A stretch of 64,000 bases of DNA from positions 2,534,501 through 2,598,500 of the forward strand of contig NZ_CP061336.1 in NCBI RefSeq assembly GCF_005473905.2, read 5' to 3'. The stretch is from Ruminiclostridium herbifermentans. Its GTDB lineage: Bacteria > Bacillota > Clostridia > Acetivibrionales > DSM-1351. Shown in pieces: positions 1 to 64,000 of the stretch (positions are counted from its first letter, which is position 1; each line of letters begins with the position of its first letter). A model generated the notes under the pieces. That model was not told the DNA's origin, made no database searches, and saw only the letters and a program-made list of their open reading frames with translations. Position numbers and translations under genes: made by a program.

Positions 1-21
1 ATGTGCATCTACTATTATCAT
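1..21 (-). CDS. First 7 codons of a gene cut by the left window edge
   Basis: An ATG at 21 opens a frame reading MIIVDAH to the edge. It sits 7 bases behind GGAGG inside the recurrent leader motif of this window (see 28-57), which is why I accept a start with so little coding sequence. A VDAH start is seen in some amidohydrolase-fold enzymes such as M19 dipeptidases, but seven residues cannot identify the product. Confidence 0.5.
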
Positions 22-27
22 TTAATA

Positions 28-57
28 AACCTCCACTCCAAATTTTGCACAAAAATT
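28..57 (-). promoter_or_regulatory. Recurrent leader/SD module of the edge gene
   Basis: On the minus strand this reads a T-run, GTGCAAAATTTGGAGTGGAGG and then TTTATTAA before the ATG. It matches the module found before khpA, ylxM, fabF, paaK, the OPT gene and the SOD homologue. Here the usual GCC/GGC arms are replaced by the self-complementary CAAAATTTG. A TATAAT-like string lies directly upstream of the T-run. Confidence 0.5.
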
Positions 58-216
58 ATATAATATTTTTTTAAATATAACTACCCACATCAGCACAAAA
101 ACTAAAGTGACTCCCAAGTACAATGTAAAAGTTAAACAATAATTTTAAGTTGTTTAAATAAATCATTGATAAGCTTAATTATCGTATATTATTATGCGGA
201 AAAGTTTGTAATATTA

Positions 217-594
217 TCAAAATGCATTTTTTATAAGGTTAATTGTATTCATTTCATTTGCATCGTTATTATTTTTCATTAGGATTTCTACAATATCAAA
301 CCGAATGGGTTTATCTATATTACCAGTGTTAGTTAAATATATCGATGCAAGAAGCTTAATCTTCTCTTGCTTTTTGAATGTGACAGATTCTCTTGGAACT
401 CCAAAACTATAAGATTTTCTGGTTTTAACCTCTATAAAACAAATATATTCACCATCTTGTGCAATTATATCTATTTCACCAATTCGTCCAACCCTATAAT
501 TTAATTTTAGAATTGTATAGCCATTTTCTTCAAGAAATTCAACTGCTTTTTGTTCACCCTCAGTACCAATGGCACGGGTATTTTTATTTGCCAT
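217..594 (-). CDS. yraN: YraN/UPF0102 family endonuclease-like protein
   Basis: The product is 125 aa with the family's PD-(D/E)XK-like core: GEIDII near residues 39-44 and EVKTR near residue 56, followed by a Lys/Gln-rich helix. Its role is poorly known; it is predicted to act on DNA and commonly sits next to rnhB, as here. I chose the ATG at 594 because GGAG lies 6 bases upstream; an upstream in-frame start (627) is less well placed. The start overlaps the end of the FlhB-like gene by 11 bases, so the two are probably translationally coupled. Confidence 0.9.
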   Translation of the reverse strand: MANKNTRAIGTEGEQKAVEFLEENGYTILKLNYRVGRIGEIDIIAQDGEYICFIEVKTRKSYSFGVPRESVTFKKQEKIKLLASIYLTNTGNIDKPIRFDIVEILMKNNNDANEMNTINLIKNAF

Positions 595-886
595 ATCTAT
601 CTCCATAGCTTTTATCGACACTGCCAATAAATATTAATATTTCAGCAACAACCTCATATATCTCAGGTGGAATTTCACTTCCAATACCCAATGCAGATAA
701 TGTTTTAGCTAAATTACTGTCTTTATATATTGGAATATCTTTCTCTTGAGCTTTTTCAATAATTTTCTCAGCTACAATGCCTTTTCCCGTAGCAATTATT
801 CTTGGTGCAGCATCTGTCTCAGGAGAATATTGCAAGGCTGTAGCCTGTTTAATTTCCTTTTTAATATTCTTTTTCTCCTGTGGCAT
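584..886 (-). CDS. Stand-alone FlhB C-terminal domain homologue
   Basis: This 100-aa protein matches the cytoplasmic C-terminal domain of the flagellar export switch FlhB (EscU/YscU type): an ATALQYS strand, then a segment with IIATGKGIVAEKI and IPIYKDSNLAKTLSAL, and a final helix IYEVVAEILIFI. It has no membrane domain and no NPTH autocleavage motif (the matching place is simply missing), so it cannot be a full FlhB. Such short FlhB-like proteins occur next to rnhB in many clostridia beside a FliK-like gene, as here. Its partner is unknown; I infer a role as a switch or decoy in flagellar export. Confidence 0.85.
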   Translation of the reverse strand: MPQEKKNIKKEIKQATALQYSPETDAAPRIIATGKGIVAEKIIEKAQEKDIPIYKDSNLAKTLSALGIGSEIPPEIYEVVAEILIFIGSVDKSYGDRYGK

Positions 887-931
887 ATCTTACGCTCCTT
901 CTTTTCAGTTAAATCAATACTTCTAATACAT

Positions 932-2881
932 CTAAATCAGTACATCAATATTATTTGGATTTTTTATGAATTCCTTTTTGGCTTCTTCTTCAAAATTTAC
1001 AATACTCAATGGTTCCTCTAACAATCTATAAGTAAAATCAACAAGTCTAAATCCCTTTTCTAATAAACTAGTGTATAGCATTTTATGGTGTTCCTTTAAA
1101 ACATCAAAAACCTCACTATTCTCTACTCTGAAATTTGTGCTTATATTTTTTTTGTCAACACTTAGCAAAGTATCAATCCTCCCAATATTATTGCTGTCTA
1201 AGGATATTAGCACTGTCATATTGGAGGCATCAAGTTTTTTGGATTTAGAACCTCTTTTTAACATGTAAAGTTCACCTGTAGTGTTCTGATTAAATATACT
1301 CAATGGAATTTGCACATATGAACTGTAATTATTAAGTTGATTAATGAAATTTATATTGCTTTCTAAATTCCCTACTATATTCGTAGCTGTTTGCTGCATA
1401 GACGCAGGCAACTGCAAAATACTAGTTTTTATTGCTTGAATTGCATCATCCATACTTTTATAAAGCTTAACAGGATTTATTTCATCACTGCTCTGATCAA
1501 TTTTAATAAATAGATTCTGAAGCTTATTTACAGTTTCTTCAAAGCTTTTTATGCTCTTTGCCTCCATACTTAATTGGTCAAAAGCAGTGTCACCGCCTTG
1601 AATTCTGAAAATAGCAGAATTTATTTCCTTGGCAATTTGCTTTGAGGCTGACAATTCTTCTGCAGACAATTGTCCACTGTTTATAAGAGACTCAAGCCTT
1701 GAGTTAAGTTGGTTCAAAGCTGTCAAATCTCCTTTGCCAAGGGATTCTCCGCCTTTTAGTAAATTACTGATTTGCTGCTCAATATGACTTATACTGCCTT
1801 TATTATTAATATTCAAAGAATTATCAGATTGCTGTATAGCTGCTTTCCCTTCTGCAGCCCCATTTACGTTGTTGTCTATGCCTTTTGTACTATTTAATGC
1901 TTCTTTTAAATTTGCTGTATTGTTATTTATAGCAGTATTGCCTTGTAGATTATTAGATATATTGCTTTCTGCTTTGCTATTATTAGCAGCATTATTCACA
2001 GCAGTTTTTGCATTATCAGAAGCATTTTGGATTCTATCAGCTGCAGTATTTACATTATTGGTAACTTCCGCACCAGATGCAGAACTACTTCCATTAGCCG
2101 TTACAGCTGCATTATTAGCTGTCATAGAAGAAGAATTAGAACTCATTGTTTTAACTGCATTTGCAACTTCATTAAGTGATGCTGCTGTACTATTACTTGA
2201 TATATTATTATTTATCTGATTCTTAGCTGCCATTTCTGCAGTTAATTTTCCAAGAATATCATTAACTATATTTTGGTTTACAGTATTTGCAGAATTTTTT
2301 CCGTCACTATTTATAAGCTTAAGTAAATCACCAATATCATTACTGATCTTAAGTCTTCCAGCTAAAAGATTTTGCAGCTTTTCAATGCTTTGATTATCAG
2401 ACATATTTGCTGCTGTTAAGAAAGCAGCGGAATTAGCCTTTAATTGTGTATTATTACTCAGCAAACTCATGGCTTTTGACATATTTTCAGCATTAACAGG
2501 CAAATTTTGCTTCTGCAAAGCTTGAGCAAGTTCAATATTTTTATCTGTAACAGGTAAATTCAATCCCTTTAAGGTATTTTTTATATTCTCAAGTGCAGAA
2601 TCGACTTGTGGCTGTATATTACGATTGGTAACCTCTAGTGCAGGCTTTCCATCAACAATACCCCGAAATACAAAATTAACATACTCACCTTCTGAAGCAT
2701 CAACAGGAGTCATGGCACTGGCTAGTACCGTTGAGCCATCTGAAAGCTTCAAACTAAGTTCGCTGCCTGAATTTTCAAGAACTTGTGCTCTTACATTATC
2801 ACCTGGTTTTAGTTTACTTAATATATCTCCACCAGTATTTTGTATAATTCCTACTGCAGGAACCAATCCATCAACTCTCAC
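932..2881 (-). CDS. FliK-like flagellar hook-length control family protein
   Basis: The product is 649 aa from a GTG start 7 bases after GGAGG. Residues 1-90 form a compact beta-rich region (KPGDNVRAQVLENSG, LKLSDGSTVLAS). A long Asn/Ala/Ser-rich disordered segment follows (about 180-360), then helical repeats, and a C-terminal domain (about 525-649) like the FliK hook-length control C-terminus. The ruler-like disordered middle and the FlhB-like gene 45 bases downstream support a function in type III export substrate control. No other flagellar genes are in the window, so the pair is detached from a flagellar operon. Specific function is inferred. Confidence 0.75.
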   Translation of the reverse strand: MRVDGLVPAVGIIQNTGGDILSKLKPGDNVRAQVLENSGSELSLKLSDGSTVLASAMTPVDASEGEYVNFVFRGIVDGKPALEVTNRNIQPQVDSALENIKNTLKGLNLPVTDKNIELAQALQKQNLPVNAENMSKAMSLLSNNTQLKANSAAFLTAANMSDNQSIEKLQNLLAGRLKISNDIGDLLKLINSDGKNSANTVNQNIVNDILGKLTAEMAAKNQINNNISSNSTAASLNEVANAVKTMSSNSSSMTANNAAVTANGSSSASGAEVTNNVNTAADRIQNASDNAKTAVNNAANNSKAESNISNNLQGNTAINNNTANLKEALNSTKGIDNNVNGAAEGKAAIQQSDNSLNINNKGSISHIEQQISNLLKGGESLGKGDLTALNQLNSRLESLINSGQLSAEELSASKQIAKEINSAIFRIQGGDTAFDQLSMEAKSIKSFEETVNKLQNLFIKIDQSSDEINPVKLYKSMDDAIQAIKTSILQLPASMQQTATNIVGNLESNINFINQLNNYSSYVQIPLSIFNQNTTGELYMLKRGSKSKKLDASNMTVLISLDSNNIGRIDTLLSVDKKNISTNFRVENSEVFDVLKEHHKMLYTSLLEKGFRLVDFTYRLLEEPLSIVNFEEEAKKEFIKNPNNIDVLI

Positions 2882-2961
2882 TTTGACACCTCCAAATTAT
2901 TTTTCATCATTCTTTGAATGGACTTAAAATTTCAGTATAAAATATTTCATTTTGATATAAT

Positions 2962-3735
2962 TTATTGACAAAGCCAGGCTTTATTTATAAAGCTTACTCT
3001 ATGTATCGGACAAAGTCCCAATTTCTTTATAGCAGAAATGTGCTGTGGTGTACCATATCCCTTATGCACAGCAAAGCCATACTCTGGATATTTCGAATCA
3101 TACTCCTTTATTATTCTATCCCTTGTAACCTTTGCCAGTATTGATGCGGCAGCAATATTCATGCTTAGGCTATCGCCCTTTATAATAGGAACTTGTTTTG
3201 CAGCTACGTTCTCAAGCTGAACTGCATCTAAAAGAATACAGTCTGGTGCAGGCTTTAGCTGACTTATAGCTTCAGTCATTGCTTTTTTTGTAGCATTTAA
3301 TATATTAATTTCATCAATACTTTTTTCGTCAACAGCAGCAATACCATAAGAATCAGCCTTCTCTAAAATCACATCATATAAGGCTTCTCTTTTAGCTTCA
3401 CTGAGTTTTTTGGAATCATTAATGCCTTCAATAAGTAAGCCTTCTGGAAGAATTACAGCAGCAGCAACCACAGGACCAGCTAATGGACCTCTGCCTGCTT
3501 CATCCACACCAGCTATAAAGCTAAAACCTTCTTGCCTTGCTCTGTTTTCAAAAGTAAGCATGTTTTGCAGACGTTCTATTTCTTTATTATGCTTTTCCTG
3601 AATCTTGTAATATTTCTCTAAAAGCTTTCCTACTGTTGATCCACATGACTGAAGCTGTAAGAGATAATCTATAGTTTCTTGAATTGATTTATTCTGAATT
3701 TCTTCTTTTATCTGTTTTAATGTTAATTTAGCCAT
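2962..3735 (-). CDS. rnhB: Ribonuclease HII
   Basis: RNase HII removes ribonucleotides embedded in DNA and RNA primers in RNA-DNA hybrids. The 257-aa product has the GVDEAGRG motif (first Asp-Glu pair of the active site), DSKKLS, the LLDAVQLE Asp and NIAAASILAKVTRD with the final catalytic Asp. About 70 N-terminal residues precede the catalytic domain, a helical extension typical of Firmicute RnhB. I start at the ATG 3735 behind GAGG; a TTG at 3747 also opens the frame. The gene leads the FliK-like/FlhB-like/yraN cluster. Confidence 0.96.
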   Translation of the reverse strand: MAKLTLKQIKEEIQNKSIQETIDYLLQLQSCGSTVGKLLEKYYKIQEKHNKEIERLQNMLTFENRARQEGFSFIAGVDEAGRGPLAGPVVAAAVILPEGLLIEGINDSKKLSEAKREALYDVILEKADSYGIAAVDEKSIDEINILNATKKAMTEAISQLKPAPDCILLDAVQLENVAAKQVPIIKGDSLSMNIAAASILAKVTRDRIIKEYDSKYPEYGFAVHKGYGTPQHISAIKKLGLCPIHRVSFINKAWLCQ

Positions 3736-4281
3736 TACATACCTCAAGTTTAATTTTATAAAATAATGCTATACAAGCTGGTAAAGTAACTTTTATCCAA
3801 ACCACTTCCTTTTACATGTGGAATTCCAACCTATATGAATTGACATATTATAATTTACGGTTCAAGCCATTTTAAATGCAGTTTGATTTGAATTTGTTAC
3901 TTAATCTATCGGCCCATAGCACCTAATTTTTAGCCGAAAGTAATTGACTTTATTACTAAATATACTTTACTACATTATAACGATATTGACTAGTATAATA
4001 TATAATCTATTGTTGAATTTCAACAGTCCATTTCAGCTTTAAAACGCTGGAATGCAAAAGGTATTAGCTGAAATGCAAAAGCAAGTAGATATTTAAAAAA
4101 TCACAAAAGAAATAATAATATTTAGGATTTAAGATAATAAAAATATATATGTTTTTGCGCTTACAAGTTGCAGTTCAAATTTTTGCTTATATTATAAAGA
4201 AGGTATGAAAGCCACTCTTTTGGCCTCCATACCTTTAATTTTAATATTATAGAAAGTTATTTACAGAAAAACTTCACAGAC
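3736..4281. other. Intergenic region with inverted repeats
   Basis: No coding frame is convincing here. It holds a perfect 10-bp inverted repeat (CATTTCAGCT at 4029-4038, AGCTGAAATG at 4066-4075) with two nearby copies of ATGCAAAAG, a palindrome around TGTTGAATTTCAACA (4014-4028), and the terminator at 4200-4235. Confidence 0.6.
4200..4235 (-). terminator. Terminator-like hairpin after the gene at 4282
   Basis: Arms AAGGTATG and CATACCTT are perfect and an inner GGCC/GGC pairing extends the stem. Read on the minus strand it is followed by CTTTATAATA, a weak T-rich tail. Confidence 0.65.
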
Positions 4282-5277
4282 TCAATATTTGAATAAATCC
4301 GACCAATATTTAGTAATATTTGCAAAAGTGTGTTCTGATTTATTTCTTACAAATGTAATCACATCATCATTTTTACTATTACTTGTAGTAAAATCTATAA
4401 AACTATTTTTTATTTGTTGAATAACTATATCTATATTATTTTTATTCATACTTGAAAATAAACTTGATATCAACTTATTTTGAGCCTCAATTTCTGCAGA
4501 GGAATGTGTAATGCCTCCAAATATATTTCTGATTGCTAATTCTTTAGCTGCCTGCTCATTCCGTAAGGCTTCAGGGAACATGGATCTGCCTTTTTCCAAA
4601 CGTACTTTTGCTTCACTTGGCAGTTTATTATATCCTTTATTAAAATTTTCTTCTATAGAAGAATATCCTTGAATCACTTTGCAGTTATGCTCATAATATT
4701 TACTTATCAACTCGCGAAAGTCATCCTTTTTATCACTTGCCACAAATTTATCGCAAAAATACTGTAATGCACTTGTTGAAGACTCCAATTCCAAATACGC
4801 TTCACTGGAACTCAATTGCTCATGGCTTTCTCCATATAAATCAATGCCTGTTTGGCATAAGCTATCTAAGCCATTTGTTATTTTAATTAGAAGGCTCTCA
4901 ATTTCTTTTACTTCTGTATTTGATAAGGAATCATAGAACCCATTATTATATAAAAATTCACTAAATATTAACCATTGATCATTAGCTTTTAAAGAAAAGA
5001 TATCATTAGGGTCTGCTTCTAGAACTGTGGCATTTTTAGTAAACAGTTCTTCTACATCTCTAAGCATCTTTTTTTTACCATCTTCACTAGTTAATAAGTT
5101 TAGTCCTTCCTCAGATATCGTAACAGCAACACCCTTATAATTTTCTTCTTTATACATCTCTTTAACTATTTGGTTGCATCTTTCAGTAGCACATTTATTT
5201 TCTACTAAATTTTCTGAATTCTTAGCAATCCGAGTATGATATGCACCTTGAAAAAATAGATTCACAGAATAGCTCAT
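4282..5277 (-). CDS. Uncharacterised 331-aa cytoplasmic protein
   Basis: I do not recognise a family. The 331-aa product has no signal peptide or membrane segment and is mostly predicted helix, with many Glu, Lys, Ser and Asn. The start is supported by AGGAGG 8 bases upstream, and a hairpin terminator follows. It lies 43 bases downstream of an exported protein gene on the same strand, so the two probably form a two-gene unit. The first 80 residues (NLFFQGAYHTRIAKNSENLV, then EEGLNLLTSEDGKKKML) resemble clostridial proteins of unknown role only in general style. No function is proposed. Confidence 0.75.
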   Translation of the reverse strand: MSYSVNLFFQGAYHTRIAKNSENLVENKCATERCNQIVKEMYKEENYKGVAVTISEEGLNLLTSEDGKKKMLRDVEELFTKNATVLEADPNDIFSLKANDQWLIFSEFLYNNGFYDSLSNTEVKEIESLLIKITNGLDSLCQTGIDLYGESHEQLSSSEAYLELESSTSALQYFCDKFVASDKKDDFRELISKYYEHNCKVIQGYSSIEENFNKGYNKLPSEAKVRLEKGRSMFPEALRNEQAAKELAIRNIFGGITHSSAEIEAQNKLISSLFSSMNKNNIDIVIQQIKNSFIDFTTSNSKNDDVITFVRNKSEHTFANITKYWSDLFKY

Positions 5278-5320
5278 ACCATTTGCCTCCTAATTCTCAG
5301 TTTATTGAACCTTTGGTAAC

Positions 5321-6526
5321 CTATTGAATAAAAGTTATTGTAGGTAAACTTTCAATGCCTGCTGCATAATAGTAATTTAAAACACTATAGAAGTCTATTG
5401 ACCTTCCTGTATTTAAGTCAAACGCCAAAATATGGTCACCATAATTAAAATCATCTGCATCTAACCTTCTAGGAGTAGTTTTTCCCAAGACATCAACAAA
5501 AGAACTATAGTAGTAATGTGGTACTGATTGGAACTGTGATTCAAAGTATGTATATAACGTACCTATATCCAAGTAGATTAGCATGACATTCTGTGATGAT
5601 GCATATGAGGAAGAATAGGTAACCGGCCCAACAACATTTTTTATCTTTACACTACTAATACTTAGGTCTCTATTTGAATAATTTCCACCATAACTAAAAA
5701 AATAATCTCTTTCCCAATCTAAGTGTGAGTTAACTGCAGATGGGCTTGTATTGCAGACATATACACCATTTGCATAGATAGAATTATCATTGTACTTCAA
5801 AACAAATTGTTGTAAGTCTTGTGTTATTTTTATAATACTATTATAGCCACCATATGGATTTGTAGCATTTATCTTTAAGGAATAAGAAGCACCAACATTA
5901 TCCATCGAGTATATTGCTAATGCATAGTCGCCTTGTGGCAGACCATTTAATGCAATAATATTATTTGCATAACTACTTATATTAGTTAGTATTGCATTTC
6001 CTGTTTCATAATCAATAATATAGAGATCTGCTTTATAGTATGAATTATTTGAGTCTAAACGAGCAACCATAAATGTATCTTTAGTTACTGTAAAGAAATA
6101 GAAGTCCATATATTTTTCTTCAGTTAACGTTTCATTAACTATTGCTCTTGGATTATCATCTAAAAGATATAAACCGCTACCTGTTGAGTTAGATTTTGAA
6201 TATTCCTCACTTTCGTTATTCGACAGTAAAGATTTAGAGGAATTTATTTTATTTTTTGCATTTTTAATTTCTTTATCATCACTTAACTTTGGTATTTTAA
6301 GTGATTTTTGAGTTTTGTCTACCTCGAAATGAGTTTCTACATTGAAATCGCCTATACTTTCGTCAACCTTTACCAAGGAATTCTGTTCATCAATAGCATT
6401 GATTGTTTTTAGATTCTTTATGTCCCCTGCACTAATAAAATTCTTAGTGTCTATTTCTGATGCATATGTGGAAAATGAACTAAGCAATAATGCAATGGTT
6501 ACTATCAAAGCTAATTTTTTTCTCAT
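5321..6526 (-). CDS. Uncharacterised secreted protein with signal peptide
   Basis: The 401-aa product begins with a clear Sec signal peptide (MRKKLALIVTIALLLSSFSTYA, probable cleavage near residue 22). There is no lipobox Cys. The mature part is rich in Ser, Asn and Tyr. Residues 130-225 look like a bacterial pre-peptidase C-terminal-type beta sandwich: YFFTVTKDTFMVARLDS, then YKADLYIIDYETG and GLPQGDYALAIYS. The rest is unrecognised. Start: GGAGG lies 11 bases before the ATG. It precedes the 4282 gene and follows a decayed gene, so this is an accessory pocket between rnhB and rbgA. Confidence 0.75.
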   Translation of the reverse strand: MRKKLALIVTIALLLSSFSTYASEIDTKNFISAGDIKNLKTINAIDEQNSLVKVDESIGDFNVETHFEVDKTQKSLKIPKLSDDKEIKNAKNKINSSKSLLSNNESEEYSKSNSTGSGLYLLDDNPRAIVNETLTEEKYMDFYFFTVTKDTFMVARLDSNNSYYKADLYIIDYETGNAILTNISSYANNIIALNGLPQGDYALAIYSMDNVGASYSLKINATNPYGGYNSIIKITQDLQQFVLKYNDNSIYANGVYVCNTSPSAVNSHLDWERDYFFSYGGNYSNRDLSISSVKIKNVVGPVTYSSSYASSQNVMLIYLDIGTLYTYFESQFQSVPHYYYSSFVDVLGKTTPRRLDADDFNYGDHILAFDLNTGRSIDFYSVLNYYYAAGIESLPTITFIQ

Positions 6527-6952
6527 GTTTTTACACGCCTCCTAAAGATAATATATTTAATAAATAATATATTTAATAAGAAATCAAATATTTTATGCTA
6601 TTCCAATTTAGTTGTTAGGTGTAAATACTCGTCGTTTCACTTCCTTTCCCACTTACTAAATAACATCGAAATATACATAAAATACTTACTCTTCTTGCAC
6701 TGAATTACTCAATTTTCTCAAATGAAACAAAACGTTTGCCCTATATTTTACCATTATTATTAAATTTTACAATCCTGTATCGGTATTTTTTTCTAATTTA
6801 TTAAGTATTTTTTATAAATAAGAAAATAAAATCGATCTGACTTTTAATTTAATAGATATTGAAGCAAAAGAAAAAAATTAAAATTATTTGTGGTAATGCC
6901 TGATTTGAGCAATAATTATTAACTAACAGAAACTGATAATATAATTAATATA
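6527..6952. other. Intergenic region, AT-rich
   Basis: This is the upstream region of the secreted protein gene. A TAATATATTT repeat occurs twice near 6550-6575. I see no ORF, no strong promoter and no terminator. Confidence 0.5.
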
Positions 6953-7612
6953 CCGCAAAGTCCTTTTCCCAAATACATGGAAGTATCAAAAAGGATATAC
7001 TGTTATTATTTATTCAGAAGGATACTTACCAATTAATTGAAAATAATACCTGTATTTATACTGGAGGAACAATATTAAATGTAGAACTATCAAAAGCAGA
7101 AATATTAACAATGAAAACTACATATAAATCCTTAATCCTGCAAATAAAAAAGGCATAGATGATTTATTAAACTCCTATTTTAGTGAAGGTAAAGGTAATA
7201 ACAAATACTTTATTACTGAAAACACTTTTATAAAAAACGTTGTAGAACATAAAAATATATCAGATATAAAACAAGTAAATGTTTTATTAATGTAGTTGAT
7301 AGTGACTCAAAAAAGGAAATTGACGACTCTTTTCATAATAACAGATTTGTCCATAAAAGTATAGTATATCAAAAATGGTACCATAATTTATTTATCTCAA
7401 AAACTGGTATCATCCTATGTAGGAAAATATGAAACGGGTTATACAATAATAACTGGTGCAATCGGGTATTTAACACCTATTGACCATAATGTTTTAATGT
7501 ATGATAATGTCCAGAGAAACATGATAATTTAAGTTCCTCAGGACACTTCAAAGTATGGGCTATTGCAAAAATCGACCATTTTTACAATCGAATAAGAAAA
7601 TACCTATTTTAA
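6953..7612 (+). pseudogene. Decayed gene of unknown function
   Basis: Four successive open stretches on the plus strand can be joined only by frameshifts or through stops: one ending with TYKSLILQIKKA (to 7158), one with KGIDDLLNSYFSEGKGNNKY (to about 7294), one with SIVYQKWYHNLFISKTGII, and one with KYETGYTIITGAIGYLTPID, ending with GHFKVWAIAKIDHFYNRIRK. The residue composition is protein-like in each piece and the last stop is at 7610-7612, directly against the end of rbgA. No start codon with a ribosome binding site is visible. I cannot name the ancestral protein; about 200 residues can be reconstructed. Confidence 0.55.
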
Positions 7613-8491
7613 TTATTGTTGAATTTTTTCAACTCTTTCATTTGGTTTTTCAAGAGTTATTCTTCCAATCTTTCCACCTCTGAATTCATCTAAAACTATT
7701 GCAGATATTCTGGAATAATCTATCTGTCCTTTAGATATGAGGCAGCCTCTCTTTCGCCCGACTGTTTCTAATAGTTCCAACGGCTCAATATTTTTGATTA
7801 AATCAGGTTCAAGCTTAAATCTAGCGCATAGTTCCTTTGGGTACAGCTTAGAAAGCCTATAAAGCAACTCCATTGCCACCTCTGCTGTATCCATAATATC
7901 ATCTTTAATAGCACCTGTAAAAGCGAGGTTCATTCCAACCTCTTGGTCTTCAAACTTTGGCCAAAGAATACCGGGAGTATCTAAAAGTTCTATTTCAGAG
8001 TTTATCCTAATCCACTGCTTTCCTCGTGTTACCCCTGGTCTGTCTCCTGTTAAAGCTGTAGCTTTTCCTACAATTTTATTTATAAATGAAGACTTACCTA
8101 CATTAGGAATGCCTACGACCATTGTTCTTACAGGAGTAAATATTTTCCCTTTAGCCCTGTCTCGTTCAATTTTCTCAGACACTAATTCCCTTGCTCTAGT
8201 CTTTACATCATTTAGACCTTTTCCAGTGATTGAATTAATCAAAATACACTTAATGCCTTGTTCAGCATACCATTGTATCCATTGACTTGAAATCTTATCA
8301 TCGGCTAAGTCTGATTTATTAAAAGCTACAAGTCTTGGTTTATTATTAACTAAAGAATCAATTTCTGGATTTCTGCTGCTATAGGGTATTCTTGCGTCAA
8401 GTAATTCAATAATAACATCAACAAGCTTTAAATTTTCAGCAATAAGCCTCCTTGTTTTTGCCATGTGTCCTGGAAACCATTGTATATTCAT
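7613..8491 (-). CDS. rbgA: Ribosome biogenesis GTPase RbgA (YlqF)
   Basis: RbgA is a circularly permuted GTPase needed for late assembly of the 50S subunit. The 292-aa product shows the permuted order: NKSD (G4) near residue 59, then the G1 loop GIPNVGKSSFINK near 127, GVTRG, and DTPGILWP (G3) near 172. The N-terminus MNIQWFPGHMAKTRR is the family signature. It ends the ribosome/SRP/lepB block, as in B. subtilis where ylqF is near rplS and lepB-type genes. Just before the start there is only a weak SD, and the upstream 290 bases hold a large hairpin. Confidence 0.95.
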   Translation of the reverse strand: MNIQWFPGHMAKTRRLIAENLKLVDVIIELLDARIPYSSRNPEIDSLVNNKPRLVAFNKSDLADDKISSQWIQWYAEQGIKCILINSITGKGLNDVKTRARELVSEKIERDRAKGKIFTPVRTMVVGIPNVGKSSFINKIVGKATALTGDRPGVTRGKQWIRINSEIELLDTPGILWPKFEDQEVGMNLAFTGAIKDDIMDTAEVAMELLYRLSKLYPKELCARFKLEPDLIKNIEPLELLETVGRKRGCLISKGQIDYSRISAIVLDEFRGGKIGRITLEKPNERVEKIQQ

Positions 8492-8694
8492 AATTTCTTG
8501 TATGACGTATTTAAAATAAAATACATCAATATATTCCTTTCTATATAATAATTAATATAATGATCATAACTTGATGCAGTATCCTGCTGTTCTGCTGAAG
8601 ATGCTTTGCTTTCTGCAAATTCTATCTGTTCAATTGCACAATTATTTGTATAAACCTTGGCACCATCTTTTATTGATAAATAACAGAGTTCTTA

Positions 8695-8735
8695 GGTTGG
8701 TAGGAGTTTGTGCTTTCTACCTTCCAAAGAACTCT
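8695..8735 (-). terminator. Large hairpin between lepB and rbgA
   Basis: Outer arms AGAGTTCTT and AAGAACTCT pair perfectly and an inner GGTTGGTAG / CTACCTTCC pairing extends the stem. On the minus strand the hairpin follows lepB by about 47 bases and is followed by TGTTATTTAT, so it may terminate lepB transcription or protect the 3' end. Confidence 0.5.
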
Positions 8736-8781
8736 TAATTAGTCAATAAATCAGTTTAAAATAAAATGACATTAAAAACTC

Positions 8782-9621
8782 TTAATCATACAATCCGCCA
8801 AACTCTGATAATGGCCAAATACGTAATACTGCTTTACCAATAACTGTGTCCATGTCTATTGTTCCAATTTGTCTTGAATCTAGACTTTGTTGTCTATTAT
8901 CACCCATTACAAACAACTGCCCCTCGGGTACTGTAAATGGCAACTGCATACCTTTTGTATCAGTAAGGCTTTTTACATATGGTTCTTCTAACTTTACAAA
9001 ATCACTATCTCCTTCTGATTTACGATACACAAAACCATCTTCTCGTATGTCAATCTGATCGCCAGGTAAACCTATTACTCTCTTTATATAATCTACCTCT
9101 CCAGGGTTTCTAATAGGTAAATATTTAAAGAAGTTCTTAATCTTGCCCTCTTCATGCATAAATACTATTATATCTCCATGGTCAGGTTCATTGAAGAAAT
9201 AGCCTGTCTTATAAACAATTACATTATGACCTTCGAAAAGAGTATTCTCCATTGATACCATATTTACCTTATAGGTTGAAAATATAAATGCTTTTATAAA
9301 CATTGATATAACAAGTGCTGCAACAATAACCATTACCCATTCAAAAATCTCTCGTCCTATTGAGTTTTTCTTTTTAACTATAGTTTCTTTATTATCTATA
9401 TTGTCTGTAGTATTTTCATCATTTTGATCAGCTTCGCTTATCTCCGATTCATTTGAAATACTACTGTCAATATGTTTTTGAATATCATTGTCAGTAGTAC
9501 CATCTTGATTATTATTGTCAATATCATTGATATTAGTATCATTTTTATTTTCATTACCTATATTATTGATATCAATATCTAAATTTTCATCATTTCCATT
9601 CTCATTATTTCTGTTTTCCAT
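8782..9621 (-). CDS. lepB: Signal peptidase I with long acidic N-terminal tail
   Basis: Type I signal peptidase cleaves Sec and Tat signal peptides at the outer face of the membrane. The 279-aa product has one membrane segment (about residues 93-113, WVMVIVAALVISMFIKAFIF), the Ser catalytic box MVSMENTLFEG, and the Lys box DYIKRVIGLPGDQI, then the MGDNRQQSLDSR box. Unusual is a cytoplasmic tail of about 90 residues made mainly of Asn, Asp and Glu. I start at the ATG 9621 (GAGGTGAT 6 bases upstream) rather than the ATG two codons earlier. A promoter lies at 9691-9719. Confidence 0.95.
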   Translation of the reverse strand: MENRNNENGNDENLDIDINNIGNENKNDTNINDIDNNNQDGTTDNDIQKHIDSSISNESEISEADQNDENTTDNIDNKETIVKKKNSIGREIFEWVMVIVAALVISMFIKAFIFSTYKVNMVSMENTLFEGHNVIVYKTGYFFNEPDHGDIIVFMHEEGKIKNFFKYLPIRNPGEVDYIKRVIGLPGDQIDIREDGFVYRKSEGDSDFVKLEEPYVKSLTDTKGMQLPFTVPEGQLFVMGDNRQQSLDSRQIGTIDMDTVIGKAVLRIWPLSEFGGLYD

Positions 9622-9690
9622 CAACATATCACCTCATTTTATTTTTTATAAACAATAACTATCCTATACAATTTAATCTACATAATATGA

Positions 9691-9719
9691 ATTATACTAT
9701 TATTTATAAAACTAATCAA
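9691..9719 (-). promoter_or_regulatory. SigA-type promoter of lepB
   Basis: On the minus strand TTGATT and TATAAT are separated by exactly 17 bases, about 70 bases before the lepB start. Since the rplS terminator lies upstream, lepB appears to be transcribed on its own. Confidence 0.7.
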
Positions 9720-9952
9720 TTTTTACTAATAATTTTTAGAAATATTTAATATAATATCTAGCTATGTACCTTCATCGAAAATCTTAATATATCTATGAAA
9801 CCACTTAGTGTTGAAGGAAAATTTCTTTATCAAATGCTTAAAAAATCAATTGTTTAAGAACTACTTTTTGCTAATTTATGTGTACCCCTTCAATATTAAT
9901 ATCACCAACCATATGGGGAGAATAATATATAAGTTCTAGTTAAATTTTAGTT

Positions 9953-9990
9953 AAAAAAACCTAGAGACGGTAATGCCTCTAGGTTTTTTT
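9953..9990 (-). terminator. Rho-independent terminator of rplS
   Basis: The stem CCTAGAGAC... with CCTCTAGG is flanked by A7 and T7, giving a strong terminator readable in both directions. It lies 10 bases after the rplS stop. Upstream of lepB, 9720-9952 otherwise shows nothing that I can identify. Confidence 0.93.
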
Positions 9991-9999
9991 ATTTCAAGA

Positions 10000-10341
10000 T
10001 TATAATCTTTCTTTAATCTTAGCAGCTTTACCAACTCTATCACGTAGATAGTATAGTTTAGCTCTTCTAACAACACCTTTTCTAACTAGTTCAATATGAT
10101 CAATTCTTGGTGAATTAACTGGGAAAATTCTTTCAACACCAACACCATAAGATACTCTTCTTACTGTAAAAGTTTCCTTTAAGCCAGAACCTTTTTTAGA
10201 AATAACAGTTCCTTCGAATACCTGTATTCTTTCCCTATTTCCTTCTATGATCTTTGCATGAACTTTGATGTAATCACCAATTTCCAATTTGGGGATATCA
10301 GATCTTATTTGTTCACTTTCAATAGACTTTATTATATCCAT
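10000..10341 (-). CDS. rplS: 50S ribosomal protein L19
   Basis: L19 sits at the 30S-50S interface. The 113-aa product has the family core ([40 protein letters not shown], and the C-terminal [19 protein letters not shown]). I start at the ATG 10341 (GGAGGAGG 8 bases upstream), giving the normal length; the upstream open frame with [11 protein letters not shown] is leader sequence. A promoter between trmD and rplS and an own terminator make it a single-gene unit, with a leader that can hide its SD. Confidence 0.97.
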
Positions 10342-10410
10342 CTTTATTCCTCCTCCCTCTCCTAGATGTTCGTGCAACAATAGTGCAGAGGACCATCCGT
10401 ATTACACACA
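10342..10410 (-). ncRNA. L19-leader-like autoregulatory 5' UTR
   Basis: The transcript start predicted from the promoter at 10417-10446 leaves a leader of about 70 bases. It contains GGATGGTCCTCTGCAC and later GAACATC and AGGAGAGGGAGG. GATG can pair with CATC, and CCTCT with AGAGG of the ribosome binding region. This fits the known L19 leader of Firmicutes (r-protein autoregulation), but I match it only by pattern. Confidence 0.45.
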
Positions 10411-10416
10411 AAGAAT

Positions 10417-10446
10417 ATTATAGCACAACAAATTCAAAAATGTAAA
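10417..10446 (-). promoter_or_regulatory. SigA-type promoter of rplS
   Basis: TTTACA and TATAAT on the minus strand with an 18-base spacer, lying in the gap between trmD and rplS. Confidence 0.6.
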
Positions 10447-10451
10447 GTATT

Positions 10452-11159
10452 CTATAAATTTTTTTTGTGAGTTCTCTCATATACTTCATACATATCTGGT
10501 CTTTTTTGTTTTGTTCTTTCTATGGATTGTTGTGTTCTCCATTTTTCTATATTAGCATGATGTCCTGATAACAGTATGTCAGGAACTTTTTTTCCATTAT
10601 AATCGGCAGGTCTTGTATACTGAGGATACTCAAGCAATCCATTAAAATGCGATTCCTCACTATATGAGTTTTCACTGGCTAAAACTCCCTGTACTAATCT
10701 GCTTACGCAATCAATGAGTACCATAGCTGGCAATTCTCCACCTGTTAAAACATAATCACCAATAGAAATTTCCTCATCGACAATCTCTTCAATAATTCTT
10801 TCATCTATGCCCTCATAGTGACCACATAACAATATTAAATGCTCTTCTGTTGACAATTCCTTTGCAATTTTTTGATTCAAAACCCTGCCTTGAGGACTCA
10901 TATATATAACTTTTGGTTTAACTGTCATATCCTTAGTTATATCATTGTAGGCATCAATAACTGGCTGACATGTCATAACCATTCCTGTACCGCCACCAAA
11001 AGGATAATCATCAACTTTCTTATGTTTGTCTTTTGAATAATCTCTTATATTTATAGCATTTACTTTTATAATGCCATTTTCCTGAGCCCTACCAATGATG
11101 CTTTCTCTCATTACTATATTAAATAGTTCTGGAAACAGTGTAAGAACATCAAATTTCAT
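10452..11159 (-). CDS. trmD: tRNA (guanine-N1)-methyltransferase TrmD
   Basis: TrmD makes m1G37 in tRNAs using SAM and prevents +1 frameshifting. The 235-aa product has the trefoil-knot SAM site (LLCGHYEGIDERIIEE, then SIGDYVLTGGELPAM) and the C-terminal tRNA-binding part SGHHANIEKWR. Its ATG shares one base with the rimM stop (TAATG), so the two are coupled. Order rimM-trmD-rplS is the classical one. Confidence 0.97.
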   Translation of the reverse strand: MKFDVLTLFPELFNIVMRESIIGRAQENGIIKVNAINIRDYSKDKHKKVDDYPFGGGTGMVMTCQPVIDAYNDITKDMTVKPKVIYMSPQGRVLNQKIAKELSTEEHLILLCGHYEGIDERIIEEIVDEEISIGDYVLTGGELPAMVLIDCVSRLVQGVLASENSYSEESHFNGLLEYPQYTRPADYNGKKVPDILLSGHHANIEKWRTQQSIERTKQKRPDMYEVYERTHKKNL

Positions 11160-11668
11160 TAATCCAGCAGTCCTTTCGGTAGAATTACTGAAATTCTTTT
11201 ATCATCTAAAGAAATTTCTTTTACAACACTTTTTAATGCTGGTATAAGTATTTCCTTACCATTATCATGCTTTACAACATATACATCATTGCTACCAGTT
11301 TGTAATACATCTGTTAGCTGCCCTAAAAGCACATTATTTTCATCATAAACCTTAAGGCCAATAATATCTGCAATAAAGAATGAACCCTTTGGAAGCTTAA
11401 CAGCATTAGCTCTGTCAACTTTCATATAAAAGCCCTTAAGCTTTTCTGCGTCATTCATAGTGTCGACACCTTCAAGCTTTAGTATTACAAATTGTTTAAA
11501 AAACTTAACACCAGAAATATTATACTTTTCAAGTTTACCATTTTTATCAATAAAAACCCACTCTAGTTCAAGAAATCTATTGGGGTCATCAGTCATGGGA
11601 ATAGCCTTAAGCTCTCCTTTTACGCCATGAGTGTTTACTAATTGTCCTACTATTAAATATTCTAACAC
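11159..11668 (-). CDS. rimM: 16S rRNA processing protein RimM
   Basis: RimM binds S19 and helps mature the 3' domain of the 30S subunit. The 169-aa product has the N-terminal RimM domain (LIVGQLVNTHGVKGELKA) and a C-terminal PRC barrel (FFIADIIGLKVYDENNVLLG, then ILIPALKSVVKEI). I prefer the GTG at 11668, which has GATAGGTGAT at good distance; a GTG at 11677 adds three residues. It overlaps trmD by one base. Confidence 0.95.
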   Translation of the reverse strand: MLEYLIVGQLVNTHGVKGELKAIPMTDDPNRFLELEWVFIDKNGKLEKYNISGVKFFKQFVILKLEGVDTMNDAEKLKGFYMKVDRANAVKLPKGSFFIADIIGLKVYDENNVLLGQLTDVLQTGSNDVYVVKHDNGKEILIPALKSVVKEISLDDKRISVILPKGLLD

Positions 11669-11737
11669 TAAAATCACCTATCTTTACTCTAAAATAGAGC
11701 CTCTCCATATAAGTAAAGGGGCATTAGCCCCCTTTTC

Positions 11738-11968
11738 TTATTGTACGATATCTACAACTACTCTTCTGTTGTCCTTAACTGCTGCAGCCTTGACAACAGT
11801 TCTGATAGCTTTGGCAATTCTGCCCTGCTTACCAATTACTTTTCCCATATCATCCTTAGAAACTTTAAGCTCAAGAATAATTGACTTTTCATTTTGAATT
11901 TCATTTACAAAAACTTCTTCTGGATAATCCACAAGGGCTTTTGCAATGTTTTCAAGCAATTCTTTCAT
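11738..11968 (-). CDS. khpA: KH-domain RNA-binding protein KhpA (YlqC)
   Basis: This 76-aa protein is a single KH domain with the GxxG loop in GKVIGKQGRIAKAIRTVVK. KhpA binds RNA, usually with KhpB/Jag, and influences cell division and small RNAs. The start is the ATG at 11968 with GTGGAGG 6 bases upstream; the upstream frame (MPIIGVEVR) is only leader. The gene has its own long leader with the recurrent element described here, although it lies in the rpsP-khpA-rimM order found in Firmicutes. Confidence 0.95.
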   Translation of the reverse strand: MKELLENIAKALVDYPEEVFVNEIQNEKSIILELKVSKDDMGKVIGKQGRIAKAIRTVVKAAAVKDNRRVVVDIVQ

Positions 11969-11970
11969 CC

Positions 11971-12090
11971 TAACCTCCACGCCGATTATCGGCACAAAAA
12001 ATTATGATACTATTGTGGGCAATCCACATCCATCTGTAGCATAATATATTATTTCTATAGGTGGAGAACCTCTACTTTGTAAAGGTACAC
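11971..12090 (-). promoter_or_regulatory. khpA leader: hairpin with anti-SD plus SD stem-loop
   Basis: At 12061-12090 (minus strand) ACCTTT and AGAGGT form a stem with loop ACAAAGT, followed directly by TCTCCAC. At 11971-12003 GCCGAT and ATCGGC form a stem just before GTGGAGG. TCTCCAC can pair with GTGGAGG over 7 positions (one G-U), which would hide the ribosome binding site. The same set of parts occurs before ylxM and paaK. Confidence 0.6.
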
Positions 12091-12169
12091 GTTATTGCAA
12101 CTGTATCAGGTTTTCTTCTGTTAACCGCAAGTAGTTGCACTTCAGAAAATGAGCATCAATACATTGATA

Positions 12170-12415
12170 TTATTGTATAATACCAGACTTCTTAAGAAGT
12201 GACTTAACTGTATCAGTAGGTTGTGCACCATTCTTAATCCATTTTTGAGCTTTTTCTGCATCAACTTTGAAGTCAACTGGATTTACCAAAGGATTGTAAG
12301 TACCTATCTCATCGATAAATCTACCATCTCTAGGATATCTTGAATCAGCAACTACTACTCTATAAAAAGGTTTTTTAGTAGCACCCATTCTTTTTAAACG
12401 TATCTTAACTGCCAT
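12170..12415 (-). CDS. rpsP: 30S ribosomal protein S16
   Basis: The 81-aa product is a full-length S16 ([20 protein letters not shown], then [20 protein letters not shown]). S16 is an early-assembly protein of the 30S body. GGAGGTGA lies 6 bases before the ATG. The gap to ffh (155 bases) has GGAGAT/ATCTCC arms that could fold, but I see no convincing terminator. Confidence 0.97.
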
Positions 12416-12570
12416 TTATTTTCACCTCCTTTAAAGGAATATAAGAAAACTAGCCTTTAGTCAAGCATCTGCATAGACAGAAGTTAGTTGCGCTTATACA
12501 TTTTAAACAGGAGATTAAGTTACATGCCATTATAAACTAGCTGAGGCTTATCTCCAATTACTTATATATA

Positions 12571-13923
12571 TTAAAAAGGTAATCTAAACCTTCCTAATCC
12601 GCCTTTTTTACTTCGTTTACCCATATCGGTCATCATTTTCATCATTTTTCTCATCTCTTCAAACTGCTTGAGAAGAGCATTGACCTCTTGAACAGTTGTA
12701 CCACTTCCAGCAGAAATTCTCTTTTTCCTGCTTGCATTAATTATAGAAGGGTCATTACGTTCTTTTTTTGTCATTGATCTAATAATAGCCTCAGTACGAG
12801 CCATATTTTTTTCGCTCTCTTCTTGATTAATTTCCTTGAGAGCCTTTGAATCAATGCCAGGCATCATTCCAAGTATATCGCCAATAGAACCCATTTTCTT
12901 AATTTGCTGCATTTGCTCCAAAAAGTCTTCCAATGTAAACTGCATAGTACGCATTTTCTTTTCCAGTTCAAGAGCCTGTTTTTCATCAAATGCATCCTGT
13001 GCTTTTTCTATAAGGCTTAATACATCACCCATACCAAGTATACGTGATGCCATTCTATCTGGGAAAAACGGTTCAATTTCATTGAGTTTTTCACCCACAC
13101 CTATAAATTTAATAGGCTTGCCTGTAACAGTCTTAACAGAAAGAGCTGCTCCACCTCTTGTATCACCATCAAGCTTTGTCAGAACTACTCCGTCAATGCC
13201 TAGCTTTTCATTGAAGCTTTGTGATACATTAACAGCATCTTGTCCAGTCATAGAATCAACAACTAACAATATTTCATGAGGATTAACTGCTTTCTTTATA
13301 TTGAGCAGTTCATCCATCAGTTTTTCATCAATATGAAGTCTTCCGGCAGTATCTATTATAACTAAATCATGTTGTTTAAAATTAGCAAACTTAACTGCTT
13401 CTGTTGCTATTTCAACTGGATTTGTATTGTTTTCTATTGTAAATACCGGAATATTTAACTGTCCGCCAACAACCTGAAGCTGTTTGATAGCAGCTGGTCT
13501 ATAAACATCGCAAGCTACTAAAAGCGGTGACTTACCCTGTTTTCTTAACAGGCTTGCCAGCTTTCCTGAAGTAGTTGTTTTACCAGAACCCTGTAACCCT
13601 ACCATTAATAATACTGTTGGAGGCTTTGAGGAAAATGTAACCTTGCTCTGCTCCCTGCCTAACAACTCAATAAGTTCTTCATGAACTATTTTAACTACCT
13701 GCTGTCCTGGGGTTAGACTTTCTAAAACATCCTGTCCTACTGCCCTCTCAGATATCTTGTTAATAAAATCCTTAACTACTTTAAAATTTACGTCAGCCTC
13801 GAGCAAAGCAAGCTTTATCTCTCTCATCATTTCTTTAACATCTTTTTCGGATACTCTGCCCTGCCCACGAAATTTTTTCATTGTTTCTTGGAGCTTTCCT
13901 GACAAACCCTCAAAAACCGACAT
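12571..13923 (-). CDS. ffh: Signal recognition particle GTPase Ffh
   Basis: Ffh binds 4.5S/6S-like SRP RNA and signal sequences and hands them to FtsY. The 450-aa product has the N domain, then the G domain with GLQGSGKTTTSGKLA (near 106), DVYRPAAIKQL, DTAGRLH and TKLDGDTRGGAALS, and a Met-rich M domain (about 300-430) ending MMKMMTDMGKRSKKGG. It follows ylxM by 26 bases; the usual clostridial ylxM-ffh pair is complete. FtsY is in the same window at 28 kb. Confidence 0.98.
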   Translation of the reverse strand: MSVFEGLSGKLQETMKKFRGQGRVSEKDVKEMMREIKLALLEADVNFKVVKDFINKISERAVGQDVLESLTPGQQVVKIVHEELIELLGREQSKVTFSSKPPTVLLMVGLQGSGKTTTSGKLASLLRKQGKSPLLVACDVYRPAAIKQLQVVGGQLNIPVFTIENNTNPVEIATEAVKFANFKQHDLVIIDTAGRLHIDEKLMDELLNIKKAVNPHEILLVVDSMTGQDAVNVSQSFNEKLGIDGVVLTKLDGDTRGGAALSVKTVTGKPIKFIGVGEKLNEIEPFFPDRMASRILGMGDVLSLIEKAQDAFDEKQALELEKKMRTMQFTLEDFLEQMQQIKKMGSIGDILGMMPGIDSKALKEINQEESEKNMARTEAIIRSMTKKERNDPSIINASRKKRISAGSGTTVQEVNALLKQFEEMRKMMKMMTDMGKRSKKGGLGRFRLPF

Positions 13924-13949
13924 CCTAAAACCTCCAATTCAAACTTCCA

Positions 13950-14306
13950 CTATATGTTATTAGCAAGTTCTCTTATTTCCTGCATAACCTGCTCTATAAT
14001 AGCTTTGTTATGAGGACTAAGTTCAGCTAAATTTAACTTTTCCAAATATTTTTGTACTTTTTCAGCCTTTTCCTTTTGCTCACAAAATTTGCTTAGTAAA
14101 CCAAGTTTACTTTCATATTCATTTAATAACGCTCTTCCGCGCTTTTCATTATCATAAACGCCTTGACGGCTAATACCCAGTTGCTCTGCAATCTCAGTCA
14201 AAGTAAAATCATTGTTGTAATGTAAATCCATAATTTCATATTGTCTGTCAGTTAGTAGCTGCCCATAAAAATCAAGCAGCAAAGATATTTCAAATACTTT
14301 ATCCAT
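13950..14306 (-). CDS. ylxM: YlxM family HTH protein, SRP-associated
   Basis: YlxM is a small helix-turn-helix protein co-transcribed with ffh and reported to bind SRP RNA in streptococci. The 118-aa product has the typical sigma-like HTH (LTDRQYEIMDLHYNNDFTLT, then EIAEQLGISRQGVYDNEKRG). I start at 14306, where GTGGAGG is 6 bases upstream, not at the longer upstream frame. A SigA-type promoter at 14443-14471 gives a leader of about 130 bases. Confidence 0.93.
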   Translation of the reverse strand: MDKVFEISLLLDFYGQLLTDRQYEIMDLHYNNDFTLTEIAEQLGISRQGVYDNEKRGRALLNEYESKLGLLSKFCEQKEKAEKVQKYLEKLNLAELSPHNKAIIEQVMQEIRELANNI

Positions 14307-14308
14307 AG

Positions 14309-14382
14309 TAACCTCCACGCTTGCTTTTGTAAGAAAAATAGTCAAACCATATGTGGAGAACCTCTGGCTTTGCAGAAGCACA
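14309..14382 (-). promoter_or_regulatory. ylxM-ffh leader: hairpin with anti-SD plus SD stem-loop
   Basis: At 14353-14382 (minus strand) GCTTCTG and CAGAGGT pair around CAAAGC and are followed by TCTCCAC. At 14309-14338 CTT and AAG replace the usual GCC/GGC arms just before CGTGGAGG, a compensated change. TCTCCAC can pair with GTGGAGG as in khpA. Confidence 0.6.
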
Positions 14383-14442
14383 CAATTCAAATCACATGCG
14401 CCATACATAATAAATATGTAAAGCAATTTTACTTTACGACTT

Positions 14443-14471
14443 ATTTTAAAACAATTAATATTTGTTGTCAA
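14443..14471 (-). promoter_or_regulatory. SigA-type promoter of ylxM-ffh
   Basis: TTGACA and TAAAAT with a 17-base spacer, directly downstream of the NYN gene's stop. This is the best -35 box in the block. Confidence 0.75.
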
Positions 14472-14477
14472 GTGTTT

Positions 14478-15254
14478 TTACTTTACAATATTATTTTTAT
14501 TTCTAACATATATGTGCTTTATTTTTGAGTTATTTGTGTCTCTTTCTTCAATTTCAAATTCTTTTAGTTTTCTTATTAAATGAGTAAGTTTATAGAAACC
14601 AAAATTTCTAGGGTCAAAATCAGGTTGCTTTTTATTAATTAGGTTACCCACATCTCCAAGAAAAGCCCAGCCATTTTCATCTTCAACATCACTAATTGAA
14701 ACAGCAATCAGATTTATTATATCTTTGCCAATAGCCACTGTACCACATTTCTGCTCTTTTTCTGCTGCTCCATCTTTCTTATGATCATTTTCATAAGTGC
14801 TATTACTATGAGAAGAAGCGCTTATTATTTCAATATACGTGAATTTATCACACGCAGCAATAAAAGGGCTCGGAGTTTTTCTCTCACCAATGCCAAATAC
14901 TTTCATACCTGCTTCACGTAATCTGATTACTAACCTTGTAAAGTCACTATCACTTGAAATAATACAAAAACCTTCCACCTTTTCTGTATATAGTATGTCC
15001 ATTGCATCAATAATCATTGCTGAATCCGATGAATTTTTCCCGCTGGTATAACTATATTGCTGTATAGGAGTAATAGCATTTTCCAATAAAACATTTTTCC
15101 AACCAGAAACAGTAGGTTTTGTCCAGTCCGCATATATTCTCTTGATTGTTGGCGTTCCGTACTTAGCAATTTCTTCCATTATACCTTTTATGTCACAATA
15201 AGGTACATTTTCAGCATCAATAAGTACTGCAAGCCTCATTTCGCCAGATTCCAT
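14478..15254 (-). CDS. NYN ribonuclease-like domain + LOTUS/OST-HTH domain protein
   Basis: The 258-aa product has a PIN-like NYN (LabA/DUF88) domain at about residues 6-145: AVLIDAENVPYCDIKG with the first acidic residues, DSAMIIDAMDIL and IISSDSDFTRLVIRL with the Asp pairs expected to bind a metal. A variable linker rich in Ser, Asn and Lys follows, then an OST-HTH/LOTUS domain (about 175-245, GWAFLGDVGNLINKKQPDFD, FYKLTHLIRKL), an RNA-binding fold. It is therefore probably an RNase or RNA-binding regulator. It lies just upstream of ylxM-ffh, but a strong promoter separates them. Target RNA is unknown. Confidence 0.88.
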   Translation of the reverse strand: MESGEMRLAVLIDAENVPYCDIKGIMEEIAKYGTPTIKRIYADWTKPTVSGWKNVLLENAITPIQQYSYTSGKNSSDSAMIIDAMDILYTEKVEGFCIISSDSDFTRLVIRLREAGMKVFGIGERKTPSPFIAACDKFTYIEIISASSHSNSTYENDHKKDGAAEKEQKCGTVAIGKDIINLIAVSISDVEDENGWAFLGDVGNLINKKQPDFDPRNFGFYKLTHLIRKLKEFEIEERDTNNSKIKHIYVRNKNNIVK

Positions 15255-16080
15255 ATTATATTTGCTCCTTTCATTAACTACTGTTAGTTTATTTTGTTAA
15301 TCACAGTATATTATATATTATTTAATCAACTTTCTAACATGAAAGTTTATCGGTACATGAATTTTATCAAAGTTTTATTGCCTTAATAATTCAAAAGTAT
15401 AGTTTATGCATACATGGCGCACTTATACAACTAATTCATTCAAATATTCAAAATTCGAGTTTTCCAATGAAAAGTTTGTCCATACTAAAGATTATTAATA
15501 GCCTGTTACCAAGTTGATAACTTATCTTAAGCATTAAGTATTAATTTATTAGAACTCCGACACATACGATTTAACGCAAAAATTCAATTAATATTCAATT
15601 AATAATAAAAAATATAACATCATAGATAATAAATCATGTACTTTACATCGTTATTTTAATTATTATAGCACTAAGAATTTAACTTTACCATCCTTATATT
15701 TACAGTAATATTATTTATTTACACACTCAAAACTGTTTCAAAACAAATACCAACTCAACTGTAAACTGTTTACATAGTACTCCCTTGCAATATATATTTT
15801 TTTCTTGCTCACGAAATTGATGCTGAAATAATTATTGGTAATAAACAAGCAATAACAAACCATTTATAAATTTGAACACTTATAAACTAAGCTAATTTAA
15901 TAGGTTAAATAGCAACTTATTTTTTACTAATTTGCCCAAAATGCACATGAAACATTGCACGATAGAAATTATTGTGATATTATACTTTATTAGCTAGTAT
16001 TCTTTTGAAACTAGACTTAGGTTTTATTTTCTTTATAATACGACTTATATCCCTTGGGAATAAGAACGGAGGTTGAGTTA
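15255..16080. other. Long AT-rich divergent intergenic region
   Basis: This lies between the minus-strand NYN gene and the plus-strand OPT gene. I see no credible ORF, RNA gene or terminator. Base composition is more AT-rich than the flanking genes. Confidence 0.5.
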
Positions 16081-16160
16081 ATGATAAAATTCATATTTAT
16101 TTCAAATTAGCCCTTCTAACTGGTTTGTTCATTTTTATTACTTTCATAATTAAAGTATAA
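16081..16160 (+). pseudogene. Possible broken small membrane peptide gene
   Basis: A good SD (CGGAGGTTGAGTTA) precedes an ATG that reads MIKFIFISN and stops. In another frame the same stretch continues as LALLTGLFIFITFIIKV and stops at 16158, a clear hydrophobic segment. One indel would join the two into a peptide of about 27 residues. It may be a decayed small membrane protein, or only a leader peptide. Confidence 0.3.
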
Positions 16161-16345
16161 CTAAAAAGAAATAACTTATTTTACCAATTCAACTTTTCAA
16201 GCTTGATTCTAGATGTATAAACCTATCAATGTTAAGTTGGATTATATAAAGATAATGTATTATTATTTTTAAACAAATTTCTAATAGTACATATCTCTTT
16301 TTGCATATTTCAGGGTATGAGATTGTAAGAATGAATAAATAATCT

Positions 16346-16359
16346 TTTACATGTGTAAA
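16346..16359. promoter_or_regulatory. Palindrome upstream of the OPT gene
   Basis: TTTACA and TGTAAA are separated by two bases, a perfect operator-like inverted repeat about 200 bases before the OPT start. No regulator is identified. Confidence 0.35.
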
Positions 16360-16378
16360 TTGTAAATAGTGTTACGTC

Positions 16379-16556
16379 AATTTTGTGCCTAAAGTGGGCG
16401 TAGGAGGTAGCTCGAAACATAGTTTGTTCTAACATGGTGCTTTTTCGAGCTTCAAAAACCACAAGTGGTTTTTGCTAGTGTCGGCATCCTTTAACAATAA
16501 AGAATTACTAGTGTTTAAACAATTTTTTTGCCCAATGTGGCGTGGAGGTTTTTATG
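16379..16556 (+). promoter_or_regulatory. Complex OPT leader with two copies of the SD module
   Basis: Copy 1 (16379-16410) reads TTTTGTGCC, loop, GGGCGTAGGAGG but no start codon follows. It runs into a stem with arms GCTCGAAA (16410-16417) and TTTCGAGC (16443-16450), then a hairpin AAAAACCAC / GTGGTTTTT (16454-16473), which looks like an attenuator. Copy 2 (16521-16553) reads TTTTTTTGCCCAATGTGG then CGTGGAGG and serves the OPT ATG. An orphan SD module plus a terminator-like hairpin suggests a regulatory leader or a duplicated cassette. Confidence 0.5.
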
Positions 16557-18188
16557 GGTAATACAGAAAGAAATTTTTTAGGGGTGGAACAATTATCACT
16601 GAGAAGCTTAATTTTTGGGGCTTTGGGGTCTTGTATTATTACAGCAAGTTCAATGTATGTTGCTCTTAGGATGAGCGCTCTCCCCTGGCCTACAATTTTT
16701 GTAGCTGTGCTTTCAATGGCGTTATTAAAATTGTTCGGAAAAACTACTAATAATGAAATTAATATCACTCAAACTGCTATGTCAGCTGGTTCAATGGTTG
16801 CAGGGGGATTGGCTTTTACTCTCCCAGGCTTATGGATTATGGGTATCTGGAACAGTTCATCAGGCTTTTCAGAAAACTTTATTAAGGTATTAGCTATAGC
16901 AATTGCTGGTATGCTTTTTGGTACAGTTACTTCATATATTTTAAGATACAGATTCATTGTTAAAAACGGTGGTTTACCTTATCCGATCGGTCTTGCAGCA
17001 GCTGAAACAATTAAAGCTGGAGATGAAGGCGGTAAAAAATCAATTATTCTTTTTGGAAGCATGCTTGTATCAACAATTTACACATTTCTAAGAGATCAAT
17101 TGGCTATGGTTCCTCAGGTATTTATGTACAAAAGCACTATACTTGCATGGAATTCACCAATGGCTGTTGGCATGGGTTATATTTTGGGTGCTCTATATAC
17201 TGGTGTTTGGTTTTTAGGAGCTTTGTTCTCTAATGCATTTATAGTACCTTTTGGTCCAAAGTTGGGATTATTTTCAGATGCTGCTGCAGCCACTGCTTTT
17301 AAAACAAGTGCTGGTATAGGACTTATGGTTGGTACAGGAGCAGGAGTACTTATAGGAATAATTATATCGGCTATTAAGAAATTTGCTAAAAAAGAGAGCA
17401 ATAACAATTCTGCATTTTCCGATAAAATGAAATTGTTTAACTCAAGTCGAATATTGATTATAGTTGCAACAGGTTTAGCCTTTGTTTTTACTGTTACAAG
17501 CGGATTATCAGTCGTTCCTTCAATTTTATTAATCATAGGAATATTTATTGTTTCCGTAATGGCAGCTACTATTACAGGCCAAACCGGAATTAATCCAATG
17601 GAAATTTTCGGCATTATTGTTCTTTTGGCTATAAGAATATTTGTAGATATTGATGCAGCAGAAGCTTTTATGGTAGCAGGTTGTGTTGCTGTAGCTAGTG
17701 GTTTTTCAGGAGATTTATTTAACGATTACAAAGCTGGTCAGGTACTTGGAACCAATCCAAAAGCTCAGCTTATTTCACAGATTGTTGGAGGAGTGATTGG
17801 AACAATAGTGGCTTCATTAGCCTTATTTGCTATTATAAATCAGTTTGGAGAAATTGGAACAGATACTGCATTGCCAGCAGGCCAAGCAGTTGGCGTAACT
17901 GCAATGATAAATGGAATTGGAGATCCTGTAGTCTTTGGTATTGCAGCACTAATTGGTGCAATTCTATACCTTCTAGGACTTCCTACAGCTACTCTTGGCA
18001 TTGGTATTTACCTTCCATTCTATATTTCATCAGCTGTATTTCTAGGAGGAGTTATAAGATTTGTAGCTGACCGTGTACGCGGTAAAGCAAATAATGAAAC
18101 AGGTACAGTTGCAGCATCAGGTTTACTTGGCGGAGAAGGTATTACAGGCGTTGGAATTGCAATTGTGAAAATGTTCACTGGAGCATAA
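16554..18188 (+). CDS. OPT family oligopeptide/metal-chelate transporter
   Basis: OPT proteins import small peptides or metal chelates by proton symport. The 544-aa product has about 14 hydrophobic segments and family features such as NGGLPYPIGLAAAETIKAGD in the first half and MNGIGDPVVFGIAALIG-like (INGIGDPVVFG) in the second. It is shorter than the 650-700 aa of eukaryotic members but normal for bacterial ones. The ATG at 16554 has GTGGAGG 6 bases upstream. It is followed by a tandem repeat that begins over its stop codon and then by a type II pantothenate kinase gene on the same strand. Substrate is unknown. Confidence 0.9.
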   Translation: MGNTERNFLGVEQLSLRSLIFGALGSCIITASSMYVALRMSALPWPTIFVAVLSMALLKLFGKTTNNEINITQTAMSAGSMVAGGLAFTLPGLWIMGIWNSSSGFSENFIKVLAIAIAGMLFGTVTSYILRYRFIVKNGGLPYPIGLAAAETIKAGDEGGKKSIILFGSMLVSTIYTFLRDQLAMVPQVFMYKSTILAWNSPMAVGMGYILGALYTGVWFLGALFSNAFIVPFGPKLGLFSDAAAATAFKTSAGIGLMVGTGAGVLIGIIISAIKKFAKKESNNNSAFSDKMKLFNSSRILIIVATGLAFVFTVTSGLSVVPSILLIIGIFIVSVMAATITGQTGINPMEIFGIIVLLAIRIFVDIDAAEAFMVAGCVAVASGFSGDLFNDYKAGQVLGTNPKAQLISQIVGGVIGTIVASLALFAIINQFGEIGTDTALPAGQAVGVTAMINGIGDPVVFGIAALIGAILYLLGLPTATLGIGIYLPFYISSAVFLGGVIRFVADRVRGKANNETGTVAASGLLGGEGITGVGIAIVKMFTGA

Positions 18189-18800
18189 TTCGTATATATG
18201 TATACGTTTGAATAAAAGCTTCTTAAGTTTTTCGCTCTGCACGCAACATAATTGTAGATATGTATAAGGTTTAACTGAAAGCTTTTTCAATTTTTCGTTC
18301 TGTACTCGGCATAATTGTTAATATGTATAAGGTTTAAATGAAAGCTTTTTCAATTTTTTCGCTCTGTACGCGGTATAATTGTTAATATGTATAAGGTTTA
18401 ACTGAAAGCTTTTTCAAGTTTTTCGTTCTGTACTCGGCATAATTGTTAATATGTATAAGGTTTAACTGAAAGCTTTTTAAGTTTTTCGCTCTATACAGCG
18501 GCATAATTGTTAATATGTATAAGGTTTAACTGAAAGCTTTTTCAAGTTTTTCGCTCTGTACTCGGCATAATTGTTAATATGTATAAGGTTTAACTGAAAG
18601 CTTTTTCAAGTTTTTCGTTGTACTCGGCATAATTGTTAATATGTATAAGGTTTAACTGAAAGCTTTTTCAAGTTTTTCGTTGTACTCGGCATAATTGTTA
18701 ATATGTATAAGGTTTAACTGAAAGCTTTTTCAAGTTTTTCGTTCTGTACGCAGTATAATTGTTAATATGTACATAGTTGAACTGATAGACTTTTATAAGC
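18185..18800 (+). repeat. Ten-copy tandem repeat, 62-64 bp unit
   Basis: Units start (at ATAATT) at 18185, 18248, 18311, 18375, 18439, 18503, 18567, 18629, 18691 and 18755. The typical unit carries GTTAATATGTATAAGG, then TTTAACTGAAAGC and TTTTTCAAGTTTTTCG. Outer copies are diverged, inner ones nearly identical. The first copy overlaps the OPT stop codon. In each unit AACTGAAA and TTTCAAGTT can form a short stem. No reading frame is kept because unit lengths are not multiples of three. Confidence 0.95.
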
Positions 18801-18852
18801 AGCCGTTTCAGATGTAATATACTAAATAATATATTTTAGGGAGTGATTTTGT

Positions 18853-19698
18853 ATGGGTAAGGTTATAGGAATAGATATAGGTGGAAGCACTACCAAGATA
18901 GTTGGCTTTGATAAAGAAGAAATAATTCATCCTTTACTTGTACGTGCAACAGACCCTATTGCATCAGTTTATGGGGCCTTTGGTAAATTTCTAAATTTGA
19001 ACTCATTAAAAATTGAAGATATAGAAAGAATAATGATCACTGGCGTTGGTGCTTCATTTATAAATAATAAACTATTCGGTATACCTACCGCAAAAGTTGA
19101 TGAGTTTATGGCAATAGGATTAGGGGGCCTTTTCTTAAGCGGTTTAAAGAAAGCAATTATTGTTAGCATGGGTACAGGTACAGCTCTAGTTAAAGCAGAA
19201 AATAACACTGCAACTCATTTAGGAGGAACAGGTGTTGGCGGTGGCACTTTACTAGGTCTTTCAAATAGGATGTTAAATGTTCGTAATTTTAATGAATTGA
19301 TTGAAACTGCAAAGGATGGAGATTTATCACATGTAGACCTTACTATCAGTGATATCTCAAAAGAGGTCCTTGAGACTCTTCCTAGCGAAACAACTGCCTC
19401 AAATTTTGGAAAAATAAGCGATTTAGTTAGTAATGCTGATTTAGCGCTGGGTATTATTAATCTAGTTTTTCAGACTATTGGAATGGTTGCTGTTTTCAAT
19501 ACAAGAATTGATAATATTAAAGATGTTGTGTTAACTGGTAATTTAACAAATGTTCCTCAGTCAGAAAGTATTTTCAAACAATTAAGCAAGCTTTATGATG
19601 TCAATTTTCAGACACCTAAAAACGCTGAATATGCTACAGCTGTAGGTGCCGCAAGATGTTATTCCGAAAATGTTAGCTACAGAGAAATAACAGCATAA
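18853..19698 (+). CDS. coaW: Type II pantothenate kinase
   Basis: It phosphorylates pantothenate, the first step of CoA synthesis. The 281-aa product has the ASKHA fold of type II PanK: GIDIGGSTTKIVGF (P-loop-like phosphate 1) at the N-terminus, VSMGTGTALVKAE, and HLGGTGVGGGTLLGL in the middle, with VLTGNLTN near the end. Type II enzymes resist CoA feedback in S. aureus. GGAGTGATTTTGT precedes the ATG. A terminator follows. It shares strand and locus with the OPT gene but 660 bases of repeats lie between. Confidence 0.92.
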   Translation: MGKVIGIDIGGSTTKIVGFDKEEIIHPLLVRATDPIASVYGAFGKFLNLNSLKIEDIERIMITGVGASFINNKLFGIPTAKVDEFMAIGLGGLFLSGLKKAIIVSMGTGTALVKAENNTATHLGGTGVGGGTLLGLSNRMLNVRNFNELIETAKDGDLSHVDLTISDISKEVLETLPSETTASNFGKISDLVSNADLALGIINLVFQTIGMVAVFNTRIDNIKDVVLTGNLTNVPQSESIFKQLSKLYDVNFQTPKNAEYATAVGAARCYSENVSYREITA

Positions 19699-19751
19699 TT
19701 AGTTATACATATAGCATACGAAAAGGAGCCATATGTATCGAGCAAATAGTT

Positions 19752-19785
19752 AAGGATGGAATCACCTTACGGTAAAACCATCCTT
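19752..19785 (+). terminator. Terminator after the pantothenate kinase gene
   Basis: Arms AAGGATGG and CCATCCTT with an inner CACC/GGT pairing, followed by ATTCTTTGGCTGTTATTTTTT. Confidence 0.75.
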
Positions 19786-19927
19786 ATTCTTTGGCTGTTA
19801 TTTTTTATCCCCTTTATTATTATACGAAAACTTCGTAATCTAATTTAAATCTAAGTGTACATATGTATGCTTTTCAATGACATTTTCCTGCTATAAAGCT
19901 ATGTCATATAAATCCTCAATAAAAACG

Positions 19928-20224
19928 TTATGGTTGATATTTTATAGGTGGAATGCCCGGGTCACTTGGATATGGATTAATATAGCCACCAGGCATGCTG
20001 CCACGACCAAATTCGGTACCACATAAAGGACAGTAATCTCTAAAATATGTAATTGGTAACCAATAATCAGGACCAGACCAATATTCTCTTACTGAGATGT
20101 GCATACATGTTGTGCTGCTAGGGGAGTAAGCTTCTGCTGTGATAGAATTGATGGTCACAGTTCCAGCGAAAATAAGTACTGCTAATAGCAGTGTAATTGC
20201 TGTTTTTTCAATTCTTTTTTTCAT
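19928..20224 (-). CDS. Small exported Cys-motif protein of unknown function
   Basis: The 98-aa product has a signal peptide (KTAITLLLAVLIFAGTVTI, cleavage probably after TAEA near residue 34) and a mature part with a CPLCG knuckle and a further Cys-x-His (CMH) about 25 residues earlier, suggesting a metal site. Pro, Gly and Tyr are frequent at the C-terminus. I start at the ATG 20224, with AAGGAG 7 bases upstream. No family is recognised. It stands alone between nrdG and the convergent pantothenate kinase gene. Confidence 0.75.
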   Translation of the reverse strand: MKKRIEKTAITLLLAVLIFAGTVTINSITAEAYSPSSTTCMHISVREYWSGPDYWLPITYFRDYCPLCGTEFGRGSMPGGYINPYPSDPGIPPIKYQP

Positions 20225-20451
20225 AGTTTCTCCTTTCTCACATACCTTATTTAAGAGTATACCCTTATAAGTCATATAATATAATTATTTTCATAATATG
20301 TCAATTATTGTTTATTTAAAATATCTACATCTCAATTTTCTTAATGTCATTTATATTTATAGCAAATGTATAGTCTTTTCTCCATTTATTCTTTAATTCA
20401 TAAACCTCTCCAAAGCAACATCTTCATTTGTTATTATTGAATGTTAATATT
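20225..20451. other. Intergenic region with a possible gene remnant
   Basis: At 20325-20432 (minus) an open stretch ends in VYELKNKWRKDYTFAININD and IKKIEM before a stop. It has no start codon and looks like the C-terminal remnant of a lost gene. Otherwise I see nothing. Confidence 0.35.
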
Positions 20452-20508
20452 GAAATAAAAAATTCCTCCTCGGCTTTCATAATTATAATTCTTGCCAAGA
20501 AGGAATTT
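20452..20508 (-). terminator. Strong terminator of the nrdD-nrdG operon
   Basis: On the minus strand AAATTCCTTCTTGGC pairs with GCCGAGGAGGAATTT (two mismatches) and is followed by TTTTTTATTT. It lies about 100 bases beyond the nrdG stop. Confidence 0.88.
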
Positions 20509-20604
20509 AGTTATGTAATTGAGTTTGTGCATCATCACTATTAAAATTGTAATTGTGTACTAATTATCGTATATGTATATTAAGTACAAAATTATGTATG
20601 AGAT

Positions 20605-21114
20605 TTATTCAATAGCAAGTGCAATTTTTTTGTATTTTATACTTTTAGGCACATCAATTATACGTTGATTTTTTGAGCCTCTAAACTTTAATTGTAAGCT
20701 TTTCTGTTCTTTAATAAATGGACCGTCTATCAGCAAATCAGTGTTATCTAAAAGTTCCTTGAAACCTTTTCTTTCAGAGGAATATTTAATCAGCTGTTCA
20801 AAGGTATATCCTGTATAGGTAACTACATTTTTACCCATTTTTTTAACCTCTGCGGCTAGTTCAGCAAAGCTTTCGGCTTGCTCAAAAGGATCCCCACCAC
20901 TTAGCGTAACTCCATCTAAAAGGAAATTGTTTTTGATGTCACTTAAAATTTTGTCTATTTCAACATATTCACCGCCGTCAAAAGAATGGGTATGCTGATT
21001 GTGGCAGCCTTGGCAATTATGTTTACAGCCTTGAGCAAAAACAACCATTCTAATACCTGGTCCATCAACTATTGATTCATTTACAATTCCCGAGACTTTT
21101 ATCATTTTTTTCAT
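20605..21114 (-). CDS. nrdG: Anaerobic ribonucleotide reductase activating protein
   Basis: NrdG is the radical SAM enzyme that installs the glycyl radical on NrdD. The 169-aa product has the cluster motif CKHNCQGC (CxxxCxxC) near residues 30-37, then a GGDPF SAM-binding motif. AGGTGAGG lies 4 bases before the ATG. It follows nrdD after 160 bases on the same strand and shares its promoter, as expected for the pair. Confidence 0.97.
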   Translation of the reverse strand: MKKMIKVSGIVNESIVDGPGIRMVVFAQGCKHNCQGCHNQHTHSFDGGEYVEIDKILSDIKNNFLLDGVTLSGGDPFEQAESFAELAAEVKKMGKNVVTYTGYTFEQLIKYSSERKGFKELLDNTDLLIDGPFIKEQKSLQLKFRGSKNQRIIDVPKSIKYKKIALAIE

Positions 21115-21275
21115 TTTGCCTCACCTTAATATAATTCGTAAATATCACTTCTCTTGGTTTTAATCAATAAAAAATTAAACCAATAAAAGTTCTAAATAAA
21201 TCAGTCTTTTCTGTTAAAATTATAGTTACTCATCCTGCACAACGGTAAGTATTTCTATATAAACCTGATTATCTT

Positions 21276-23585
21276 CTACATATGCTTCACTCTGTCGCGA
21301 ACTTCAGCTAACTTTGCATTGTTAAAGCGGTCAAGCGTTCCAACTAAGTAACCAGTTATACGCCTAATTCTTTCAAAGCGAGCACCTTCCTCTTCTTCTC
21401 TACCACACTTAGGACAAGTATCTCCAATAATTCCTGTATATCCACACACTGGATCTCTGTCAACAGGATGATTTATAGAACCATATCCAATACCTGCTTC
21501 CTTCATGGCTTTAATAATTTTTTCAAATGCTTCAAGATTATTTAGAGGGTCGCCATCAACCTCAACATAGGTTATATGACCAGCATTAGTCAATTCATGA
21601 TACGGAGCCTCTAGTCTTATTTTATCAATTGCATTTATTTTATAATAAACAGGTATATGAAAGCTATTTGTATAATATTCTTTATCAGTAATACCTTCTA
21701 ATACCCCAAACATCTTTCTGTCATATTTGATAAAGCGTCCTGAAGTTCCTTCTGCCGGTGTTGCCAATAGAGAAAAGTTCATTTTATATTTTTTGGCAGC
21801 TTCATCCATTCTCTTTCTCATGTAGCCAATTATCTCTAGGCCAAGATTTTGTGCCTGCTCTGACTCTCCATGATGCTTCCCAATAAGGGCCTTCAAACAT
21901 TCAGCCAAGCCAATGAAGCCCATAGATAGTGTTCCATGTTTTAAAACCTCACCAACTTCATCCTCCCAGCCTAGCTTATCTGAATCCATCCAAATACCTT
22001 GTCCCATGAGAAATGGGTAATTTTTAACCTTTTTCTTTGCTTGTATCAAATATCTTTCATAAAGCTGTTCTATAACCAAATCAATTTTTTTATCCAGTTC
22101 TTCAAAAAATGTATTCAGATTCTTATTGCTTTTTAAAGCAATTCTAGGTAAATTGACAGTAGTAAAGCTTAAATTTCCTCTTCCAAATATAGTTTCTCGT
22201 GAACTGTCATATACATTTCCAATTACTCTGGTTCTGCATCCCATATATGCAATTTCTGTATCAGGATTTCCTTCCTTGTAATACTTTAAGTTGAATGGTG
22301 CATCTATAAATGAAAAATTCGGAAATAACCTCTTAGCACTTACACGGCATGCCAGCTTAAATAAGTCATAATTGGGATCTCCATCCTTGTAGTTTATTCC
22401 ATCCTTAACTTTAAAGATATGTATTGGGAAAATAGGTGTTTCACCATTTCCTAGACCACTTTCTGTTGCAAGCAATAAATTTTTAATTACTAATCTTCCC
22501 TCTGGAGATGTATCTGTTCCATAGTTAATAGAACTAAATGGAGTTTGAGCACCAGCACGACTGTGCATTGTGTTCAAATTATGTACAAATGCCTCCATTG
22601 CCTGATAGGTTATCTTGTCAGTTTCGGCATCTGTTTTTTTAACTGAAAAAGCTTGTGCTTTATCTAATATATCTTCTGGTACATATTTAAGAAGATATTG
22701 TTTTTCTATTCTTATGTACTGCTCCATCCTATTTAAAGCTGGTCTGAGATGGTTTTCTTTTTCAATCGTTTCACAAACTAAATCAATCTCTTTTGACAAA
22801 TCCATATCAGTAAGCAGCAATAATGCTTTAGATAAATTCTGTTTATAGCCTTTAATATAGGTTTTTGCAACTCCCAATGACATTCCGTAATCAAAATTAG
22901 GGATACTTTGTCCACCATGCTGATCATTTTGATTTGACTGTATCGCAATACAAGCCAGCGCGGCATAGCTATTTATATCATTAGGTTCTCTAAGATGTCC
23001 ATGGCCAGTACTAAAGCCGTTTTTAAATAACTTAACTATATCAATTTGACAACAAGTAGTAGTCAAAGTTAAAAAATCCAAATCATGTATATGTATATCT
23101 GCTTCATTATGTGCCTTTGCATGCTCAGGCTTAAGCACATACATTTCATAAAATTGCTTAGCACCTTCAGAACCATACTTTAGCATGGTTCCCATTGCAG
23201 TGTCAGTATCAATATTCGCATTTTCGCGTTTTAAGTCATTATCCTTTGCATCCTTAAAGGTTAATTCCTCATATACCTTCATTAGCCTAGTATTCATTTC
23301 TCGAGTTCTGGTTCTCTCTGCTCTATATAAAATGAACTCTTTAGCTGTTCTTGCATGACCAGTCTCTATTAGTATTTTTTCAACCGCGTCCTGTATTTCT
23401 TCTACACCTGGAATTCTTTCTCTATAAACTGATTCTATATAGTCAACTACTTTTTCAGCTAAGTTCATAGCCGTATTATAGTCTTTTCCTCCTGTTGCAC
23501 TTGCAGCCTTAAAAATAGCACTAGCTATCTTTTCAATATTAAAAGGTACTTCTCTTCCATCACGCTTTTTGATTTTGGTAATCAT
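21276..23585 (-). CDS. nrdD: Anaerobic (class III) ribonucleoside-triphosphate reductase
   Basis: It reduces NTPs to dNTPs without oxygen, using formate. The 769-aa product begins with an ATP-cone (about 1-95), has the catalytic barrel with Cys in TTTCCQIDI, a zinc site (CGYTGIIGDTCPKCG near residue 720) and the glycyl radical loop RRITGYLVG near 745. No frameshift is seen. Control is visible upstream: a SigA-like promoter overlaps two NrdR-like boxes, and a 19-codon upstream frame overlaps the start. Confidence 0.98.
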   Translation of the reverse strand: MITKIKKRDGREVPFNIEKIASAIFKAASATGGKDYNTAMNLAEKVVDYIESVYRERIPGVEEIQDAVEKILIETGHARTAKEFILYRAERTRTREMNTRLMKVYEELTFKDAKDNDLKRENANIDTDTAMGTMLKYGSEGAKQFYEMYVLKPEHAKAHNEADIHIHDLDFLTLTTTCCQIDIVKLFKNGFSTGHGHLREPNDINSYAALACIAIQSNQNDQHGGQSIPNFDYGMSLGVAKTYIKGYKQNLSKALLLLTDMDLSKEIDLVCETIEKENHLRPALNRMEQYIRIEKQYLLKYVPEDILDKAQAFSVKKTDAETDKITYQAMEAFVHNLNTMHSRAGAQTPFSSINYGTDTSPEGRLVIKNLLLATESGLGNGETPIFPIHIFKVKDGINYKDGDPNYDLFKLACRVSAKRLFPNFSFIDAPFNLKYYKEGNPDTEIAYMGCRTRVIGNVYDSSRETIFGRGNLSFTTVNLPRIALKSNKNLNTFFEELDKKIDLVIEQLYERYLIQAKKKVKNYPFLMGQGIWMDSDKLGWEDEVGEVLKHGTLSMGFIGLAECLKALIGKHHGESEQAQNLGLEIIGYMRKRMDEAAKKYKMNFSLLATPAEGTSGRFIKYDRKMFGVLEGITDKEYYTNSFHIPVYYKINAIDKIRLEAPYHELTNAGHITYVEVDGDPLNNLEAFEKIIKAMKEAGIGYGSINHPVDRDPVCGYTGIIGDTCPKCGREEEEGARFERIRRITGYLVGTLDRFNNAKLAEVRDRVKHM

Positions 23586-23619
23586 TGCGTCTTTGCCACC
23601 CCTCTAAAAGTAAATACAT
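23560..23619 (-). CDS. Possible 19-codon upstream ORF overlapping nrdD
   Basis: An ATG at 23619 follows GGCGTGGGAAATT, a variant of the leader module with AGG changed to AAA. It reads MYLLLEGWQRRNDYQNQKA and stops 26 bases inside nrdD in another frame. The nrdD SD (GAGGGGTGG) lies inside it. If translated, it would couple or hinder nrdD translation. The SD of this small frame is weak, so it may be silent. Confidence 0.3.
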   Translation of the reverse strand: MYLLLEGWQRRNDYQNQKA

Positions 23620-23627
23620 AATTTCCC

Positions 23628-23677
23628 ACGCCATATATTGTGTATCTATACTATCACTATCAAACATCTAGTGTCAA
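23628..23677 (-). promoter_or_regulatory. nrdD promoter with two NrdR-like boxes
   Basis: On the minus strand TTGACA (23672-23677) and TAGTAT (23648-23653) are 18 bases apart. Box 1, ACACTAGATGTTTGAT (23659-23674), and box 2, ACACAATATATGGCGT (23628-23643), are spaced exactly 31 bases, the three-turn spacing known for NrdR. Box 2 fits the NrdR consensus at 14 of 16 positions, box 1 at about 11. Confidence 0.7.
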
Positions 23678-24010
23678 CAACGTATTTTTTTGTTATAATT
23701 TGATTTTCGCTTGTTTAATATTAATACCATAAGTTTTTCTGTAGTTATCTATTTTTATAACTATAAATTCAAAAAGCAATTTTCAATTTTAGAAAAATAT
23801 CATTAAATTACCGGCTTATAAACAAGTGAGAAAAATTCTAGCCAGCTAAACTTTCACCCATTAAAAATCAAAATAATACCCACACTTAAAAGTAAGATTT
23901 TTATCTTACTCCGCCATAAAAACATATAAAAATTAACAGAATATTTTTTTTCTTTAAAAATAATAATATAACTGTTACAAAAATATAAAATAGAATTGGA
24001 GTGATATAAC
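23678..24010. other. Divergent intergenic region between nrdD and DUF1540 gene
   Basis: Very AT-rich. It includes the upstream region of the plus-strand DUF1540 gene, with T- and A-runs near 23945-23985. I see no ORF. Confidence 0.45.
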
Positions 24011-24172
24011 ATGAACGATATTAATCCAAGCATAGGTTGTACTGTTACTAGCTGTAAATATCATAGTGACACACAGGACTATTGTGCATTGCAAAAGATT
24101 CAAGTAGGTACTCATGAACCTAATCCTACCAAAGCTGAATGCACAGATTGCCAATCCTTTAGTAAAAAGTAA
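24011..24172 (+). CDS. DUF1540 small Cys-rich protein
   Basis: The 53-aa product has the DUF1540 pattern: IGCTVTSCKYH, then DYCALQKIQVGTHEP, and a second pair in AECTDCQSF. The Cys spacing suggests a small metal-binding knuckle. Such proteins are common in clostridia and their role is unknown. A GGAG lies 9 bases before the ATG and a hairpin terminator follows. It is a single-gene unit running against its neighbours. Confidence 0.88.
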   Translation: MNDINPSIGCTVTSCKYHSDTQDYCALQKIQVGTHEPNPTKAECTDCQSFSKK

Positions 24173-24209
24173 TAGTATTGCAAGATACGCCATTTTAACT
24201 AATATAAGG

Positions 24210-24250
24210 CTATATAAAATATGCTCCACATTTATATAGTTTTGTTCTAA
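24210..24250 (+). terminator. Terminator of the DUF1540 gene
   Basis: CTATATAAA (24210-24218) pairs with TTTATATAG (24231-24239), followed by TTTTGTTCT. Confidence 0.65.
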
Positions 24251-24268
24251 AATCAAAGCAACTTGATA

Positions 24269-24354
24269 TAGGCTGTTGCAAACAGTATTTGTTTACACTA
24301 TGTTGTTATGATTTAACACTCTAGTGTAAAGCCAAGATACTTTGCAACAGCCTA
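24269..24354. mobile_element. MITE-like 86-bp inverted-repeat element
   Basis: Perfect 14-bp terminal inverted repeats TAGGCTGTTGCAAA and TTTGCAACAGCCTA enclose a second perfect pair, TTTACACTA and TAGTGTAAA. GGCTGTTGCAAA-like ends are frequent on several IS families. No transposase is present, so it would be a non-autonomous remnant. It could also act as a hairpin between the DUF1540 and ydbC-like genes. Confidence 0.55.
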
Positions 24355-24411
24355 AATAATAAGTTTCTAAAACATAAGAGTTGAATATACTACTTAAACA
24401 TAATAATATTA

Positions 24412-24448
24412 GGTGTGGTAGCGTTATCATTGATAATTCTACCGCACC
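24412..24448 (-). terminator. Hairpin after the YdbC gene
   Basis: GGTGTGGTAG and CTACCGCACC pair with one mismatch and an inner ATCATTGAT palindrome closes the loop. On the minus strand it follows the gene at 24497 by 48 bases. The T-tail is poor. Confidence 0.5.
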
Positions 24449-24496
24449 AATATATTCTTATGTGCCAAGTTAATTGAATTAACTAAAAGTAACTTA

Positions 24497-24718
24497 CTAG
24501 ATATCAATGCTATTTAATATATTCTTTAATTCTAGCAGTTCTTCTCGAGATAAAGTCACACCCTTACCCATCTTATCATGTTCTGGAGACCATTCTCTTA
24601 TATCATACTTAGGAGCTCTATCGTTCCAGCTAACAAGGTTTATTTCCTTTACCCAACCTTTAGCATTTTCTGATAAGACTCCTATTCTTTTATTTATTTC
24701 ATATTTTATATCAGGCAT
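24497..24718 (-). CDS. YdbC/PC4-like single-stranded nucleic acid-binding protein
   Basis: The 73-aa product matches the YdbC family, whose fold is that of the PC4 coactivator and Whirly proteins and which binds single-stranded DNA. Visible features: IGVLSENAKGWVKEINLVSW and PKYDIREWSPEHDKMGKG, then a C-terminal helix. A GGAGGG lies 12 bases before the ATG. It follows UPF0182 on the same strand by 55 bases (24719-24773 gap), possibly as the last gene of that unit. Confidence 0.88.
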   Translation of the reverse strand: MPDIKYEINKRIGVLSENAKGWVKEINLVSWNDRAPKYDIREWSPEHDKMGKGVTLSREELLELKNILNSIDI

Positions 24719-24773
24719 ACTAACACAATCCCTCCATTCTGATTAATCAACAATTAAATCTATTCAATATAAA

Positions 24774-27686
24774 CTATTTACTCTTTCTTAAGCTTTCAAT
24801 TAGTTCATTTATTTCTTGTGACTGCTTCATTAATGCATCGAGCTTCTTTTGAAGTTCGTCTAGTTTTGCTTCATCTATAGCCCCTTGAGAATCATTATCT
24901 GTTGGAGGAACAGTTTCATTTCCTTCATTTCCTTTATTATCGCCAGCATTTGTATCTGGAGTAGTTACATCAGCTTTATCTTCTCCATCAGGAGTTTTGA
25001 TATCCCCAGTTTCTTGGTCTACTGTAGGTATCTTATTTTCAGTAGGTTTTACAGAACCATTAAATAAATCAGCAATAGCAGCATTAAGATTATCACCTAT
25101 ACCATGCTTAAAATCATTTCCCTGCTGGTATCCAACTATAATGGTTTTAACCTGAGGAATTGATGAAGTACTATTTGATTGAATATATATTGGTTCCACA
25201 TACAGAACACTGTTTTCAATAGGTATAACAAGCAGACTACCCTTAAATGTCTTAGAACTTCCTTGCCCCCACAGTGTTAAATTTTGTGAAATTTCACTAA
25301 TTGCATTTATATTGTTTTCAACCTGATCTGGACCAAGTATATTGGTATCTTTAGGGAAGTTGAATAATATCATTTTTCCATAATCTTCCTTTGCATTCCT
25401 AACTGCAAGCCATGACGTCATATTGTGTTTATCAGCAGAAGGAGTAAAAGGTCTCATTAATATCAGTTCTTCTTTTGTACCTAAATCACCGGGAAGCTTA
25501 ATCATATTATAATAAGAATCTATTTCCCTGACTCCAGAAGGACTGCTTTTATCAGGATATTTAGCTATTGACCACAAGTCCTGATTTGTATAAAATGTTG
25601 AAATATTTTCAGGTTTGTCTGGATCTAAATGATATTTTTTCAGCACTTCTGTTTGAACTTTAAATAAAGTTTCCGGATATCTCATATGTGAGGTTATATC
25701 CTCTGGAAGAGGTTCCTCTGAAAATACGCCAGGGTAAACCTTTTTATAAGCTTGAATAATAGGATCAGTTTCATCAATAATATAATATTTAACATTGCCA
25801 TCATAGGCATCAACAGTTACCTTAACAGAATTTCTAATATAGTTCATTCCATTAAGTGCTCTTAAATCGGCCTCATCACTATCTGTATAGAAATTTTGAG
25901 CATATGGATAATTACTTGAAACTGTATATGCATCTAAAACCCATTTAAGCCTTCCATCTGAAGTAATTGTCAAAGCAGGGTCTGAATCAACCTTTAAGAA
26001 AGGTACACCCTTCTGCGCTCTTTCAACTACATTTCTATTTAAGAGTATTTGCGAGTCAGATGAGATATTACTTGATACAAGTAAGTTTGCATCCATGTAT
26101 TTAGCTGAGAATAATATTCTATTGAACAGATTTAGTTTGATTTTCTTTGCATCCTTGCCATCTTCTGTATTGGTAGAATTAAAATAAGTTGCAACTGTTC
26201 CATCATAATCAATTTCGGCTTCTTTCCCTGCTTCTTTCGGACTAACTATAACATAATTGTTTGTAAGTTCACCATAGTATATTCTTGGTTCTTTTATATT
26301 AAGAGTATTCTTATCTACTGTGTCCATTTTGAGACCACTAACCAAAAACTCAACCTGACCTTGGTCTGTTGTTGTGTTTATTGGATTTACAACCACACCA
26401 TAGCCATGAGTATATTTAAAGGTCTTATTTACGAAATTTTGATTTTGCAGCTTAGATGTATTTATTTCTCTTGCTGAAATAAGCACTGGAATTTCCTTAC
26501 CATTTACTGTATAGTTTAAAATATCTCCTGTAGTAAAAGTGTAAAAGTTTGTATTGCTTTGTAGCTGTTTGTTACTTTCGAGTGTTGGTGCATAGTCAAC
26601 CACCCTAATATTATCAATTGTATTTCTATTTCTCTCAATTATTTCAGGAGTCAAGTCTTCTATTGTTTTAAAATCATATGTTTTTATTTTATCAAGACCA
26701 TAAGCAGCTCTTGTTTCAATCATATTATGCTGCAAATAATTCTTTTCATATTCAAATTCATTAGGCCTAACTATTAATGTCTGAACTAAAGTAGAAATTA
26801 TTGAAACCAATATAAAAAGAGCTGGATATATGGCTATTGAGATGGCAGCTTTCTTTAGCTTACCCCTCCACATAAAAAAGCCTGCCAATATAACAATGGC
26901 TAATACTATTACAGGCGCGATTGTATAAAACTTAATCCATATATTTGTATTTGAATAGCCTGCGCCACTTATACCTGTGTCTGTGAAAGCAGAAAACAAA
27001 AGAGCCTCTCTTTGAAATTTATAAGAGATAGTTTTAAGTACAAAATAGATAGCAACATTAATCAGGTTATGTCTAAGTATTGTTTTATCCCTGAACTCCT
27101 TCAGGTTAAAAGATTCACCCAAGGCTGCTAATATTACCATCAAATAGTATATAACTGAATAAATAACTATAAACAACCACAAATTTGATATAAAGCTAAA
27201 CAGTGACATGTAAAATGGTCTTTGAAAAATATAATAACCAATATCCTGTCCAAATTGTGGATCTACTCTGCCGAAATCTATAGAATTCAAAAATAGCAAT
27301 GCCTTGTTATAAAAGAAATCTTTACATAAATACGAACCTATAATTCCAATAATAAGAGCTACTGGCACATTAATCAATCTTCTAGGTTCTAAATTGATAT
27401 TTGCAAAATATTTTTTCAAATTTTTAATTATTGCAACATTAGTAATAAAAATTAATAATGAAATAACTACAAAGCTTGCTAAAGAGAATATCACCTTATA
27501 CAGCAGATTTTTAGTAAAAACCATGGTATAATCTGCCTGCTGATTTAACTCCTTTAATTGTATAAGTTCCATATATATTGAACTTCCTAGTATAATACCG
27601 ATAATGGCAATTACAGCTATCACCAATATTGCTATTTTGCCCTTATACTGTTTTTTCTCTTTTTCCTTATAATAATCATATATCAT
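24774..27686 (-). CDS. UPF0182 family large membrane protein
   Basis: The 970-aa product belongs to UPF0182, integral membrane proteins of unknown function. Seven hydrophobic segments lie in the first 300 residues, starting with KIAILVIAVIAIIGIILGS at about 17-35, then a large extracellular part (about 320-870) with FNFPKDTNILGPDQVE and LWGQGSSKTFKGSLLVIPIE, which are typical of the family. The last 100 residues are acidic, Pro/Thr/Asp-rich, ending in a short coiled coil (LDELQKKLDALMKQSQEINE). GGGGAG lies 8 bases before the ATG. Confidence 0.92.
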   Translation of the reverse strand: MIYDYYKEKEKKQYKGKIAILVIAVIAIIGIILGSSIYMELIQLKELNQQADYTMVFTKNLLYKVIFSLASFVVISLLIFITNVAIIKNLKKYFANINLEPRRLINVPVALIIGIIGSYLCKDFFYNKALLFLNSIDFGRVDPQFGQDIGYYIFQRPFYMSLFSFISNLWLFIVIYSVIYYLMVILAALGESFNLKEFRDKTILRHNLINVAIYFVLKTISYKFQREALLFSAFTDTGISGAGYSNTNIWIKFYTIAPVIVLAIVILAGFFMWRGKLKKAAISIAIYPALFILVSIISTLVQTLIVRPNEFEYEKNYLQHNMIETRAAYGLDKIKTYDFKTIEDLTPEIIERNRNTIDNIRVVDYAPTLESNKQLQSNTNFYTFTTGDILNYTVNGKEIPVLISAREINTSKLQNQNFVNKTFKYTHGYGVVVNPINTTTDQGQVEFLVSGLKMDTVDKNTLNIKEPRIYYGELTNNYVIVSPKEAGKEAEIDYDGTVATYFNSTNTEDGKDAKKIKLNLFNRILFSAKYMDANLLVSSNISSDSQILLNRNVVERAQKGVPFLKVDSDPALTITSDGRLKWVLDAYTVSSNYPYAQNFYTDSDEADLRALNGMNYIRNSVKVTVDAYDGNVKYYIIDETDPIIQAYKKVYPGVFSEEPLPEDITSHMRYPETLFKVQTEVLKKYHLDPDKPENISTFYTNQDLWSIAKYPDKSSPSGVREIDSYYNMIKLPGDLGTKEELILMRPFTPSADKHNMTSWLAVRNAKEDYGKMILFNFPKDTNILGPDQVENNINAISEISQNLTLWGQGSSKTFKGSLLVIPIENSVLYVEPIYIQSNSTSSIPQVKTIIVGYQQGNDFKHGIGDNLNAAIADLFNGSVKPTENKIPTVDQETGDIKTPDGEDKADVTTPDTNAGDNKGNEGNETVPPTDNDSQGAIDEAKLDELQKKLDALMKQSQEINELIESLRKSK

Positions 27687-27783
27687 TTCTTATCTCCCCT
27701 CATACATTAAATGTATTTCACATATTATATGTACAACTTTCACCTTTGAAGATTTTTGATGTAGTGAGTTTACCAAATAAAAT

Positions 27784-27853
27784 TTGAAGCTTATAATTAT
27801 ACAAGTTTATATACTTGTCAATAAAACTATTGATAAACTTGACTAGGCTTCAA
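27784..27853. repeat. Nested inverted repeat upstream of UPF0182
   Basis: TTGAAGC / GCTTCAA enclose CAAGTTTAT / ATAAACTTG around a central loop. It may end ftsY transcription, although no T-tract follows. Confidence 0.45.
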
Positions 27854-27976
27854 CTCTTCATAGGGAAAGTTGCTTTAAAAATAATTGCATAAATTAATTT
27901 TGTGATAAATGTTTTCTTATTAAAGACGTTTTAGTTATGAAACAACAAATTATTATACATTTAATTTTACAGCTAT

Positions 27977-28885
27977 TTATGAAAATAATGCTTCTACAAA
28001 CTCAGACGCATTGAATTTTTGCAAATCGTCCATCTGCTCTCCCACACCAATTAGCTTTACAGGTATATCAAGTTCTGATTTTATTGCAACTACAATTCCG
28101 CCTTTTGCTGTACCATCCAGCTTAGTAAGTACTATACCTGTAATATCAGCTGTTTCTCTAAAAGTTTTTGCTTGTGAAATAGCGTTCTGTCCAGTAGTTG
28201 CATCTAGTACCAGCAATGTTTCTCTATCTGCTCCTGGTAACTCTCTATCCAAAATTCTTGAAACCTTTTTTAGTTCTTCCATAAGATTTTTCTTTGTATG
28301 CAATCTTCCTGCTGTATCACAAATAAGTAAATCAGCTTTTCTAGACTTTGCAGCCTGTGCAGCATCAAATACTACAGCTGCTGGGTCTGAGCCTTCCTTC
28401 TGCCCAATAATATCTACACCAACTCTATCTGCCCATATTTCTAACTGATCTATTGCTGCAGCTCTAAAGGTATCACCTGCTGCAAGCAGTACTTTTTTCC
28501 CTTGATTTTTATAATAGTTTGCAATCTTGCCTATTGAAGTAGTCTTTCCTACTCCATTTACACCAATTACTATAATAACTGAAGGCTTAGTTTCTAATTT
28601 TAGGCTATTATCTCCTGACTCTAGTATCTCCTTAAGTTCTTCCTTCAATAAATCCTTTACCTTCATTGCATCAATAATTTTTCTTTCACGAACCTTTTCC
28701 TTTAAGCTTGCAATTATCTTCATTGTGGTATCAATACCAATATCAGATGTTATTAGAATTTCCTCAAGTTCATCAAATAATTCCTCATCAACCTTTCCAA
28801 ATGAAACAAGTACTTGATCTATCTTTTCTGTGATACTTTTCCTTGTTTTCATTAATCCATCTTTTAACTTATCAAAAAAACCCAT
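27977..28885 (-). CDS. ftsY: SRP receptor GTPase FtsY
   Basis: FtsY docks ribosome-SRP complexes at the membrane. The 302-aa product is almost only the NG domain: GVNGVGKTTSIGKIA near 103, DTFRAAAIDQL, DTAGRLHTKKNL and TKLDGTAKGGI. The acidic A domain is absent, as in many Firmicutes; the N-terminus MGFFDKLKDGLMKTRKSI is a probable amphipathic membrane helix. It follows smc after 115 bases in the common smc-ftsY order. Confidence 0.97.
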   Translation of the reverse strand: MGFFDKLKDGLMKTRKSITEKIDQVLVSFGKVDEELFDELEEILITSDIGIDTTMKIIASLKEKVRERKIIDAMKVKDLLKEELKEILESGDNSLKLETKPSVIIVIGVNGVGKTTSIGKIANYYKNQGKKVLLAAGDTFRAAAIDQLEIWADRVGVDIIGQKEGSDPAAVVFDAAQAAKSRKADLLICDTAGRLHTKKNLMEELKKVSRILDRELPGADRETLLVLDATTGQNAISQAKTFRETADITGIVLTKLDGTAKGGIVVAIKSELDIPVKLIGVGEQMDDLQKFNASEFVEALFS

Positions 28886-29000
28886 ATTTATCCTCCAAAA
28901 TCAGTTGTATTTATTATATCCTCAATTTATAAACTCAATATAAACAATTGACAATTCTCACGCACCACTAGGATTTTATATGCAAAAATCGGCTTAATTC

Positions 29001-32000
29001 TTAAACCGCAACTTCACCCATTTTCATTGAAACAACCTTAGATATACCATGCTCTTGCATTGTAACACCATACATTGCGTTTGCTGCCTCCATAGTACCT
29101 TTACGATGTGTAACCATAATAAATTGTGTATTTTCGGAAAATTTCTTTAAGTATTCTCCAAATCTATATACGTTTGCATCGTCAAGGGCAGCTTCAATTT
29201 CATCAAGCAAACAGAATGGTGTTGGCTTCATTCTAAGTATAGCAAAAAGCAATGCTATAGCTGTAAAGGCACGCTCTCCACCAGAGAGCAGCATCATATT
29301 CTGAAGCTTTTTACCAGGTGGTTGAACCTCAATATCTATACCACTTTCAAGAACATTATCCATGTCACATATGATTAATTCAGCATGACCACCGCCAAAT
29401 AGTTCTCTATACACTACACCAAAATTTTCATTTATAATTTTAAACTGCTCAACAAATTGTTTTTTCATTACTTGTACCATGTCATGTATTATCTTGTGCA
29501 GTTTTTCTTTGGCTTGTTCCATGTCATCTTGCTGAACTGACATAAACTCATATCTCTCTTTGGTCTTGATGTAATCATCAATAGCTGATACATTAACAGG
29601 CCCCAGCATTTTTATTTGAGCTCTATAATCATTAATTGTTCTCTGTGCTTGCGGTATGCTTTGGATTTCTTTTTTAAGTTCTAAAGCATTTGAATAAGTA
29701 AGTTCATATTCATCCCACATTCTATCCTGAATGGCTTTCATCTCTGCTTCAGCCTTGGTGTTTTTTACATCAATTCTGTTATATTCCTCTTGAAGCAAAT
29801 GAATTGTCTTATTAGCTTCATTAAGCTTGTCAATAAAGTCTGAGGATTCTTCCTCTAGAACCTTTTTCTCCTCAACAAGTCTATCTATTTCAATAGTTTT
29901 CCCTGTTCTCTCATTTTGCAATTTTTTTATTGTACTCTCAAGTCCTTCAATTTCTTGTTTTAGAGACTCAATCTCGTTATTGGCTTTAAACTTTTCAGAT
30001 TCCTTTCTGCTTTTACTTTTTTGCATTGATTCTTTATCTATGGCAATTCTTTCTAAATGTTCATTGACACTTTGCAGACTTTCAACTATAGAGTTTACAG
30101 ATATCTTGAAATCAGTAATATCATCATGCAAACCATCTCTGACCGTTTGACGTTCTTTAAACTTCTCTTGATGTTCTGCTATAATTGCTTTTGTTTCAAC
30201 AATATCCTTTTCAATAGCTTCAAGTTCTTGCTCATATTTTTCTTGTTCTTTTAAGATATCCTGTTCTTGCTGTATCATTTGGGATTTTTCTTCTTTGAGC
30301 ATATCTATTTTTGCATCAATCTTGACAATATTGTCTTCAATCATGCTCAAATGATTCTCATCTCTTGTGATAACTAACTCAGCATCTCTTAATTTTATGT
30401 TTTCCTCATTCAATTCTGATTCTATTTCAGCAAGCATGCTTTTAACTTCAGATGTTTTTATTCCTAATGACATATCTTTTTTCTTTAAGCTTTCAATTGC
30501 TTCCTCAAGTTCAAGAATTTCTCTATTTCTGCCCAAAATGCCCGAACCCTTATGGTCATTGCTACCACCTGTCATTGAACCACTTGTGCTTAATATATCT
30601 CCCTCAAGAGTAACTATTCTAAAGGAATAGTTAAACTTTCTTGCAATATTAATACCTGCATCAATATTCTCAACTACAGCAACCTTTCCTAATAGGTTTA
30701 AAGCAATACCTCTATATTTTTCATCACAACTTACCAAATCAGAAGCAATACCACAAAAACCGCTATATTCCTTTAGTTTGCTAATTGTAGTATCATCTAA
30801 ACGCTTTCCTCGTACTGATGTAATAGGTAAAAATGTCGCCCTTCCTAATTTGTTCCTTTTCAAAAAGTCTATAGCTTTTTTTGCATCATCTTCTGAAGAA
30901 GAAACAATGTTTTGAGTAGCACTACCTAAACTCATTTCAATGGCTGTTTCAAATTTTTTATCAACGCTGAAAAGCTGTGCAACAGTACCATGAATACCCT
31001 TCCCAAAATCAGAGGATGCTTTGCAGGCATTCATTATTTCCTTTACACTTCGACTATAGCCTTCCATGCTTTTTTCCATGTCTTTTAGCAAACGTTGTCT
31101 TGAGGACTTTACTTGTATATCTGTTTTTACTGCTCCTTGCTGCTTTTCCAAGTCAATAAGCGTCTCTTGAAGTTCATTTTTTTCTGAACTAAGTTCCGCA
31201 ATCTTTTCCTTTTCATACTTAATAAGATTAGCAGAATTTCTTATACTCTCAGCTAAGTCCTCCTTTTTCATATTTTCTTTATCTTTTTCCACCTTGAGAC
31301 TGTAAATCTCTGTACCAATAGAATTTTGTCTTTTCTTTATATTCTCAATATGGTTCTTAATATTATTTATCTGCGTTCTCTTGTCCGATTGAATATCTAG
31401 CTTGTCCATTATTCCGGACTTAAGCATTTCAATTTCACGTTCACTTTCGCTCAAGGTTGATATTATTTCATCTAACTCAGCTTGATATTTTTCAAGTTTA
31501 TTTGAAAATTCTTTATGTTGTCCGTTTAAATATTCTATTTTACTAAGCTTGTTCTTTTCCTCTTTTAATAATTGTTCAGTTTTAGAATCAAGTTCTGTAA
31601 TCTCTTCATCAAGTCTCTGTATATTCTGATTTAAGCTGCTTATTTTTTCTTTTTTCAAGCTTATCTCAGAATTACTCTTCTCAAGGTTTGCTTCAATTAT
31701 ATAAAAGCTATCTCTTGCTTCATTTACCTTTACTTCTAAATCCTTTAGAAATTCATTTTTTTGCTGATTTTGAATTGTTATATTGCGCAATCTTCTTTCT
31801 TCAGCTTCAATATTGTCCTTTATGTCTTTAAACTGCACTTCATATTCTTTAATTTTTTCTTTAAGCTTATCTATGCTGTCTAAGTATACATTGACTTCTA
31901 ATTCCTTAAGTGCTTCTCTCAAGGATAAGTATTTTTTTGCTGCCTCTGATTGTTCTCTGAGTGGCTCTAATTGAGATTCAAGTTCATTAATAATATCCTT

Positions 32001-32573
32001 AATACGAATAAGGTTTTGTTCTGTTAATTCAAGTTTCCTTTCTGCCTCTTGCTTTCTGACTTTATACTTCATTATGCCAGAAGCTTCTTCAAAAATATGC
32101 CTTCTGTCCTCAGATTTTGAACTTAATATCTCATCAACTCTACCCTGTCCAATTATAGAATACCCATCCCTGCCTATACCGGTATCTAATAAAAGTTCAT
32201 AAATGTCTTTGAGACGGCAGGAGGTTTTATTTATATAATATTCACTCTCTCCTGAGCGATAAACTCTTCTAGTTACAGTTACTTCACTATATGTTACAGG
32301 CAGATAATTATCTGAATTGTCAATAGTTAGAGATACCTCAGCAAAGCCTACAGGTTTTCTGTTTTCAGTGCCAGCAAAAATAACATCCTCCATTTTGCTT
32401 CCTCTAAGTGTCTTTGCACTTTGCTCACCTAAAACCCACCTAACAGCATCGCCTATATTACTTTTTCCGCTTCCATTTGGACCTACTACTGCTGTAATTC
32501 CAGAAGAAAAGTCTAATGATATCTTGTCTGCAAATGATTTAAACCCTTGTATTTCTAGTCTTTTAAGATACAT
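29001..32573 (-). CDS. smc: Chromosome partition protein SMC
   Basis: SMC forms the condensin core with ScpA/ScpB. The 1190-aa product has Walker A GPNGSGKSNIGDA near 32, long coiled coils with the hinge at about 510-670, signature LSGGERAFTAIALLFAILRM near 1100 and Walker B PFCLLDEIEAALDDAN. I start at the ATG 32573 (GGGGTG 5 bases upstream); the frame could open at TTG 32585. It leads smc-ftsY. Confidence 0.98.
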   Translation of the reverse strand: MYLKRLEIQGFKSFADKISLDFSSGITAVVGPNGSGKSNIGDAVRWVLGEQSAKTLRGSKMEDVIFAGTENRKPVGFAEVSLTIDNSDNYLPVTYSEVTVTRRVYRSGESEYYINKTSCRLKDIYELLLDTGIGRDGYSIIGQGRVDEILSSKSEDRRHIFEEASGIMKYKVRKQEAERKLELTEQNLIRIKDIINELESQLEPLREQSEAAKKYLSLREALKELEVNVYLDSIDKLKEKIKEYEVQFKDIKDNIEAEERRLRNITIQNQQKNEFLKDLEVKVNEARDSFYIIEANLEKSNSEISLKKEKISSLNQNIQRLDEEITELDSKTEQLLKEEKNKLSKIEYLNGQHKEFSNKLEKYQAELDEIISTLSESEREIEMLKSGIMDKLDIQSDKRTQINNIKNHIENIKKRQNSIGTEIYSLKVEKDKENMKKEDLAESIRNSANLIKYEKEKIAELSSEKNELQETLIDLEKQQGAVKTDIQVKSSRQRLLKDMEKSMEGYSRSVKEIMNACKASSDFGKGIHGTVAQLFSVDKKFETAIEMSLGSATQNIVSSSEDDAKKAIDFLKRNKLGRATFLPITSVRGKRLDDTTISKLKEYSGFCGIASDLVSCDEKYRGIALNLLGKVAVVENIDAGINIARKFNYSFRIVTLEGDILSTSGSMTGGSNDHKGSGILGRNREILELEEAIESLKKKDMSLGIKTSEVKSMLAEIESELNEENIKLRDAELVITRDENHLSMIEDNIVKIDAKIDMLKEEKSQMIQQEQDILKEQEKYEQELEAIEKDIVETKAIIAEHQEKFKERQTVRDGLHDDITDFKISVNSIVESLQSVNEHLERIAIDKESMQKSKSRKESEKFKANNEIESLKQEIEGLESTIKKLQNERTGKTIEIDRLVEEKKVLEEESSDFIDKLNEANKTIHLLQEEYNRIDVKNTKAEAEMKAIQDRMWDEYELTYSNALELKKEIQSIPQAQRTINDYRAQIKMLGPVNVSAIDDYIKTKERYEFMSVQQDDMEQAKEKLHKIIHDMVQVMKKQFVEQFKIINENFGVVYRELFGGGHAELIICDMDNVLESGIDIEVQPPGKKLQNMMLLSGGERAFTAIALLFAILRMKPTPFCLLDEIEAALDDANVYRFGEYLKKFSENTQFIMVTHRKGTMEAANAMYGVTMQEHGISKVVSMKMGEVAV

Positions 32574-32927
32574 TCTACACCCCAAATTATAATGAAAATC
32601 TAATTACAACTAATTATAAACTATAATATTTTATAACTATAAAAATTTATAATATAAATTGTTTTCGTAAAACTTAAACCATAATTGAAATTATCCATAT
32701 AACCTTGTATATCTCACATAATACACTTAAATAGTCTAGCATACTTTGTGTTTCATTGGAAGGTTATCAATATCATTTATAACTCCAAGCTTTAAGATGA
32801 AATTTTTTGATTGCATTCTATTGAAGATAAACTTGATATTACTATTCTTTAAGCAGGATAACCATCTGCAAAGTATTTGCTATTTATAAATTATACGGCA
32901 GTTATAAAGAAATGTTCTATATTAGAT
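32574..32927. other. Intergenic region upstream of smc
   Basis: Contains AT-rich sequence with a TATAAT near 32590 for smc but no well spaced -35. No ORF or RNA is evident. Confidence 0.45.
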
Positions 32928-33683
32928 TCATTTTTCTTTAGCAATAACCTTTACAATAAATTCATAACCTTCAGGTGCATCAGCACAATTAAAATCAAAG
33001 GTTGCAGCATTTCCCTCATGTTCAAGTGACAGCCACAAATGATATAATGCAATTCCAATATCTATTTGATTATATCTATCTACAAATGGAGCCTTAAGCT
33101 TTGATAACTTTTGACGACTGACAATGATTTCGTTTAAATCTCCACTGAAAAACCAAGGTTGAGAGTTAATAGCCGAAGGTGCAAGTCTTACTGGTTCGAG
33201 CAATTTCTCAGCACTCTTTATTAAACTTATTTCTGAAATACTTTTTCGTGAAAATTCAGAAATACTTTTTCTATGAACAGATTCTTTTGGGTTTCCAAAA
33301 GCAAGTAGAATAACAAATTCTAAACCATTTTGAGTATTAACCTCTTTTTTGGGTTTAAAAAAACCTAACCAACAGCTTCCAATACCCCTTGCAGATAAAT
33401 ACAAGTCAATCTGCTGCAATAGAAAGCCTGCATTGGTCAAATATCCATCCTTTTTTTCTGAATATATACATATGTAATGAGGTGCAAATTTGACAGGTAT
33501 TAATAATTTTGTATCAACCTCACTCAAAAATGATATTGAATATCTAATATTATCAATAAGGGGCATAAGATTATCCACATAGCTTTTTATTTCATCTAAT
33601 ATTTCCTCAGATAGTGGTGTCATATCATATTTTCTTACTGACTTTCTTTTAAATATTGCATTATAAAGTTCTTGATTTGTCAT
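32928..33683 (-). CDS. Nitroreductase family protein (two-repeat type)
   Basis: The 251-aa product has nitroreductase features: RKSVRKYDMTPLSEEIL near the N-terminus with the FMN-binding Arg/Ser, GFLLQQIDLYLSARGIGSCW, and a second half with LAPSAINSQPWFFSG, the usual FMN-contact motif, now near residue 170. The order suggests the shuffled 'putative TM nitroreductase' type found in clostridia. Substrate is unknown. GGTGAGATGG lies 5 bases before the ATG. Confidence 0.85.
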   Translation of the reverse strand: MTNQELYNAIFKRKSVRKYDMTPLSEEILDEIKSYVDNLMPLIDNIRYSISFLSEVDTKLLIPVKFAPHYICIYSEKKDGYLTNAGFLLQQIDLYLSARGIGSCWLGFFKPKKEVNTQNGLEFVILLAFGNPKESVHRKSISEFSRKSISEISLIKSAEKLLEPVRLAPSAINSQPWFFSGDLNEIIVSRQKLSKLKAPFVDRYNQIDIGIALYHLWLSLEHEGNAATFDFNCADAPEGYEFIVKVIAKEK

Positions 33684-33718
33684 AAATCCATCTCACCTGC
33701 TTTTAGTATAAAATAATT

Positions 33719-33811
33719 ATTAAAATTATATATTAAATCATATACTATGGGCTCAGGAGCCATTGCAAGGCCTCTGACCCTCATTAAAATTATACATTAG
33801 ATCATTTACTA
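33719..33811. repeat. Imperfect 29-bp direct repeats flanking a hairpin
   Basis: 33719-33747 and 33783-33811 agree at 26 of 29 positions (ATTAAAATTATA..., ...ATCAT.TACTA). The 35 bases between form a GC-rich stem (GGGCTCAGGAGCC with GGCCTCTGACCC), which probably terminates the CoA-binding gene upstream. Confidence 0.6.
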
Positions 33812-33916
33812 CGTCGATGAACAATGTTAAATATTTCTCAATTACTATACTACTATACTGTTCACAAAGTTCGTTTACATTTTACGCCATACTTAAATCA
33901 AATCATATTATTATAT

Positions 33917-34288
33917 TTAAAAGCTAGTTGATATCAATCCTACAAGTACGCATGCCTGAACACTTTGCAGTCCATATCCTTTAATTTGTTTTAGTAATTC
34001 TTCATCATATGTCCCAGGTTGAAGCCATATATACTTAATACCTAATTTTGCTGCTTCATCAATAAATGCTCGTCCTCTTTTAGGCGATACAACCATATCA
34101 ATTACCTCTGGGACTACAGGAAGAGAAGACAGATCTTTATAGCATTTATCCCCATCAATGTTGTCATACATGGGGTTAACAGGGTAAACCTCATAGCCTC
34201 GTGTTTTTAATTTATGGTAAATCTTGTTTCCAAACTTCTCAGGGTCTTGATTAGCACCAATAACTGCCCAAATCTTTTTTTCCAGCAT
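33917..34288 (-). CDS. CoA-binding (YccU-like) Rossmann protein
   Basis: The 123-aa product is a single CoA_binding domain: WAVIGANQDPEKFGNKIYHK near the start, YEVYPVNPMYDNIDG, and IKYIWLQPGTYDEELL. These small proteins resemble the CoA-binding part of succinyl-CoA synthetase and their role is unknown. AGAGAGGTT precedes the ATG. A GC-rich hairpin follows. Confidence 0.9.
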   Translation of the reverse strand: MLEKKIWAVIGANQDPEKFGNKIYHKLKTRGYEVYPVNPMYDNIDGDKCYKDLSSLPVVPEVIDMVVSPKRGRAFIDEAAKLGIKYIWLQPGTYDEELLKQIKGYGLQSVQACVLVGLISTSF

Positions 34289-34975
34289 AACCTCTCTAGT
34301 AATTTCTCTTTATTCATAGCAATATCCTCCATTATAATTATAATCTATATAGGTTTCTTACCCGACTTTCCTACGCAAAAATGTTCAATAACTAATCAAT
34401 GCTTAGTTGATGGCGCAAAAGGAAGAACACTTCTGTATTGTTTATCAAAAACAGTGTCAAGAAGCATTGAAACAACAGCTTAATACGATTTTAGACATTA
34501 TGAACACATAGCAATTCATAAACAACGCGGTTCAACGATTAATTAATGCTTTTTTTCTAACTCAACTTAACATTGATATAGTGGGCTCTCTAAAATATTA
34601 GCCAGTAACGCCATTTATTTATTTTCCTCTAACAACCCTCGGAATATTTATGGGTATCTATAACTATTATAACTATTTCCCTCTTTTTAATCTTTATATT
34701 TGTAAATAATAATTGAAATATCTGGACTAAGTGATTATTTAATAGATGATTTTAACTTTATATATAAATATAATCCAGATAAGAAAAGATTTTTAAGAGT
34801 AAATTAGTGCTGTTAACAAATTATTAGAAGTTTTAGAATCCCTAGAAATCCTTTACATAATATCTTAAATTAGTAACCACTAATCAATAATATTCATATA
34901 ATTATAGTGTCTACTAGTCAGAGAATAAATAAAAGTCTGCAAGTTAGAGACAAAGTTTTAATAGGAGGTAGCTTT
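34289..34975. other. Intergenic region with a possible small ORF remnant
   Basis: At 34410-34511 (+) a 33-codon frame reads MAQKEEHFCIVYQKQCQEAL and KQQLNTILDIMNT. The composition is protein-like but there is no SD, so it is probably a remnant. Between 34870 and 34975 lies the upstream region of the coat-like gene, with CATATAAT near 34895, which resembles a sporulation sigma -10 box but without a clear -35. Confidence 0.35.
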
Positions 34976-35410
34976 ATGCCAAATTTTTATATACCATTTA
35001 TGCAAATGATGGATTTTCCCGCAGATTATTCTCCAATGTTTGAAATGCCACAGGATCAATTGGAAGCTATGTACCCCAAATGTTATTATATTATTTATCC
35101 TGAAGTTAACCGTCATTGTGACATGTTCAACAAAATGTATGGAACAATGTATACCCCCACGCGCAAGCAGCTTGAGCAAATAGTTGATGAAATCGACAAT
35201 TCTGTTGGTTCATATGTGGATGCTGAATATCAAGAAGATGAAAACGATACTGAAAATAGACAATTGGGATTTGGGCATTTTGGATCTGGTAGCAGGCGTC
35301 GCTTTAGAAGAGACCTAATTAGCATTTTGCTTTTAAGAGAACTACTTCGCAGAAGACGCCCTCACTATTATGGAGGTTACCCTTTACATTACGGTGGCTA
35401 TCAGTACTGA
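34976..35410 (+). CDS. Probable spore coat-associated protein
   Basis: The 144-aa product starts with hydrophobic and Met-rich sequence (MPNFYIPFMQMMDFPADYSP), has a Cys/Tyr-rich core (MYPKCYYIIYPEVNRHCDMF), then an acidic linker and an Arg-rich, Gly/Tyr-rich tail (GSRRRFRRDL, PHYYGGYPLHYGGYQY). Composition and the neighbouring SOD homologue suggest a clostridial spore coat protein; this is inference. I start at the ATG 34976 behind AGGAGG. Confidence 0.65.
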   Translation: MPNFYIPFMQMMDFPADYSPMFEMPQDQLEAMYPKCYYIIYPEVNRHCDMFNKMYGTMYTPTRKQLEQIVDEIDNSVGSYVDAEYQEDENDTENRQLGFGHFGSGSRRRFRRDLISILLLRELLRRRRPHYYGGYPLHYGGYQY

Positions 35411-35527
35411 TATACTCATCTTCACAATTAAATAAAATATTACTTGCAATTATTATCATAGCAAACCATCAGTAAGTTTGAATAGCAATAGAATAAGAAA
35501 ATATATTATAGTTGAATATTAACACAT

Positions 35528-35562
35528 AATTTTATGCCTTTAATGCGGCGTGGGAGGTTATT
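35528..35562 (+). promoter_or_regulatory. Recurrent leader/SD module of the SOD homologue
   Basis: Reads AATTTTATGCC, a loop, then GGCGTGGGAGGTTATT and the ATG. The last 17 bases before the ATG are identical to those before paaK (GGCGTGGGAGGTTATT). Confidence 0.55.
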
Positions 35563-36198
35563 ATGATTCCAATTGGTAAGCATCAGTTACCGCCATTACC
35601 CTACTCATATGACGGATTAGAACCTGTAATAAGTCAGAGAACTTTGAAGTTTCATCATGATAAGCATCACAAAGCCTATGTTGATGGTCTTAACAAAGCT
35701 GAAATAAAGCTTCAAGAGTCTCGTAATCAAAACAACTATGAATTTATTAAATACTGGGAAAATGAAATTGCCTTTAATGGCTCTGGTCATATTCTTCACA
35801 GCATATATTGGACAATTATGGCTCCTATAGGTATGACAGGGCAACCGGGTATACAGACACTTACTCAAATAAATAATTACTTTGGAAGCTTTAATAACTT
35901 CAAAGAACAATTTAAAAATGCTACTGAAAAGGTTGAAGCTTCCGGTTGGGGAATACTTGCTTGGCAGCCTGCATGGATGAGATTAGAAATCCTTCAGGCT
36001 GGAAAACATCAAGATTTGACCCAATGGAGCGCGATACCTATATTGGTTTGTGATGTTTGGGAACATGCATATTATCTGGATTATCAGAATGAACGTAAAA
36101 AGTATATTGAGTCCTGGTGGCGCCTTATAAATTGGTTTGAAGTTGAAAGAAGACTCCAAATGGCCATGAAAGGGCAAGTTCCGTTAGTTATGTATTAG
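35563..36198 (+). CDS. Fe/Mn superoxide dismutase homologue
   Basis: The 211-aa product has all four metal ligands of the Fe/Mn SOD family: His in LKFHHDKHHKAYVDGLN, His in GHILHSIYW, and Asp and His in VCDVWEHAYYLDY. The GNIAWW-like region is replaced by a Trp-rich variant (GWGILAWQPAWMRLEIL), so activity is likely but not certain. Clostridia carry SODs attached to the spore coat, and a coat-like gene lies 152 bases upstream on the same strand. Its start codon sits in the recurrent leader module. Confidence 0.9.
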   Translation: MIPIGKHQLPPLPYSYDGLEPVISQRTLKFHHDKHHKAYVDGLNKAEIKLQESRNQNNYEFIKYWENEIAFNGSGHILHSIYWTIMAPIGMTGQPGIQTLTQINNYFGSFNNFKEQFKNATEKVEASGWGILAWQPAWMRLEILQAGKHQDLTQWSAIPILVCDVWEHAYYLDYQNERKKYIESWWRLINWFEVERRLQMAMKGQVPLVMY

Positions 36199-36394
36199 TA
36201 CTTTATTTAATGTTCAATATTGTTAGAACATAAGCACATTCTATATTCGTCACATACGTTTAGTACTATAGTTAATTTTTAACTAAGTAATCCAACTTTC
36301 CATTGATAAGTTTAACACCTATGATTTTTCTTTTTCAACTGGGAAAGTTTAATAAGTAAGTTATAAATTATACCCATAAAAGCTAACCACATAA

Positions 36395-36437
36395 GCTCGA
36401 AAAAAGACAATGCTTACTAAAAGTCTATTTTTCGAGC
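36395..36437. repeat. Inverted repeat between convergent genes
   Basis: GCTCGAAAAAAGAC pairs with GTCTATTTTTCGAGC (two extra bases). It lies between the ends of the SOD and HD-GYP genes and may terminate both. Its GCTCGAAA/TTTCGAGC ends match the stem in the OPT leader at 16410-16450. The rest of 36199-36590 shows nothing else. Confidence 0.6.
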
Positions 36438-36590
36438 CTATTATGCCATATAATATATAAAACTTTTGATTACACCTTTGGAATCATAGAATAACATTAA
36501 TTTTTTATTATTATATCAATCTAATTTTATGTATGCGTATAGGCTGGTAAGAAAATTGAAATTCAGTTCAATAATGGTCTTCTGAATTTA

Positions 36591-37658
36591 TTAGCTGCAA
36601 ATTTGTTTAATTAAAACATGAGAATTTTCCTGCAAACTAAATTCATATGGAACAGGCAAAGGATTTCTATACTTATCAGTCATAATCTTCAAAACAGGCC
36701 TCAAAGGCATTTTAGGGTTTGAATCAATAACAAAAGCAACTTGATTATTACTAAGAAGCACTTGGCATCCTTTGGGATAAATAGCTACATTGTCAATAAA
36801 TACTTTTGCAATTTTGGCATCTATCATAGTATTTGATATACAAAGCAGATACTCTGCAGCTTCATGGGGCAGAACCTTCTTTTGATATACTCTATCTGAT
36901 GTCAACGCATCATATATGTCAGCAATTGCAACCACTTTAGATAACATATGTATATCTTTATCCTTCAATTTTTTAGGATATCCACTGCCATCACAGCGTT
37001 CATGGTGTTGTAAAATTACTTTTTCTATATCAGAATTGATTTGTGGTGATTTTAGTAAAATTTGATATCCATATTCAGAATGTTTTTTTACTTCATCGTA
37101 CTCATCATCGGTTAATTTACCAACTTTATTGATTATGCTATCGGATATTTTAATTTTTCCAATATCATGCAGAAGAGCTCCGATACCAAGTATTACTACT
37201 TCTTCATAGCTTAATTTCATGACCTTTGCTGCTATAAGACTGTATATGCAAACATCTAAAGCATGCAAAAGAAAATAATCTCCTTCCCCTCTAAAGCCTG
37301 TAAGTGATAAAACTGAATTTTGACTTGAAAAAACAGCCTCCAATATACTTTCAACTATCGGAAACACTCTTGAGACCTCTATTTTATCTGTTTCCTTTAT
37401 TCGTTCAACTACTTTCCTCAAAGACTCATATGTCTCTACATAAAACTTTTCTACTGGATTTAAAAAAATATCATCATAATATGTTTTATCTGCTAAAACT
37501 GCAATCTCTGATATCCCCCTTGATATCAGCTTTTTTATATAACATTCCTTTATTATCATTCCTTTTGATAATAGTAAATTTCCATTAGAATAAACATCTT
37601 CTCCGAGAATCATTCCGTTTTTTAAATCATCAACATGAACTTTTAAGCTCATTTTCAT
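36591..37658 (-). CDS. HD-GYP domain phosphodiesterase
   Basis: HD-GYP enzymes hydrolyse cyclic di-nucleotides such as c-di-GMP. The 355-aa product has a N-terminal DUF3391-like region (about 1-110), then the HD-GYP domain: LLHDIGKIKISDSIINK (HD pair near 164), HSEYGYQIL, HHERCDGSGYP (the GYP motif near 215) and VVAIADIYDALTSDR. The key residues are present. A C-terminal extension of 60 residues is small and beta-rich. It follows spoVS on the same strand. Confidence 0.93.
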   Translation of the reverse strand: MKMSLKVHVDDLKNGMILGEDVYSNGNLLLSKGMIIKECYIKKLISRGISEIAVLADKTYYDDIFLNPVEKFYVETYESLRKVVERIKETDKIEVSRVFPIVESILEAVFSSQNSVLSLTGFRGEGDYFLLHALDVCIYSLIAAKVMKLSYEEVVILGIGALLHDIGKIKISDSIINKVGKLTDDEYDEVKKHSEYGYQILLKSPQINSDIEKVILQHHERCDGSGYPKKLKDKDIHMLSKVVAIADIYDALTSDRVYQKKVLPHEAAEYLLCISNTMIDAKIAKVFIDNVAIYPKGCQVLLSNNQVAFVIDSNPKMPLRPVLKIMTDKYRNPLPVPYEFSLQENSHVLIKQICS

Positions 37659-37760
37659 ATATCAAAGACCTCTTTAGTACAATAATATTAAATTTTAACT
37701 TATTGTTTTATATTCTCGTATATTTTATCACAATTGATTCGAAATTTTTTACATAATTTT

Positions 37761-37784
37761 AAGGCTCACCAATAGGCGAGCCTT
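37761..37784 (-). terminator. Hairpin terminator after spoVS
   Basis: AAGGCTC and GAGCCTT pair with an inner CC/GG. On the minus strand it is followed by AAAATTATG, so the T-tract is poor, but position (18 bases after the stop) fits. Confidence 0.65.
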
Positions 37785-37802
37785 ATTAAATTGAGAAATG
37801 AA

Positions 37803-38063
37803 TTATCTAGGTTGTATGTAGAATTTGATAGCTGTTCTTTCTTCACCATCAATAACAACCTCTGCAAAAGCTGGAACAGTCACAAGATCTATCCCATTAG
37901 GAGCAACGAAACCTCTAGTAATTGCAATAGCTTTAACCGCTTGATTGACTGCTCCTGCCCCTACTGCCTGGATTTCAGCATAATTGTTATCTCTTAAAAC
38001 AGCGGCTAATGCTCCAGCAACAGATTTAGGCTGTGAATTAGCTGAAACTTTTAGTACCTCCAT
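37803..38063 (-). CDS. spoVS: Stage V sporulation protein S
   Basis: The 86-aa product is a full SpoVS (MEVLKVSANSQPKSVAGALA, then VGAGAVNQAVKAIAITRGFV), an Alba-like small protein needed for stage V in B. subtilis. AGGAGG lies 7 bases before the ATG. A SigH-like promoter is seen at 38124-38152. This gene is the best sign of endospore formation. Confidence 0.97.
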   Translation of the reverse strand: MEVLKVSANSQPKSVAGALAAVLRDNNYAEIQAVGAGAVNQAVKAIAITRGFVAPNGIDLVTVPAFAEVVIDGEERTAIKFYIQPR

Positions 38064-38123
38064 AAATATATCCTCCTAAAATGCTTTAATAATTTTTTTT
38101 GCAAATATATAACATTTATATTA

Positions 38124-38152
38124 GTATTCTATATATTCCTTCAAATACCTTC
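38124..38152 (-). promoter_or_regulatory. Possible SigH promoter of spoVS
   Basis: On the minus strand GAAGGTATT is followed after 12 bases by TAGAATAC, resembling the AGGA..T / GAAT boxes of SigH. In B. subtilis spoVS is SigH-dependent. Confidence 0.35.
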
Positions 38153-38190
38153 TTTTTACATATAAATTTTTTAAATATTTTTAAAAAATC

Positions 38191-39201
38191 TTATAATTTT
38201 AGTATTTGAAAATGTTCAATATCATTATTTACTTTTACAATTACATTATTAAAATTAAATTTATTCTTTAAATAACTTATATTTGCTCTTTTTTGTCCAA
38301 TTATATTTGACAGTTGTCTTTCGTTGCACTCTATAACTATACCAGGTAGTTTTGCAAAGTTGTTTTCTTCAATATATTTTTCTATTTTATTTAATAAAAG
38401 TCTTGATTCAACTAATTGCCTAAATGCAGGATGAAAAGGACCTGCCACCACATCTCCGTTATCATTAATATTTTCAGTAGGTTGAAGTCCAATCCGAATT
38501 ACATTTATATTATTTTGTTGATATATTGCTAATAACTCTGCGCATATTTCAACTGCCTCTTCAACTGTAAGAGGTTTATATTTTTCTTCTAGATACATCT
38601 TTTGAAGATAAGTATTTTTTATAACAAGTGTAGGATATATTCGAACAATGTCAGGAACTAGTTTTACAACACTATTTGCTGTATTTATAGCCTTCTCCTT
38701 TGAATCTTCAGGCAAACCAACCATAGTTTGAATTCCAAGTGAAAATCCCCTTGCTTTTATCATTTTTGCTGCTTTAGTAACAGCCTCGATATTATGTCCT
38801 CTGTGACTTAATGCTAATACCTGTTCATCAAGGCTTTGAACTCCCAATTCAATAGTTTTAACACCATATTTAGAAAGCAAATCAAGAATTTCCTCATTGA
38901 TATAGTCTGGTCTTGTTGAAAGCCTTAATTGAGTAACCTTTCCTGCCTTTATATAACTATATCCTATTTTTAAATACCATTCCTGCTCTTCAATAGGAAT
39001 ACCAGTAAAGCTTCCTCCATAAAAAGCCACTTCCACAAATGCATCTCCACTTGTACTCAAAGTATCTTCAATGCTTTTTCGAATTTCGTCCTCATTTGCA
39101 TCATTAATCTGACCACTAATTATTTTTTGGTTACAAAATATGCAATCAAAGGGACATCCTTTATGTGGTACAAAAACAGGAACTACAATATGCCTTTTAA
39201 T
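38191..39201 (-). CDS. Radical SAM protein, Elp3-like fold, with ATT start
   Basis: The 336-aa product has the [4Fe-4S] motif CPFDCIFC near residue 16-23 and the Elp3-like segment VEVAFYGGSFTGIP, RLSTRPDYINEEILDLL and ELGVQSLDEQVL. Without an acetyltransferase domain it is a clostridial radical SAM protein of unknown substrate. Homologues begin MK(K/R)HYIIP-like just before VPHKGCP, which places the start at ATT 39201 (KRHIVVPVFVPHKGCPF), with AAGGGAG upstream and a one-base overlap with the rnc stop. An ATG at 39225 would add 8 residues encoded inside rnc and has no SD. Confidence 0.85.
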   Translation of the reverse strand: MKRHIVVPVFVPHKGCPFDCIFCNQKIISGQINDANEDEIRKSIEDTLSTSGDAFVEVAFYGGSFTGIPIEEQEWYLKIGYSYIKAGKVTQLRLSTRPDYINEEILDLLSKYGVKTIELGVQSLDEQVLALSHRGHNIEAVTKAAKMIKARGFSLGIQTMVGLPEDSKEKAINTANSVVKLVPDIVRIYPTLVIKNTYLQKMYLEEKYKPLTVEEAVEICAELLAIYQQNNINVIRIGLQPTENINDNGDVVAGPFHPAFRQLVESRLLLNKIEKYIEENNFAKLPGIVIECNERQLSNIIGQKRANISYLKNKFNFNNVIVKVNNDIEHFQILKL

Positions 39202-39940
39202 TATATAACACTCCCTTATCGCCATTATTTATCTTAGTCAGTGCATCTTTTGCTGCATTTTGCTCAGACTCTTTTTTAGAATGACCAGTGCCTTTTCCTG
39301 TAATAAGTCCATTTATACATACTTCTGTAACAAATGTTTTATTATGATCCGGTCCACTTTCGTCAATAACATTGTATGCAATATTTTGTTCTCCATTTTG
39401 TTGAACCAATTCTTGAAGCTGCGTTTTGTAGTCATAAAATAACTTGCCGTTTACACAACTTTTTATAACATCTTCCATATACTTGAGAATAAAGGCTTTA
39501 GCCGTTTCAAAGCCACCATCATTATATATTGCTCCAATTAATGCTTCAAAGGCATCAGATAGAATTGAACTTTTAACTCTTCCACCTGAAAGTTCCTCAC
39601 CCTTACCTAATAACAAGAATGTTCCCAAGCCAATATCCGCAGCACATTTTGCAAGAGAATTTTCACAAACAATCTTTGCTCTTGTTACAGTCAATTCTCC
39701 CTCTGGAAGATTAGGATACATCTTGTATAAATATTCACTTATCACTAAACTTAATACTGAATCACCTAAGAATTCAATTCTTTCATTATAATTTAATTTT
39801 TTTGATTTTCTTTCATTTGCATACGAACTATGAGTAATAGCTGTCTGTAGTATTTTTTTGTCCTTAAAATCATATTTTATTATACCTTCTAGTTCCGAAA
39901 GACTATTAATTAAGTCATTATTATTCATTTTCATGTCCAT
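39197..39940 (-). CDS. rnc: Ribonuclease III
   Basis: RNase III cuts double-stranded RNA, including rRNA precursors. The product of about 247 aa has the signature NERIEFLGDSVLSLVISEYLY near 48-68, a second acidic motif ILSDAFEALIGAIYNDGG, and a C-terminal dsRBD (about 165-240, DYKTQLQELVQQNGEQ to KESEQNAAKDALTKI). Starts at GTG 39946, ATG 39940, 39934 or 39928 are all possible; none has a close SD. The only strong SD is used by a three-codon frame just upstream. Confidence 0.95.
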   Translation of the reverse strand: MDMKMNNNDLINSLSELEGIIKYDFKDKKILQTAITHSSYANERKSKKLNYNERIEFLGDSVLSLVISEYLYKMYPNLPEGELTVTRAKIVCENSLAKCAADIGLGTFLLLGKGEELSGGRVKSSILSDAFEALIGAIYNDGGFETAKAFILKYMEDVIKSCVNGKLFYDYKTQLQELVQQNGEQNIAYNVIDESGPDHNKTFVTEVCINGLITGKGTGHSKKESEQNAAKDALTKINNGDKGVLYN

Positions 39941-39959
39941 GTCCACATTTTTTACACCA

Positions 39960-39971
39960 TCAAAGAAACAT
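39960..39971 (-). promoter_or_regulatory. Mini-ORF (Met-Phe-Leu-stop) before rnc
   Basis: AGGAGGTGA lies 8 bases before an ATG that reads ATGTTTCTTTGA. Its stop overlaps a second ATG (TGATG, which reads ATGGTGTAA). The rnc start follows within 25 bases. This arrangement implies that ribosomes reach rnc by reinitiation. Confidence 0.4.
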
Positions 39972-40099
39972 GAACTAGGTCACCTCCTATAAAATTTGTT
40001 ATCAATATTTTCTATAAACAAGTACTTATAGCTAATTATCCAATGATATCGGATAATAGTATAGGTTTTATCTGTCTTTACCTGCTTGCAGTTTTTAAC

Positions 40100-40132
40100 A
40101 AAAAAGGTGGAGTTAATAACCCCACCCTTTTA
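40100..40132 (-). terminator. Terminator of fabF
   Basis: On the minus strand AAAAGGGTGG pairs with CCACCTTTTTT through a TTATTAA-containing loop. It lies about 40 bases after the fabF stop. Confidence 0.85.
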
Positions 40133-40170
40133 TTTTATACTTTTAAATCTTTATCAGCAATAGTATAATA

Positions 40171-41406
40171 CTATTCATATTTTTTCATACATAGAGTAGC
40201 ATTGTGACCACCAAATCCAAGTGCATTTGACAATGCATACTTGATGTCTGCTTTTCTGCCTACATTTGGAACACAATCAATATCACATTCTGGGTCTTGA
40301 TTCTTAACATTTATTGTTGGTGGCAAGAAGCCGTCTTTTAATGCCATTGCTGTAACAATAGCTTCTATTGCTCCCGCAGCACCCAATAGATGACCTGTCA
40401 TGGATTTAGTTGAACTCATTGCAATTTTTTTAGCGTGTTCTCCAAATACACTTTTAACAACCTTGACCTCTGAAGGATCATTTAATGGAGTTGATGTCCC
40501 ATGTGCATTAATATATCCTATATCCTCTGGTTTTATACCAGCATCGTTAATGCTCATTTGCATACTTCTTATTCCACCATCTCCATCAGGATGTGGAGCT
40601 GTAATATGGTATGCATCACAAGTGCAACCATAACCAACAATTTCAGCTATAATATTTGCTCCTCTTTTAACAGCATGCTCATATTCCTCAAGAACAAGTA
40701 TTCCTGCACCTTCTCCACATACAAATCCATCCCTGTCTTTATCAAAAGGTCTTGAAGCTGTGTTTGGATCAGGATTCTTAGACATAGCACCCATAGAACA
40801 GAAACCACCAAAGCCCATAATTGTAATACATGCCTCTGAACCACCTGTTATCATCACATCAGCATCTCCACGCTGAATTACTTTAAATGCATCTCCTATT
40901 GCATTGTTTCCAGTAGCACATGCAGTAACAACACATTCATTAAAGCCTTTAAAACCAAATCTGATAGCTATTTGACCTGAAGCCATATTTGCAATCATCA
41001 TAGGAATAAAGAATGGACTTATTCTTCCAACTCCTTTATTAATATAAACATTATACTGATCCTCAAATGTTTCTATACCACCAATACCAGAGCCTACAAT
41101 CACACCACATCTTTCAAGGTTTACTGCTTCTAAATCTAGCTTAGAAGCTTCAATTGCCATTTTTGATGCAGCAATTGCATATTGATTAAATCTATCCATT
41201 CTTTTTGCTTCTTTTCTGTCCATAAACTGATTAGGATCAAAATCCTTAATCTCTGCAGCTACTTTAGTTGTTAGATTCGAGACATCAATTCTTGTAACTT
41301 CACTTATACCATTTTTACCTTCTTTTATTGAATTCCAAAATTGTTCTGTTCCAATACCTAAAGACGAAACTACACCTGTACCAGTAATAACTACTCGCTT
41401 CTTCAT
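40171..41406 (-). CDS. fabF: 3-oxoacyl-ACP synthase II (KAS II)
   Basis: FabF condenses malonyl-ACP with acyl-ACP. The 411-aa product has the Cys-His-His triad: [12 protein letters not shown] (Cys near 163), [12 protein letters not shown] and [14 protein letters not shown] start at the ATG 41406 with GTGGAGG 7 bases upstream; the 23 extra upstream codons are leader. It is separated from acpP by a terminator and a 320-base leader, so it likely has its own promoter and the recurrent SD module controls it. Confidence 0.97.
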
Positions 41407-41407
41407 A

Positions 41408-41440
41408 ATAACCTCCACGCCCATATTGGGGCACAAGAAT
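41408..41440 (-). promoter_or_regulatory. Recurrent leader/SD module of fabF
   Basis: On the minus strand TTCTTGTGCCCCAATATG then GGCGTGGAGG: arms GCCC and GGGC around CAATAT. A tight palindrome (TATCCCTGCA, TGCAGAGATA) lies upstream near 41481-41502, in the place where khpA, ylxM and paaK have their first hairpin. Confidence 0.55.
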
Positions 41441-41722
41441 TTTGTAAATATTTTAAAATATTTAAAAACATTCATTCAGTATCTCTGCATTGCAGGGATA
41501 ATCACATTTTTATCATCCTAATATTATTTTTATGTGCTATGAGCACAAATAATTGGTAAATACCCTTTTAATATAGGTATATGTTATTATATACATAACT
41601 TTCCATATGAAAATTTATATCTACAACTTAAACTGGACACGTTATGTAATTTATTAATATATCAAAAATTATAGTTATTTTATATAAAAGATTTTATCTC
41701 TGTATTGTATTTCAGATTTAGA
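41441..41722. other. Long fabF leader and promoter region
   Basis: It holds the palindrome near 41481-41502, a GTGCTCATAGCAC hairpin, and TATAAT near 41586 on the minus strand. No ORF. Confidence 0.45.
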
Positions 41723-41723
41723 T

Positions 41724-41753
41724 AAAAAAAGTCCCATTTTTGGGACTTTTTTT
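41724..41753 (-). terminator. Strong terminator of acpP
   Basis: AAAAAGTCCCA and TGGGACTTTTTTT pair around a TTTT loop, 10 bases after the acpP stop. It works in either direction. Confidence 0.95.
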
Positions 41754-41762
41754 ATCTATCTT

Positions 41763-41990
41763 TTAAGTGTTCTTAGTAATGTATTCAACAGCATCACCTA
41801 CTGTTGTAATCTTCTCAGCTTCAGTATCTGGAATCTCAAGGCCAAACTCTTCTTCAAGAGCCATTATTAATTCAACTATATCAAGAGAATCTGCTCCAAG
41901 ATCATCTATGAAAGAAGATTCCATAGTTATATCGTCTTCTTCAACACCTAACTGTTCAACAACTAACTTCTTAACTTTTTCGAAAACCAT
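41763..41990 (-). CDS. acpP: Acyl carrier protein
   Basis: The 75-aa product has [21 protein letters not shown], with the Ser that carries phosphopantetheine. It is the carrier for the Fab enzymes here. The start is the ATG 41990 with GGAGGTGA 5 bases upstream; the open frame upstream ([12 protein letters not shown]) is leader. A -35/-10 pair (TTGAAT, 17 bases, TATTGT) may give it extra transcription. Confidence 0.97.
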
Positions 41991-42108
41991 ATATTCACCT
42001 CCTTCCAAGAGAGTCGATAATTGCATATATAATCAATACAATATAATGCAATTTATTGTAATTCAAGCAAAGTAGCTTAAAAAATACAAACAATTCACAA
42101 ATATAATA

Positions 42109-42846
42109 TTATATTAGCAAACCACCGTCAATATCTATAACTTGACCTGTGACATACGCAGATTCATCTGAAGCAAGAAAAGCGACTACGTTAGCAACTT
42201 CTTCAGGTGTCCCATACCTTCCGAGTGCAATTTTTTCAATATATTTTTGCTTCAATTCTTCTGGTAATATTTCCGTCATTTCACTTTCTATTAATCCTGG
42301 TGTAACTGCATTACAAGTAATTCCTCTTGGTGCAAACTCCTTAGCAGTAGTCTTTGTTAATCCAATTAGTCCACCCTTAGATGCAGAATAATTTGCTTGA
42401 CCTACGTTTCCATATGCACCAGCAACAGAAGAAATATTGACAATTCTCCCATATCTTTTTTTAATCATATGCTTTGAAGCCATTTTAGTACATAAAAAAG
42501 AGCCTTTTAAATTAATGTCAAGAACAACGTCCCAATCGTCCTCAGACATCATTGCCATTGGTTTATCCTTTGTTATTCCTGCATTGTTTATAAGAATATC
42601 TATACTTCCAAATGTATTAACTGCAGTGCTAATCAATGCCTTTACATCTTCTGCTTTACTAACATCTCCAACATTTGCAGCAACTTTTATTCCCATGGCT
42701 TCAAATTCTTTTGCAGTTTCAAGCACTCTATCAGTAAACCCGTTTATAACTACATTTGCTCCAAGCTTGCCAAGTTTTATAGCAATTGCTTTTCCAATTC
42801 CTCTTGATGAACCTGTAATTATAGCAGTTTTCCCATTAAATTGCAC
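42109..42846 (-). CDS. fabG: 3-oxoacyl-ACP reductase
   Basis: FabG reduces 3-ketoacyl-ACP with NADPH. The 245-aa SDR product has TGSSRGIGKAIA (cofactor loop), NNAGITKD, the Ser, and YSASKGG with the catalytic Tyr and Lys near 152-156. I start at GTG 42846 (GGAGGTG 6 bases upstream), reading MQFNGKTAIITG. It follows fabD by 150 bases. Confidence 0.96.
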   Translation of the reverse strand: MQFNGKTAIITGSSRGIGKAIAIKLGKLGANVVINGFTDRVLETAKEFEAMGIKVAANVGDVSKAEDVKALISTAVNTFGSIDILINNAGITKDKPMAMMSEDDWDVVLDINLKGSFLCTKMASKHMIKKRYGRIVNISSVAGAYGNVGQANYSASKGGLIGLTKTTAKEFAPRGITCNAVTPGLIESEMTEILPEELKQKYIEKIALGRYGTPEEVANVVAFLASDESAYVTGQVIDIDGGLLI

Positions 42847-42998
42847 TAGCAGCACCTCCAATCACATTTAATGATAATAAACATAACTAGCATAATAACC
42901 TATCATTTATCAACATAAAAAGTTGCGTAACTAATACTAACACTTTATTTATGTAGTACTAATAACTGCTCTGAAAATCCTAGTAATCAATACGTTTC

Positions 42999-43931
42999 TT
43001 ATGCTAAAGCTTCTAATGTCTTATTCAAGCTTTCTAAGTCTTCAACATTTAATGCGATAACATCCTTGTTAATTTTCTTAACAAAACCGCTTAGAACTTT
43101 GCCAGGACCTATCTCAATAAATGTATCAACGCCTTTGTCAATCATAGTTCTTATACAATTTTCCCAAAGTACAGATTTACTAACTTGATTTACTAGCAAA
43201 TCCTTAACAACACTCTTATCAGTTATACATTCAGCTGTAACATTTGTTAATACGGGAATTTGAATATCATTAAGAGTGATATTTTCTAGTTCTGCAGCCA
43301 ACTTTTCTCCTGCAGGTTTTAATAAACTGCAATGAAATGGTGCACTTACTGGTAAAAGGACAGTTCTTTTTGCACCCTTTTCTTTGCATAATTCACTAGC
43401 TTTCTCAACTGCAGCTTTTTCACCGGCAATTGCTATCTGTCCAGGGCAGTTGTAATTTGTTGCTTCAACAACTCCTAATTGTGAAGCTTCTTTACAACAT
43501 TCAATTACAATATCGTTATCAAGCCCCATAATTACTGACATAGCACCAACACCTACTGGTACGGCTTCTTGCATATATTTCCCTCTTTTTCTTACAACCT
43601 TTACGGCATCAGAAAAACTAATAGTACCAGCAGCAACATGAGCTGCATATTCACCTAAGCTTAAACCTGCTACATAGTCAGGCTTGATTCCTTTTTCAAG
43701 CAGAGGCTGCATACATGCTATACTTGTAGTAAGAATTGTAGGCTGAGTATTTTCAGTAATCTTTAAAGTTTCATCATCGCTGCTAAAAATCATTTCTTTA
43801 ATATCAAATCCCAAAGCAGCTGTTGCCTCATTAAAAATGTCATCTGCACTTTTGTATTCATCAGCTATTTCCTTACCCATGCCCACATATTGAGCACCCT
43901 GGCCTGGAAAAATAAATGCAATTTTCCCCAT
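42999..43931 (-). CDS. fabD: Malonyl-CoA:ACP transacylase
   Basis: FabD loads malonyl groups onto ACP. The 310-aa product starts GKIAFIFPGQGAQYVGMG, has the nucleophile elbow GLSLGEYAAHVAAG (Ser near 91) and the catalytic His in SAPFHCSLL near 200. AGAGAGG lies before the ATG. It follows fabH by 46 bases. Confidence 0.97.
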   Translation of the reverse strand: MGKIAFIFPGQGAQYVGMGKEIADEYKSADDIFNEATAALGFDIKEMIFSSDDETLKITENTQPTILTTSIACMQPLLEKGIKPDYVAGLSLGEYAAHVAAGTISFSDAVKVVRKRGKYMQEAVPVGVGAMSVIMGLDNDIVIECCKEASQLGVVEATNYNCPGQIAIAGEKAAVEKASELCKEKGAKRTVLLPVSAPFHCSLLKPAGEKLAAELENITLNDIQIPVLTNVTAECITDKSVVKDLLVNQVSKSVLWENCIRTMIDKGVDTFIEIGPGKVLSGFVKKINKDVIALNVEDLESLNKTLEALA

Positions 43932-43977
43932 GATAATACCTCTCTTTATATTAATATTTAAATTAAAAACTTGTAAA

Positions 43978-44973
43978 TTAAATCCACTTAAGTGCTATGG
44001 AACCCCAAGTTAATCCTCCGCCAAAACCTACTAAAACTAAGTTATCATCTGTTTTTAGTCTGCCTTCACGATTTGCCTCATCTAATGCTACTGGTATTGA
44101 TGCAGATGATATATTTCCATATTTCTGAATAACGTAATACAACTTATCATCTGTGACACCAAGCTTTTTAATAGCACCATCAATAATTCTTGTATTGGCT
44201 TGATGAGGAAAAATATGTTGCAAATCATCAATGCTCATATTTAAATCTTCTAGTACTTTTAATGTTGCGCTAGACATTGCCTTAACAGCAAACTTAAATA
44301 CTTCCGTTCCATCCATCCATAATGAATTAAGCTTATTATTTTGCCTTTTTTCTTTATCTTCTTGCGAAATATATAAACTAGGAGCATTGAGCACCATTGC
44401 AGAAGAACCATCTGAGCCCAGAAATGAATTGAGTATTCCATATCCTTGCTCAACTTCACTTAAAACTACAGCTCCAGCTCCATCTCCAAATAATACACAT
44501 GTATTTCTATCGTTCCAATCAACTATCTTAGATAGTGCTTCACAACCTATTACTAAAGCATGTTTGTACATCCCGCTAGAAATAAATTGTTGTGCAATTG
44601 TCAAAGCATAAATAAATCCTGTACACGCAGCATTTACGTCAAATGCTGTAGCATTGTTTGCACCAATAGCAGCTTGAACAATGCATCCTGCTGATGGAGT
44701 ATGGTAGTCATTAGTAATAGTTGCATATACAATCAAGTCAATATCTTCTGCTTTTAAGTTAGCATTTTCAATAGCTCTCTTTGCTGCTTCAACAGCCATT
44801 GCATAAGATGGTTCATCTTCAGCCAAAATTCTTCTTTCAGAGATTCCTGTTCTCTTTATAATCCATTCATTTGATGTATCAACCATTTTTTCTAAATCAA
44901 AATTAGTAAGCACTTTTTCAGGTAAATAGCTACCTGTTCCAATTATTCCGACACTTTTATCTAATTTCATCAT
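43978..44973 (-). CDS. fabH: 3-oxoacyl-ACP synthase III (KAS III)
   Basis: FabH starts fatty acid synthesis from acyl-CoA and malonyl-ACP. The 331-aa product has the triad NAACTGFIYAL (Cys near 114), HQANTRIIDGA (His) and GNISSASIP (Asn). Its start overlaps the end of plsX by 17 bases; GAGGTGAAG is upstream. Confidence 0.97.
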   Translation of the reverse strand: MMKLDKSVGIIGTGSYLPEKVLTNFDLEKMVDTSNEWIIKRTGISERRILAEDEPSYAMAVEAAKRAIENANLKAEDIDLIVYATITNDYHTPSAGCIVQAAIGANNATAFDVNAACTGFIYALTIAQQFISSGMYKHALVIGCEALSKIVDWNDRNTCVLFGDGAGAVVLSEVEQGYGILNSFLGSDGSSAMVLNAPSLYISQEDKEKRQNNKLNSLWMDGTEVFKFAVKAMSSATLKVLEDLNMSIDDLQHIFPHQANTRIIDGAIKKLGVTDDKLYYVIQKYGNISSASIPVALDEANREGRLKTDDNLVLVGFGGGLTWGSIALKWI

Positions 44974-45985
44974 CAGAAGGCTTCACCTCCATATTTTCAA
45001 ATTGATTTTTAATTTCATTTACAACTCCACACTTTACTAATGGAATTGCACGTTTTAGTATTGCAGTCCTAATTGTTTTTGCCTTAGACGAGCCATGGCT
45101 TTTAATAACAAGACCTTTTACTCCTAATACTGGCGCCCCGGCCAGTTCATCAGCATTAAATTTTGTTTTAAATTCTTTAAATGCTGATTTCATAAGTAAA
45201 TAACATAGTTTTGTTATTATATTCTTTGTAAAAATCACTTTAAGTTCGTTTAATAATAAAGAACCAGCGCCTTCAAAAAGCTTAAGAGACACATTACCAA
45301 CATAACCATCACAAACAGCAATATCAATATCACCACTAGTGATATCATTCCCCTCCATATTGCCAACAAAATTGATTGGTCCTTCAGACAGCATTTTAAA
45401 TGCATTTTTTAATGTTTCATTACCTTTTGCATCCTCAGACCCAACATTTAATAAACCTACTTTAGGCTTTTGAATATTATAAATAAGTTTCATATATATA
45501 GAACCCATAATTGCAAACTGTAAGTAATTAATAGGTCTACAAACAGTATTCATACCTGCATCAATAAGTAAAACCATGTTCTTCTTTGAAGGCACTAAGG
45601 CTGGTAAGGAAGGTCTATCAATTCCCTTTATACGACCTAGTAACAGCAATGCACCCGTCATAAGCGCACCGGTATTACCTGCAGAGATAAATGCATCTCC
45701 TTTGTTTTCTTTGATAAGTTTCAAACCAACAACCATTGATGAATCCTTCTTACTTTTAATTGCTTTTGTAGGAGTATCATCACCTTCAATGACTTCAGTA
45801 GCATTTACAATATCAATTCTGTCTTTATCATACTTATTTTCATCTAGGATTTTTTGAATGATGTCACTTTTCCCAACAAGAGTAATTTTAAAACCTTCCT
45901 GCATATTAATTGCTTCTATGCATCCATCTATAATAGCTTTAGGTGCATTATCTCCGCCCATAGCATCAACGATAATATTTATCAC
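44957..45985 (-). CDS. plsX: Phosphate acyltransferase PlsX
   Basis: PlsX makes acyl-phosphate from acyl-ACP for phospholipid synthesis. The 342-aa product begins INIIVDAMGGDNAPKAIIDG and contains ISAGNTGALMTGALLLLGRI and GLLNVGSEDAKGNE. I prefer the second GTG (45985), 10 bases after GGAG; a GTG at 45994 is too close to the SD. It follows fapR by 47 bases, as in the known fapR-plsX-fab operon. Confidence 0.96.
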   Translation of the reverse strand: MINIIVDAMGGDNAPKAIIDGCIEAINMQEGFKITLVGKSDIIQKILDENKYDKDRIDIVNATEVIEGDDTPTKAIKSKKDSSMVVGLKLIKENKGDAFISAGNTGALMTGALLLLGRIKGIDRPSLPALVPSKKNMVLLIDAGMNTVCRPINYLQFAIMGSIYMKLIYNIQKPKVGLLNVGSEDAKGNETLKNAFKMLSEGPINFVGNMEGNDITSGDIDIAVCDGYVGNVSLKLFEGAGSLLLNELKVIFTKNIITKLCYLLMKSAFKEFKTKFNADELAGAPVLGVKGLVIKSHGSSKAKTIRTAILKRAIPLVKCGVVNEIKNQFENMEVKPSDDEIR

Positions 45986-46032
45986 GTGATTCACACTCCA
46001 ATTATTTGTCTGTTATTTAAGAATAATATTAA

Positions 46033-46611
46033 TTATGACTTTATATTATTCTTATCTATAGTAACTAAGATAAATTTCCCTCTAAATACCTCTATATTTT
46101 TTTCATATATTTTAACCCAAACAACAAATCTACTACCTTTACTTTTCTTTACCTCTGCCTTCGCAACTATTTTTGCTCCTGAGTATACAGGGATCTTATA
46201 TTTTATGTTAGCAACACCCACAAGTGCCACCTGTGCATCTATTACTGCTATAGCAAGAGTTTCTGCTAATGAATAAATATAATTACCTCTTACAATTCGT
46301 GTTTTCTCAAAAGCCATAGTATCATTTGTTTCCATTAAAGATATTGCACTTAATCCCAGCTGCAAATCAATTAACTCACCTATCAATTCTTTACCTTCAA
46401 TAGACTTTAGCTTTTCTTGATTACTTTCTGCAACATTTTTTATTCTCTCCCTAAGTTCTGGAATTCCCAACTCAAGCCTATCTAGTCTTATCGTTGGTAC
46501 GCTTACCTTAAAAAAATCGGCCAATTCTTCATCTGTTAAAAATGGATCGTATTTGATCTTTTCAAGGAGGGTCATCTGCCTTTGTTGTTTCTGTGATGAT
46601 GGTCTACTCAA
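46033..46611 (-). CDS. fapR: Fatty acid and phospholipid biosynthesis regulator FapR
   Basis: FapR represses lipid synthesis genes and is released by malonyl-CoA. The 192-aa product has a N-terminal DeoR-like HTH ([39 protein letters not shown]) and a hot-dog ligand domain (about 75-190). I start at TTG 46611, 9 bases after AGGAG; TTG 46617 is too close. Its own promoter carries a FapR operator, so it is autoregulated. Confidence 0.95.
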
Positions 46612-46650
46612 AAACAAACACTCCTTATATCTATTATCAATTTTATATAA

Positions 46651-46680
46651 TTATTACCTGATACTAAATGTTGATACTAA
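46651..46680 (-). promoter_or_regulatory. FapR operator (autoregulatory)
   Basis: TTATTACCTGATACTAA at 46651-46667 fits the known FapR site (TTAGTACCTNNTACTAA type). A second TGATACTAA at 46672-46680 forms a direct repeat with 13-base spacing. Both lie just downstream of the -10 box. Confidence 0.85.
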
Positions 46681-46681
46681 G

Positions 46682-46710
46682 ATTATATATTAACTTTTAT
46701 GTTATTGCAA
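46682..46710 (-). promoter_or_regulatory. SigA-type promoter of fapR
   Basis: TTGCAA and TATAAT on the minus strand with a 17-base spacer, ending where the operator begins. Confidence 0.75.
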
Positions 46711-47300
46711 CTATTTTATGATAATATTACCTATTTCCCATACTATATCAGGCTTATATTTTACGGTTAACACTCTACTTTCATATTATGCAGTCTTAAA
46801 ACAAACCATTTCATCAATCATTGTGTGTAATGATCCTAATGTAAAATACAGAAATAAACTTTTATATTTTTTCAGCTTCGCAGTAAAAATTATGGCTGTG
46901 GGTACCTTATGAAAAGTTAAATGAATGCTTTAAATAGTTAGTCTATTGGTAATAGACAATTGCTTTAGCATAGATAACTATTCAAATAGAAGGTTGGTTT
47001 AGAGATAATTGCATTAACTAATTAAGTTAGAATACTACTGCTATAAATTCCAAAATTTTGTTTATTTGCTAAATAATCATAAGATTATAATATACAAAGC
47101 CAAAACTTTATATGTATAAGTTTTTGAAATTCTTATATATTTCATTAATGTATTATAACAGAACAAAGCTTGAGCATTATTAATAAAGCCTTACTTACAA
47201 TAATGCTGTATTATAGCAATAATCTTAACGAAAACTTTATATGCATTTATGCTGCATAAAATTGATGTGCCCTTTAATAAGAACCAAAATTTCAGATTAC
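46711..47300. other. Intergenic region upstream of fapR
   Basis: No supported gene. A short hairpin GTCTATT/AATAGAC lies at 46941-46957 and an inverted repeat GCATTATT/AATAATGC at about 47176-47204. Confidence 0.45.
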
Positions 47301-47540
47301 AGGTCTATCCCAACTATTGATATTGAACCAGTGAAAGGCAATCGGCCCTTCAAAAAATTTAGTTTACTGTTCTACACCAAATATTTATATTGAACCCAAA
47401 AAAGAGCAATCGGCTCTTCAAAAAATTCAGTTTGCTGTTCTGCCCCAAATATTTATATTGAACCCAAAAAGAGCAATCGACCCTTCAAAAAATTCAGTTT
47501 GCTGTTCTACCCCAAATATTGACATAGAACCATAAAATAA
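47301..47540. repeat. Tandem repeat array A, 67-68 bp unit, about 3.5 copies
   Basis: Units recur at 47339, 47407 and 47474 (CAATCGGCCCTTCAAAAAAT type, then TTCAGTTTGCTGTTCT and CCCCAAATATTTATATTG). The same family appears at 56119-56424 with a longer unit. It sits in a non-coding gap after pgsA. Confidence 0.9.
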
Positions 47541-47560
47541 GCCGTAACTATTATTACGGC
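47541..47560 (-). terminator. Hairpin after pgsA
   Basis: GCCGTAA and TTACGGC pair around a 6-base loop; on the minus strand TTATTTTATGG follows. It lies about 215 bases past the pgsA stop, at the border of repeat array A. The stretch 47561-47773 holds nothing else. Confidence 0.6.
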
Positions 47561-47773
47561 CATCTTTATAATTTAATATTCAATTAAAATTCAAATGTAG
47601 TTCCATGCCTAAAACCATTTTTGAATTACAATGCTTATAAGGCAATAATTTTTGTTTCTTTATATCTAAATCTTAATACTAAACCTCAATAACAAGCTTG
47701 TTACATTGTATATTTTTATATAAAGCAAAGCAAATTACGTTTAAACATTGAGTTAAGAAATATTTTTCATCTT

Positions 47774-48394
47774 TTATTTATTACCCGATCTTAATATTTT
47801 TCCATTCTTTACAAAGAAATCAATCCCTGAATAAATAGTTACTATAACTGCTAAAAACATTAAATAAGCCCCAATAGGTATATCTGTTATCAATGAAAAC
47901 GGCCAGTTTTCAAGTAAACACACTGATACAGCTACTGTTTGTAAAACCATCTTTACTTTACCAGACTTATTAGCAGCAATAACCTGTCCCTCAGCTGCTG
48001 CTATAGAACGGAATCCTGTAACCAGCAATTCTCTAGATATGATTATCATTGCTGCCCAACCAGTTATTACTTCATTTTGAACTAATGCTATTAAAGCTGC
48101 CGTAATCAACAACTTATCTGCAATAGGATCAAGAAATTTTCCCAGAGCTGTTACAAGTTTATGTTTTCGTGCTATATAGCCATCTACTCCATCGGTGCTT
48201 GCCGCCAAAATAAAAATAAATGCAGCAATATAATTTCCTGTTCCATTAACAAATCTATTAAAAGCTAGCATTTCATCCTTAAGAAACTTTAGCAAAGGAA
48301 AATTCACTGTAGCATCAGGAATTGGTATCATAAAAATCATTAATAATGGCACTAATATTATCCTAGACACTGTGATTTTATTTGGTAAATTCAT
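47774..48394 (-). CDS. pgsA: CDP-diacylglycerol-glycerol-3-phosphate phosphatidyltransferase
   Basis: PgsA makes phosphatidylglycerol phosphate. The 206-aa membrane protein has the CDP-alcohol motif STDGVDGYIARKHKLVTALG followed by KFLDPIADKLL with the conserved Asp residues. Four to five hydrophobic segments surround it. Its start overlaps rimO by 17 bases. Confidence 0.96.
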   Translation of the reverse strand: MNLPNKITVSRIILVPLLMIFMIPIPDATVNFPLLKFLKDEMLAFNRFVNGTGNYIAAFIFILAASTDGVDGYIARKHKLVTALGKFLDPIADKLLITAALIALVQNEVITGWAAMIIISRELLVTGFRSIAAAEGQVIAANKSGKVKMVLQTVAVSVCLLENWPFSLITDIPIGAYLMFLAVIVTIYSGIDFFVKNGKILRSGNK

Positions 48395-49718
48395 TTATGA
48401 CCTCTCCTATCAAATCATATTCTTCAGCATTTAATATCCTTACATCAACAAAGTTTCCTATCGTAAGCGGTTCAATGCTTGTAAAATAAATTAACCCATC
48501 AATCTCAGGGGCTTCTGCATAAGTACGTCCATAATAGAATATACCATCATCAGCAATTCCGTCAACAATAGCTTTATATATTTTCCCTATTCTATTATTG
48601 TTTATTTCCTTACTAATAGTATTTTGAAGATCTAATACTGCTTTTTGTCTCTTTAGTTTTATTTTTTTATTTATTTGATTTTTCATTTTTGCAGCTGGAG
48701 TGCCCTCTTCTTTTGAATAAGTAAACACACCCAACCTATCAAACTTAAATTCATCTACAAAGCTAATTAATTGCTCAAAATCCTCATCAGTTTCACCAGG
48801 AAATCCTACTATTAAAGTTGTTCTTATAACAATATCCTTTACATTCTCTCTAAGCTTGTATAGAGCAGTACGAATATCGGAAATATCTCCACGACGTCCC
48901 ATAAGCTTCAATATTCTATCAGATGCATGCTGTATAGGTATGTCTATATACTTACAAACTTTTGGATTTGAAGCTATCTCTTGTATTAATTGATCATCAA
49001 TCTCCTCTGGATAGCAATATAACAAGCGTATCCATTCAATACCTTCAATTTTTGATAACTTCTGAATAAGCTCAGGCAGCATTTTTCTGCCATATATATC
49101 TATTCCATATCTAGTTGTGTCTTGTGCTACTAGTACAAGTTCCTTAGCTCCATGTTTTGCTAATAACTCAGCTTCATTTATTAAAGCATCCATTTTTCTG
49201 CTTCTGTATCTGCCTCTCAAATATGGAATGATGCAATATGTGCATCTATTGTCGCAGCCTTCAGATATTTTCAGATAAACCGATTGCTTGCTAGAGGAAA
49301 TAATACGCTCTCTATCAAGATAATCTACATCTTCAAGTCTTCCGTAGGATACAGTTTTTTCACCTTTATATGCTTTTTTTATTGTGTCTGCTATTTCTTC
49401 ATAGTTACCAGTACCAAGTACTGCATCAACCTCTGGTATTTGTTCTAATATAAGTTCTTTATATCTTTCAGCCATACAGCCTGTAACTATCAGTATCTCA
49501 CAATTTCTTTTCTTTTCCTCTGCCATCTCTAAAATAGTATTTATTGATTCCTGCTGTGCAGATTCTATAAATCCACAGGTGTTTACTATCAAAATATTTG
49601 CTTGTTCTTTATCATTAACAATTTCATAGTCTGCTTTTGATAGTAAACCAAGCATTATTTCACTATCTACTAAATTTTTAGGACATCCTAAAGAAACAAC
49701 GCCAATTTTTTTTTTCAC
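48378..49718 (-). CDS. rimO: Ribosomal protein S12 methylthiotransferase RimO
   Basis: RimO methylthiolates Asp of S12. The 446-aa product has the UPF0004 domain (IGVVSLGCPKNLVDSEIMLG, TCGFIE, TGCMAERY), the radical SAM motif CDNRCTYCIIPYLRGRYRSR near 153 and a C-terminal TRAM domain. The start is GTG 49718 behind GAGGAG. It is coupled to pgsA. Confidence 0.96.
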   Translation of the reverse strand: MKKKIGVVSLGCPKNLVDSEIMLGLLSKADYEIVNDKEQANILIVNTCGFIESAQQESINTILEMAEEKKRNCEILIVTGCMAERYKELILEQIPEVDAVLGTGNYEEIADTIKKAYKGEKTVSYGRLEDVDYLDRERIISSSKQSVYLKISEGCDNRCTYCIIPYLRGRYRSRKMDALINEAELLAKHGAKELVLVAQDTTRYGIDIYGRKMLPELIQKLSKIEGIEWIRLLYCYPEEIDDQLIQEIASNPKVCKYIDIPIQHASDRILKLMGRRGDISDIRTALYKLRENVKDIVIRTTLIVGFPGETDEDFEQLISFVDEFKFDRLGVFTYSKEEGTPAAKMKNQINKKIKLKRQKAVLDLQNTISKEINNNRIGKIYKAIVDGIADDGIFYYGRTYAEAPEIDGLIYFTSIEPLTIGNFVDVRILNAEEYDLIGEVINEFTK

Positions 49719-49980
49719 AATGCTCTCCTCAAATATATATTATAGTCGTATATGTATATTTCAATAAAAACTCTAATAGAAATTATTTATTAATATTTAG
49801 AAATTGTCAATGTATTAAGAAAATTATTTTCAATTAATTAATATTTGATTGCTAATCCAACCATACAAAAAAGATTATACCCACTTAAAAACTTTGGGAA
49901 ATTGAGTCTTTTAAATACATTGGAAATCATTTCAGATTTATAAACTTTTTGCGACATTCTCAATCATGTAAATTACTATT

Positions 49981-50631
49981 TTAGCAATCTTCAAAGTATT
50001 CATCTGGTAGAAATTTACTCATCACTCTAGATATTTGTGAATAACTGAATCCTCTATTTGCTAAAAAAGACTTCATTTTTTGAAGAGTTTTTTCATCAAA
50101 AGTTTTTTCATTATAGGAGATTATTTTTGAAAATTTCTTCTCTAAAAGCTTATAAGCTATACTATCTTCATCTAAATTAATTTCATTGAAAGCCTGTTCT
50201 ATTGTTTCTTCAGCAATTCCCTTATAGCTTAATTCCATTGATAACATTTTTATAGACTTTGGCTGAAGCTTAGTTTTCTCCCTTATGTATTTGATAGCAT
50301 ATTTATAATCATTTATATAATCTATCTCAATCAAGGAATCTATAACTTTATTAATTATCTCTTCTTTATATCCAAGTTCAAAAAGCTTTTGATATACCTC
50401 ACTTGCTGTCCTAAGTTTAAAGGAAAGAAACTTAACAGCACATGATTTTGCTGCATCTAGTACCTCATAATCCATAATAAATTCTAATGTCTCTGGCGTA
50501 ATATCCTTTCCTTTATATAGGTCTAAAGCTTTAATACGTTTTTGCGGCAAGCAAAAGGAAATGGTGTCATCAACAAACACTTCAGCCATAGAGGAAATAT
50601 TCTTATTTACTTCTATAGATGTGATAATCAC
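49981..50631 (-). CDS. recX: Recombination regulator RecX
   Basis: RecX binds RecA filaments. The 216-aa product shows three-helix RecX repeats: SFKLRTASEVYQKLFELGYK and INDYKYAIKYIREKTKLQPK, then a third repeat with FANRGFSYSQISRVM. GTG start with GGAGG 6 bases upstream. It lies downstream of recA but 613 bases away, more than usual. Confidence 0.9.
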   Translation of the reverse strand: MIITSIEVNKNISSMAEVFVDDTISFCLPQKRIKALDLYKGKDITPETLEFIMDYEVLDAAKSCAVKFLSFKLRTASEVYQKLFELGYKEEIINKVIDSLIEIDYINDYKYAIKYIREKTKLQPKSIKMLSMELSYKGIAEETIEQAFNEINLDEDSIAYKLLEKKFSKIISYNEKTFDEKTLQKMKSFLANRGFSYSQISRVMSKFLPDEYFEDC

Positions 50632-51244
50632 ATTAATCCTCCTAAAAGTATCTTAAATCATAACTATTTTGGGTAAAAAATTTTAACAATTAGTAAATTT
50701 TTGTACATAATAAATTGTACATAATAAAATATTGTAATGGGCAGTTAAAACAAGAATTAATAATCAACAGTTAATGTATAAATAATATTTTCGTAAAGTA
50801 TAAACATAGGTCAGTGCCAAAATTGACTAAAATAGTTATGGTGAAAAACAAGCACTTCCGACTACCACATGACCAAAATATCCTGTCTTGGGTCAATAAT
50901 CACAGCTGCTTACTTCCGCTGTGTCGGCAACAATGCTTATCCTTCACCTACTATTTCTAACAAATATTCACAACTAAACTTCAAAATTAAAGCTATATTA
51001 CACTTACAATACTATTTCTTAATAAGTTATCAACATTACATAAATTGTTGATTTGCAACAGTCAATCATAATAGTGTCTCGCCTCAATCAATGAAAGCTA
51101 AATAGCTTTTAATTGAATTGCTGCAAAAAATGTGTCAGTAGAGGCCGTAAGGGATTAGTAATTCCAATTCCGTGCAGAACTGCTCCAAAAATGTATTTTC
51201 AGGACAGCCACTTCTACACTTCTACAGACCAATTTAACTTTTAA
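50632..51244. other. Unusually long recA-recX intergenic region
   Basis: No gene is convincing. It contains a small imperfect hairpin near 51180-51208 (CTGCTCC with GGACAG) directly after recA, and an ACAGC/GCTGT inverted repeat at about 50903-50926. Confidence 0.5.
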
Positions 51245-52288
51245 TTATATTTCGTCATTTTCATCAAATTCTTCTTCTATATCATCTACCTGCTCGGTCT
51301 GAACAGTGGAAGAAATATTGCTTCTTACCATTTTTTCAATCTCAGCACAAATAGCTGGGTTCTCTTTTAAATATTGCTTTGAATTTTCCCTTCCTTGACC
51401 TATACGTTGTCCATTATATGAAAACCAAGCACCGCTCTTGTTTACAATATCCATACTTACAGCAATATCAAGTATGCTGCCTACTTTTGATATACCTTCA
51501 CCATAAACAATATCAAACTCCGCTTCTTTAAATGGTGGAGCAATCTTGTTCTTAACTACTTTAACCCTAGTTCTATTACCTACTACTTCGTTTCCTTGTT
51601 TTAAAGATTCTACTCTTCTAACATCAAGACGAACAGATGAATAGAATTTTAAAGCCCTGCCCCCAGGTGTCACCTCAGGATTTCCAAACATAACACCTAC
51701 TTTTTCACGTAGCTGGTTAATAAATATAGCAGTTGTTCTGGATTTACTTATTATACCAGCAAGTTTACGAAGTGCCTGGGACATCAGCCTAGCTTGCAAT
51801 CCAACATGAGAATCTCCCATTTCTCCGTCTATCTCAGCTTTAGGAACTAAGGCTGCAACTGAGTCAACAACAATAATGTCTATAGCACCACTTCTAACAA
51901 GTGCTTCTGCAATTTCCAACGCCTGTTCACCTGTGTCTGGCTGAGACACAATCAAATTTTCTATATCAACTCCAAGATTCTTGGCATACTTAGGATCAAG
52001 AGCATGTTCAGCATCAATAAATGCAGCCTCTCCACCCATCTTTTGAGCTTCAGCAATCATATGAAGTGCAACAGTGGTCTTACCAGAGGATTCCGGCCCA
52101 TAAATCTCAACAATTCTTCCCCTAGGCACTCCTCCAATTCCAAGTGCAATATCAAGGCTCAATGAACCAGTAGGGATACATTCCACATTCATATGAGCAT
52201 TCTCTCCCAATTTCATAACTGAACCTTTTCCAAATTGTTTTTCGATTTGACCAAGAGCCATTTCTAACGCTTTTTTCTTTTCTAACAT
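51245..52288 (-). CDS. recA: Recombinase A
   Basis: RecA drives strand exchange and LexA self-cleavage. The 347-aa product has Walker [14 protein letters not shown] near 66, [15 protein letters not shown] (Walker B), and the L2 region. C-terminus is acidic ([14 protein letters not shown]). GGAGGAAATCAC precedes the ATG. A SigA promoter with a LexA box lies upstream. Confidence 0.98.
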
Positions 52289-52310
52289 GTGATTTCCTCC
52301 TCACAAATTT

Positions 52311-52324
52311 CGAACATTTGTTCT
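52311..52324 (-). promoter_or_regulatory. LexA (SOS) box of recA
   Basis: CGAACATTTGTTCT fits the Gram-positive LexA consensus CGAACRNRYGTTYG with the GAAC/GTTC arms intact. It lies 23 bases before the recA start, downstream of the promoter. Confidence 0.85.
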
Positions 52325-52330
52325 TTTTAA

Positions 52331-52359
52331 ATTATATAGCTTTTTATCTTTATAGTCAA
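52331..52359 (-). promoter_or_regulatory. SigA-type promoter of recA
   Basis: TTGACT and TATAAT on the minus strand with a 17-base spacer, followed by the LexA box. Confidence 0.8.
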
Positions 52360-52422
52360 CTAATAAAATAAATATTTTTATTAAGTTTTTCACAAGTCGA
52401 TTACAATCTGTTGAACTGATAC

Positions 52423-54021
52423 TTACCCCTTTAACCTATTAAATATACTATTTATTCTATTAAATATTCTGTCTTTAAACATAATAGCTTCATTTACTTT
52501 CAATAGCATTGTTGCAGCAAAATAAACAAGAACACCTAATGCAATCTCAACACCTAATATAAGAATTTCTAATAACTTTTGCTGAATTGAGAATTCCTGT
52601 AAAAAGTCTATAGAAATCAGTCTATTCATAAAGAAAATAACAATGCCCATTATTACTGCTGCCGCAGTAAGCTTTCCAGAGTACTTTATAAGCTTCGTCC
52701 ACTGCATTCCATTCATTTTCTTCGTAAGTACACTCATCATAATAATCATATACACTACACTTATCATTGAGTAAGATAAAGCCATACCTGCAACACCCAA
52801 ATCCGTTACTTCAAAAAATATAGTGCAGAACAAATAATTTAATACCATTGATAAAACACCTATATATAGTGGAGTTTTTGTATCATTATTAGCATAAAAA
52901 GCTCTCGTAAGGATTGCAAGCATAGATTGTGCTATCATTGCAGCAGAAAACATAATCAGAATTTCACCTGCAAGAGATATTCTCTCAAAGCCAATTTCTT
53001 GAGACCATTTATAAACAACACTAATTAATGGCTTAGCAAGCACAATGCAACCTACCGCAGATGGAATTATCAAATAGAGAATTGTTCTAAATGCATTATT
53101 TAAAATATCTTTAAATTCATCTAATTTTTTTAGTGCTAGCTTTTCAGATAATGTAGGAAGCAGTGCCGTACCTAAACCCATAGCAAAAACACCATATGGT
53201 AGCTGCCACAAATCATTTGCATTACCGTAGGCAGTTATACCTCCATCTAAATCATATAGAGAAGTAAAACGTTGGGTAATTATAAGGTTAACTTGTACAA
53301 TTGCAGAGGCAAGCAAGGATGGAATTGCAAGCTTGAATAATCTTCTGAAACCCTGATGTTTCCATAAAATTTTAGGTCTATAATATTTGAAATTTGGAAA
53401 AGCAAAGGAAATCTGAATTATAAAGTACATAACAGCACTAGCAAGAATTCCATAAGCAACATACTTAACTCCAAATCTACTCAAGACAAATATACTTAGT
53501 GCTACCCCAAGATTGTATATTGAAGGACCATAAGCTGCTGCTGCAAAACGCTGATATGAATTTAGCACCCCATTTGTTAGCCCTGCCAGCATCATAAAAG
53601 CAACTGACGGAAAAAGTACTCTTGTCAATTGTATTGTTAGTTCTCTCTTCTCTCCATAAAAGCCTAAGGCGGTAATTGAAACTACCGTCGGCGCAAAAAT
53701 AACACCCAAAATACAAAGTACAATCATTGCTATAAATATAACATTTATAAATGTACCTACTGCCTTCCAGCCATCCTCTTCTTCATTCTTTGCTAAATAT
53801 CCTGATAATACAGGTATAACTGCTGCCGCAATGGCACCTCCAATAAGTAAATTGTACATCAAGTCTGTAGTTTTGAATGCAGCCATTAAAGCATCCGACT
53901 GTGAAGCTGTAAGTAAATTATTTATTAGTATAGTTCTCAGGTAGCCTGTAATTCTACTGACAACAATAGATGTCATCACTATTATGGCAGCACCTGTTAT
54001 TTTTTTATTTTTTGAATTCAA
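52423..54021 (-). CDS. murJ: Lipid II flippase MurJ (MviN family)
   Basis: MurJ flips lipid II across the membrane. The 532-aa product has about 14 hydrophobic segments and family segments such as SRITGYLRTILINNLLTASQ, LLIGGAIAAAVIPVLSGYLA and YGVFAMGLGTALLPTLSE. Start TTG 54021 with AGGGGGT 8 bases upstream. It is inserted between cinA and recA, which are usually adjacent. Confidence 0.93.
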   Translation of the reverse strand: MNSKNKKITGAAIIVMTSIVVSRITGYLRTILINNLLTASQSDALMAAFKTTDLMYNLLIGGAIAAAVIPVLSGYLAKNEEEDGWKAVGTFINVIFIAMIVLCILGVIFAPTVVSITALGFYGEKRELTIQLTRVLFPSVAFMMLAGLTNGVLNSYQRFAAAAYGPSIYNLGVALSIFVLSRFGVKYVAYGILASAVMYFIIQISFAFPNFKYYRPKILWKHQGFRRLFKLAIPSLLASAIVQVNLIITQRFTSLYDLDGGITAYGNANDLWQLPYGVFAMGLGTALLPTLSEKLALKKLDEFKDILNNAFRTILYLIIPSAVGCIVLAKPLISVVYKWSQEIGFERISLAGEILIMFSAAMIAQSMLAILTRAFYANNDTKTPLYIGVLSMVLNYLFCTIFFEVTDLGVAGMALSYSMISVVYMIIMMSVLTKKMNGMQWTKLIKYSGKLTAAAVIMGIVIFFMNRLISIDFLQEFSIQQKLLEILILGVEIALGVLVYFAATMLLKVNEAIMFKDRIFNRINSIFNRLKG

Positions 54022-54234
54022 CTTATTAACCCCCTGACTGCTCCTTGCAGTCCTTATTCGTTTGTTTATTTTTACTAAAACTTAGTTAAATATACTGCTT
54101 AAAACCAAATCATATTAGATTATAGTGGCAGGAATATCAATTGAAAAGTTAAATAGTTCTATGAGTTAGTTTACTGTACAACAAACTAATTATACTTCTA
54201 CCGTACTGAAGATTTAAATGCAAAGTTTGAGTTT

Positions 54235-55494
54235 TTATTTTTGTCCGCCTATCTCAATCTTTAAGCCCAAAATATGTCTTCTTATCATGTCAAAAGCATG
54301 TAAAGCTGTAACAGTACGAATTCGATTTCTATTTCCTGAAAGTCTGAGTTCCTTTGTTATAGTACCACTTTCAGAAGAAAGTCCTATATATACTAATCCC
54401 ACAGGTTTTTCAGCAGTACCTCCATCAGGTCCTGCTATTCCTGTTATTGAAATTCCTATGTTGGTGTTTAACCTTTTCCTAACTCCCTCTGCCATTTCAG
54501 CTGCTGTTTCTCGGCTGACAGCTCCAAACTTTTCTAAAGTTTGCTTATTCACACCTAAAATTTCTTCTTTTGCCTCGTTTGCATAGGTTACAACTCCACC
54601 AATAAAGACCTTCGATATTCCAGGGAAATTTGTAAGCGTCTCAGCGACAAGGCCACCAGTACATGATTCAGCGGTAGCAATAGTAATATTTTTTTCTAAA
54701 AGAAGGTTTGCTACCAATGAGTCAAGATTTTGGTTTCTATCTGAATACAGACAGTCACCAGCTCTTTTCTTAATTTCATCTATAACTGGCTTTAATATTT
54801 TTTCAGAATCTTCACCAACTTTTACTTTTGCAGATACTCTTAATGTAACTTCACCTTCTTTTGCATATGTTGCAATTGTAGGATTAGTCTGCCCATCAAT
54901 TAAATCTATAATAAGTGTTTCCATTGCGGATTCACCAATACCAAACACTCTTAAAAACTTCGACTCAATTAAGAATTCACTCTTGTTTTTGAAATACGGC
55001 ATTACATAATCGTCGAACATAGGTTTCATTTCAGATGGGGGACCAGGCAACATAACAACAACCTTAGAACCTTGTCCAATAATGCATCCTGGAGCAGTAC
55101 CATTATTATTTTTCAGTATAATACTGTCTTCAGGCATATAAGCTTGCTTTTCATTATTTTGAGTCATTTGCCTTCCAATCTTGTTAAAAAAGTTCTTGAT
55201 AGAAGTTAAACTCTCCTCATGTAAAACAAGCCTTTTGCCAAATACACCGGCAATTGTCTCTTTTGTCAAGTCATCTTGAGTAGGCCCAAGTCCACCCGTT
55301 GTAATTACAACATCACATCTTTCCAATGCTGTTTTTAGGCTTTCTTTCAATCTATTAGGATTATCTCCAACAACACTGTGATAGTATACTCCTATACCAA
55401 CGTCAGGTAATTTTGAAGATATATATTGTGCATTAGTATTTGATATCTGACCCATAAGCAGCTCTGTTCCAACTGCTAAAATTTCTGCTTTCAT
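54235..55494 (-). CDS. cinA: CinA family nicotinamide-nucleotide amidase
   Basis: CinA has an N-terminal MoCF-like domain (about 1-170: [39 protein letters not shown]) and a C-terminal NMN deamidase domain (about 255-415: [39 protein letters not shown]). The product is 419 aa. It is linked to DNA uptake and NAD recycling. GGAGG lies 8 bases before the ATG. Confidence 0.96.
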
Positions 55495-56118
55495 ATTCTA
55501 CTGTCCTCCGATAAGAATTATAAAATAAGCTAATTACATCTCCAGTACTCCTCTAGAAGTGTATAGTTCCACATTATATAGTACTCTCCAAAAGTAACGC
55601 TTATACAGACTAAGAACTTCAAAGCTTTATATCTGCTTTCTTAATCCATAAAAAATACATCTTAACTATTATATCAATACACAGATAAAATAGTAATACT
55701 AATTCCATTAAATGCGTATTCATTTTTTTATTTTGTAGAAATATAATTAGAATTATAACTAACAACATACTCTTAAATACTCATACTCATTGCAAGTTCA
55801 ATTCTAAATCAAGAATATTTTATAGGAAATATTAAAGCTATGGATTTAAATTTGTTCTGATTAAAATTCTTAAAGTCAAAGTGAGAAATTTATTGCCAGT
55901 TGATTTTGTATTTAAAATAGAAAAGTAATTGTTTACAAACTTTTTATTGAAAAGAAAGAGAATTTAATATAATTCACTTTATGATAAATGATACCATATT
56001 ATTGAATATTTAGCAAACATATTTTTATTAATTTACTTGTTAGTGCTTTACCAAGCATATTTACTTACACATTATATTTCTATTATAACATTATTAAATT
56101 AATAAAATGCTGCAATAT
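55495..56118. other. AT-rich intergenic region upstream of cinA
   Basis: I see no gene, promoter or RNA with confidence. Tandem repeat array B follows. Confidence 0.5.
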
Positions 56119-56424
56119 AAATTCAGTTTACAGTTCTAACCTAACTATTGTCATAGAACCACAAACAAAAGAGCTAATCACTCGTTAAAGCAATCGGCCC
56201 TTCAAAAATTTAGCTTGCAGTTCTACCCCAACTATTGTCATAGAACCACAAATAGAAAAGCTAATCACTCGTTAAAGCGATCAGCCCTTCAATAAATTTA
56301 GTTTGCAGTTCTACTCCAACTATTGTCATAGAGCCACAAATACAAAGAGCCAATCACTCATTAAAGCGATCGGCCCTTCTAAAAATTCAGTTTACAATTT
56401 TACTCCAACTATTATCATAGAACC
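56119..56424. repeat. Tandem repeat array B, 87-89 bp unit, about 3.3 copies
   Basis: Units recur at 56191, 56278 and 56367. Each has TTAAAGCGATCGGCCCTTC, TTTAGTTTGCAGTTCTAC, CCCAACTATTGTCATAGAAC and CACAAATA. TAGAAC and GTTCTA form an inverted repeat in each. The family is shared with array A (47301-47540) but the unit here has an extra GAGCTAATCACTCG segment. It begins 8 bases after the ACT-protein stop. Confidence 0.92.
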
Positions 56425-56432
56425 TTTTATAA

Positions 56433-56870
56433 TTATTTTACGTTACAATATATTTTTTCACTAGGAATAATTTTAATATCACAATTTGTAAGAGTTCTTA
56501 ATGCATCTTCAGGATTTTCTACTCTCAAAATAACAAATGCTTCATTACCGGTCTTTCCAACAAAAGCATACATATATTCTATGCTAATTGCATTATCCTG
56601 CAATATTTCCAATACAAATGCCAATCCTCCCGGCTTATCCTCAACAGCAATTGCAATTACATCAGTGCAGCTAACTGTAAACCCGTTATCACTCAATGCC
56701 TTCTCAGCATCTTGAGGTTTGTTAACAATAAGTCTGAGAATACCAAAATCTGTAGTATCAGCTATTGACAATGCACATATGTCTATGTTGTTGCTTGCTA
56801 ATGTTCTAGTAACTTCTGCCAAACGTCCTGATTTGTTTTCCAAAAAAACAGAAATTTGTTGTACAAGCAT
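56433..56870 (-). CDS. Tandem ACT domain protein
   Basis: The 145-aa product has two ACT-like repeats: VQQISVFLENKSGRLAEVTR (about 3-70) and VIAIAVEDKPGGLAFVLEIL (about 72-140). ACT domains bind amino acids. It is next to paaK, an arrangement common in clostridia with iorAB, so it may sense an aromatic or branched amino acid. The start is ATG 56870, with GGAGG 7 bases upstream; longer upstream frames are leader. Confidence 0.9.
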   Translation of the reverse strand: MLVQQISVFLENKSGRLAEVTRTLASNNIDICALSIADTTDFGILRLIVNKPQDAEKALSDNGFTVSCTDVIAIAVEDKPGGLAFVLEILQDNAISIEYMYAFVGKTGNEAFVILRVENPEDALRTLTNCDIKIIPSEKIYCNVK

Positions 56871-56982
56871 GATTATGGCCTCCTTTATTTGTGTTACATA
56901 ACTCAACCTTTCCGTAATATATTTGTATCTTATCATATTTATATGTGGATAGATGAGTCTTTAATTTTTCTATCAAACACTT

Positions 56983-58284
56983 CTAAAGCACTCTTTTGTC
57001 AATTACCCTCTTGGCTTTACCTTCGCTTCGCTGAATAGATTTAGGTTCTACCAGTCTAACCTTTGCACTAATTCCTAAGGTACTCTGAACTTCTTTTGTA
57101 ATCTTTCTTTCAATATCCTCTAGCTTTTTCACTTCATCAGAAAACATTGCTGTTGAAAGTTCAACCTGTATCTCTAACGTGTCTAAATTATCTTTTCTAT
57201 CAACTACCAGCATATAATGTGGAGCAGTTTCTCCAATTGATAGAAGTACACTTTCAACTTGAGAAGGAAATACATTTACTCCTCTAATTATAAGCATGTC
57301 ATCAGTTCTGCCTGTAACCTTACTCATCCTAACCTCTGTACGACCACATTCACAGCGTTCGTAGTTCAATGAAGAAAGGTCCTTTGTTCTATATCTAATC
57401 AATGGTAAGCCTTCTTTAGTTACAGTTGTGAATACTATTTCACCCTTTGAACCTTCAGGTAAAACCTCCTCTGTATCTGGATCAATTATTTCAGGAATAA
57501 AATGATCCTCAGGAATATGCATTCCATTCTGATATTCACATTCACACGCAACACCAGGTCCAATTACTTCACTCAATCCATATATATCAATAGCTTTAAT
57601 TTTTAGTCTATCCTCAATTTCTTTTCTCATACTCTCAGACCATGGTTCAGCACCAAAAATACCAGCCTGAAGCTTTAAATCACTTCTCTTAATGCCTAAT
57701 TCTTCCATTTCCTCTGCAAGATATAAAGCATAAGAAGGAGTACAAGCAATATGTGTTGTTCCAAAATCCTGCATAAGAGATAACTGAAGCTTTGTATTAC
57801 CAGAAGATGTAGGAATTACTGTCGCTCCTACCTTTTCACCACCGTAATGAGCACCAAGTCCTCCAGTAAACAAACCATATCCATAAGAAACCTGTAAGAA
57901 AGATTCTTTAGTAAGTCCAGCACCTGTAAATGTCCTAGCTATAACCTCAGACCAAACTTCAAGGTCTTCTTTAGTATAGCCAACAACTGTTTTCTTACCT
58001 GTTGTTCCAGAAGAAGCATGAATTCTAACTATCTCACTCATTGGTACTGCAAATAGGCCAAAAGGATATGTATCTCTCAAATCTTGCTTGTATGTAAAAG
58101 GTAAATGCTTCAAATCATCCACTGACTTGATATCTCCAGGCAAAATACCTTTTTCATCCATTTTCTTTCTGTAAGTTGGCACATTATTATATACCCTGTT
58201 TACTGTTTTAATGAGTCTCTCTGACTGTACTTTTCTCATTTCGTCTCTGGACATACATTCATATTTTTCATTCCAAAAAGACAT
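56983..58284 (-). CDS. paaK: Phenylacetate-CoA ligase
   Basis: PaaK makes aryl-CoA from aryl acid, ATP and CoA. The 433-aa product has the AMP-binding P-loop [16 protein letters not shown] near 92, [33 protein letters not shown] and [15 protein letters not shown]. Start is ATG 58284 with GGGAGG 6 bases upstream. Downstream is the ACT gene, upstream iorA-iorB, so it would activate aryl acids, or work in reverse on aryl-CoA from IorAB with ATP gain. Its leader carries the recurrent element. Confidence 0.95.
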
Positions 58285-58285
58285 A

Positions 58286-58358
58286 ATAACCTCCCACGCC
58301 ACATTTAGGCTCAAAAATTTTGACTTCAGTGGAGAACCTTTGCTTTGCAAAGATGTGC
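58286..58358 (-). promoter_or_regulatory. paaK leader: hairpin with anti-SD plus SD stem-loop
   Basis: At 58329-58358 (minus) ATCTTTG and CAAAGGT pair around CAAAG and run into TCTCCAC. At 58286-58318 GCC and GGC enclose TAAATGT, then GTGGGAGG. TCTCCAC pairs with GTGGGAGG if one G is bulged. Confidence 0.6.
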
Positions 58359-58616
58359 TATTATTTTTGAAGTTTAATCATAAGACTTAAGCAAAATCCC
58401 CCCAAAGAATTGAATGTTTTTATATTTATATATGTGCCAAACATCCCACCTTGGAATGGCTTTCAGGGTTTACTACATAAAATGAGCCCCACACAAAAGC
58501 AATAGGCCAAAACAATGCATTGCTGGCAAGCCAACAATACATGTTTATTCAAGTACATTTAAACTTAACTGAACATAAAAACTAAACTATAACATTTAAG
58601 TCTATTTTTAATAATA
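58359..58616. other. Intergenic region between iorB and paaK leader
   Basis: No gene. It contains GC-richer spots (GGTGGGATGTTTGG near 58440 on the minus strand) without a clear hairpin. Confidence 0.4.
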
Positions 58617-59192
58617 CTAATTATGATAATTGTAGCCCTCTTCAAAAGCTTTTAAATTTACTTCTAAAAACTTTGCTGGTACTACTTCACGAATTGCTTC
58701 AACAAAAATATCCTTATTTATACCTGTCAATTTTGCCAAAACACCAATAAGTACGATATTAACAGCCTTTATGTTACCGCATTCACGAGCAATCTTAAGG
58801 GCATCTAATGAGTATATTTTGTTATTTTCCTTAAGAGTCTCTATAATATTTTCAGGATATTTTGCCTTGCCAATTATAACAGGCATAGGATCTATCTGCT
58901 GTTCATTTATTATCATTTTACCATCTTTTCCTAAACAGTCAATACATCTAAGTGCCTCAAGCTTTTCAAATGCAAGTATAACGTCAGCCTCTCCTTTTTC
59001 AATTATTGGAGAATATACTTTTTTACCAAATTTAACATATGTTACAACACTTCCGCCTCTCTGAGACATACCATGTACTTCTGAAACCTTTACATCAAAA
59101 TTTAATTTCAATGCAACGTTACCTAGTATTCTACTAGAAAGAAGTGTACCTTGACCACCAACACCAACAATTAATATATTTAATTTTTCCAT
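58617..59192 (-). CDS. iorB: Indolepyruvate ferredoxin oxidoreductase, beta subunit
   Basis: The 191-aa product is the gamma-domain subunit with ILIVGVGGQGTLLSSRILG and VSEVHGMSQRGGSVVTYVKF. With IorA it oxidises aryl pyruvates to aryl-CoA, reducing ferredoxin. Start is ATG 59192 (GGCGGGTGAA upstream), one base after the iorA stop, so the two are coupled; the longer upstream frame lies inside iorA. Confidence 0.96.
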   Translation of the reverse strand: MEKLNILIVGVGGQGTLLSSRILGNVALKLNFDVKVSEVHGMSQRGGSVVTYVKFGKKVYSPIIEKGEADVILAFEKLEALRCIDCLGKDGKMIINEQQIDPMPVIIGKAKYPENIIETLKENNKIYSLDALKIARECGNIKAVNIVLIGVLAKLTGINKDIFVEAIREVVPAKFLEVNLKAFEEGYNYHN

Positions 59193-59193
59193 A

Positions 59194-60927
59194 TTATTCA
59201 CCCGCCTTCTCAATTGCACCAAAACCACAAACTTTAGTACAAAGCATACATCCAACACAAAGAGCCGGATCAATTTCTAAGTGCTCACCTTTATCAACTA
59301 TTGCAGGACATCCCATTTTCATACACATTCTGCATCTTTTACATTTGTCTTGATTTATTTTTTGAACACCCTCATATTTAACATTCTTCAAAAGCGCACA
59401 TGGTCTCTGAGATATAATTACTGAAGGTTCATCAATCTGGGTCTCAGTTTTAACCACTTTTTCAAATTCTTTAATATCAAAAGGATCAACAACTGTAACC
59501 CTATCAATTCCAACAGCCTTACAAAGTAACTCTAAATCAACTTGTTTAGTAGGTTCTCCCTTGATTGTAAAACCAGTTGTAGGATTTTGCTGGTGTCCTG
59601 TCATACCTGTAATTGAATTATCAAGTATTATTACTGTTGAATTTCCTTTGTTGTACACGATATCAATTAAGCCTGTAATACCAGAGTGTATAAAGGTGGA
59701 GTCACCAAGTATAGCAACTGTTTTCTTACCGAATTCGGTACCACGTGCTTTTTCCATACCGTGAGCCACGCCTATACTTGCACCCATACAAACACAAGTA
59801 TCAATACTTTCATTTGGTGCCAATGCTCCAAGTGTATAGCAGCCTATATCTCCGCTCACATTTAGCTTAAGTTTCTTTAAAACATAAAACATGCCTCTAT
59901 GCGGACATCCTGGACACATAACAGGTGGCCTAACAGGTACAGACTGTTTTGAAGCATCTATAATTGCTTTACCTAATAGTCTTTCAGCAATAATCTGGCT
60001 GCTCAGTTCACCTATAACCGGAAGCTTTTCTTTTCCAATAACCTTTATGCCCATCTTTAATATTTGTTCTTCAAAAAATGGTTCCAACTCTTCAACAACA
60101 TAAAGAGTTTTCACTTTACTAGCAAAATCAGCAATAAGCTTTTCAGGTATAGGATAAACCATACCCAGCTTAAGAACAGAAGCATTTGGCATAGCTTCCT
60201 TTACATACTGATATGCAATACCACTTGTAATAACTCCGATATCGTCGCTGTCCATCTTTACTCTGTTTAATTCACTTGAATCGGAATACTCTCTCAAGTC
60301 AGCCATTCTTTTTTCAACAACAACATGTCTTTTTCTAGCCATTGCAGGCATCATAACATATTTACCGGCATCCTTAATATAATCTTTGATTTTATAATCT
60401 TCTTTATCATTTAATTCAACAACACTTTGTGAATGTGCTACTCTAGTTGAAAGGCGAACAATTACAGGAGTGTCAAATTGTTCACTTATAGAAAATGCTT
60501 TTTTTACATACTCCTTACATTCCTGACTATCAGATGGCTCTAACATAGGAACTTTAGAAGCTCTTGCATAATTTCTGCTATCTTGTTCATTCTGTGAACT
60601 ATGCATTCCAGGGTCGTCGGCTACCATTATAACCAAACCACCATTTACACCAGTATATGATACAGTAAATAATGGATCAGCTGCAACATTAAGTCCTACA
60701 TGCTTCATTGCACATATTGCACGAGCTCCTCCAAAGGATGCTCCTATAGCAACTTCCATTGCTACTTTTTCATTAGGTGCCCACTCAGAATATATTTCAT
60801 CATATTGTTTAGCAATAGCCTCTGTTATCTCTGTACTAGGCGTTCCTGGGTATGCAGAAGCAACTGTGCAGCCTGCTTCATATGCACCTCTTGCTACAGC
60901 TTCATTACCAAGCATGAGTTTTTTCAT
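59194..60927 (-). CDS. iorA: Indolepyruvate ferredoxin oxidoreductase, alpha subunit
   Basis: The 577-aa product has the pyrimidine-binding domain (KKLMLGNEAVARGAYEAGCT), a TPP domain (GDIGCYTLGALAP, AILGDSTFIHSGITGLIDIV with the GDS motif) and two C-terminal 4Fe-4S sets: CKRCRMCMKMGCP and CVGCMLCTKVC. The first set has the usual variation. It starts the iorAB pair and lies 71 bases downstream of the acyl-CoA ligase. Confidence 0.97.
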   Translation of the reverse strand: MKKLMLGNEAVARGAYEAGCTVASAYPGTPSTEITEAIAKQYDEIYSEWAPNEKVAMEVAIGASFGGARAICAMKHVGLNVAADPLFTVSYTGVNGGLVIMVADDPGMHSSQNEQDSRNYARASKVPMLEPSDSQECKEYVKKAFSISEQFDTPVIVRLSTRVAHSQSVVELNDKEDYKIKDYIKDAGKYVMMPAMARKRHVVVEKRMADLREYSDSSELNRVKMDSDDIGVITSGIAYQYVKEAMPNASVLKLGMVYPIPEKLIADFASKVKTLYVVEELEPFFEEQILKMGIKVIGKEKLPVIGELSSQIIAERLLGKAIIDASKQSVPVRPPVMCPGCPHRGMFYVLKKLKLNVSGDIGCYTLGALAPNESIDTCVCMGASIGVAHGMEKARGTEFGKKTVAILGDSTFIHSGITGLIDIVYNKGNSTVIILDNSITGMTGHQQNPTTGFTIKGEPTKQVDLELLCKAVGIDRVTVVDPFDIKEFEKVVKTETQIDEPSVIISQRPCALLKNVKYEGVQKINQDKCKRCRMCMKMGCPAIVDKGEHLEIDPALCVGCMLCTKVCGFGAIEKAGE

Positions 60928-60998
60928 TTAAATTCCTCCATCACCATTTGTGTTAATTTATATAATTTAAATATTATACAAAACATTAATACATATAT

Positions 60999-62633
60999 TT
61001 ATATTTCATTTTGATCTGCCACTAAACTGGCCACACCATATTTTTCTCTTAATTTAGGCTTTTCTATCTTTCCTGTAGGATTTCGTGGAATTGTATCAAA
61101 AATAATCTTTCTTGGACGCTTATATCTTGGCATAGGTGAACAGAAAGACTCAATCTCTTTTTCAGTACATTCACAACCTGGCTTTAACTCTATAATTGCA
61201 GCTGTTATTTCACCAAGACGTTTATCTGGCAAACCAATAACTGCTGCATCTTTAATTTTATCGTTTGTTCGAAGGAAATCCTCAATCTGTACTGGATATA
61301 TATTCTCTCCACCACTAATAATAACGTCTTTTTTTCTATCTACCAAATAGATAAAACCATCTTCATCCATCATAGCCATATCCCCGGTAAATAGCCATCC
61401 ATCCTTTAATACCGCTTCTGTTGCCTCTGGGTCATTGTAGTAACATTTCATAACACCTGGACCCTTAACTGCAAGTTCTCCAACTTGTCCTTGCTCAACA
61501 GGTACTCTGTTTTCATCAACAATTTTAGTCTCCCATTTATACCCAGGTACTCCAATAGCACCTACCTTATGAATGTTTTCAATACCTAAATGAACACAAC
61601 CAGGTCCAATAGATTCACTAAGGCCATAATTTGTATCATATTGGTGATGTGGGAAGTACTTTTTCCAGCGATTTATTAAACTTGGCGGAACAGGCTGTGC
61701 ACCAATATGCATTAGTCTCCACTGAGATAGATTATAATCCTCCAGCTTTATTTCACCACTCTCAATAGCATCTAAAATATCCTGTGCCCAAGGAACTAAC
61801 AGCCAAACGATGGTGATTTTTTCCTCTGATACTGTTCTAAGTATCCATTCTGGCTTGATTCCACGAAGCAAAACTGCCTTGCTTCCTACCAGAAAGCTTC
61901 CAAACCAATGCATTTTTGCACCTGTATGATAAAGTGGAGGTATACATAAGAAATTATCTTCTCTAGTTTGACCATGGTGTTTTTGCTCAGTATAACAAGC
62001 AGACATCAAACTCCCATGTGTATGTAATATTGCTTTAGGAAATCCTGTAGTTCCAGATGAAAAATAAATAACTCCATCATCTTCATCAGTTATCTTTATT
62101 CTTGGATCTTCAGATGAGCAATTTGCAGTAAGCCTATCATAGCTTTCAGCAAAAGATGGACGTCCTTCTCCTGCAAAAAAGAGTATTTTTACATTAGGTA
62201 TTTGATCATAAATTGTTTCTAGTCTACCAATAAATTCAGGTCCAAAAATAAGAGCAATTGTATCCGATAAGCCTAAACAATACTTTATTTCTTCAGCAGT
62301 ATATCTAAAATTTAATGGTACAGCAATAGCTCCTGTCTTTAGTATTCCAAAATAAATAGGAAGCCACTCGAGACAATTCATTAGAAGAATAGCAACCTTG
62401 TCACCTTTTTTAATTCCTCTTTTGAGTAAAAGATTTGCGAACCTATTTGCTTTCTCGTCAAATACACGCCATGTCATTTCTCTTCTGTATTCACCTGCGG
62501 GATTGTTTTCAATAAGTTCGAATTCTTTCCAGATAACATTATGACTGTCCTGTAAGTCTAAATTGATCTCCGTTAAGCAAATTTCATTTCCGTACATTTC
62601 TGCATTGCGTGATAAAAATTCTGTAATTGGCAT
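60999..62633 (-). CDS. AMP-forming acyl-CoA synthetase
   Basis: The 544-aa product has the P-loop YFSSGTTGFPKAILHTHG near 190, YGLSESIGPG, the TGDMAMMDEDGFIYLVDRKKD motif and the C-terminal Lys in RNPTGKIEKPKL. Substrate cannot be told; context with iorAB and paaK suggests an aryl or fatty acid. GGAGG lies 7 bases before the ATG. A SigA-type promoter is seen at 62664-62693. Confidence 0.93.
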   Translation of the reverse strand: MPITEFLSRNAEMYGNEICLTEINLDLQDSHNVIWKEFELIENNPAGEYRREMTWRVFDEKANRFANLLLKRGIKKGDKVAILLMNCLEWLPIYFGILKTGAIAVPLNFRYTAEEIKYCLGLSDTIALIFGPEFIGRLETIYDQIPNVKILFFAGEGRPSFAESYDRLTANCSSEDPRIKITDEDDGVIYFSSGTTGFPKAILHTHGSLMSACYTEQKHHGQTREDNFLCIPPLYHTGAKMHWFGSFLVGSKAVLLRGIKPEWILRTVSEEKITIVWLLVPWAQDILDAIESGEIKLEDYNLSQWRLMHIGAQPVPPSLINRWKKYFPHHQYDTNYGLSESIGPGCVHLGIENIHKVGAIGVPGYKWETKIVDENRVPVEQGQVGELAVKGPGVMKCYYNDPEATEAVLKDGWLFTGDMAMMDEDGFIYLVDRKKDVIISGGENIYPVQIEDFLRTNDKIKDAAVIGLPDKRLGEITAAIIELKPGCECTEKEIESFCSPMPRYKRPRKIIFDTIPRNPTGKIEKPKLREKYGVASLVADQNEI

Positions 62634-62663
62634 TTATTTTCCTCCGTTCTACTAGTTATACAA

Positions 62664-62693
62664 ATTATACTAAAGTTATTTATGTCCATGTAA
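62664..62693 (-). promoter_or_regulatory. Probable promoter of the acyl-CoA ligase-iorAB unit
   Basis: TTACAT and TATAAT on the minus strand with an 18-base spacer, about 30 bases before the start codon. 62694-62970 otherwise has no gene. Confidence 0.5.
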
Positions 62694-62970
62694 TTATGTC
62701 CCATACTACTATAAAAATTACTATATAGAATTATAATACGATAAATTTAGATTATCAACAACCGCTTATTGTGACTTTTATGTTAATTTTTTTTATTATC
62801 TCAAACTTAGCACATAAAAAAATGTTGGTTTGTTAGAATTAAATAAGAATTATTAATAATTATAAATGAAGAAAAATTATTTACGTTTCATATAATAATG
62901 CTACTGTACCTAATATTACTAGGTTTTAAGCAGAATATTCAACCGTCAAGTTTGATTATTAATATATAAT

Positions 62971-63915
62971 TTATAGCTTGTCCCTGTCATATATACCTTT
63001 AGCAATATTTTCAACCTCAATTCTAACCCCATTAAGTTTCCAAAGTATATTGTCATAATTTCCATTTTTTATGTACAACCTAATATTTTCAGATAAATTA
63101 TTAAGCTTTTCAGCTTCGATGTTCTTTACTTCAATTTCCTTATTTTTCACGTAGTAGCAGCCAATCATAAAACCCACAATATTTATAACGGGAGATAAAA
63201 TAATGGCAATTAACAAAATAAAAACTGAATTTTTTGACATCTCTTCTAAAACATAATAGTTTGTAATAGCTTCATAAATTACTTTTAAAAACAGAACATT
63301 AAATAATACAATTACATAATAAATTGCAGATAATAATGGACTCGATAAAATATGTTTTAGCCACTGCCCCTTTAATAATGTACGTTTTTTAGTTACAAAG
63401 TATAAAAGCAAAATATACTGTATTACTCTAATAGGTAATGATATTCCAAAGCCTAATAGAAAGTCTCTGTTTATTTGCTCAATGGTTATTTTAGATATAT
63501 GCATTATGAATGAAAAAACTAAGAAATTTAAGATTTTATTAATTATAAATCCTAATATCATAAATAAAAAAGTCCTAGACATCCACTTTAAAGCACTTGC
63601 ATCATCAAAAACATCATTTGTAACTACTAAAATGATATAAAAGCTTACAATTGATATAAATTGAACTAAATACCAGCTTAATCCAAAGTAATAGCTAATA
63701 TTTATTATAAAAGCAACCACAACAGTAGGTAAAAAAACTCTGACATAATCAAATTTATTAATAAGTCTTTTACATTCGGATTCGCTCCAATATTCAAATT
63801 CTCCAACAAGAATTAATGTAAATAATACCCAAAAAAACACTTCCGGAATAGAAATAAATAGAGTATCAAAAAAAATCTTAGTACTTGCATCATATGTAAA
63901 TAAATCACTAAACAT
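62971..63915 (-). CDS. Orphan multi-pass membrane protein, sensor-like, no kinase domain
   Basis: The 314-aa product has about six to seven hydrophobic segments (residues 15-40, 55-75, 80-100, 115-140, 155-175, 195-220, 235-260) and a short cytoplasmic tail with a helix (IEVKNIEAEKLNNLSENIRL). The layout recalls the membrane half of AgrC-type sensor kinases, but there is no His box or ATPase domain and none can be encoded after the stop. I start at ATG 63915 (GGAGG upstream). No family is recognised. Confidence 0.7.
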   Translation of the reverse strand: MFSDLFTYDASTKIFFDTLFISIPEVFFWVLFTLILVGEFEYWSESECKRLINKFDYVRVFLPTVVVAFIINISYYFGLSWYLVQFISIVSFYIILVVTNDVFDDASALKWMSRTFLFMILGFIINKILNFLVFSFIMHISKITIEQINRDFLLGFGISLPIRVIQYILLLYFVTKKRTLLKGQWLKHILSSPLLSAIYYVIVLFNVLFLKVIYEAITNYYVLEEMSKNSVFILLIAIILSPVINIVGFMIGCYYVKNKEIEVKNIEAEKLNNLSENIRLYIKNGNYDNILWKLNGVRIEVENIAKGIYDRDKL

Positions 63916-64000
63916 TAGAGCCCTCCACATACACAGTTTACTAATACAAAGTTCTACATTAATTCAATCATTTTTTATGTCGCTCTACATTTTAATACTT

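What the first reader, a model, noticed from the sequence alone, without database searches (positions are those of the whole stretch)
11971..12090. Recurrent 5'-leader module spread over genes of unrelated function
Seen directly: before the starts of khpA, ylxM, fabF, paaK, OPT transporter, SOD homologue and the edge gene there is a T-run, TGTGCC-like arm, loop, then GGCGTGG(G)AGGTT and ATG, with strong identity beyond the SD itself. The arms change together (GCCGAT/ATCGGC in khpA, GCCC/GGGC in fabF, CTT/AAG in ylxM), which argues for RNA structure. A normal SD does not explain conservation of GGCGTG. I know of no riboswitch class with these parts. It could be a cis-regulatory RNA or a small mobile leader cassette bringing its own ribosome binding site.
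Basis: partly seen in the sequence, partly recalled or inferred. Interest (0 to 1): 0.85.

Follow-up and report, generated by a model that had tools for sequence, protein, structure and literature searches.

The report
Interspersed leader repeat masking ribosome-binding sites
A small folded repeat has multiplied in two sister Clostridia and sits right at the ribosome-binding site of dozens of unrelated genes, often carrying a strand that can cover that site; a comparison of two near-identical genomes catches one copy as a clean insertion.

Summary
Six of the seven window sites match a covariance model of the leader (edge site 28-57 does not). The genome has at least 136 matches at E<=1 (only 150 candidates were scored). 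The 127 I examined fall in 78 loci, 18 of them arrays; 69 end at an ATG with an ORF, 62 of these exactly 5 nt after GGAGG; 49 more are followed by another unit. The small hairpin and the arm-SD pairing show compensatory changes, and in silico the SD is less accessible than in other window genes; OPT, SOD and fabF lack a good arm. Copies abound in sister species R. sufflavum, number 18 in a distant MAG, and are 0-2 in nine other congeners. At a lipB-like gene two near-identical genomes differ by 89 nt inside the SD. Best reading: a family of small interspersed structured repeats that inserts at SD sites and can mask them. Transposition machinery and regulation are not shown. No Rfam match. New variant of a known kind.

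The parts
11966..12086 (-). khpA leader, type B: hairpin S3 (12068-12086), anti-SD arm TCTCCAC (12061-12067), hairpin S4 GCCGA-TAA-TCGGC (11981-11993), SD GTGGAGG (11974-11980), ATG 11966-11968
   Evidence: R1 match 11967-12026 E 4.4e-11; folding gives S3, long-range SD masking and S4, z -2.05, 7 of 200 shuffles as low; KH_KhpA-B domain downstream
14304..14378 (-). ylxM leader, type B: S3-like sequence (by eye), arm TCTCCAC (14353-14359), weak S4 (CTT/AAG), SD GTGGAGG (14312-14318), ATG 14304-14306
   Evidence: R1 match 14305-14364 E 3.1e-10 (copy used to build R1); minimum-energy fold pairs the arm with the SD but does not form S3, and energy is no lower than shuffles (z 0.06); UPF0122 YlxM
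16379..16409 (+). degenerate upstream copy of the core (TTTTGTGCCTAAAGTGGGCGTAGGAGGTAGC), not followed by a start codon
   Evidence: R1 partial match 16379-16399 E 0.013; read directly
16410..16478 (+). S1-S2 hairpin pair GCTCGAAA..TTTTCGAGC / AAAACCAC..GTGGTTTT
   Evidence: model R2, 83.3 bits, E 2.1e-13; this copy is one of the 14 rows used to build R2
16499..16556 (+). OPT transporter leader core: S4 TGCC..GGC, SD GTGGAGG, ATG 16554-16556; no good anti-SD arm
   Evidence: R1 E 4.5e-5; fold z 0.10; OPT family
35512..35565 (+). Fe/Mn superoxide dismutase homologue leader core, SD GTGGGAGG, ATG 35563-35565; no good arm
   Evidence: R1 E 2.8e-4; fold z -0.64; Sod_Fe_N/C; the R. sufflavum ortholog (86% identical) carries a leader with arm ACCGCCAC
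41404..41463 (-). fabF leader core: S4 GCCCC..GGGC, SD GTGGAGG, ATG 41404-41406; no good arm
   Evidence: R1 E 9.5e-5; fold z -1.03; ketoacyl synthase
58282..58360 (-). paaK-like leader, type B: S3 CTTTGC-AAA-GCAAAG, arm TCTCCAC (58329-58335), S4 GCC..GGC, SD GTGGGAGG, ATG 58282-58284
   Evidence: R1 E 9.7e-13 (copy used to build R1); fold forms S3 and pairs part of the SD, z -1.38; AMP-binding enzyme
18..57 (-). weak edge copy: AATTTTTGTGCAAAATTTGGAGTGGAGGTTTATTAAATG before a gene that leaves the window
   Evidence: read directly; not found by R1 at E<=1

Best explanation
The leader is one member of a family of small interspersed repeats, apparently without protein-coding function, that has spread by insertion at Shine-Dalgarno sites, mainly in the ancestor of two sister Ruminiclostridium species. 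A copy ends in a short hairpin (S4) followed at once by GTGG(G)AGG-N5-ATG, so the gene keeps an SD at working distance. Many copies carry an arm (ACCTCCAC or TCTCCAC) complementary to that SD and can fold it into a stem (P1), so translation of the host gene is probably lowered or made conditional; pairing of the same arm further upstream (P0/S3), or ribosomes translating across it, would free the SD. Copies are modular (P-type with the arm; S-type with hairpins S1-S2) and units multiply in tandem next to the gene. Shown: family, structures, position, clade distribution, one presence/absence polymorphism. Inferred: that spread is by transposition, the machinery, and any effect on translation.
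For: Copies: 127 examined matches at 78 loci, 18 arrays, 69 with ATG, 62 at spacing 5. S4 hairpin beyond swapped arms. Arm: >=7 Watson-Crick pairs with the SD (one SD base may be skipped) in 21 of 55 own-genome leaders (0.5 in shuffled segments), 18 of 37 R. sufflavum (0.9), 4 of 4 MAG (0.2; these four were fetched by a pattern that demands the arm), with double changes such as ACCTTCAC/GTGAAGGT, CCCTCCAC/GTGGAGGG, ACCTCCGC/GCGGAGGT and ATCTCCATG/CATGGAGAT in the MAG. SD mean unpaired probability 0.33 (n=69) vs 0.49 (n=33 window ORFs), Mann-Whitney p 1.8e-4, start codon 0.41 vs 0.40. S1-S2: 16 of 20 pairs with two-sided changes, covariation 0.302 vs 0.156 shuffled and at most 0.072 slid (alignment fitted to the structure). 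Distribution: 88 own and 86 R. sufflavum matches (90 candidates scored per genome, so lower bounds), 0-2 in nine congeners; the two rich genomes are sisters, 100/98. Presence/absence: at a lipB-like gene (Pfam LplA-B_cat) G001 has 89 nt more than G008 (97% identical protein) inside the SD AAGGGAGG. The uppS-cdsA gap is 15-69 nt in the nine other congeners (G008 by reading), 267 in R. sufflavum, 811 here. In the MAG 8 of 18 copies have no ORF of 60 aa right behind them.
Against: Only one empty site was found, and it could be a precise excision; a second locus was not informative. No transposase was searched for; no terminal inverted repeats or clear target duplication were seen. Leaders were mostly found with a model that contains arm and S4, so the share that has them is biased upwards; even so about half of the leaders tested lack a strong arm. 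Single folds are unremarkable: of six window leaders only khpA has z below -2. 12 of 36 R. sufflavum leader genes are orthologs of leader genes here and kept the leader through long divergence, which also fits host function.
Confidence: 0.6

Rival explanations
1. A host cis-regulatory RNA regulon: the leader is a vertically kept translational switch (for a protein, sRNA, temperature or ribosome supply) used over many housekeeping genes.
For: Position directly at the start codon (69 of 127; 49 more followed by another unit); compensatory changes in several helices; 12 of 36 shared orthologs; SD masking in silico.
Against: No common function among the genes read or tested; nine congeners have 0-2 copies; arrays of varying unit number; copies without a gene behind them in the MAG; presence/absence at the lipB-like gene.
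Confidence: 0.23
2. A uORF coupling device: an SD to the left drives a short ORF starting at the element's AGC-(A/G/T)TG, which runs through the anti-SD arm and stops at the main start codon, opening the masked SD.
For: Of 19 R. sufflavum units picked for having an SD-like stretch and an ATG/GTG/TTG there, 17 stay open for >=14 codons; 7 of the 10 with a gene behind them stop within -12..+15 nt of its ATG, five with an ATGA overlap. Several G008, G010 and MAG copies read SD-like stretch - AGC - GTG/TTG/ATG.
Against: Differences by codon position are nearly flat (247/216/269), so no sign of a selected peptide; in the own genome many units have no start codon there (TCG in S1; TTA, CAC, ATT in arrays); copies are not independent.
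Confidence: 0.1
3. Ordinary Shine-Dalgarno conservation plus chance.
For: TGGAGG before a start also occurs in leaderless congeners, and the 11-mer with 2 mismatches is not enriched in the window.
Against: Exact 11- and 12-mers 30 vs 1 and 36 vs 0 against reversed controls; hairpin and arm statistics; 0 of 33 other window ORFs with GGCGTGG.
Confidence: 0.02
4. A site-specific recombination array, for example integron-like attC hairpins recombined at GGAG^GTTAGC.
For: Head-to-tail arrays with a repeated junction GTGGAGGTTAGC and a long stem GCG-TAACCTCCACG/CGTGGAGGTTAGC with one unpaired G (sequences; pairing by eye).
Against: Consensus core boxes (recalled) are not met exactly; left flanks vary; no integrase was sought; no gene-bearing cassette was seen.
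Confidence: 0.03

Closest known systems
BOX, RUP and SPRITE repeats of Streptococcus pneumoniae (PMC3049150; abstract and section list seen)
   Same: Small interspersed structured repeats, proliferated in one species, thinner in its close relative and almost absent from others; judged likely to affect co-transcribed genes. BOX is also modular (recalled).
   Different: No sequence comparison was made; the abstract describes neither a fixed distance to start codons nor an arm complementary to the SD.
TAACTGA direct repeats of marine Beggiatoaceae (PMC4679880; abstract and section list seen)
   Same: Many repeat sets within several nucleotides upstream of start codons of unrelated, partly essential genes; patchy distribution across lineages; translational role proposed.
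   Different: Heptamer repeats, not hairpin elements; a section title there says canonical ribosome binding sites are rare, here the copies end in one.
Translational riboswitches and thermometers that mask the SD (recalled)
   Same: Works like them in one respect: an upstream arm can hide the SD.
   Different: No known aptamer, no Rfam match to the window leaders at gathering score or at E<=5, no common regulon seen, copies proliferate.
MITE and REP/BIME type repeats (recalled)
   Same: Short, hairpin-rich, mosaic, many copies in a genome.
   Different: No terminal inverted repeats or target duplication established; position fixed at SD-ATG.

Membership tests
Known Rfam RNA family | reaches a family's gathering score | tested here: not met
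   Window only: just RF01749 pan at 15991-16072; no match over any leader even at E<=5
Small interspersed repeat family (BOX-like) | many dispersed similar copies in one genome | tested here: met
   at least 136 matches at E<=1; 78 loci among the 127 examined
Small interspersed repeat family (BOX-like) | clade-restricted expansion with few copies in relatives | tested here: met
   but 18 copies in one distant MAG
Small interspersed repeat family (BOX-like) | modular build with repeatable unit | tested here: met
   18 arrays, periods mostly 90-97 nt; S1-S2 arrays
MITE | terminal inverted repeats and target-site duplication | tested here: inconclusive
   one empty site, at most GG shared at the junction; no TIR pair seen by eye at the ends
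MITE | parent transposase in the genome | not tested
   no transposase search was made
SD-masking translational regulator | alternative structure hides the SD | tested here: met
   in silico only and not for all copies:
SD-masking translational regulator | a signal changes the structure and expression | not testable with these tools
   needs experiments
Integron attC array | integrase gene and canonical core sites | not tested
   no integrase search was made; resemblance by eye and from memory only

The most novel reading that the evidence does not exclude
A mobile element that targets translation start sites: it recognises Shine-Dalgarno sequences through its own anti-SD strand, inserts into or beside them, leaves an SD at its 3' end so that the host gene survives, and puts the gene under a masked, possibly uORF-coupled, start. 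Repeated insertion at the new SD makes the tandem arrays.
Probability: 0.28. Interest if true: 0.9.

Novelty: new variant of a known kind. Interest (0 to 1): 0.72.

Why it matters
If right, dozens of genes of a bacterium, including core ones (lexA, cdsA, uppS, cmk, an rseP-like gene, khpA), had their translation start rebuilt by a repeat that can hide the SD. That would be a natural genome-wide experiment on how much start-site masking a cell tolerates, and a repeat whose landing site is the ribosome-binding site itself. The lipB-like pair of alleles makes the effect on translation directly testable.

Tried and rejected
Plain SD conservation: rejected by exact-pattern controls and background starts. 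A known riboswitch class: no Rfam match in the window and no functional theme seen. Phage carriage: two exact patterns gave 0 matches in viral contigs; plasmid and phage records were not searched. Promoter (-10 like TATAAT before S4) and a sigma-D-like GCCGATAA in khpA: looked at by eye, not consistent between copies, dropped. Second presence/absence test at a G001/G008 permease-like gene: the stretch is shared and G008 has a further insert within it, so it says nothing, and this G001 match may not be a true copy. G008 copy L100: G001 gave no match to that protein at E<=1e-20. uORF as conserved peptide: nearly flat codon-position differences. Literature: the listings showed no paper describing this element; these six searches of one open-access library are the only basis for that statement, and only two papers were opened (abstract and section list).

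Limits and dropped rows: one search scored 150 of 5246 first-look candidates, one search scored 90 per genome, one search scored 150, only 13, so copy numbers are lower bounds. 9 of the 136 R1 matches (E 0.066-0.964) were not examined further. In one search, 14 of 69 own-genome leaders were left out (left part or SD too short). In one search ORFs were scanned only in fetched stretches, and 4 of the 9 'neither' rows do end in ATG but with an ORF under 60 aa. One R. sufflavum row (L202) is an internal unit and contains unread bases. In the tree five congeners had only the uppS part (45% of columns) because my pattern missed their cdsA start. The R. sufflavum gene list comes from 40 fetched stretches plus the pattern loci, not from all its copies. 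The notebook says 13 shared orthologs; the table shows 12 at 74-95% identity and two more pairs at 34% that I do not count. S1 of the first mixed alignment was out of register between its two forms and was not used for statistics.

Full report
The claim and the place. All seven sequences are where it says. The window is 2534501-2598500 of a one-contig 4.82-Mb genome. Its genus is Ruminiclostridium: genome G003 of the same genus has the contig lengths of R. sufflavum DSM 19573. The species is not told; R. herbifermentans would fit from memory but was not tested.

More copies. GCGTGGAGGTT occurs 30 times exactly in the genome against 1 for the reversed pattern, GCGTGGGAGGTT 36 against 0. A covariance model R1 built from 26 copies finds 136 matches at E<=1, with only 150 candidates scored, and six of the seven window sites. 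I examined 127. They fall in 78 loci, 18 of them arrays of 2-9 units (units at most 260 nt apart; period mostly 90-97 nt). 69 end at a start codon with an ORF of at least 60 aa, all ATG, 62 of them exactly 5 nt behind the SD; 49 of the other 58 are followed within 260 nt by the next unit; 9 are neither. The genes show no common theme: khpA, ylxM, fabF-like, paaK-like, OPT transporter and superoxide dismutase in the window (Pfam); elsewhere Pfam supports lexA, cdsA, uppS, an rseP-like protease, hisH-like amidotransferase, cmk, aroC and ribF; other names (hisC, lspA and more) were read from protein starts only.

Anatomy. Reading 5' to 3': optional hairpins S1 and S2 (GCTCGAAAA..TTTTCGAGC and AAAACCAC..GTGGTTTT, with forms such as GCGAAG..CTTCGC); then either a hairpin S3 followed by TCTCCAC, or GCGTACCTCCAC; an AT-rich stretch; hairpin S4 (GCC..GGC and variants); GTGG(G)AGG-N5-ATG. 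The arm ACCTCCAC or TCTCCAC is complementary to the SD. Few copies have all parts.

Structure tests. S4: 86 of 110 leaders form at least 4 bp from their own arms, 68.0 +/- 4.0 with swapped 3' arms, maximum 79 in 500; for at least 5 bp 64 against 48.3 +/- 4.1, maximum 62. Arm-SD pairing: at least 7 Watson-Crick pairs in 21 of 55 own-genome, 18 of 37 R. sufflavum and 4 of 4 MAG leaders, against 0.5, 0.9 and 0.2 in shuffled segments. These shares are biased upwards, because the leaders came from a model or, for the MAG, a pattern that contains the arm; the double changes (ACCTTCAC/GTGAAGGT, CCCTCCAC/GTGGAGGG, ACCTCCGC/GCGGAGGT; ATCTCCATG/CATGGAGAT) are less open to that objection. More than half of the own-genome leaders tested lack such a strong arm; by eye OPT, SOD and fabF of the window do. 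On the first hand-made alignment of 26 rows the covariation signal of S4 and P1 was modest (5 pairs with two-sided changes, 1 of 500 shuffles as high; other measures 7 to 50 of 500). S1-S2 on 87 distinct rows: 16 of 20 pairs change on both sides, 161 cells against 50.6 +/- 5.4 shuffled and at most 33 slid; the alignment was fitted to the structure and paralogs are related, so this leans high. The SD is less accessible than in 33 other window ORFs (0.33 vs 0.49 unpaired, p 1.8e-4) while the start codon is not (0.41 vs 0.40); the comparison starts were chosen by a simple SD rule. Single folds of the six window leaders are mostly unremarkable; khpA has z -2.05 and shows S3, S4 and the masked SD.

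Distribution. With the same settings 88 matches here and 86 in R. sufflavum (90 candidates scored in each), 2, 1 and 1 in three congeners, 0 in six others, and 1 weak match among 49 further genomes. Among 391 genomes drawn from the class, this genome and R. sufflavum included, 5 have a match at E<=0.001, with 13 candidates scored in each. An exact pattern over 84,980 species genomes gave R. sufflavum (18 stretches) and the MAG Clostridiales bacterium GWF2_38_85 (5) only; the window's own genome may be left out of that collection. The MAG has 18 matches at E<=0.1. Two exact patterns had no match in viral contigs. The two rich congeners are sisters (100/98). 12 of 36 R. sufflavum leader genes compared are orthologs of the 73 own-genome leader genes, so many copies predate the split. 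The S1-S2 model finds 120 copies here, 18 in R. sufflavum, 4 in G010, 2 in G008, none in the other seven of 11 genomes; 29 of 120 have an R1 match within 220 nt downstream, so S1-S2 also travels without it.

Insertion. G001 and G008 are near-identical. At a lipB-like gene (Pfam LplA-B_cat) G008 reads GGGGAAGGGAGGTTGGTATG; G001 carries 89 nt more between GGGGAAG and GGAGGTTGGTATG, with a variant arm and S4. So a copy lies inside what is one SD in the sister. Copies of the S-type in G008 and G010 lie, in five of six cases, between two SD-like stretches, the left one followed by GTG or TTG, the right one by the gene's ATG (by reading). Of the 18 MAG copies, 10 have an ORF right behind them; these mostly have an SD-like left flank, the other 8 mostly do not (by reading). 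In the uppS-cdsA gap the nine other congeners have 15-69 nt, R. sufflavum 267, this genome 811 (the number printed there for G008 is off because its locus was cut, and its sequence shows the same 69 nt as G001).

Working model. Copies land at an SD and leave an SD at their 3' end, so the gene stays readable; whether that SD is the element's or the target's cannot be told from one site. The arm makes a masked state possible; upstream pairing (P0 between GGAGGTTAGC and GCGTACCTCC, or S3) or ribosomes passing over the arm make an open state possible. In arrays the complementary segments alternate, so two registers of pairing exist, one with the last SD free and one with it masked. In R. sufflavum, of 19 units picked for an SD and a start codon at the element's 5' end, 17 stay open for 14 codons or more and 7 of 10 with a gene stop near its ATG, which would couple translation; nearly flat codon-position differences give no sign of a selected peptide. 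All effects on translation are inferred.

Known relatives. The nearest published cases whose abstracts I read are BOX/RUP/SPRITE repeats of pneumococci (PMC3049150) and TAACTGA repeats near starts in Beggiatoaceae (PMC4679880). The present family shares the way of spreading with the first and the position with the second, and differs from what those abstracts describe by the anti-SD arm and the exact SD-ATG placement.

Noticed in passing
window 15991-16072 (+): A pan motif (RF01749, 43.2 bits, above gathering) lies about 480 nt upstream of the OPT transporter gene, with the S1-S2 and leader copies in between; whether a pantothenate gene is near was not tested.
   Followed up: no
window 36374-36437 (-): A weak S1-like hairpin (GCTCGAAAA..TTTTCGAGC, E 0.009) without a clear S2 part.
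   Followed up: no
own genome 1799833-1800415, 2855240-2856007, 4530133-4530682, 3464235-3464993: S1-S2 hairpins form their own tandem arrays with periods near 65, 100, 160 and 171 nt.
   Followed up: partly
L236 (G008): An S-type copy sits before a gene of the NifH/frxC family.
   Followed up: partly
L182, L183, L189, L190, L193, L206, L210, L218 and own-genome 1472253, 3347151: A recurrent arm variant ACCGCCAC puts a G opposite A in the middle of the SD stem; one orthologous pair (1472253 and L182) shares it in both species.
   Followed up: partly
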